From positions 1 through 26,795 of the IMG/VR virus record IMGVR_UViG_3300032516_000161: 26,795 nt of DNA; one strand, written 5' to 3'. Origin of the DNA: a virus. Under the pieces are notes generated by a model that was given only the letters and a program-made list of their open reading frames with translations, was not told where the DNA came from and did not search any database. The translations under genes were made by a program, and so were the position numbers. Every line of letters begins with the position of its first letter. The stretch's first letter is position 1. Positions 1 to 26,795 of this stretch are shown here, piece by piece.

Positions 1-316
1 GATCAGGCTTCAGGTTCGTATTCTGGTCTCGACCAGAATGATCTACCTCAGTCAGCTCAAGAGCATCAGCAGGATCAGGCTCATACTCATCGTGGTCTTT
101 CAGGTCGAGGATATCGCCTATCGTTAAGACCCGGGGAGTCGGATCACCTTCTTCGTAATAGAGCTCGAAGTCCACGATCTTCACTTCGGGGAAGGCTTCA
201 GAGAACTTCCTCATGAAGGCCCCATAGGCTGGGTAGAACTCGACTGCCGAGAGCCCCTGACGATTCGTATCTTCGGGGATAGCAATCTCCAAACGCAAAT
301 ACGAGGTACCCTTCAT
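1..316 (-). CDS. Hypothetical protein, 3' end cut by window edge
   Basis: The frame opens with ATG at 316-314 and stays open to base 1, giving 105 visible residues; the C-terminus lies outside the window. The start overlaps the stop of the upstream gene in an ATGA arrangement, which implies translational coupling. The protein begins MKGTSYLRLEIAIPEDTNRQ, continues with a mixed section containing a FYPAYGAFMRKF stretch, and becomes acidic (ELYYEEGD, DHDEYEPDPADALELTEVD). There is no signal peptide or membrane segment and I do not recognise a family. It is the last visible gene of the leftward cluster. Confidence 0.7.
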   Translation of the reverse strand, partial: MKGTSYLRLEIAIPEDTNRQGLSAVEFYPAYGAFMRKFSEAFPEVKIVDFELYYEEGDPTPRVLTIGDILDLKDHDEYEPDPADALELTEVDHSGRDQNTNLKPD

Positions 317-549
317 TCGAACTTCCCTTCGGAGTAGCTGCGAGGGATGGCAAGGGACATTTTGCAATTCCGGAGGAACTCGTCCCCGGTCTTGTCCGTG
401 AAGTTCCCTCTCTTCTGGTCGTTTCGGAACTCATCCTTGGCCAACACGACCAATTTGCGGATATCCTCGAGGAAACCTTGGACATCTTCGGTCTCCTGAG
501 GTCGGTACTTGGTGAGTACCTTATGCAGGTGTTGAGCATATGCTCCCAT
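313..549 (-). CDS. Small hypothetical protein (78 aa)
   Basis: A 78-aa basic/acidic, probably cytoplasmic protein of unknown function. The start is well supported: a full AGGAGGT ribosome binding site lies 5 bases upstream of ATG 549-547. Residues 1-45 look helical and amphipathic (HLHKVLTKYR, VQGFLEDIRKLVVLAKDEF). The C-terminal half is more polar and has a single Cys. Its stop overlaps the start of the next leftward gene by 4 bases, so the two are probably co-translated. It is preceded by the first copy of the conserved two-hairpin leader (563-635), so its expression may be controlled separately from the genes upstream. Confidence 0.75.
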   Translation of the reverse strand: MGAYAQHLHKVLTKYRPQETEDVQGFLEDIRKLVVLAKDEFRNDQKRGNFTDKTGDEFLRNCKMSLAIPRSYSEGKFE

Positions 550-562
550 CTCGGACCTCCTA

Positions 563-635
563 TCAAAAGATTTTGGTGCAGAACGGCACCCCCTTGGCCC
601 CGAAAGCTCCTTTCGTCCTTCGGGGCCAATCGGCT
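563..635 (-). promoter_or_regulatory. Conserved two-hairpin leader element, copy 1
   Basis: Read on the minus strand, the element starts with AGCCGA (635-630). Next comes a 9-bp perfect stem (627-619 with 604-596) whose loop contains CGAAAGGA, then a 5-bp stem GGTGC/GCACC (590-586 with 579-575), then AAAATCTTTTGA just before the AGGAGGT of the 78-aa gene. The same order of parts occurs at 1560-1629 with different stem bases but the same loop and single-stranded sequences. Neither stem is followed by a U-run, so it is not a standard intrinsic terminator. A cis-acting RNA (translation control, RNA processing or protein binding) is inferred. Confidence 0.55.
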
Positions 636-641
636 AACGTT

Positions 642-701
642 CTACTTGATCAACCAGAGGATCACGGCTAGAACAAGAATTCCAATTACCACGACCCCCA
701 C
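642..701 (-). other. Overlapping -1 frame encoding a transmembrane helix (possible frameshift tail or small gene)
   Basis: In the -1 frame relative to the 83-aa gene that ends at 686, a short frame runs to a TAG at 644-642. It encodes VVVIGILVLAVILWLIK, an almost ideal single membrane helix ending in Lys. No ATG exists in this frame; the only nearby start is a GTG at 701-699 with no ribosome binding site. The frames meet at a run of five G (699-695 on the minus strand), so a -1 slip on GGG would join 81 residues of the upstream protein to this helix. A one-base assembly error in the G run would look the same. The TAG lies 6 bases before the leader element, as a TAG lies 5 bases before copy 2. 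Confidence 0.45.
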
Positions 702-937
702 CGGACCAATCCGGACTCGTAGAGGGCCTTGATCCGTTGCTGGATCGTCTCCCGAGCGCGTTCGTAGGTCTGTGTCTGATCTTCAGGAACGGCCCATTCC
801 CAATCCCCGAAGAATCGAAGAATCGTGTTGGTTGGATCAATGGTTACCCCGGTCCCTTCGAGGACTCCAGGAAGTAGGTCCCCAGGCCTGGGAGATCCAG
901 GCTGGCAACCTAATGCGATTGTGTAGGTCGGTGCCAT
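686..937 (-). CDS. Small hypothetical protein (83 aa), possible C-terminal membrane anchor by -1 frameshift
   Basis: Start ATG 937-935 is chosen over an upstream in-frame ATG because TAGGAG sits 9 bases before it. The first half is Gly/Pro-rich (GCQPGSPRPGDLLPG). Residues about 55-75 form a charged helix (PEDQTQTYERARETIQQRIK). The annotated frame ends RWGSW-stop. In the -1 frame, entered at a five-G run next to the end, 17 hydrophobic residues follow. If that frame is used the product would be about 98 aa with a C-terminal membrane anchor. The family is not recognised. It lies 11 bases after the 62-aa gene. Confidence 0.65.
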   Translation of the reverse strand: MAPTYTIALGCQPGSPRPGDLLPGVLEGTGVTIDPTNTILRFFGDWEWAVPEDQTQTYERARETIQQRIKALYESGLVRWGSW

Positions 938-948
938 CGGTGCTTCTC

Positions 949-1137
949 CTACTTGAATTCGTTGAACAGGTGATGCATCAGGCGCTTGTACCCCGCTTTG
1001 AGGTACCACCTGGTGATCCAATTGAGAAGGATCATGAATCCCTCACGTTGGTCGGCGGACATCTTGCCCACCAGAGGCCTTAGCTCTTCGATAGCAGCTT
1101 GGCCATCAGCATCCATCTTGGCTAGTGTTTCGTCCAT
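949..1137 (-). CDS. Small hypothetical protein (62 aa)
   Basis: A short, probably all-helical protein. The first 35 residues are acidic and charged (MDETLAKMDADGQAAIEELR). Residues 35-50 are more hydrophobic (GFMILLNWITRWYLKAGY) but too polar for a confident membrane segment. An AGGAG box 6 bases before ATG 1137-1135 supports the start. It sits 7 bases after the preceding leftward gene's stop and 11 bases before the next start, which is operon-like packing. No family recognised. The size and context fit an accessory phage gene. Confidence 0.65.
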   Translation of the reverse strand: MDETLAKMDADGQAAIEELRPLVGKMSADQREGFMILLNWITRWYLKAGYKRLMHHLFNEFK

Positions 1138-1144
1138 TGTTCTC

Positions 1145-1549
1145 CTAGTGGATCAACTCAAGACCTAAGAACCAGAACCAACCAGCTCCGAGGTGATGAT
1201 CGAACATGATCAGCATCAGGTCGAAATCATCAGCGATTCCGAGATTGTTCGAGGTCCCGGTGTTGGAGACCATGAACTGATGACCTTGGATCGTAATGAA
1301 GTTCCGTCCTTGGGTAGCGTAGAGGTTGAACAGGCCCTCATCATTGGTCTCAAAGACGAATTCATTCACGGCCTTGAAAGGCTCGCAAACGATCGGCTGG
1401 ACCGTGGTGCAGAAGATCTCATCGTTGATCTCTGGGTCGATCATTGGGGCCGGTGACCTCATCACGATGGGCAGGAACACCCGAAAGCATCCCTGGGGGT
1501 CCCCACACTCACTAGGAGGTGGGGGAGGCGGTTGCATGTGAATAATCAT
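1145..1549 (-). CDS. Hypothetical protein with poly-proline N-terminus (134 aa)
   Basis: Start ATG 1549-1547 is preceded by AAGGAG at a good distance. A longer in-frame extension upstream exists but would run through the conserved leader element, so the shorter start is preferred. The protein begins MIIHMQ followed by six prolines and a Cys-containing turn (SECGDPQGC). The rest is beta-rich and hydrophobic, with four Cys in the first half and a very aromatic end (AGWFWFLGLELIH). This resembles a small beta-sandwich virion or surface protein, but no family is recognised. It is the second gene preceded by the two-hairpin leader. Confidence 0.65.
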   Translation of the reverse strand: MIIHMQPPPPPPSECGDPQGCFRVFLPIVMRSPAPMIDPEINDEIFCTTVQPIVCEPFKAVNEFVFETNDEGLFNLYATQGRNFITIQGHQFMVSNTGTSNNLGIADDFDLMLIMFDHHLGAGWFWFLGLELIH

Positions 1550-1559
1550 ACTCACTCCT

Positions 1560-1629
1560 TCAAAAGATTTTGGTGTAGCTAGATCACACCCCTCCGCCTC
1601 TGATCCTTTCGAATCCGAAGCGGTCGGCT
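1560..1629 (-). promoter_or_regulatory. Conserved two-hairpin leader element, copy 2
   Basis: On the minus strand: AGCCGA (1629-1624), a 7-bp stem (1623-1617 with 1600-1594) around a loop containing CGAAAGGA, then GGGGTG, a 5-bp stem GGTGT/ACACC (1590-1586 with 1576-1572), then CACCAAAATCTTTTGA and the Shine-Dalgarno. Compared with copy 1, the closing pair of stem 2 changes C-G to T-A, a compensatory change. Stem 1 contains a G-U wobble that would be a C-A mismatch on the other strand, which points to a leftward RNA. The TAG of the upstream 105-aa gene lies 5 bases before the element. Confidence 0.55.
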
Positions 1630-1634
1630 GGGGT

Positions 1635-1952
1635 CTAGAGTGAAGAATCGGGAGGTCCCCAAAGGCCAGCATTCGGCCTAGGGAACTTGCATCCGAGGTA
1701 AAACCACTTCTCGGTGATATCGTTGTACCAGAAGTGGAACGTTTGGAAGGAGGTATCCTCTTGATGATAGACGATTACCTTAGCCCTGAGCCAACCCCCC
1801 TGGGGAACGACTCCGTGGCGGTAGGTGCGTTCGGAAGCTCGATAGAAATCACAGCGTTCGAACTCACGAACGTTTAGACGGTAGAGGTAGCCTGAAAGCT
1901 TTACGAGGACACGGCCCTCAACCTCGTCAGACGATACGATTTGCTTTTTCAT
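1635..1952 (-). CDS. Hypothetical protein (105 aa)
   Basis: Start ATG 1952-1950 (MKKQIVSSDE) is preceded by TAGGAG at a normal distance; the longer frame reading from 1979 lacks such a signal. The predicted fold is mostly beta, with alternating hydrophobic strands (RVLVKLSGYLYRL, AKVIVYHQ, TFHFWYN) and many aromatic residues. There is no signal peptide or membrane helix. The family is unknown. It lies 10 bases downstream of a 46-aa membrane protein and is followed immediately by the second leader element, so it probably ends one translational unit. Confidence 0.65.
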   Translation of the reverse strand: MKKQIVSSDEVEGRVLVKLSGYLYRLNVREFERCDFYRASERTYRHGVVPQGGWLRAKVIVYHQEDTSFQTFHFWYNDITEKWFYLGCKFPRPNAGLWGPPDSSL

Positions 1953-1962
1953 TCTTCTACTC

Positions 1963-2103
1963 CTAGCGGAACAAAGCACAGCCTAAGGCCAGCCCAAAGA
2001 TCGATCCACCCAAGGCGGGGCAGATCCCAAAGGGCAAACCAATTGTGAAGCCTGCGTAGATGCAAGCGGCGATCAGAACGAAGGATTTGAGGAAGTGGAA
2101 CAT
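1963..2103 (-). CDS. Small membrane protein (46 aa)
   Basis: This short frame begins MFHFLKSFVLIAACIYAGF and ends GLALGCALFR. Most of its 46 residues are hydrophobic with many Gly and Ala, fitting one long or two short membrane helices with a positively charged Lys near the N-terminus. A GAAAGGA box lies 6 bases upstream of ATG 2103-2101. It is only 10 bases before the next leftward gene. Size and character are compatible with a small phage membrane protein (holin-like or superinfection-related), but there is no specific evidence for either. Confidence 0.55.
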   Translation of the reverse strand: MFHFLKSFVLIAACIYAGFTIGLPFGICPALGGSIFGLALGCALFR

Positions 2104-2191
2104 GGGTTTTCCTTTCGACGAAGGTTGTGTTGGAGTCGACGATGTGACCCCTGAGGAGCGATCGAATAGGTAATTCGGTCGTTTCGCAGAG

Positions 2192-2221
2192 GAGAGACGG
2201 ACCCCCCTCGATCCGTCTCTC
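2192..2221 (-). terminator. Intercistronic hairpin after the 157-aa gene
   Basis: GAGAGACGGA (2192-2201) and TCCGTCTCTC (2212-2221) form a perfect 10-bp stem around a 10-base loop. The hairpin starts 11 bases after the TAA of the 157-aa gene and lies about 90 bases before the 46-aa gene. There is no T-run on either side, so it is a weak terminator candidate; transcript end protection or partial attenuation is equally possible. Confidence 0.4.
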
Positions 2222-2232
2222 TCGATCCTTGA

Positions 2233-2706
2233 TTAGGCTTCTACGGGGATGGTCGCAACGATCTTGGCTGCAACCTTGGCGGCGCGGTGGGCGAGATAGG
2301 TCGATTGCCCGGCCCATTTCTCGTCCTGGGCTTTGTAGGTCGAAGCGGTCACGGCGTCGACCAGGAGGTAACCGGCGACGAGGGCCTTGGCGCTAACTTC
2401 GCGGTAGTACTTGTAGGCGGGCTTCTCGGGGCCAACCCAGCTCAGTTTGATCCCCTTCTCGGAGATGGCCAGGACCGCGTAGTCGTAATCGCCCTTCTTG
2501 GAGCGAACGATCGAACCAACCTGGACGAAGGTCTCCACCGGCGCAACCGGGGCAGGAACTTCTTCGGGCTCAACCTCGGAGGTCTCAACCGGAGCAACTT
2601 CGACAACGATCTCAACCGGAGCAACTTCGGCAACGGTCTCAACAGCGTCGGAAACGATGGTGGTCTCGAGGACCTGGGCGGAAACGGGCTTGCGATTGCG
2701 GGACAT
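2233..2706 (-). CDS. Hypothetical protein with Val/Glu/Pro repeats (157 aa)
   Basis: Start ATG 2706-2704 (MSRNRKPVSAQ) has AAAGGAG at a good distance; an upstream in-frame ATG at 2766 would read through a hairpin. Residues about 20-60 are a low-complexity repeat of VAPVE-type units rich in Val, Glu and Pro, probably an extended linker. A compact domain of about 95 residues follows, starting with a beta-rich SH3- or KOW-like stretch (VQVGSIVRSKKGDYDYAVLA) and ending in an Ala-rich helical tail. Neither similarity is certain. It is the first gene of the leftward cluster, and its codons are more G+C-rich than those of its neighbours. Confidence 0.7.
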   Translation of the reverse strand: MSRNRKPVSAQVLETTIVSDAVETVAEVAPVEIVVEVAPVETSEVEPEEVPAPVAPVETFVQVGSIVRSKKGDYDYAVLAISEKGIKLSWVGPEKPAYKYYREVSAKALVAGYLLVDAVTASTYKAQDEKWAGQSTYLAHRAAKVAAKIVATIPVEA

Positions 2707-2725
2707 TTGAGTCTCCTTTGAAATG

Positions 2726-2745
2726 CTTCCAGCGAATTCTGGAAG
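2726..2745 (-). repeat. Hairpin in the leader of the 157-aa gene
   Basis: CTTCCAG (2726-2732) and CTGGAAG (2739-2745) form a perfect 7-bp stem with a 6-base loop. On the minus strand it ends about 20 bases before the ATG, directly before the CAAAGGAG ribosome binding site. It could influence access to the start or stabilise the transcript end. Confidence 0.4.
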
Positions 2746-2787
2746 AAGTTTGCCTTCGAACCGCAAAGCTCGAAAGCAAAATTCTTC

Positions 2788-2808
2788 CGCCCCCCTTTAT
2801 CGGGGGCG
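2788..2808. repeat. GC-rich hairpin
   Basis: CGCCCCC (2788-2794) pairs with GGGGGCG (2802-2808) around a 7-base loop, and the stem extends by CTTC/GAAG if one A is bulged. It lies about 80 bases upstream of the first leftward gene. There is no adjoining T-run, so it is at best a weak terminator for stray rightward transcription or a leader structure for leftward transcription. Confidence 0.35.
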
Positions 2809-3073
2809 AGAAGTCCCCGTGGTAATCCCTGGCGTGTCCGACCGGCTATTCCCTTGCTTTTCGCTCCAAATTACGGGGGGTCGCAAACCGGCTAGTTTCG
2901 CTATGGCGATTCTCGGTGGATATTCGCTACTCACCTCTAGGTTTTACGGCGATCCCGGCTTGCGGAGGCCCTAGATTTTCGAGGTTTTTGGTTGGTAAAG
3001 TGCTGGTGGAAATTGGGGTTGCTTTTTTTTTTCTCCTATGGCTAATTATAAGGGATTTTTGGAGGTAATAAAA

Positions 3074-3128
3074 CCCCCAGATGTTCCGGTTTTAGGAGAC
3101 GCACACCCCTAGATGTACCGGTTTTGGA
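3074..3128. repeat. Imperfect direct repeat containing AGATGT(T/A)CCGGTTTT
   Basis: Two copies of a C-run followed by AGATGTTCCGGTTTTAGGAG and AGATGTACCGGTTTTGGAG lie 32 bases apart (starting near 3079 and 3111). The core ATGT-N-CCGGTTTT is identical. Paired sites of this size in a phage control region usually bind a protein; which one is unknown. Confidence 0.45.
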
Positions 3129-3305
3129 GGGGGGTATAGGTAGATTTGCCCTGGCGATGCGCCGGATAAGCGTTGTCACACAACCCATACGTCCTGAACC
3201 CGCACTTCAGTTATTATATAACCCTCCAACTTCGTCCCCGAAGAACGAAAGTTCCCTGGCCTTTCTCACTCATAAGTTATTTTGTCTACCGCTAACTAAC
3301 TATGC

Positions 3306-3399
3306 CTAACTAACCTAAATAACTATCTCCCACCTCACCCACAACAACTCCATTCTTCTCCAGTTAGTTAGCCCCTCCTAACTAACTAACCTAAATAAC
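3306..3399. repeat. Exact 18-bp direct repeat in TAAC-repeat field
   Basis: CTAACTAACCTAAATAAC occurs exactly at 3306-3323 and 3382-3399. Shorter TAAC/GTTA units fill the surrounding 3280-3490 stretch. This iteron-like arrangement in a non-coding A+T-rich stretch beside a large palindrome suggests a replication origin or a multi-site regulator target. Confidence 0.6.
3362..3387. repeat. Inverted repeat AGTTAGTTAG/CTAACTAACT
   Basis: A perfect 10-bp inverted repeat (3362-3371 and 3378-3387) with spacer CCCCTC. Its arms use the same TTAG/CTAA unit as the larger palindrome at 3436-3487, so one protein may recognise both. Confidence 0.6.
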
Positions 3400-3414
3400 C
3401 TAAGTTACTTAGGT
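3398..3414. repeat. Inverted repeat ACCTAAG/CTTAGGT
   Basis: A perfect 7-bp inverted repeat (3398-3404 and 3408-3414) with a 3-base spacer. It lies between the other two TTAG-type inverted repeats and is compatible with a dimeric operator. Confidence 0.5.
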
Positions 3415-3426
3415 CATGCCCTAAAA

Positions 3427-3494
3427 CGCGCAGATAGTTAGTTAGGTTAGTTAGTTATATATATATAACTAACTAACCTAACTAACTGTGCGCG
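3427..3494. repeat. Large palindrome (perfect 52 bp, plus outer 6-bp arms)
   Basis: Positions 3436-3487 form a perfect palindrome with no spacer, centred between 3461 and 3462 on an alternating TATATATA tract. Each 26-base arm is built of GTTA/TAAC units with one GG interruption. After a short mismatch (GAT on the left, G on the right), CGCGCA (3427-3432) pairs with TGCGCG (3489-3494), giving 32 bp of pairing per arm. It lies 54 bases upstream of the -35 of the rightward promoter. It could be an origin, an operator array or a terminase recognition region. Confidence 0.85.
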
Positions 3495-3509
3495 GTTGGC
3501 ATTGGGGTC

Positions 3510-3530
3510 ATCCACCAAATTGTGGTGGAT
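3510..3530. promoter_or_regulatory. Operator-like inverted repeat
   Basis: ATCCACCA (3510-3517) and TGGTGGAT (3523-3530) form a perfect 8-bp inverted repeat with spacer AATTG, ending 17 bases upstream of the -35 hexamer. Position and symmetry fit binding by a dimeric regulator, more likely an activator than a repressor because it lies upstream of -35. Confidence 0.5.
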
Positions 3531-3547
3531 ACGAGGAAAGCTGGGGA

Positions 3548-3576
3548 TTGATATCTTGAATAGAAGGTCTTATAAT
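3548..3576 (+). promoter_or_regulatory. Sigma70-like promoter for the rightward module
   Basis: TTGATA (3548-3553) and TATAAT (3571-3576) are separated by exactly 17 bases: five of six consensus bases at -35 and a perfect -10. Transcription would start near 3583, leaving about 34 bases of leader before ATG 3617. It is the only near-consensus promoter seen ahead of the terminase-to-tail genes. Confidence 0.8.
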
Positions 3577-3616
3577 ATATGTGTACCTACCCTACCTGTG
3601 TTCCCCCGAGCAACTC

Positions 3617-4336
3617 ATGCCCCAATGTATTCACATCAAAGACGATGGACTCCAATGCAGAGCTTCAGCCATCCTGGAGTCTCAGTATTGTAGGTACCAT
3701 GGGGGTTTGAATCTGAAAGGGATCGCTCATCCCAATTTCAAGTCGGGGAAGTACTCGATCTACCTCCCGGACAAGTTGGTCGCTAAGTACGAGGATGCTC
3801 GTGCGGATATCGATCTCTTATCTCTTCGGGACGAGTTAGCGCTTCTGGATGCACGAATCGGGGATATCCTCGAGAAAATTCGAGATAAGCAGACTGTAGA
3901 CCTCTGGGGGTCTTTGTCTATCGAACTCGATTCTCTCGAAGATTCCTACATGGCGAACGATCAAGTTCAGATCGGGAACGAAATCGCCGGGATTCGTGAT
4001 TTAATCAAGAAAGGGGTCGAAGCCGAGAAAGGTTGGGCTGAGATCTATACAGTCGTAGAGGGAAGACGTCGAGTGGCGGAGACGGAGAGGAAACGTCTAG
4101 TCGAGATGAATCAAATGATCTCGTCTGAACGTGCTATGGTCCTCCTTGCTTCGATTTTAGACGTCATCAAGAGGAACGTAAAGGATGGCCAAACCCTCAG
4201 CAGGATCGCCAACGAGATTAGACAATTGGCTTCTCGATCAGTTAGCGGAGTCTCTGGACCCACAGATTTCGATGGAGGATCCGAGAACTCCGATGGAGCC
4301 GGTCGAATGGATCCAGAAGTTCTTCTACGTACCTGA
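3617..4336 (+). CDS. Putative terminase small subunit-like protein with N-terminal zinc finger-like motif
   Basis: A 239-aa protein immediately upstream of TerL, the usual place of the DNA-recognition subunit. ATG 3617 is preferred over a GTG at 3581 because the protein-like sequence begins MPQCIHIKDDGLQCRA and the GTG lies at the predicted transcription start; no strong ribosome binding site is seen. Residues C4, H6, C14, C25 and H28 with a following GG (CRYHGG) form a compact metal-binding-type motif seen in phage proteins next to terminases. Residues about 50-180 are strongly helical and charged (LSLRDELALLDARIGDILEKI), probably a coiled coil for oligomerisation. Its 3' end overlaps TerL by 152 bases. 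The small-subunit role is inferred from context. Confidence 0.6.
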   Translation: MPQCIHIKDDGLQCRASAILESQYCRYHGGLNLKGIAHPNFKSGKYSIYLPDKLVAKYEDARADIDLLSLRDELALLDARIGDILEKIRDKQTVDLWGSLSIELDSLEDSYMANDQVQIGNEIAGIRDLIKKGVEAEKGWAEIYTVVEGRRRVAETERKRLVEMNQMISSERAMVLLASILDVIKRNVKDGQTLSRIANEIRQLASRSVSGVSGPTDFDGGSENSDGAGRMDPEVLLRT

Positions 4337-5660
4337 ACTTAGGGGGCCTCTAATTCTGATGGATTATCATCAGAAGGTGATCAGGGAAGCCCTGTATCGC
4401 GATCCCATCACAGAGAGATTCAATTACAGTACCATCGTCTGGTCCGATATCAAAAAGTCCATCAAGAGCACAATTGCGGCTGCGGTTGCTCTCTATACGG
4501 CGTATCATACAGAGTGGGGCCAGATTATCCTCGTTGCTAATGACCTCGACCAGGCGGATAGCCGTGTAGGCTTCTACATCCGGAGAGCCATCGAGCTCCA
4601 TCCCCGAATGAAGGAGGAATGCAGGATTCGAGGGTACTCCATCCTTCTTCCCAACAAGGCCCAGATTCTATCGGTCCCTATCGATCCTTCGGGTGAGGCG
4701 GGGTCCAATGCGGATATGGTCGTATTCTCGGAGCTCTGGGGCGCTCATCAGGATGCCCAACGAAGGATGTGGACGGAGATGACGCTACCTCCGGCTAAGT
4801 TCGGGAAGTCATTCCGATGGATCGAAACATACGCTGGGTACTCGGGAGAGTCTCTTCTCCTCGAACAGCTATATGATAACGGCGTTCGTCAGGGGAAGAG
4901 GATCTGGGACGACCTCGAATTGTACCGAAACAACCGAATGTTGGTTCTGTGGAATACGACTCCTCGGTGCCCCTGGCAATCTTCAGAGTATTATGAATCA
5001 GAAGCCTCAATCCTCGATCCATCCGAATTCAGCCGAATCCACCAGAATCAGTGGATCAGCCCTCACGAAGCTTTCATACCAGCTGTATGGTGGGATGCAA
5101 TCCGGGAGAACCTCCCACCCCTTGGCGAACGCGAGCCTATGGTCATTGCTCTCGATGCTGCTACAACGGGCGACTCATTTGGGTTGGTGGGCGTTACTCG
5201 CCATCCTCAAAGATTCGGGGATCCGTCGATCCGGATCGTCAAGAAATGGACCCCCGTAGGTGGGAAGATCAATTTCTTGGGAACTACGGAAGATCCAGGC
5301 CCGGAGCTCTTTGTTAGGGATCTTTGCAAGAAGTTCAACGTAGTTCAGGTATCTTTCGATCCCTACCAGCTCTACGATATGTCTGAGAGGTTGAAGAGGG
5401 ATGGGGTGTCTTGGTGCGAGCCTTTCAACCAGGGTGGAGATCGTCTTACGGCCGATAAGCAGTTTTACGATGTTGTCGTCCAGAAGAGGCTATCCCACGA
5501 TGGTAACCAAGATCTTCGGGAGCATGTTCTGAACGCCGATCGGGAAGCCGATACTTCCTCTCGGAAGCTTCGGATCGTAAAGAGATCTGCTCTTCTGAAG
5601 GTGGACCTCGCAGTTGCAGCCTCTATGGCTATCCATAGATGCCTCGATTTGAATTTATGA
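4185..5660 (+). CDS. terL: Terminase large subunit (packaging ATPase-nuclease)
   Basis: This 491-aa protein is the motor that pumps DNA through the portal and cuts it. A Walker A-like loop DIKKSIKST spans residues 88-96, with K94 the expected phosphate-binding Lys. A Walker B-like strand MVVFSELW is at 178-185 with E183 as the probable catalytic Glu. The RNase H-like nuclease has three acidic positions: D324 (VIALDAA), D392 (SFDPYQ) and D474 (LKVDLAVAAS). The usual Walker A Gly before Lys is Ile here. GAGGA 9 bases before ATG 4185 supports the start despite the 152-base overlap with the upstream gene. A later ATG near 4272 is the main alternative. A normal ribosome binding site follows for the next gene. 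Confidence 0.92.
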   Translation: MAKPSAGSPTRLDNWLLDQLAESLDPQISMEDPRTPMEPVEWIQKFFYVPELRGPLILMDYHQKVIREALYRDPITERFNYSTIVWSDIKKSIKSTIAAAVALYTAYHTEWGQIILVANDLDQADSRVGFYIRRAIELHPRMKEECRIRGYSILLPNKAQILSVPIDPSGEAGSNADMVVFSELWGAHQDAQRRMWTEMTLPPAKFGKSFRWIETYAGYSGESLLLEQLYDNGVRQGKRIWDDLELYRNNRMLVLWNTTPRCPWQSSEYYESEASILDPSEFSRIHQNQWISPHEAFIPAVWWDAIRENLPPLGEREPMVIALDAATTGDSFGLVGVTRHPQRFGDPSIRIVKKWTPVGGKINFLGTTEDPGPELFVRDLCKKFNVVQVSFDPYQLYDMSERLKRDGVSWCEPFNQGGDRLTADKQFYDVVVQKRLSHDGNQDLREHVLNADREADTSSRKLRIVKRSALLKVDLAVAASMAIHRCLDLNL

Positions 5661-5672
5661 GGAGATATCGAT

Positions 5673-6074
5673 ATGACTGATCCAGTTGTCGATTCATTCG
5701 GTGGTCTTACTAGGGTCATCGATGCTTTCATACCTAATGGGGCTGCACGAACAGAGCCCCTCGAAAATGCTGGTTGGTCGTCAATCGGGGTGATCTTGAA
5801 TGGGTCGTCTTGGACGGCTGCCGATATTGGAGTCGAAGTCTCTCCAGATCGGTCTACTTGGGTTCTCCTGACTACGATCTCGGGTGCGAACCTCCGGCTG
5901 ACGTCTCTCCCGACAGGTGCTGCTTTTGCTCGGTCCTTCAGCACCAATGCGATCGATGTGATGTCGTTCCCTTGGTTCCGGTTGATCTCCCTGAATACAG
6001 GCTCTGCAGCCGATGTCAATCAAGGTGCTGCACGAAATTTGTGGATCACGCTGAAGAAACGTATAGGGGGCTAG
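5673..6074 (+). CDS. Hypothetical virion-type protein (133 aa)
   Basis: ATG 5673 is preceded by GAGGAG, and the frame starts 12 bases after TerL. The 133-aa product is predicted to be beta-rich with few charges. A sandwich-like middle section (GVILNGSSWTAADIGVEVSPDRSTW) recalls small virion accessory or decoration proteins that carry a Ser-Trp-containing repeat of strands. It ends with a basic KKRIGG. Its position between terminase and portal, separated from the portal start by one base, says it is translated with the packaging genes. No family is recognised. Confidence 0.65.
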   Translation: MTDPVVDSFGGLTRVIDAFIPNGAARTEPLENAGWSSIGVILNGSSWTAADIGVEVSPDRSTWVLLTTISGANLRLTSLPTGAAFARSFSTNAIDVMSFPWFRLISLNTGSAADVNQGAARNLWITLKKRIGG

Positions 6075-6075
6075 T

Positions 6076-7812
6076 ATGACAGCACCTCCGTCAAATGGTG
6101 GGATTATCCCAACAGTAGTCCCTCGGCCTGTTCCGGATTTCACTCCCGTAGTGAAGCAGTCGGTTCAGACGTTCGAGAAGGTTACTGACTCCCTCTCAGT
6201 CGCCCCCGGTGGATCTGAGTCGATTACACTGATCATCGCACAGAACGCCGATCTGATCGTTCCCTGGGGGAAAGACGTCAAAAAGAGGGATATCCAGCTT
6301 CGAGAGTTCTGGCCGGGGGAATCTACCCTAGCTGGGGCACTCTACGGGGTTGCAGCTTCCCAGTCGGCTTTCAACTGGCGAGTAGATGGGCCCGAGAAGA
6401 CTGTTCGTCAAGTTCACGAACTCCTTCATCAATCCGACTTCGGCCGAGGATGGGTCTCCCTGATCACGAAAGTTACCCTAGATCTGATGACTCAGGACAA
6501 TGGGGCCTTCATCGAGATCATCCACGATGACCTCAGAGACGCAAGATCCCCCATTTTGGGATTATCCCATCTCGATTCGGGGTCGTGTGTTCGGACTGGG
6601 AACCCCGAGTATCCGATCATTCATTACGATCGGGATGGGAAGCCCCATCGTTTGGGATGGTGGCAAGTGATCCCTATCGAGGAACTCCCATCTCCAATTC
6701 AGTCTATGCGAAATGTTCAGTACTGTGCTGTGACGAGAGTCCTTAGAGCCTCCCAGATTCTTCGGGACATAGCTGTCTACCGAGGCGAGAAGGTTTCGGG
6801 ACGATGGCAGAGAGCAGTTCACATCGTAGGTGGTCCTGCTCGTCAAGAGATCAAGGATGCTCTTGCTCTCGATCAAGCAGAGGCCTCGAACATGGGTCTG
6901 CGTAGGTACATGGTTCCGACGATCATTGCCTCTCTTGATCCGTCGAAACCCGTGTCCCACGTGGAGATTCCCTTGGCTAGCCTGCCGGACGGCTTCGATC
7001 TCGATTCGGAGATGAAGTGGTATATAGCGCAGGTAGCCTTGGGAATCGGCCGAGATTACCAAGACATAGCTCCTCTTCCTTCGGGGGGTCTAGGGTCTGG
7101 CCAGCAATCCGAAATGTTACATCTCAAGTCTCATGGGAAGGGCCCTGCCCTATTCATGAAGATCTTAGAGCATAAGCTGAACTACCATGGGGTAATGCCC
7201 AGGACGTGTTCCTTCAAGTTCGAGGATCAAGATCTCCGAACAGAGATGTCGTTGGCAGATTTGAAGCTGAAGCGTGCACAACGTCGCCAGATCATGATTC
7301 AGTCGAGGGAAATTACTCCCGAGATGTCTCGTCAGATCGCAGCCGACGAAGGAGATATCCCATCCACATTGATGGATAAGATTGGGGAGACGGACGTCAC
7401 TCCCAATATTGCACTCTCGGATACTACGGTGTTTGACGAGGAATCGGTAACGGGTGGTGGTTCACTGAAGAAGCCCGATAAGGTTCTCCCAGGGCCTGAG
7501 TCCGTAGTCTCTTCTAGAATCAAGCCGGAGAATCAGAAGACGCCCTCGACAGCTCCTGGGACTCGGACTGCTCCTGGGTCGAAAGAAGTAAGTGCCGACG
7601 AGATTGCACAGCTGAGCCTCGAGATCCAGAAGTCTCGTCATATCTTAGAGTTAGGCCAGAAATCGAAGAAGAAGAGACGAAAGATTACTGTACGTCGGAA
7701 TTCTAATGGTCAGATCGAATCTGCTGAGATCGAAGATGTAGACGAGGGAGTTCGTCACGTCAAGATCGTTAGGAATGACGAAGGGGAGTTCTTGGGAATT
7801 GACGAGGAGTAG
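6076..7812 (+). CDS. Portal protein
   Basis: At 578 aa this fits phage portals, the dodecameric ring at the capsid vertex through which TerL packages DNA. It follows the terminase genes. Residues about 50-330 carry a mixed fold with the segment VTLDLMTQDNGAFIEIIHDD, typical of portal wings, then YCAVTRVLRASQILRDIAVY and GLGSGQQSEMLHLKSHGKG, both recalling portal cores. Residues about 400-578 are charged and Pro/Lys-rich, with a coiled stretch and a basic KSKKKRRKITVRR strand that resembles portal C-termini. The start overlaps nothing and has a GGGGG-type box. Only 1 of its 36 Ala codons is GCG, unlike the next gene. Confidence 0.85.
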   Translation: MTAPPSNGGIIPTVVPRPVPDFTPVVKQSVQTFEKVTDSLSVAPGGSESITLIIAQNADLIVPWGKDVKKRDIQLREFWPGESTLAGALYGVAASQSAFNWRVDGPEKTVRQVHELLHQSDFGRGWVSLITKVTLDLMTQDNGAFIEIIHDDLRDARSPILGLSHLDSGSCVRTGNPEYPIIHYDRDGKPHRLGWWQVIPIEELPSPIQSMRNVQYCAVTRVLRASQILRDIAVYRGEKVSGRWQRAVHIVGGPARQEIKDALALDQAEASNMGLRRYMVPTIIASLDPSKPVSHVEIPLASLPDGFDLDSEMKWYIAQVALGIGRDYQDIAPLPSGGLGSGQQSEMLHLKSHGKGPALFMKILEHKLNYHGVMPRTCSFKFEDQDLRTEMSLADLKLKRAQRRQIMIQSREITPEMSRQIAADEGDIPSTLMDKIGETDVTPNIALSDTTVFDEESVTGGGSLKKPDKVLPGPESVVSSRIKPENQKTPSTAPGTRTAPGSKEVSADEIAQLSLEIQKSRHILELGQKSKKKRRKITVRRNSNGQIESAEIEDVDEGVRHVKIVRNDEGEFLGIDEE

Positions 7813-7815
7813 CTA

Positions 7816-8832
7816 ATGATTTACGGATTTGATATCAGTGCATGGGAGACGATTACGGACGCAAATGCGTTTATCAACGACGGGCCTAAAAAGCTAGAGT
7901 TTGGCTACATGCGTGCCGGCATCGGAAATTTTGATGATGAAAAGTACCGCCAGTTTTTCGAGCAGTTGAAGCACATTCAGGCCGTCGGCGGAGTAACTCT
8001 GCTAGGCGCGTACCAGTTTATGACTTACACGTATGGCGGAGGCGGAGCCGCGCAAGTGCAAAATATGTGGAGCCTGATCAGTGCAGGCGGGGTGGAGTTT
8101 CAATTACCCCCGGCGTTGGACCTCGAATACGAGGCATTCATGAGTAACGGGGTGCGGTTGACACGACCGATACCTGACCCGATCTATTATCTAGATCATA
8201 CTGTGATGCCTGCAATCGCATGGTTGAAAGCAAAAATGGGCAGGCTGCCAGTCATTTACACCGGCGCGTATTTCGCGAAGGATGTGTTATTTCACGGGTT
8301 GGGCATTGCGAAGTATGCCGACCTGTTCAATTGTCCGTTATGGGTGGCGGCATGGAACAACGTGCCCGAACCGATCACGAACGGAACTTTCCCGATGAAG
8401 GGTGCGAGCTTTGATCTAACCCAGGCATGGCCGAAATATGCCTTCTGGCAATTCTACGGTGATTACCCCAAAGGCGGGTATCCCAAATGGCCGGGGATCA
8501 ATGCGCTCGATTTGAACATTTGGCCGGGGACCAGGGCGGAACTCCGCGCGTTCTGTATGAGTGGCGCGCCGATCCCTGATCCTGACATCCCCCCGGTGGT
8601 TTATGAGGAATATGTCAAGATCCCGCCTCTATATCGGTATATTCGAAGTAAGCCGCAGGTAGACTCGGCCGCGGTCATTACGACGTTGAAGGCTGGTCAG
8701 ACCTACAAGATCCTGGAACGGGTTGCAGTCTCACCAAATCAGGTGTGGGCACGGATTGCGGTCAATGGATTTGTCTGTGTATCCATTGGCGATAAACAGT
8801 ATGTCGAAGTCATCAAGGTTGAAAAGGAGTAA
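7816..8832 (+). CDS. GH25-family lysozyme (endolysin) with SH3-like C-terminal domain
   Basis: A 338-aa muramidase-type peptidoglycan hydrolase. Residues 1 to about 245 form the GH25 barrel: YGFDIS with D6, the PALDLEYE strand carrying D102 and E104 (the acid in the family's D-x-E motif), YQFMTY, WQFYGD at 211-216 and LDLN with D232. Residues about 262-338 resemble an SH3b cell-wall binding module (RYIRSKPQVDSAAVITTLK and onward). There is no signal peptide, so it would need a holin or be virion-carried. It lies between portal and head genes, not in a lysis cassette. By my count 15 of its 33 Ala codons are GCG, against 1 of 36 in the portal gene, which suggests recent acquisition. Confidence 0.9.
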   Translation: MIYGFDISAWETITDANAFINDGPKKLEFGYMRAGIGNFDDEKYRQFFEQLKHIQAVGGVTLLGAYQFMTYTYGGGGAAQVQNMWSLISAGGVEFQLPPALDLEYEAFMSNGVRLTRPIPDPIYYLDHTVMPAIAWLKAKMGRLPVIYTGAYFAKDVLFHGLGIAKYADLFNCPLWVAAWNNVPEPITNGTFPMKGASFDLTQAWPKYAFWQFYGDYPKGGYPKWPGINALDLNIWPGTRAELRAFCMSGAPIPDPDIPPVVYEEYVKIPPLYRYIRSKPQVDSAAVITTLKAGQTYKILERVAVSPNQVWARIAVNGFVCVSIGDKQYVEVIKVEKE

Positions 8833-8836
8833 GACG

Positions 8837-9304
8837 ATGAGCGATCAAGTTGAGGGTATCAAGATACGCGGATTCTATCGCGTACAGTTAGTCAATCCGG
8901 ATGGGAGCGTCGCAGGAGATTCGGGAGAGAAAGAGAACCTGATCACAAACGCGGGATTCCGGTACTACCTGGCGTATTTGCTCGGAGCGATCGCGGGGTC
9001 GATCCAAGTCAGCTATATGGCGTTAGGATCTGGTGGAACTCCGAACGCGACTGACACCACGCTGGGTGGTGAGGTTGTACGGCGTGCAGCTGTTACAGCT
9101 GCATCTAGTGGTTCGACGAGCGTTCAGTTTATTGCAACGTTCGATTCGACCAGCAGCTTCGTGACCAACACGCAGAACATCTCGAACATCGGACTGGTGA
9201 ATTCGAGCAACGCGGGGACGCTGTTCAGCGGCAACACGTTCGCAAGCTCATCGTGCGCGACCAACCAAACGGTCAACTGCACGTACCGGGTCACATTTGC
9301 ATAA
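8837..9304 (+). CDS. Putative virion structural protein (155 aa)
   Basis: ATG 8837 has AAAGGAG upstream; a longer in-frame reading through the end of the lysozyme gene is not needed. The N-terminus (IKIRGFYRVQLVNPDGSVAG) and the segment ENLITNAGFRYYLAYLL, followed by MALGSGGTPNATDTTLGGEV, match a recurring pattern in phage tail-tip or fibre-associated proteins: a short beta domain, NxxTNAG, then an ALGxG...T.LG segment. The rest is Ser/Thr/Asn-rich beta sequence. The function is inferred from that pattern only. It is GCG-rich like the lysozyme and likely arrived with it. Confidence 0.6.
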   Translation: MSDQVEGIKIRGFYRVQLVNPDGSVAGDSGEKENLITNAGFRYYLAYLLGAIAGSIQVSYMALGSGGTPNATDTTLGGEVVRRAAVTAASSGSTSVQFIATFDSTSSFVTNTQNISNIGLVNSSNAGTLFSGNTFASSSCATNQTVNCTYRVTFA

Positions 9305-9306
9305 CC

Positions 9307-9849
9307 ATGGAAACATCGATCGATAACCTACTGACTTCTGCGTCTGGGATCCAACTAGATATTGCCTGTGGTGCAAACAAACAGGCAGGATTTATAGGGA
9401 TAGATCTTCAATCCCTCCCAGGTGTGGATATCGTGCATGATCTGTTTCAATTTCCGTGGCCTCTACCAGATGCCTGTGTTTTTCGGGCAATGGCATCACA
9501 CTTTTTGGAGCATATCCCGAAGGTCCAAATCTATTTCGATTCAGCAGATGGGCTGATGCACACATGGAATCCTTTCATCACGTTTATGGATGAAGTGTGG
9601 CGCATTATGAAACCAGGGGGTGAGTTTATGATTGCTGCACCCCATGGGCATAGTTTGGGCTTCTTGCAAGACCCGACTCATGCTGCCCCATTGTGTGAAG
9701 TGACCTGGGTCTACTTTGACCCCAATCACCCATTCTACCAGTTTTATCGACCTAAGCCTTGGCAGGTACTGTTCGTGAACTGGGACCCGAGTGGCAATAT
9801 CGAAGTAGTTATGACGAAGAGGGAGCTCCAAGATGGAACCGAAGGCTAA
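9307..9849 (+). CDS. Class I SAM-dependent methyltransferase
   Basis: A 180-aa protein with the Rossmann-type methyltransferase signature. Motif I is LDIACGANKQ (residues 17-26), followed by the acidic end of strand 2 in GFIGIDLQ (28-35) and HDLFQFPWPLPD. SHFLEHI (64-70) is the usual motif before a helix, and WRIMKPGGEFMIAAPHG (98-114) is the strand 5 region. This is the Methyltransf_11-like layout; no target domain is present, so the substrate is unknown. ATG 9307 lies two bases after the previous TAA without a clear ribosome binding site, so reinitiation is likely. A sugar or protein substrate would fit the nearby glycosyltransferase. Confidence 0.85.
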   Translation: METSIDNLLTSASGIQLDIACGANKQAGFIGIDLQSLPGVDIVHDLFQFPWPLPDACVFRAMASHFLEHIPKVQIYFDSADGLMHTWNPFITFMDEVWRIMKPGGEFMIAAPHGHSLGFLQDPTHAAPLCEVTWVYFDPNHPFYQFYRPKPWQVLFVNWDPSGNIEVVMTKRELQDGTEG

Positions 9850-10090
9850 AGGTCTGGTTTGTGATCGATGTGGTGGACCTATCGATACGAAAATCCCGTA
9901 CTGCGGGTATTGTGGCTGTTCTTACAGTCTTGGTGACAATGTTCGCGTGTTTCGCCCGGCGGAGGTATCGAGTGGAGTCCATCTGACCACGTTTTATCAA
10001 GTGTTTCCGTCAATTTGTGTATCGACGCAGTCCGTGGTAGGCTCGGGGCAACCGGCTGTATACAATGGGCAGGTGGTCTATGTTAGATAA
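9833..10090 (+). CDS. Small zinc-ribbon protein (85 aa)
   Basis: C10-x2-C13 and C24-x2-C27 form a zinc ribbon (LVCDRCGG, PYCGYCGCS). The remaining 55 residues are beta-rich and neutral without a recognised domain. The gene overlaps the methyltransferase by 17 bases and the glycosyltransferase by 11, and a GGAG box lies before ATG 9833, so the three are translated as a unit. Zinc ribbons of this size are common in phages but do not by themselves indicate function; nucleic acid or protein binding is possible. Confidence 0.75.
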   Translation: MEPKAKGLVCDRCGGPIDTKIPYCGYCGCSYSLGDNVRVFRPAEVSSGVHLTTFYQVFPSICVSTQSVVGSGQPAVYNGQVVYVR

Positions 10091-10901
10091 ACCGGCGCTC
10101 GAATATAGAACCATTGTGAACGATTCGAACGATCCTGGTTACGTCAACCGCCTTATGGTGGGGACTGCGGTGACGGGGCTGGTGCGAATTGAGTGGCTCC
10201 AAGCTCGGACGGGCCAGGTGATCCCGGTCAATTGGTCGTGGGTCCAAATGTACGAGTACATGAACGGGTACATGCCCTATCGCTACCAGGTGGATGACGC
10301 ACAGAATCTGATTGTGAAGTATGCGATTGAGAAAGACTTTCAATGGCTGCTACTCTACGAGCATGATAACGTCCCCCTACCAGATGCTCTGATCCGTCTG
10401 AACGAGTACATGACGACAGCCAAAGCCCCGGTTGTGAGTGGACTGTACTACACCAGGTCGGAACCGTCAGAACCTCTAATCTTTCGGGGGCGAGGGACCG
10501 GGGCCTTCACGAATTGGGAGATGGGTGACAGGGTTTATGCGGATGGTGTCCCGACTGGATTCTTGCTGATTCATGTAGGTGTGCTCAGAGCGATGTGGGA
10601 TGAGAGCGAACCCTACACGTTGCGTGGCCAGGATACGCGTCGAGTGTTCGAAACGCCAAGAAAGAATTGGTACGACCCAGAGACGATGGCTTGGAACACA
10701 CAGAGTGGGACTAGCGATCTAGAATGGTGCAGCCGGGTGATCAAGGGCGACTATCTGCGCAAGGCGGGCTGGGGCGAGTACGTGGATGCGCTGCCCGACC
10801 CGCGGTATCCGTTCATCGTAGATACAAACATCTTCTCGTGGCATATCAACCCGGATGGGAACCGGTTTCCGGCGCAGATGCCGGTAAGGAAGTCAAAATG
10901 A
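10080..10901 (+). CDS. Putative GT-A-like glycosyltransferase (273 aa)
   Basis: The start is set at ATG 10080, which has AGGTGG 4 bases upstream, rather than the in-frame ATG at 10065. The segment FQWLLLYEHDNVPLPDALIRL (residues 87-107) is the hydrophobic strand followed by an acidic metal-binding motif typical of GT-A (GT2-like) glycosyltransferases, here EHD in place of DxD. VVSGLYYTR and the DGVPTGFLLIHVGVLRAM region match the acceptor-side part of such enzymes. A C-terminal region with Trp- and Asp-rich segments (DLEWCSRVIK, DTNIFSWHINPDG) completes the fold. The nucleotide-sugar and acceptor cannot be inferred. Adjacent methyltransferase and zinc-ribbon genes overlap or abut it. Confidence 0.75.
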   Translation: MLDKPALEYRTIVNDSNDPGYVNRLMVGTAVTGLVRIEWLQARTGQVIPVNWSWVQMYEYMNGYMPYRYQVDDAQNLIVKYAIEKDFQWLLLYEHDNVPLPDALIRLNEYMTTAKAPVVSGLYYTRSEPSEPLIFRGRGTGAFTNWEMGDRVYADGVPTGFLLIHVGVLRAMWDESEPYTLRGQDTRRVFETPRKNWYDPETMAWNTQSGTSDLEWCSRVIKGDYLRKAGWGEYVDALPDPRYPFIVDTNIFSWHINPDGNRFPAQMPVRKSK

Positions 10902-11200
10902 AATACGAACTTGTTTGTCCGAAGTGCGGCGAGGGATTTACGACTCATCTCGATGCGGATGAAAGGCTGATGTATGCGTCGAATGCATGCCCATACTGCG
11001 GGGAGCCTGTTTTTATGATTAAGCGCATGGGTATAAAGGAAAAAACCGAAACTCCGCCCACGCTGGGTATCAGCGTGAGCGACGGGGCCAGGGCTTGCTG
11101 TCAGCAGGAGAAGGAAGAGAAGCCAGAGAAGGAAGAAGCTCCTCCACCCTTAGGTATCAGTGTAGCCGACGGCGTAAAAGCTGGCGAGAAAGTAGGTTGA
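10898..11200 (+). CDS. Zinc-ribbon protein with duplicated LGISV-x-DG motif (100 aa)
   Basis: C7-x2-C10 and C31-x2-C34 (LVCPKCGE, ACPYCGEP) form a zinc ribbon in the first 40 residues. The tail is Glu/Lys-rich and contains the same peptide twice: PPTLGISVSDGARA and PPPLGISVADGVKA, about 35 residues apart, linked by a charged stretch (EKEEKPEKEE). The repeated peptide may be a linear binding motif. ATG overlaps the glycosyltransferase stop (ATGA). It is the second zinc-ribbon gene in this block. Function unknown. Confidence 0.7.
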   Translation: MKYELVCPKCGEGFTTHLDADERLMYASNACPYCGEPVFMIKRMGIKEKTETPPTLGISVSDGARACCQQEKEEKPEKEEAPPPLGISVADGVKAGEKVG

Positions 11201-11201
11201 T

Positions 11202-11459
11202 ATGGCAGTTCTGAGCGAATCCGATCGTGTGAGTGTTTGGGCGGAGGATATGAGAGATATCTCGAATATCCGAGAGGTGTGCGCAATCAATAAGATCGAT
11301 TTGCGTGCTGCTGTCAATGCAACCGACGATTGGGTCGACGCGAATCAAGCAGCATTTAACGCAGCTCTTCCGCTTGCAGCTCGAAATGGCTTGACAACAT
11401 CGCAGAAAGCACGTCTGTTGACGTACGTTGTTGCTAAGCGGTTCTTGATGGGAGTTTGA
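11202..11459 (+). CDS. Small conserved-type phage protein (85 aa)
   Basis: An all-helical 85-aa protein (MAVLSESDRVSVWAEDMRDI). The pattern of S-x-x-D-R...W near the start, DDWVDANQAAFNAALPLAAR in the middle, and LTTSQKARLLTYVVAKRF at the end is one I associate with small proteins near tail genes in metagenomic phages; I cannot name a family. A GTAGG-type box precedes the ATG, and its stop is directly followed by the next ATG. A virion or assembly role is inferred from the neighbours only. Confidence 0.6.
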   Translation: MAVLSESDRVSVWAEDMRDISNIREVCAINKIDLRAAVNATDDWVDANQAAFNAALPLAARNGLTTSQKARLLTYVVAKRFLMGV

Positions 11460-11460
11460 T

Positions 11461-11946
11461 ATGGCAACAAGATTTATTCTCACTCCTCAAGCAGCGGAAT
11501 TTCCAGCAACGAATTTCCCGCAGCTGAACAAAGTCAACACGCGGCCTGTCTTGGGCTTTGACGCTGCGACTTCAGAAACGTGTTATTGGACTGTCATTGT
11601 CCCTCAGGGTTGGACGGGAACGGTTGCAGCGGTGATCTCCTACATGATGGCCTCGGCTGTGTCTGGCGGGGTGGCCTTTGATGTGGCGATTGAAGCAGTC
11701 ACAACCGGAGATGCATTGGACTTGGACAACACAAGTTCATTTGATACTGTCAACGGTGGGAACGATAGTGCGGTACCAGGTACTGCTGGCTACATGGAGC
11801 AATTGAGCATCACGCTTTCTAATCTGGATTCCGCTGCTGCCGCAGACTATTTGCGGATCTCACTAGCGAGAGACGTTGCGGATGGGAACGATACTGCTAC
11901 TGGGGATTGCTACGTTCTGGAAGTTGAAATTCGCGACGGTGCATAA
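11461..11946 (+). CDS. Putative virion beta-sandwich protein (161 aa)
   Basis: After a short N-terminal strand (MATRFILTPQAAEFPATNFP), the protein has alternating strands and an acidic, Ala/Ser/Thr-rich middle (TTGDALDLDNTSSFDTVNGG). Composition and length fit a small tail or fibre-associated beta-sandwich. It lies between a small helical protein and the giant fibre-like protein and is translated from a GGGAG box. The stop is followed two bases later by the next gene's ATG, suggesting stoichiometric expression with the fibre. No family assigned. Confidence 0.6.
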   Translation: MATRFILTPQAAEFPATNFPQLNKVNTRPVLGFDAATSETCYWTVIVPQGWTGTVAAVISYMMASAVSGGVAFDVAIEAVTTGDALDLDNTSSFDTVNGGNDSAVPGTAGYMEQLSITLSNLDSAAAADYLRISLARDVADGNDTATGDCYVLEVEIRDGA

Positions 11947-14898
11947 ATGGCTATTCGCCTAGTTACTGAAGCCGACTGCATATTAAGAGGTTCGGTGTTT
12001 GCGCCAAACGCATACACAGTATCCTTTTGGGCATATATCGAGCTTTTCGACAGTACTTGGCGAGACCTTTTCATATTCAGCGATAATGGTAGTGTTGGTG
12101 ATCATCTTCAGATATATCAACAGTCTGGTCCGAATAACAGACTTAGCCTATATACCGACAGCGGATCAGACTTCTATTCGTCGAGTTCTTTCTCGACGAA
12201 TACATGGTATCACATTGGGCTAATTCGAAGTAGCGCAACAGCTCAGGTATTGTATGTCAACGGTACCTCAGAGACTACTAACACATATAACATCGGGACG
12301 AGAACTGGACCGAATCCTGGATACGGATGGGGGAAGGACTTTGTTGGTGGTGGTACCCAGGCGCAAGCGCGAATATTCGCAGTAAAAATCTGGGATACCA
12401 ATCTCTCGGCTGACGAAATTTTACAAGAAGCCGGATCGATTGCCCCAAAGAGAACGGCTAACCTTTACGCTTGGCATCCCATTTTATCTTCTTCCGATAG
12501 GCTTACAGATTACTCGGGAAATGGGAGAGACTTATCTTCTGTTGGGACCCTTTCTAATGTAGATGAACCTCCTGTCTCTTGGGGTTCGTCTCCAATTGTC
12601 ATCCCGTGGGTAAGTAGTGTAGGCTTTTCTCCGTCTGTTACGGAATCTGTTACTGTTGGTGAGTCTGTCAATGTTGAACGAATTGGTGGTTTTGTTTTAG
12701 ATGTCAGTGTTACAGAGTCAGTAAGTGTTGGCGAGAATGTAGACGTTTACGCAGGCGTCTACACCCAGACGGTATACGACACGGCAGGATCGAACAACTG
12801 GACTCCAAACTTCGGTATAACCGAAGTCATCGTCGAGTTATGGGGCGGTGGTGGTGCTGGTGGTGGCACAACGACTAATACTGCAAGTCGAGGTGGTGGT
12901 GGAGCGGGTGGAGCCTATGTTAAGAGTAAATTAGCGCTTACAGCCGGCACCACTTATACAACAGTTGTTGCTGCGTTAACTGCTACTTCCTCTGGAGATG
13001 GCGCTGCTGGGAACCCTTCATCTTTTGGTGGTACACTAGCAGTCGCAGCTGGTGGTCCCGGTGGGCAGGCATACCAGAATGGTGCTGCAGCTGGTACAGG
13101 TACGACCGCTGGGAGTACTGGGCAATCCCCAACTCCGTATGCTGGTGGTAATGGTTCTGCTGGTGGTACAGGTACGACTGGTGGCGCTGGCGGTGGTGGT
13201 GCAGGGTCAACTGGTGCAGGCGGTAACGCATCAGGCAATACTGCGGGATCGGGTACAACTCTCAACGGTGGCAATGGTGCGACTGGGCGTTCAAGCGTTG
13301 GGGCTGGCACTGCTGGTAATACCGCCGGTGGTGGTGGGAGTTCGGGCTATACGACAACTAGCACGGACCGTCTTGGTGGCGCCGGAGCAATCGGACGTGC
13401 AGTTCTAAGCTATGTTCGCTATCAACCCTATAAAGTAGAGAACGTCACTTGCGGTGAAGAAGTTGCAGTTCAGATCACTGGTGGGGCTACGGGACCCACC
13501 CCTTCTGTAGTTGATACAATAACGGCCGGAGAATCGACTGCGGTACAGCTCGCGACGAATCTGACTGCAAATGCTACTGAGGCGGCAATCGTTGGTGAAG
13601 AGACGAAGCTCCTGCTGAGGGTCGAAGTAAGCGCGGTCCAAGCAGTAACAGTTGGAGAGGTAGCTACTCTACAGACGCTCCCCTTAGGAGTATCCGTTAC
13701 CCAAGGGGTGACGGTTGGTGAGACAGAGCGAGACGTCGAATTACTGAGTCTGAGGGTCAGCTTATCAGAGGGAGTAACGGTTGGTGAGAGTGCGAGTGCT
13801 TCGATGGGAGCTCTCCCTCCACAAACAGTCAATGTTATAGATGCGAGTACAGTTGGCGAGGTAGTCTCGTCTCGTCTCGAAGGATCCCTAGTAGCATCTG
13901 TCTTAGATGCTATCTCGACGGGAGAATCGAGATCAGTTCAGATTAGTGGGAACCTTCTTGTAGGGAGAACTGAATCGGTAGTTGTTGAAGAGACCTTAGA
14001 CTCCCGAATGGGATCTGAGAGTGTCTTGAGTGTCGAGAATATTACGACCGGTGAGAGTGTTCAGTCCTCTATAGGGTCGCTCTCAGTCCTCGCAATACAG
14101 CCAGTTACTGTTGGAGAAGAGTCAGTTGCCCAGATTGTTGCGATCGGGGTATACTACGTAAACGTCTCCGATGGTGTCTCGATCGGGGAGTCTGTCAGCC
14201 TCCAGCAGGCTTCATCCCTTCGTGCTAGTTCGGTCGAGTCGACGACATTAGGCGAAGTTGTTACTGTTGGTCCTCTCGGTCTCTCTTCGTCGGTTACTCA
14301 GGGAGTCACCGTTGGTGAGGTTCCTACTGTACTCGAATCACCTCCTCTCGTAAGTGCTACTCAGAGTGTCGGGGTAGGCGAGGTTGTTTCGTCTCGTCTG
14401 AGTGATCTTCGGACTGACGTAGTCGAGGGAGTGACGGTTGGAGAGTCGTCTTCAGTACTCCTCCCTGCAGTAGGGTCACTCTACGTAAACGTTGTCGAAT
14501 CAGTCTCGGTTGGAGAGACTGTTGGGGTTGTTGAGGGTACTCTTCGAACATCTGTATCTGATTCGATCGGTATCGGTGAGGCTGTATCTCTGTTGATCGT
14601 CACCGCAGGGATTCTGCCAATAAGTGTGTCTGATGGAGTAGCAGTTACTGAGGAGATCCACATCATGGGTCTCGGGGGTACGGTTATTCCCCCAGTGATA
14701 CTCGGCCCTGGGGTGATGTATCATCGAACCTACGGAGACTTACCAAAGTGGTTACGACCTCAACCGAAAGTTCATATCCCTCAGTATTTCGAAGTAGTCT
14801 CGGTTGCACCTCCATCTCCGAATCGTCGACGGTATACTCGAGACGAAGACGACGATGAGGTCGTTCTTCTCTACCTCTTAGCATCGGATCTCCTATGA
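11947..14898 (+). CDS. Giant fibre/adhesin-like protein: lectin-like, Gly-rich and VTVGE-repeat domains
   Basis: A 983-aa probable receptor-binding or virion surface protein. Residues about 22-205 form a concanavalin-like (LamG-type) domain: YTVSFWAYIE, WYHIGLIRS, VLYVNGT and the closing strand YAWHPILSSSDRLTDYSGNG. Two repeat units (VTESVTVGESVNV near 231, VTESVSVGENVDV near 255) precede a Gly-rich domain at about 297-490 opening EVIVELWGGGGAGGG, as in phage adhesin tips. About 19 further units of 20-24 residues follow (about 497-907), centred on an E/D/Q-S/G-V-T/S-V-GE core. The C-terminal 75 residues are unrelated and end in an acidic RDEDDDEVV segment. Repeats are diverged at DNA level. 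The stop overlaps the next ATG. Confidence 0.75.
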   Translation: MAIRLVTEADCILRGSVFAPNAYTVSFWAYIELFDSTWRDLFIFSDNGSVGDHLQIYQQSGPNNRLSLYTDSGSDFYSSSSFSTNTWYHIGLIRSSATAQVLYVNGTSETTNTYNIGTRTGPNPGYGWGKDFVGGGTQAQARIFAVKIWDTNLSADEILQEAGSIAPKRTANLYAWHPILSSSDRLTDYSGNGRDLSSVGTLSNVDEPPVSWGSSPIVIPWVSSVGFSPSVTESVTVGESVNVERIGGFVLDVSVTESVSVGENVDVYAGVYTQTVYDTAGSNNWTPNFGITEVIVELWGGGGAGGGTTTNTASRGGGGAGGAYVKSKLALTAGTTYTTVVAALTATSSGDGAAGNPSSFGGTLAVAAGGPGGQAYQNGAAAGTGTTAGSTGQSPTPYAGGNGSAGGTGTTGGAGGGGAGSTGAGGNASGNTAGSGTTLNGGNGATGRSSVGAGTAGNTAGGGGSSGYTTTSTDRLGGAGAIGRAVLSYVRYQPYKVENVTCGEEVAVQITGGATGPTPSVVDTITAGESTAVQLATNLTANATEAAIVGEETKLLLRVEVSAVQAVTVGEVATLQTLPLGVSVTQGVTVGETERDVELLSLRVSLSEGVTVGESASASMGALPPQTVNVIDASTVGEVVSSRLEGSLVASVLDAISTGESRSVQISGNLLVGRTESVVVEETLDSRMGSESVLSVENITTGESVQSSIGSLSVLAIQPVTVGEESVAQIVAIGVYYVNVSDGVSIGESVSLQQASSLRASSVESTTLGEVVTVGPLGLSSSVTQGVTVGEVPTVLESPPLVSATQSVGVGEVVSSRLSDLRTDVVEGVTVGESSSVLLPAVGSLYVNVVESVSVGETVGVVEGTLRTSVSDSIGIGEAVSLLIVTAGILPISVSDGVAVTEEIHIMGLGGTVIPPVILGPGVMYHRTYGDLPKWLRPQPKVHIPQYFEVVSVAPPSPNRRRYTRDEDDDEVVLLYLLASDLL

Positions 14899-15554
14899 AC
14901 GAATTCGAGACTCTCTTAGAATCTGCGTCGGGAGTCCTTTGGGACCTTCAGGAGAAAGCTCGAGGAGATTCGACACTCTCGAGGATCTCCAGGAATTTTC
15001 GAGGAGACTTTCGTCAGTTGATTCGAGGCGTTCTGAAAGGGTATTTCTCTCCCGAAGTTTTTATTGGGGATTCCTGGCGGTTGATCGAGAGATTATTTTG
15101 GGTGGCCTTCGAGAGAGGCACACGAGATGGTGGTCTCGTAGGGATTTCGAGCTCTGATTGGTCTGCCTTCAACCGAGATCTGTCAGTCGAGTTCAAGTCC
15201 CTCCTAAAATTTGGGTCTGATATTCTTCGGGGTCTCTATAATTCCCAAGGAGGTTTGACACGTGCTCTTGATCGGGGAGATCTGTATGTTTCGAGGCTGA
15301 ACTATTTTTACCGACTCGGGGTCGCACTCGCTGGAGCTACGGATATGAGGGAATGGGTTCTGGGAAGAACACAGGAACACTGCGACGATTGCAGACGGTA
15401 CCATGGTCAGGTTCATCCCTATAGAACTTGGGCACTCATGGGTGCAATTCCCGGAAGTCATCAACTAGGTTGTAAGGGAGTTAACTGCGGGTGCATACTC
15501 CGAGAGGTCTCTGGGAACGAGAGAGGTCTTCTTACAGGTCCAGGAGGTTCGTAA
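14895..15554 (+). CDS. Minor head protein (Mu F-like head morphogenesis family)
   Basis: A 219-aa protein whose C-terminal part has the hallmark of the Mu gpF/SPP1 gp7 head-morphogenesis family: RTQEHCDDCRRYHGQ at 158-172, then LGCKGVNCGCILRE at 191-204, with H162, C163, C166, C193, C198 and C200 as probable metal ligands. The N-terminal 150 residues are helical and charged. These proteins sit near the portal and help start capsid assembly. ATG overlaps the fibre-like gene's stop (ATGA), so it is coupled to that large gene although usually next to the portal. This separation supports the idea that 7816-14898 was inserted between portal and minor head protein. Confidence 0.85.
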   Translation: MNEFETLLESASGVLWDLQEKARGDSTLSRISRNFRGDFRQLIRGVLKGYFSPEVFIGDSWRLIERLFWVAFERGTRDGGLVGISSSDWSAFNRDLSVEFKSLLKFGSDILRGLYNSQGGLTRALDRGDLYVSRLNYFYRLGVALAGATDMREWVLGRTQEHCDDCRRYHGQVHPYRTWALMGAIPGSHQLGCKGVNCGCILREVSGNERGLLTGPGGS

Positions 15555-16159
15555 TGGCACGTGGTACGAAGGGAGTTCGAATCAATCTCCTTCCCGTAGG
15601 GGATCGAACAAAGATCCCAACACTGAGTCATCTCTCGAAGTGGCTTACTGACGAAGGGCTCCGTCAATTCGCGAAGGACGAAATTCAGAATCGATATCAG
15701 AAATTGACCGATGGTTGGAAGCATAGACCTGACTTCAAACTTAGAGCAACTATTCAGGGGGGTGAACAGTTCGGAGTATGGGTGTACCCTTCGGGGCCAA
15801 ATGCACAAATCTACAAGTGGGTTTCTGGAGGTACACCACCTCATTTGATTGTAGGTGGGTCGAAGTTACTCAAGTTTCAACCTCATTGGAATGCTAGAAC
15901 ACGTCCAATGAAGTTGACGAACTGGGCTTCATGGTACGTACCTCCTACCAAGTATGCACGTCTTGTTCACAACCCTGGGATTACGCCTCGGTTCTTCGAA
16001 CTAGTAATAGCGAAGGAAGCACAACCAGTAATGGCTCCAATCTTGCAGAGGTATATCGATACCTTCGTGTCAGCTCCTAGTAAGTACAGTCATATGCCGC
16101 CTGCAATGAGAGCTGCGATGGAGAAGGCTGATGCACTGATGAGCAAATGGAAGAAATAA
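15554..16159 (+). CDS. HK97 gp10-like head-tail / tail-completion protein
   Basis: ATG 15554 shares its A with the previous TAA and has AGGAGGT upstream. The 201-aa basic protein has GVWVYPSGPNAQIYKWVSGG and GGTPPHLIVGG in its first half and the segment RLVHNPGITPRFFELVIAKEAQPVM near residues 135-160. The order of a Gly-rich turn, a strand of K-L-x-F and V-H-x-PG-x-x-x-R-F matches HK97-gp10-type proteins that terminate the tail tube at the neck. Its place before the capsid genes, rather than after them, is atypical but occurs. Assignment is by motif pattern. Confidence 0.65.
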   Translation: MARGTKGVRINLLPVGDRTKIPTLSHLSKWLTDEGLRQFAKDEIQNRYQKLTDGWKHRPDFKLRATIQGGEQFGVWVYPSGPNAQIYKWVSGGTPPHLIVGGSKLLKFQPHWNARTRPMKLTNWASWYVPPTKYARLVHNPGITPRFFELVIAKEAQPVMAPILQRYIDTFVSAPSKYSHMPPAMRAAMEKADALMSKWKK

Positions 16160-16170
16160 AGGAGAGAACT

Positions 16171-17325
16171 ATGAAGAATACTGAAGGGTTTCTAGATCGG
16201 GCTAAGAGTCTAATCCGATCCCTTTTAGGAACTCCTCCGACTGAGGAGGCCACGAGTGGGATTGCTACTCTGAAGGGACTCGATGGTCAAGACTACTGGT
16301 TCGGGTGGGTTTCGAATATGTGGAGGGATCGAGACCGTCGGTCAGACCCCCTACATGGAGGTGAGATCATCGCCTCTGAGGCCCATAAAGAGTACGTCGA
16401 TTGGCTCGACCAGAATCCAGATCAAGCCCCAGAATTTTGGTGCTGGCATGAACTGGGGTCTGCACGAAAAAGTCGTGCCACTTGGTGGGACTTCTCCAAT
16501 GGGTTCCTGATGATGATGGGCCCACTAACCCCAGAGGAAGCGGAAGGCCTGAAAAATGCACCAGGTCCAGTTGGGATGTCTCATGGATTCTTCGGGTTGA
16601 AGGATATCTCCTCTGGGTCAATCGTGAAGTATCGATCATACGAAGTCTCTGATCTCCCTCGAGATTGGGCAGCGAATCCTTGGACGGATCTGAGAACTCT
16701 TCAGAAGGAGGTTGAACTAATGGCGTTCAATCCAATTAAGCGGTCGTATATTGCTAAAGTTTTGGGAGAAGAGAAAGTTGGTGAACTCGAGAGAGACACT
16801 GAGTCCCGAGCTAAGTCCTTGATGGAACTGGGGATTGAGTTCAAAGACTCCGAGTCTGATCAGGGACCTCCGGTATCTATCCCAGAACCACCTGCAGCAG
16901 ACGTCGAGGCCCCAATCGAGGAATCGAAGGGTGAAGACATCACTGCAGAGTCGCCATCGGTCGAGACTCCTATCAGTGATCCCGAAGTAGACCCTGCTGA
17001 GGCTACGATGGCGATCCTTCGGTCTCTCGTCGATGCTGTCAAACAGCTCTCCGACAACTTCGAAGCTCTCGAGGCGCAAGTCGACAGCCTAAGTACTCGG
17101 ACGAAGTCCCTTCAGAAGAGTGACGACGATCGGTTAGCTGAATTGATGACTCCTCGGCTGGCACCATCTGTAGTCGCAGGTCTCCAGAGGAAATCGGCCT
17201 CTCAGAGTCCTGAGACAGAAGTCGAGGGAGATGAGTCAGGGGGCCCAACACTCCCTGGTCAAGTGGGAGTTGATCCCTCTGTCGCATGGGTCGCGCAAGC
17301 GATTCCTCCTATTCGGAATTCCTAA
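16171..17325 (+). CDS. Putative prohead protease fused to scaffold-like region
   Basis: The start is placed at ATG 16171 because AAAGGAGAG precedes it, rather than 24 bases earlier inside the upstream gene. Residues about 40-185 (DYWFGWVSNMWRDRD, GGEIIASEAHKEYVDWLD, H93 in FWCWHELG, GMSHGFFG with S137-H138, YRSYEVSDLPRDWAANP) resemble the XkdF/prohead protease type: an early strand, a substrate-side helix, an SHG turn and the E-x-S-x-LP-x-x-x-AANP closing segment. Residues 230-275 are acidic and Pro-rich, and 280-326 form a heptad-like coiled coil as in scaffolds. It lies directly before the major capsid gene, the expected site. The catalytic set is not proven. Confidence 0.65.
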   Translation: MKNTEGFLDRAKSLIRSLLGTPPTEEATSGIATLKGLDGQDYWFGWVSNMWRDRDRRSDPLHGGEIIASEAHKEYVDWLDQNPDQAPEFWCWHELGSARKSRATWWDFSNGFLMMMGPLTPEEAEGLKNAPGPVGMSHGFFGLKDISSGSIVKYRSYEVSDLPRDWAANPWTDLRTLQKEVELMAFNPIKRSYIAKVLGEEKVGELERDTESRAKSLMELGIEFKDSESDQGPPVSIPEPPAADVEAPIEESKGEDITAESPSVETPISDPEVDPAEATMAILRSLVDAVKQLSDNFEALEAQVDSLSTRTKSLQKSDDDRLAELMTPRLAPSVVAGLQRKSASQSPETEVEGDESGGPTLPGQVGVDPSVAWVAQAIPPIRNS

Positions 17326-17339
17326 GAGGAGTTTGTAAG

Positions 17340-18788
17340 ATGAAGAAAACTGTCGATACTTCTGAGCTGATGACTGCATTATCAGCTATCATGGGAGAAA
17401 AGGATGCTCCGACTGGGACGCCTTCGACCCCTTACTACCATGGCCCAAATGGCATCTTCGGGATGTATGGCCTCGAACGGTCTCTGATCTCGACGCGGGT
17501 CCAGCCGATGGGATTCGCAGACCAGATTCCCGTAGTTGCCTCGACTGATATGAATCCCATGTTTGGGTACATCACGGGTTTCCGTGCTGGTACCGGAGCA
17601 CGCCCGACCAACGTCTGCGATAACTCGCCGACCCCAGGACCAATCAAGACCTGTGTTCAGACCGCTCAGTTCGGTCGTTGGTCTATGTCGACCCGCGAGC
17701 TAGAATTGACTCGGATTGGTCAGTCGATCAATCGTGCCGAGTTCTTCGATCTTCAGATTCTCAATGATCCCCTGGTGACTGCAATGGGAGGGATCTTCCC
17801 CGACATGCCATCTGAGACGGCTATGCTGTTGGGTCGTGAGATCGTCGCACGGATGATCGAATTAGGTGTCTCCCTTCAGGAGTGGATCAGCTCGGTTCTG
17901 TATACTGGAAATCCCGCCAACAATACTGTTGGTGGAGGGTATATGGAGTTCCCCGGTCTCGACATCTTGATCGGGACGACCAAAGTCGATGCACTGACTG
18001 GCCAGTCCTGCCCGAGTCTCGCATCCTATATCTACAATTTCGGATATCGGATGGCGAACGATACGGGAATGAACCCCACGATCGTTCATGTGGTCACCAA
18101 TGCACTCCGCCAGGTGAAGCATAATGCGTCCCGGATGAACTTCGGTTCGACTGTTTGGGCGATCGTCATGCGCGAGAATCTCTTCTACGAACTGACCAAT
18201 GTTTGGCCGTGTGTCTACTCGACCTCGGGATGCTTGGTTCCGTCGGGCGTCGATAACAATGTCGACGTCATGTACAATCTTCAGTTCCGGGATGCCATGC
18301 GCGTTGGTCAGTACCTTTTGGTCGATGGTATGCAGGTTCCGGTCATCTTCGACGATGCAATCTTCGAGGATACACCGACTGATAATGCTACCATCAAGCC
18401 TGGTCAGTATGCCTCGGATATCTACATCATCCCGATGACTGTTCGGGGTGGAACGCCGGTCACCTTCTGGCAGACCTTCGATTACTCGAAGGGTGTCGCT
18501 CCAGGTATCTCCGACGGGAAGCTCTCGAATATCTTCTGGACTGACGCTGGTCGGTACCTCTGGAATTACGATTTCAAGAATACCTGCATCATTCATACCT
18601 GCAGGTTCCAACCTCGGTTGATTCTCCTCACGCCTCATTTAGCGTGCCGGATTACCAACGTGAAGTACCAGCCGATCGAGCATACCCGTGACTCCCTGAT
18701 CACTCAACCGTACTTCACCGACGGTGGTGTGTTCTATCGCCAGGCGCCGAAGTTCTACTCGGACTGGAATCCGACTACTCCTGCATAG
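17340..18788 (+). CDS. Major capsid protein
   Basis: A 482-aa protein starting MKKTVDTSELMTALSAIMG, with AAGAGGA before ATG 17340. It follows the protease/scaffold gene. The sequence is mixed alpha/beta with capsid-like segments: IPVVASTDMNPMFGYITGFRAGTGARP, GRWSMSTRELELTRIGQSINRAEFFD and a long helix PSETAMLLGREIVARMIELG typical of the HK97-fold spine. RVGQYLLVDGMQVPVIFDD and IYIIPMTVRGGTPVTFWQTFDY fit the P and A domains. The product is Cys-containing, and the fold assignment is from context and pattern rather than a recognised subfamily. It is among the genes with the most regular codon use in the window, as expected for high expression. Confidence 0.85.
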   Translation: MKKTVDTSELMTALSAIMGEKDAPTGTPSTPYYHGPNGIFGMYGLERSLISTRVQPMGFADQIPVVASTDMNPMFGYITGFRAGTGARPTNVCDNSPTPGPIKTCVQTAQFGRWSMSTRELELTRIGQSINRAEFFDLQILNDPLVTAMGGIFPDMPSETAMLLGREIVARMIELGVSLQEWISSVLYTGNPANNTVGGGYMEFPGLDILIGTTKVDALTGQSCPSLASYIYNFGYRMANDTGMNPTIVHVVTNALRQVKHNASRMNFGSTVWAIVMRENLFYELTNVWPCVYSTSGCLVPSGVDNNVDVMYNLQFRDAMRVGQYLLVDGMQVPVIFDDAIFEDTPTDNATIKPGQYASDIYIIPMTVRGGTPVTFWQTFDYSKGVAPGISDGKLSNIFWTDAGRYLWNYDFKNTCIIHTCRFQPRLILLTPHLACRITNVKYQPIEHTRDSLITQPYFTDGGVFYRQAPKFYSDWNPTTPA

Positions 18789-18798
18789 GAGGGTGATT

Positions 18799-21528
18799 AT
18801 GTCTTTGAAGCTCTACATCTCGCCCCAGTACCGCAACCCTGACCGTGCCGAGGGTGGGATCCGAAGGGTCGTAGAAGCACAAGCGAGGTACCTACCTCAG
18901 TTCGGGATTGAGATTGTTGATCATCCCGACGAATCTGATCTTACAGCAGTCCACGCCGGGAGTCCAACGAGGGAACTCGTTGGCCCCGTCGTGGCCCACT
19001 GCCATGGTCTCTATTGGAATGGAGATTTGTGGCCCGATCAGTTCTTTCAATATAATCGAGAGGTTATAGCGAATCTTCGGGTCGCTGTTGGGTGGACTGC
19101 ACCCTCTAAATGGGTTGCCGAGAATATGTGCCGAGGGATGTTGATTACTCCGAGGGTAATCTACCATGGGGTAGACCCCTCGGAGTGGTCCCCTTCTGGA
19201 GGTACTCGAAGTTATGTACTCTGGAACAAGGCACGTCAGGATACTGTCTCGAATCCCTGGGACGTAAACGAACTAGCGGAACATCTTCCCGAGATTCAAT
19301 TTGTTACCACGTTCGGTGAAACTGCGCGGAATGTAAGAGTAATCGGGAAGTCTAACTTTCCCGAGATGAAGAAGATTATTCAGGGTGCAGGAGCCTACTT
19401 ATCGACTACGAAGGAAACCTTCGGGATCGGCACCCTCGAAGCAATGGCGTCGGGTGTACCAGTCTATGGTTGGGACTGGGGTGGCAATTCGGAGATAGTC
19501 AAACAGGGCAAGACAGGATACTTAGTAAAGCCTGGGGACTATAGTCGTCTGGCAGAGACTATCCGTGAAACTTGGGACAACAGGAAGTCTCTTGGAGAGT
19601 CTGCCAGGGCTGACGTCGAAGAGAATTGGACCTGGGAAGCACGAATTTCGGAATATGCTGACTACTATCGAGAGGTGTATGAAGAGGAGAACGATAGATC
19701 GATTGATGTTTCAGTGATTGTTCCCTGCTACAATCTCGGGAGATACTTAGGGTCCTGTCTCGAGTCTGTCCAACGTCAGACATTCGAGAATTTCGAATGT
19801 ATTGTTGTCGATGACCATTCGACTGACAACTCGGTCGAGATTGCCCAAGAGTGGTGCAAGACCGACTCGAGATTCTCGGTTGTGGAGCAAGAGACTAATC
19901 AAGGAGTAGCACAGGCTCGGAATCGAGGGTTCAAGGTGAGCAAGGGAAAGTTCCTTCTCTACCTCGACGCCGACGATCAATTGACCCCTACGGGATTAGA
20001 GATTTTGCATGGGGAGCTGATCAAAGACAAGGGACTCCGAATAGCATATGGTGGTATCGATCTGATCTCTGATGATGGTCAACCTCAAGGTCGATCTGAA
20101 TGGCCTACACAATTCGACTGGTATTTCCAGATTGCACATATGGATCAAATTCCGTATTGTGCGATGATGAGCCGTGCAGTAATGAGGGAATCTGGAGGGT
20201 ATCGATCTCGAGTTTGGTTGACAGAGGATGCCGAGTTTTGGACGAGGGTTACCTCGTTTGGATTCACGGCTCGAAAGGTAACACAAGAGTCGATCTTTCG
20301 ATATCGTCTTCGGCCCAACAGTCGAATTCGAACTGCTGGAGGAGAGGGAAATTGGGAAGCATGGTTCCCTTGGTCTCTGGCGAAGTCCCTCAAAGAGGGT
20401 CAATCGATCATAACTTCGCTCAATGCGAGGATTCACCCTCATGGTGAAAGAGTTCCCTTTGGGTCGATTGGGGAACCTGCAAAGGGTTTGTTTGCTTGGA
20501 ATGTCTACGATTTCTCGAACCCAACCATCTCGGTAGTCGTTCCCTGTTCAGTATACCATCAAGGATTTATTGTTGATGCACTCGACAGTGTGATTGCACA
20601 GACCTACTTGAATTGGGAGGTTGTCGTTGTGGATGACTCTCCCGAGGGATCGCTCTCCCTCTGGGGACATCCCTACGCAAGGGTTATCAAGACTTTCGGG
20701 AGGGGTCCTGCACATGCACGAAATGAAGGTGCCAAGATAGCTCGAGGGGAAGTTCTGGTTTTTCTCGATGCAGATGATGTTCTTCTTCCCTGGGCTCTAG
20801 ATCATATGATTCGAGTCTATCGAGAGAGTGAGGGGTATCTTGTCTACACAGATTGGGGTGTGTCGACCGATACACTCGAGATCAAGAAGTTTCTAAAAGC
20901 ACCCGATGAGGTCTGCTCGAAGATCCTCGATCAGATGCCCCATGTTGTTACTTGTATGGTCCCGAAGTCTGCGCACGAGAAAATCGGCGGTTTCGACGAA
21001 GCTTTGCGAGGTTGGGAAGATTGGGATTACTACCTTCACTTGGCTGCAGAGGGAGTATGTTCGATTCGTCTTCCCGAACCATGTATGATCTACCGTGCTG
21101 CTCTCGGGGAGCAACGTGAGAAGTCCCTTGCTCTGAAGTCCGATCTAGTTAACGATCTCTACAGAAAATGGGATGTGTTTTACAAAGGAGAGAGGTCTAT
21201 GTCATGTTCGTCGTGTGGGCAAAAGTCTGTATCTATGGCTCATATCCCTCCCCCCGATACGCCAGCATCTGCTAACATAACTGGAGCAGTTCGACTGACG
21301 TATACGGGCCCAGGGGATGGACGTCAAACCTTTAGGGGTCAATCGACGGGGTCGATCTATCGGTTCTCTTTCGGGGACACGAAATGGGTCGACGAAGCTG
21401 ACGCTGAGTACTTCTTGACTCTGAGTCGATCGGATCAGGCCTTCTTTCAGAAAGAAGTCCTCGAGGTCCCAATTGGTCAGATCGAGGAGACTGCACGCGA
21501 ATTTTCAACGAAACCATCAGGTGCATAA
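18799..21528 (+). CDS. Multidomain glycosyltransferase (GT4 + GT2 + GT2) fused to a small virion-like C-terminal domain
   Basis: A 909-aa protein with GGAGGG before ATG 18799. Residues about 1-290 are a GT-B, GT4-type domain with the E-x7-E pair E206/E214 in KETFGIGTLEAMASG. Residues 303-430 are a GT2 domain: VSVIVPCYNLGRYLGSCLES, IVVDDHSTD, and DxD in YLDADD (D390, D392). Residues about 574-700 are a second GT2 domain: ISVVVPC, VVVVDDSPE and FLDADD (D657, D659). From 801 on the protein changes to a Cys-pair start (MSCSSCGQKS) and a beta-rich domain (AVRLTYTGPGDGRQTFRGQS). An AAAGGAG site before in-frame ATG 21199 suggests that this domain is also made alone. Located just after the capsid gene. 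Confidence 0.85.
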   Translation: MSLKLYISPQYRNPDRAEGGIRRVVEAQARYLPQFGIEIVDHPDESDLTAVHAGSPTRELVGPVVAHCHGLYWNGDLWPDQFFQYNREVIANLRVAVGWTAPSKWVAENMCRGMLITPRVIYHGVDPSEWSPSGGTRSYVLWNKARQDTVSNPWDVNELAEHLPEIQFVTTFGETARNVRVIGKSNFPEMKKIIQGAGAYLSTTKETFGIGTLEAMASGVPVYGWDWGGNSEIVKQGKTGYLVKPGDYSRLAETIRETWDNRKSLGESARADVEENWTWEARISEYADYYREVYEEENDRSIDVSVIVPCYNLGRYLGSCLESVQRQTFENFECIVVDDHSTDNSVEIAQEWCKTDSRFSVVEQETNQGVAQARNRGFKVSKGKFLLYLDADDQLTPTGLEILHGELIKDKGLRIAYGGIDLISDDGQPQGRSEWPTQFDWYFQIAHMDQIPYCAMMSRAVMRESGGYRSRVWLTEDAEFWTRVTSFGFTARKVTQESIFRYRLRPNSRIRTAGGEGNWEAWFPWSLAKSLKEGQSIITSLNARIHPHGERVPFGSIGEPAKGLFAWNVYDFSNPTISVVVPCSVYHQGFIVDALDSVIAQTYLNWEVVVVDDSPEGSLSLWGHPYARVIKTFGRGPAHARNEGAKIARGEVLVFLDADDVLLPWALDHMIRVYRESEGYLVYTDWGVSTDTLEIKKFLKAPDEVCSKILDQMPHVVTCMVPKSAHEKIGGFDEALRGWEDWDYYLHLAAEGVCSIRLPEPCMIYRAALGEQREKSLALKSDLVNDLYRKWDVFYKGERSMSCSSCGQKSVSMAHIPPPDTPASANITGAVRLTYTGPGDGRQTFRGQSTGSIYRFSFGDTKWVDEADAEYFLTLSRSDQAFFQKEVLEVPIGQIEETAREFSTKPSGA
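21199..21528 (+). CDS. Internal in-frame start: small head/neck-like protein (109 aa), possibly made separately
   Basis: Within the giant glycosyltransferase frame, AAAGGAGAGAGG (21184-21195) lies 3-8 bases before ATG 21199, matching the start context of independent genes here. The product begins MSCSSCGQKSVSMAHIPPP, followed by VRLTYTGPGDGRQTFRGQST, YRFSFGDTKWVDEADAEYFL and a short acidic tail. The pattern V-R-L-x-Y-x-G, G-x-x-TG/STG-x-x-Y-x-F and V-D-x-x-DA-x-x-F/L recurs in small proteins of phage head-neck clusters. Either the upstream stop was lost, fusing two genes, or two products come from one frame. Function inferred from pattern and position. Confidence 0.5.
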   Translation: MSCSSCGQKSVSMAHIPPPDTPASANITGAVRLTYTGPGDGRQTFRGQSTGSIYRFSFGDTKWVDEADAEYFLTLSRSDQAFFQKEVLEVPIGQIEETAREFSTKPSGA

Positions 21529-22226
21529 TGGATGTCTTGCTCACAACCTGCGATACCCACTATTGGGCACTCAGGCCATTCGCGTATCTCTTCAATAAGT
21601 ATTGGGGGAGATCCCATCGAGTAATTGTTCTTGGGTTCTCCGAGATTCCATTTGACCTTCCATCGAACTTCGAGTTCGTATCTGGCGGAGATTTTAGGAA
21701 CTTCCCCCCAAGCCACTGGTCGAACCCAATCCTAAACTTTCTTCGAACATATCCCGAGAAACGATTCATTTGGATGCTCGAAGATTACTGGTTACGTCGT
21801 CAGGTCAATCAGCATGTGATCAGTGTGGTAGATCGATTCATGGAGTCTGAAGGCAACATTCTTCGAGTCGACCTCTCAGGAGATCGGATATACGCCGGTG
21901 GGATGAGGGACTATGCCTCGATGGAAGATGTCGACATTATTTGGTCGGATCCCTCACATCCCTATCATATGTCGATTCAAGCTGCAATATGGGATCGAGA
22001 CCTTCTACTCGAGTTTATGATCCCAAATGAAACACCTTGGGAGTTCGAGATCAGTGGGTCGAATCGTCTAGGGCTACGTCCTGACGTTCAAGTCCTCGGC
22101 ACTCGTCAGTGGCCTGTTCGATATACAATTGGGACTTGGAACGGTCGAGAAGATATCGTCGTAGATGGTCTCGCATTAGACGACGTCATCGAACTTCAAT
22201 CTCTTGGATATCTATCGAGGTCATAA
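21528..22226 (+). CDS. Hypothetical protein, possibly glycosyltransferase-like (232 aa)
   Basis: ATG overlaps the preceding stop (TAATG), so it is coupled to the multidomain glycosyltransferase. The 232-aa protein starts with a strand MDVLLTTCDTHYWALRPFAY, has VIVLGFSEIPFDLP, and then FIWMLEDYWLRRQVNQHVI around residue 80-98, where an ED pair follows a hydrophobic strand as in GT-A enzymes. Near residue 165 the segment PNETPWEFEISGSN recalls sugar-modification proteins of phage and polysaccharide loci. No catalytic set is complete, so the assignment is tentative. It sits between a glycosyltransferase and a methyltransferase, which supports a shared glycan pathway. Confidence 0.45.
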   Translation: MDVLLTTCDTHYWALRPFAYLFNKYWGRSHRVIVLGFSEIPFDLPSNFEFVSGGDFRNFPPSHWSNPILNFLRTYPEKRFIWMLEDYWLRRQVNQHVISVVDRFMESEGNILRVDLSGDRIYAGGMRDYASMEDVDIIWSDPSHPYHMSIQAAIWDRDLLLEFMIPNETPWEFEISGSNRLGLRPDVQVLGTRQWPVRYTIGTWNGREDIVVDGLALDDVIELQSLGYLSRS

Positions 22227-22787
22227 ATGTCAAGATACGCCTTAGATTTGTCAGATGCTTTTGGATACTTGAGATCCGCCGAAGTCGATCTTCTCTCGAG
22301 GAGTGTTCGTCGACTGAAGGGATCGGCTATTGTTGTCAATCTCGGCGCAGGGACAGGGACGTCGAGTCTTACGATTGTCGAAACACGTCCAGATCTAGCC
22401 GATACTTTGTGGACAGTCGATATTTCAGAGGGAGGTCCTCTAGGAGGTCTTCAAAATGAAGTAAACGCTTTCTTCCCAACGGGGTTGAAAATGCCCCATC
22501 AGATCCTGGGAGACTCCCTCACCGTAGGACGTCTGTGGAAAGACAAAATCGACTTTCTGATGATCGATGACGACCACTCATCGGAACATCTCCATGAAGA
22601 GATCGATGTGTGGTGTCGACATGTTCGATCAGGGGGTCGAGTAGCTTTTCATGACTATGGCTCAGTCTTCTGGCCTGGTGTTCAGAGCGAAGTCGACGAC
22701 TTTCTGAAGGTCCCAGGAGTCGAAGTGTTCGAACATCAGGAAACCCTCATTGTTGTAGACCTCATGAAGACCTTCAAGGGGTGGTAA
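22227..22787 (+). CDS. Class I SAM-dependent methyltransferase (Methyltransf_24-like)
   Basis: A 186-aa methyltransferase with motif I VVNLGAGTGTSSL (36-48), strand 2 end LWTVDIS (61-67), and the strand 4-5 region DFLMIDDDHSSEHLHEEID followed by SGGRVAFHDYGS. The MIDDDHSxEHxxxDIDxW pattern is typical of the Methyltransf_24/CmcI-like group that acts on sugars, small molecules or antibiotic cores. The start follows the previous stop directly (TAAATG) and the end overlaps the next gene (TAATG). It is unlike the methyltransferase at 9307, so two methyltransferases of different kinds occur in one morphogenesis operon. Substrate unknown. Confidence 0.85.
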   Translation: MSRYALDLSDAFGYLRSAEVDLLSRSVRRLKGSAIVVNLGAGTGTSSLTIVETRPDLADTLWTVDISEGGPLGGLQNEVNAFFPTGLKMPHQILGDSLTVGRLWKDKIDFLMIDDDHSSEHLHEEIDVWCRHVRSGGRVAFHDYGSVFWPGVQSEVDDFLKVPGVEVFEHQETLIVVDLMKTFKGW

Positions 22788-23110
22788 TGACTGGCTCGGA
22801 GTTTGTAGTGTATGCTCTTGCCGTCTGGAGACTCACATCCTTGATCTCGAAAGAACGGGGACCTTTCGACATCTTCGTTCGTCTTCGACGGTCGGTTGGG
22901 ATCTTACCGGCGGAGGATGGATCACCTCTCTCTTGGTCTGATCAAATGCCAGCAAATCTGATCGTATGCCCATGGTGCTTATCTGTTTGGATTGGTGTAA
23001 TATGGGTCATTGCGATTTTTATCAACCCAGAGATTATGATATGGATCTCTCTCCCTCTTTCACTCAGTGCTGTGGCTATCCTGATTCAGTCAGGGGTCGG
23101 GAAGGAGTAG
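22787..23110 (+). CDS. DUF1360-like small membrane protein
   Basis: A 107-aa protein with the pattern of the DUF1360 family: an N-terminal helix ending LAVWRLTSLISKERGPFDIF, where R-L-T is followed by a charged stretch, and a C-x-x-C in LIVCPWCLSVWIGVIWVIAIF (C61, C64) opening a membrane helix. A third hydrophobic segment (IMIWISLPLSLSAVAILI) follows, so two or three membrane passes are expected. The ATG shares the TAA of the methyltransferase. DUF1360 has no known activity. Its location between modification and neck genes is odd for a membrane protein. Confidence 0.8.
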   Translation: MTGSEFVVYALAVWRLTSLISKERGPFDIFVRLRRSVGILPAEDGSPLSWSDQMPANLIVCPWCLSVWIGVIWVIAIFINPEIMIWISLPLSLSAVAILIQSGVGKE

Positions 23111-23113
23111 ATA

Positions 23114-24289
23114 ATGGCTCGTGCATCTATTCGAACATGGCTCCCTCTTGATCGATGGGCCCAACTTATTGGAGGGATAAACCCCCTTCATTTCAATCAG
23201 CTATTCCTCTCGAATCTCCCGAATTGTGGGAGTGTATGGTATCAATGGGAATGGCAGGCATCAGACCAAGTAAGTCGGGAAGAGATCGCCCAGGCAATCC
23301 ACAGTGCTGAAGAGATGATTTCGACTGAGGTAGGGTATAATCTTCTTCCCGATTGGTCGAAGGATGTCGACCTAGTTCCCACAAAGTATATGGATCCCTC
23401 GATGGGGATCAGTCCACCCCTCTCGATTGGATATCGTCTCAAGACAATCGAGATCCCGACTGCGTACTATATTCAGGGGGGAGTTCGAGCTGTAGCATCG
23501 ATCTCGCTTGGTGCAGCGGTTACAACACACGATCTCGACGGGGATGGGTGGTCGGAGACATGTAGGGTCTCTGTAACTTCGAGTATCGACCCTAACGAGA
23601 TTCGACTATTCTTTTCGGGACATTCTGGGAGTCCTGAGTGGGAGATTCGACCAATCTCGATCTCGGGAACGTCTCCGAACTACGTTCTCGAGTTCAAGAG
23701 ATGGTTGATGGTCAAGCAGACCCTTCTAGAGAGAATGAACACTACTCCTCTCGATGCTTCGGATTCAGCATCCTTCGAGACGACTGTTGATGTGTACCGT
23801 GTATATACGGACCCCTCAGACCAAGCCGAGCTAATCTACTCGCGAGATATCGGAGGGTCTTGGGATATGGAGACTGGTGTTCTCGAAGGAGTAGATCCTC
23901 GTCTAGGGATCGTCTCGTACACCCCAGGGACATGGGATCCAACAACAGAGACGTACCTATCGACATCGATAGCCTGCCGAGATCCCGACAGGGTGAAGTT
24001 CAACTATCTTTCGGGATATCGACTCAACTCGTCACTCCACACGATGGATCCCTTTTGGGAGAAGGCTGTTGCGTATTTCTCGATTGCATTTCTATCTCGA
24101 TCAGTCTGTGACTGTTCGAACATCTCCGATTTTGTAGACCACTGGAAAGAAGATCTCGCGATGATCGTTCCCAGCAGTGTCAGTTATCAGCTGCCATACG
24201 AAATGGTGAAGAATCCCTTTGGGACAGCACGAGGCGCACTTTTCGCATGGCAAGCTTGCCATCAGAATGGGAGGAAGATTACTCGATGA
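23114..24289 (+). CDS. Head-tail adaptor / neck protein with inserted beta domain
   Basis: A 391-aa protein. The first 90 residues have the adaptor signature SREEIAQAIHSAEEMISTEVGY followed by LLPDW, matching the N-terminal helices of gp6/gp15-type connector proteins that attach to the portal. The middle, about 100-290, is beta-rich and holds a calcium-loop-like DLDGDGWSE at 138-146 and repeated strand-turn segments. The last 90 residues return to helices (DPFWEKAVAYFSIAFLSRSVCDCSN), as expected if one adaptor fold was interrupted by a surface domain. Position before the tube and after the capsid region fits the neck. The ATG is 3 bases after the previous stop and the end overlaps the next gene (ATGA). 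Confidence 0.7.
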   Translation: MARASIRTWLPLDRWAQLIGGINPLHFNQLFLSNLPNCGSVWYQWEWQASDQVSREEIAQAIHSAEEMISTEVGYNLLPDWSKDVDLVPTKYMDPSMGISPPLSIGYRLKTIEIPTAYYIQGGVRAVASISLGAAVTTHDLDGDGWSETCRVSVTSSIDPNEIRLFFSGHSGSPEWEIRPISISGTSPNYVLEFKRWLMVKQTLLERMNTTPLDASDSASFETTVDVYRVYTDPSDQAELIYSRDIGGSWDMETGVLEGVDPRLGIVSYTPGTWDPTTETYLSTSIACRDPDRVKFNYLSGYRLNSSLHTMDPFWEKAVAYFSIAFLSRSVCDCSNISDFVDHWKEDLAMIVPSSVSYQLPYEMVKNPFGTARGALFAWQACHQNGRKITR

Positions 24290-24582
24290 AGCTTGTAGAC
24301 TATGAGGATAAACGGGGACGATGGTATCGGGTGAGCCTTCCTGATACTGCATCTGATCTCGACGCACCTGATGGGATCCCTATTGGGCCCCCTGATGTGG
24401 TCGATTGTCTTACTCTCCCCGAAGAGGTCAAGGCGAAGGTTCATAACGAACTCTTCTATCGTGAGGTCTGGTCTTTCAAAACTGCAGCTCGAGGGAATAT
24501 CCTTCAAGAAGCTCTTGGGTCAGCCCTCTCGATCGATGCGTCTCGTTTACTCGAAGCGTACAAATCTTTAGAAAAACTGTAG
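24286..24582 (+). CDS. Small neck/tail-region protein (98 aa)
   Basis: ATG 24286 overlaps the adaptor stop (ATGA) and has GGAGGA upstream; an in-frame ATG at 24247 would lie well inside the adaptor. The 98-aa product begins MKLVDYEDKRGRWYRVSLPD, goes through a Pro/Gly turn (DGIPIGPPDVVDC) and ends helical and charged (GSALSIDASRLLEAYKSLEKL). Lying between adaptor and tube genes, it could be a head-completion or tail-terminator component. No family is recognised. Confidence 0.6.
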   Translation: MKLVDYEDKRGRWYRVSLPDTASDLDAPDGIPIGPPDVVDCLTLPEEVKAKVHNELFYREVWSFKTAARGNILQEALGSALSIDASRLLEAYKSLEKL

Positions 24583-24592
24583 GAGGAGTCAT

Positions 24593-26086
24593 ATGGCTAA
24601 GAATCCGATCCATGCGGGCAGTGCTCGTATCTGGGTGATTGAAGGGGGTGTAGGCCCCAATCGATCGCCGACATACATGGGGCGTGCCGCAATCGGGACG
24701 AGCAGTTTCAACTTTGGTGAAGCCACCAAGGTCGAAGAGCCCGATCCAACAGCGTACGACCAGTTCATCGAAGTCGACTCGATCGCGGGTGCTCAGGAGC
24801 GTCCAACCACATCGATTCGTACTCGGTACTCGTCAGATCTGAGTGACCTTCTTCGACTCGCACGGAAGAAGTGTCGATTAGATCTTCATGTTCATCTGGG
24901 AAAGTGCCGTGACCCCCAGGACTTCAATGGTGGCTGGGAGAAGATTCGTGTCTATCCTGATGGTAAGATCTCGACTTGGGCCGACGAGAATTCGTCTGCG
25001 ATGGAGTCTGGTGACAATGCATCAGCGACCGAGCAGGTCGATCTCTCCGCACGGGATATCTACGAGATCGGCTGGCTCGAGTTCTCCCAAGTCGGTGCAG
25101 CCCAGTCGGTTCGGGAAGTTCTCGATATGGTCATCTGTGACCAGCTCTCCTGCGGTGGAGAATGTGGGAATGCATCTGATGGGTACAATAAGGTCTTTGG
25201 ACTGATTGCACCCTTAGTAGGGTCCGTGGGTGCATCGCCCCGTGTGGTCTTCTCGTCTGATGGGTTTGCGACGGCCGATTGGGATGATGTCTCGACCTTG
25301 ACGAATTCGTCTACAGCTACGACGATCCTATGTATCGGCTCGAACATCGTAGTCGTCTCCGATTCGGGATTATCTCTCTCGTATACCAATCGTGAACTCC
25401 TGCTCGCGGGAGCACCCGTCTGGGTTCAATCGACTACTGGGTTCGTGGCTGCTCGGGGTGGGACCTGTGGGGTCGTTGCCGATGCACGTCATACTTGGAT
25501 CGGTGGCAAAGCGGGGTATATCTACTTTACCTCGGATCCCTCGGCGGGTGTTACAGTTGCATCTTCGGGGAGCCTGACGAACCAGGATATCAACAAGATG
25601 GCAGCATACGATGACGAGAATGTCGTCGCCGTTGGGAACCTGAATGCTGTTCTCTTTACCCGGGATGGAGTAAATTGGTCGTTTGTTACCGGTCCGGCTA
25701 GTGGGGTAAACCTTACGGCTGTAGCCTGTATTGGTCGGGGTGTCTGGATCGTTGGGTGTTCCAATGGTGCAGTGTACTCTACGGAGACCTATGGGTCTAC
25801 CTGGAAGCTTCATACCCTCCCAGTAACGATGACTGCCATCCAGGACATCAAGTTCGTAGACGAGACAGTTGGGTACCTGATTGGATCGGCTTCGACTCGT
25901 GGGTATATGTTCCGGACGGTGTGTGGAGGTAACTCTTGGTATGCACTTCCCGAACGAGTCGGGGCATCCGTCCCTCTCAATGACAAAATGGATAACCTGG
26001 CTGTTGCCAGGGGTGTTCACAACTTAGTCTTCGCCGGTGGACTCGCGGATAATGGTACCTCGGGCTTCATCGTCAAAGGAGCGTAA
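24593..26086 (+). CDS. Major tail (tube) protein fused to a C-terminal beta-propeller
   Basis: AGGAGGAGT before ATG 24593 is among the strongest start signals here, fitting a highly expressed protein. Residues 1 to about 185 (MAKNPIHAGSARIWVIEGG, VEVDSIAGAQERPTTSIRTRY-like strands, ARDIYEIGWLEFSQVG) match a tail-tube fold. Residues about 200-497 form a repeat with Asp-box-like ends: VVFSSDGFATADWDDV, YIYFTSDP, AVLFTRDGVNWSF, AVYSTETYGSTWKLH and YMFRTVCGGNSWYAL. This spacing is that of BNR/Ycf48-type propeller blades, about six. A tube subunit carrying a propeller would coat the whole tail. The tail role rests on position ahead of the chaperone. Confidence 0.75.
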   Translation: MAKNPIHAGSARIWVIEGGVGPNRSPTYMGRAAIGTSSFNFGEATKVEEPDPTAYDQFIEVDSIAGAQERPTTSIRTRYSSDLSDLLRLARKKCRLDLHVHLGKCRDPQDFNGGWEKIRVYPDGKISTWADENSSAMESGDNASATEQVDLSARDIYEIGWLEFSQVGAAQSVREVLDMVICDQLSCGGECGNASDGYNKVFGLIAPLVGSVGASPRVVFSSDGFATADWDDVSTLTNSSTATTILCIGSNIVVVSDSGLSLSYTNRELLLAGAPVWVQSTTGFVAARGGTCGVVADARHTWIGGKAGYIYFTSDPSAGVTVASSGSLTNQDINKMAAYDDENVVAVGNLNAVLFTRDGVNWSFVTGPASGVNLTAVACIGRGVWIVGCSNGAVYSTETYGSTWKLHTLPVTMTAIQDIKFVDETVGYLIGSASTRGYMFRTVCGGNSWYALPERVGASVPLNDKMDNLAVARGVHNLVFAGGLADNGTSGFIVKGA

Positions 26087-26088
26087 TT

Positions 26089-26577
26089 ATGTCGAAAGAT
26101 CCTTCTGTCGTAACTCTCTCGACTGGGGTTCGTCTGAGAGCAGTTCGACTCCCTTCAATTCTTCTGGCTGATATCGTCGCCAAGCATAACCCTACTCGAC
26201 CTACTCCACCCCGAGTGATGGTTGTATCGAAAGGACGTGAAGAGGAAAACCCAGACGACCCTCGATATCTCGAGGCGATGTCTGGGTGGCAAGCAGGATT
26301 GATCGCAATGGTCAATAATGCTTTCCTCGTAATGGGAACATCGATCGAGTTTATTCCCGAAGGTTTCGAGAGACCTGAGGACCCAATGTGGTTCAATAAG
26401 ATCTCCGCACTCGGAATGGGGCTTGGTGGCGACTCAGATTCAAGGTACTTAGCTTGGGTCAAGTACATTGCAGGGCCTGACAATGAGGATGTTCAAAAGT
26501 TGATTGGTGAGGTTGGCCGTCTGTCTGGAGTCTCTGAAGGGGATGTTCAGACAGCGGTCGACCAATTTCGGCGTTAG
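26089..26577 (+). CDS. Tail assembly chaperone (first frame)
   Basis: A 162-aa protein directly after the tube gene, the usual location of the gpG-like chaperone that holds the tape measure protein. The segment PPRVMVVSKGREEENPDDPRYLEAMSGW near 40-70 matches a recurring chaperone pattern: P-rich strand, K-G-R-E-x-E-NP-DP-x-Y. The remainder is helical. Its 3' end overlaps an open frame at 26543 in the +1 (equivalently -2) register, as expected for a G/GT-type overlap. No classical heptamer slippery site is seen near the stop. The tape measure gene is beyond the window. Confidence 0.7.
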   Translation: MSKDPSVVTLSTGVRLRAVRLPSILLADIVAKHNPTRPTPPRVMVVSKGREEENPDDPRYLEAMSGWQAGLIAMVNNAFLVMGTSIEFIPEGFERPEDPMWFNKISALGMGLGGDSDSRYLAWVKYIAGPDNEDVQKLIGEVGRLSGVSEGDVQTAVDQFRR

Positions 26578-26795
26578 GCTGAATGGTCTACCGATCTTCG
26601 AGGTCCCCCCAATGCATACGATTTCGACGGGAGTCGAATATCAGGTTCTAGTCCCGGGGATCGTCTCGTTGTTTGAAGAGCATGACGTAAGGGTCGAGAT
26701 TGGGTATACACTCCAGGAGTGGAGAGATCTCGACCCTTACGATCGTGCACTCGAAGTTGCACATTGTCGTCTTCGACGGCAGATCTCTCTTCATC
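26543..26795 (+). CDS. Tail assembly chaperone second frame (partial, runs off window)
   Basis: In the +1 frame relative to the chaperone, a frame is open from before ATG 26543 to the window end without a stop. It encodes VRLNGLPIFEVPPMHTIST and, near the end, LQEWRDLDPYDRALEVAHCR. The W-x-x-L/D-P-x-D/Y-RA-x-x-A-x-x-R pattern is typical of the second (T-like) part of phage tail chaperones. ATG 26543 has only a poor ribosome binding site (GAAGGGG directly adjacent), so frameshifting from the first frame is a serious alternative. ATG 26611 is a further possible start. The 3' end is missing. Confidence 0.6.
   Translation, partial: MFRQRSTNFGVRLNGLPIFEVPPMHTISTGVEYQVLVPGIVSLFEEHDVRVEIGYTLQEWRDLDPYDRALEVAHCRLRRQISLH

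Follow-up and report, generated by a model that had tools for sequence, protein, structure and literature searches.

A conserved in-frame start codon at a domain boundary suggests a two-product gene for a glycosyltransferase array and a head-region protein in uncultured phages

The window analyzed here is a stretch of 26,795 nucleotides of a virus record (IMG/VR record IMGVR_UViG_3300032516_000161). Its features, together with those of two relatives, are listed in Table 1. A single open reading frame runs uninterrupted from ATG 18799 to the TAA at 21526-21528, with no internal stop codon. Pfam matched residues 176-264 of its product to GT4 glycosyltransferases (PF00534/PF13692) and two stretches to GT2 (PF00535, E 9e-56), with 188.9 bits for PF00535 (curated cut-off 23.3) and 51.1 for PF13692 (cut-off 27). 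The GT4 domain has its EX7E motif (E206/E214) and each GT2 domain its LDADD motif (residues 389-393 and 656-660), all complete and without variation among the relatives described below. With Pfam scores above the curated cut-offs and complete catalytic motifs, the domains were assigned to the GT4 and GT2 families. The reading frame and the Pfam results agree with the initial annotation, made from the sequence alone, which had described a GT4 and two GT2 domains followed in the same frame by a Cys-pair/beta domain from residue 801.

Table 1. Features of the window and free copies of the small protein in two relatives (L104, L109). SD, Shine-Dalgarno sequence.
Feature	Position	Strand	Evidence or remark
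Terminase	4185 (window)		
Portal, weak match	6076 (window)		
GH25-type endolysin with SH3 domain	7816-8832		Directly after portal gene, an unusual position
983-aa ORF with many SVTESVTVGE-type repeats	11947-14898		Between portal and head genes
Putative major capsid protein	17286..18788	+	Position, size, conservation; true start probably ATG 17340
Fused ORF, 909 aa, GT4-GT2-GT2-tail	18799..21528	+	SD AGGAGGG directly 5'
GT4-type glycosyltransferase domain, residues 1-295	18799..19683	+	Pfam PF00534/PF13692; EX7E complete
First GT2 domain, residues ~304-545	19708..20433	+	PF00535; LDADD
Second GT2 domain and C-terminal helix, residues ~575-800	20521..21198	+	PF00535, second stretch; LDADD
Internal SD AAAGGAG	21184..21190	+	8 nt 5' of ATG 21199; kept in relatives
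Internal start codon, in frame, for the free small protein	21199..21201	+	Boundary start in 64/67 fused relatives
Small domain/free 109-aa protein with MSCSSC Cys pair followed by beta domain	21199..21528	+	AlphaFold2 model
DUF1360 membrane protein	22781..23110	+	PF07098; after tail in 50/55 relatives
Putative neck/head-tail connector gene	23114..24289	+	Synteny; after tail in 44/55 relatives
Putative tail protein, C-terminal YCF48/BNR-like repeats	24593-26086		PF14870, weak; kept in relatives
Tandem free small-protein copies, two	L104:10622-11076		After fused copy without Cys motif
Free small-protein copy, one, cut by end of stretch	L109:21246-21413		After fused copy without Cys motif

ATG 21199 encodes residue 801 and thus lies at the domain boundary. 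The predicted SD pairing energy at this codon is -8.0 kcal/mol, in line with the values of real starts in the window (-10.7 for the glycosyltransferase gene, -7.6 for the 23114 gene and -7.2 for the 26089 gene). Each of the 13 other in-frame ATGs of the ORF has a weaker SD. The AAAGGAG and in-frame ATG that had been pointed out initially are therefore present, and both the comparison with the 13 ATGs and their recurrence in the relatives place them above chance.

Relatives were collected by several scans. A protein scan yielded L002 (49% identity), and a scan with the gene at the capsid position yielded L003, with an 876-aa ORF of identical layout. A three-sequence profile recovered 59 viral loci, a profile of the C-terminal small domain (the tail) added L076/L077 and the bacterial MAG contig L082, and a capsid-gene profile gave 80 further loci. 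After removal of duplicates, glycosyltransferase and small domain were found in one frame in 67 distinct relatives from many metagenomes, the window included; median GT2 identity is 36% over the 54 sequences in the tree. L002 was counted as fused, with a frameshift or deletion in its second GT2 domain near position 5020 that may be an assembly fault. An assembly or base-calling error that erased a stop codon and so merged two ordinary genes was ruled out because the same open frame recurs in these 67 relatives; separate genes in six relatives are in its favor, and we regard it as extremely improbable. The fusion itself, on which the initial annotation had been conditional, thus holds. In L056, L060 and L062, the GT4 domain is encoded by a separate ORF and both GT2 domains remain together; the link between GT2 and tail is kept in L056 and L060 despite the lost GT4-GT2 link.

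Used alone as a query, the tail gave no matches in viral contigs or phages, an 11-row alignment contained no usable stretch, and a further scan returned only fused relatives that had been collected before. Cultured phages gave no match to capsid and neck genes taken from the relatives, and plasmids none to the glycosyltransferase fusion of one relative, so that no cultured relative is known here. Among 395 genomes from the phylum of the Desulfuromonadales MAG, the sole occurrence of the tail was in the known phage contig.

Of the 67 fused relatives, 64 have a start codon at the very first position of the Cys domain (58 ATG, 5 GTG, 1 TTG). Where the boundary residue is valine its codon is always GTG (5/5), and the single leucine is encoded by TTG, which points to conservation of the start rather than of methionine. 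Mean SD pairing at the boundary was -7.38 kcal/mol, as against -2.46 at the remaining ATGs in frame within these ORFs (n = 1176), and these, like all the boundary SD statistics, are values from related and hence non-independent sequences. An energy of -3.5 or lower was reached by all 64 boundary starts vs 27% of the 1176 other ATGs, and one of -7 or lower by 56% vs 3%. Synonymous recoding with each ORF's own codon usage weakened the boundary signal to -5.62 (Wilcoxon p 2.7e-8). The difference was also seen in a replicate set of 13 relatives from later, independent scans (p 0.0085) and in a thinned set of 11 relatives below 45% identity (p 0.0024).

These data also bear on whether the long form alone matters, the boundary start and its SD being a relic of the fusion or a by-product of Lys, Glu and Gly codons that yields little free protein. 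Amino acids rich in K, E and G do give part of the boundary signal, and the recoded value of -5.6 would allow them to explain much of it; moreover, L103, which is fused and carries the Cys motif, has no boundary start and is the sole unexplained exception. However, the start is kept at a median identity of about 36%, with GTG and TTG as the only valine and leucine codons, the SD exceeds its synonymous controls in both the thinned and the replicate set, and free paralogues supply the start where the fused copy has lost it. We therefore consider this explanation improbable. The gene carries an internal ribosome-binding site and start at a domain boundary, at a position kept in the relatives, as in two-product enzymes. 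That one mRNA yields both the long form and a free 109-aa protein, as initially proposed, is very probable from the comparison of relatives.

The tail was modeled by AlphaFold2 with a pLDDT of 86-95 over residues 31-80. Pfam, PHROG and NCBIfam gave no confident match for it; it did not match the YqbF, FluMu_N or gpFI families and thus has no significant sequence similarity to them. VIA-align gave Z 5.2 for YqbF (rmsd 2.0 over 50 residues) and Z 4.0 for the C-terminal domain of lambda gpFI, where values below 8 can reflect a common arrangement. The Foldseek list includes HI1506 at E 1.1 and holds zero hits below E 0.001; GINS and primase domains also appear in the fold-match lists of the tail. 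Given these low scores, the likeness to YqbF, HI1506 and gpFI is a lead and not a membership. The predicted beta domain may be weakly similar in fold to YqbF of the B. subtilis skin element, HI1506 of FluMu and lambda gpFI. In their phages these three proteins are each encoded directly after the capsid gene, and the small protein occupies this same place, apart from an inserted sugar cassette. Twelve relatives have helix-hairpin-helix C-termini, and HeH-like C-terminal extensions are a further likeness of some relatives to this group. A few tails gave weak matches to the phage domains DUF7196 and DUF7302 (E 0.005-0.009), of which DUF7196 also begins with a Cys motif. To our knowledge, fusion to a glycosyltransferase is not known for YqbF, HI1506 or gpFI, nor for DUF7196 or DUF7302. 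For lambda FI, genetic and two-hybrid evidence indicates interaction with the capsid protein E (PMC3224144).

The putative capsid gene had no family match, PHROGs included, so that the names 'capsid' and 'neck' are given by gene order. In 55 loci this order is putative capsid gene, sugar cassette, glycosyltransferase-tail fusion, DUF1360, neck gene and further tail genes. In the capsid-gene scan, glycosyltransferase and then tail were found wherever the neck gene was reached, and in such loci the small domain lies just before DUF1360 or the neck gene. In the 55 loci and the capsid-gene scan the small domain is thus placed between capsid and neck, the capsid being identified by position only. 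In the relatives, the cassette that separates the capsid gene from the neck gene encodes an epimerase, a DegT aminotransferase, sulfotransferases, a GT10 enzyme and a capsular-polysaccharide family protein. The initial description of the small domain as a virion protein of neck type is moderately supported by its position between capsid and neck and by the weak likeness to YqbF, HI1506 and gpFI, although no confident family match accompanies them.

In six relatives (L062, L082, L097, L100, L110 and L114) the small protein is set apart from the glycosyltransferase by a stop codon or a frameshift. In L082, the glycosyltransferase stop overlaps the small-protein start (TAATG), and the small protein begins at the equivalent methionine. 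In L062, L082 and L114, the small protein has a separate gene within the same structural operon. L062 and L082 are nested within the fused part of the GT2 tree (L097, L100, L110 and L114 are outside the tree), so that their separation looks secondary. Relatives with a stop before the small-protein start had been named in the initial annotation as the finding that would speak against it. They exist in these six but support the free product and not an error, since the two placed in the tree nest among fused relatives and, in the clearest cases, the free start is at the corresponding site. The six also indicate that the tethered enzyme is dispensable.

L097, L100 and L110 (L111 is the same sequence as L110) have a UGA at the glycosyltransferase/tail junction (near 21092, 16201 and 12248, respectively), after which the tail continues in frame, and this codon is a candidate for selenocysteine insertion or readthrough. 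In L097 and L100, an ATG with a strong SD lies upstream of the UGA, and hairpins begin 19-22 nt after it. The homologue L103 has a cysteine (PRRS-C) at a similar place. No tRNA-Sec above the cut-off was found in the contigs of L097, L100 and L110, and one was found in the MAG holding L082.

A different arrangement is seen in L104 and L109, where the fused copy has neither the boundary start nor the Cys motif and free paralogues lie directly 3' of it. The free paralogues begin with MGCGC (L104, L109) and MGCRC (L104); here the Cys pair accompanies the free form. The simplest reading of these sequences is that duplication let different copies take the fused and the free role. Both forms look selected, as judged by the boundary start with its SD, the split relatives and these paralogues.

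The fate of the Cys pair also suits a role of the small protein as glycan acceptor, through its N-terminal cysteines or a Ser/Thr-rich linker, with the fusion keeping enzyme and acceptor together and the glycosylated free protein serving as a head or neck glycoprotein. The pair is N-terminal in the free form and is lost from the fused copy where free paralogues exist, and sulfotransferases and sugar genes are present in the same operon. However, no acceptor motif was shown, the fused copy that lacks the cysteines still has a conserved beta domain, and Cys glycosylation is known from few systems only, so that we consider an acceptor role improbable.

The main rival explanation is that the free domain serves the enzyme: extra copies of it would multimerize with the long form, as a ring or a tetramer, and the complex would bind the acceptor with greater avidity; the small protein would not be a virion component itself. 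This is exactly how LysIME-EF1 and other single-gene endolysins behave (PMC7098653, PMC9430671), and the conserved fusion and internal start fit it equally well. Its probability is reduced by the separate small-protein genes in the structural operons of L062, L082 and L114, by the two free paralogues retained in L104, and by the adjacency to the neck gene and the likeness to YqbF, HI1506 and gpFI, which point to a role of its own. We judge it unlikely, while giving it more weight than the readings discussed above.

The explanation that we favor, by a narrow measure, is a two-product gene that encodes both a glycosyltransferase array tethered to the assembling head and a free head protein. Sequence comparison shows the fused frame, the internal start and its conservation, a separately encoded free protein in some relatives, and the place in the operon. 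Production of both forms, a location of the small protein in or on the virion, docking of the fused copy and a virion protein as substrate are inferred. Translation from ATG 18799 would give a three-domain glycosyltransferase ending in a small head-region protein, and the internal SD and ATG 21199 would give the small protein alone. The free protein would fill a YqbF/HI1506/gpFI-type place in head or neck assembly, and the long form would dock via the same surface and so bring the enzyme to the assembling head. There it could build a glycan on the capsid or neighboring proteins, which the sugar-modifying enzymes of the same operon may supply or decorate. The targeting of glycosyltransferases to the particle, as suggested in the initial annotation, is plausible.

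More broadly, we propose tentatively, with slightly less than an even chance, that uncultured tailed phages of a large and ancient group tether a multi-domain glycosyltransferase to the assembling head by a C-terminal copy of a head protein and obtain the untethered head protein from the same gene. If true, glycosylation would be recruited to the particle in a scaffold-like manner by a virus-encoded factor. The fusion of an enzyme and a head-region domain, with a second start kept over deep divergence, offers a concrete and testable mechanism by which phage glycosyltransferases could be led to their targets on the virion. It also suggests that uncultured phages may commonly bear elaborate glycans on their virions. 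Natural controls exist in the split and the duplicated relatives, where the two roles are separable.

Among known systems, mycobacteriophages such as Che8 and Rita likewise encode glycosyltransferases, and glycans are described on their major capsid proteins (summarized in PMC11256854). In the phage described there, the transferases are separate genes near the 3' genome end, with no tethering domain described. The design had initially been considered undescribed; this applies to its use with a glycosyltransferase, for which we found no precedent in the literature covered, but not to the coding trick, which is known from LysIME-EF1 and lambda C/Nu3. In the part of the literature covered, no report combined internal-start coding with phage capsid glycosylation. 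Two-polypeptide endolysins encoded by a single gene, such as LysIME-EF1 and others (PMC7098653, PMC9430671) and Ms6 LysA (PMC3111421), are similar in that an in-frame internal ribosome-binding site and start give, besides the full phage enzyme, its C-terminal domain by itself. Unlike the gene studied here, they are lytic, involve neither sugar transfer nor a head-region domain, and have a free domain that multimerizes with the enzyme. In lambda C/Nu3, the scaffold is encoded in frame inside the protease (Shaw and Murialdo, 1980, as cited in PMC8508860), so that there, too, the C-terminal part of an enzyme is additionally made by itself and acts in assembly. The lambda pair is a protease and scaffold rather than a glycosyltransferase, is unrelated in sequence to the GT4/GT2 domains found here and is located before the capsid gene; the coding design alone is held in common. 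In lambda, the protease enters the procapsid by way of the part that it shares with the scaffold.
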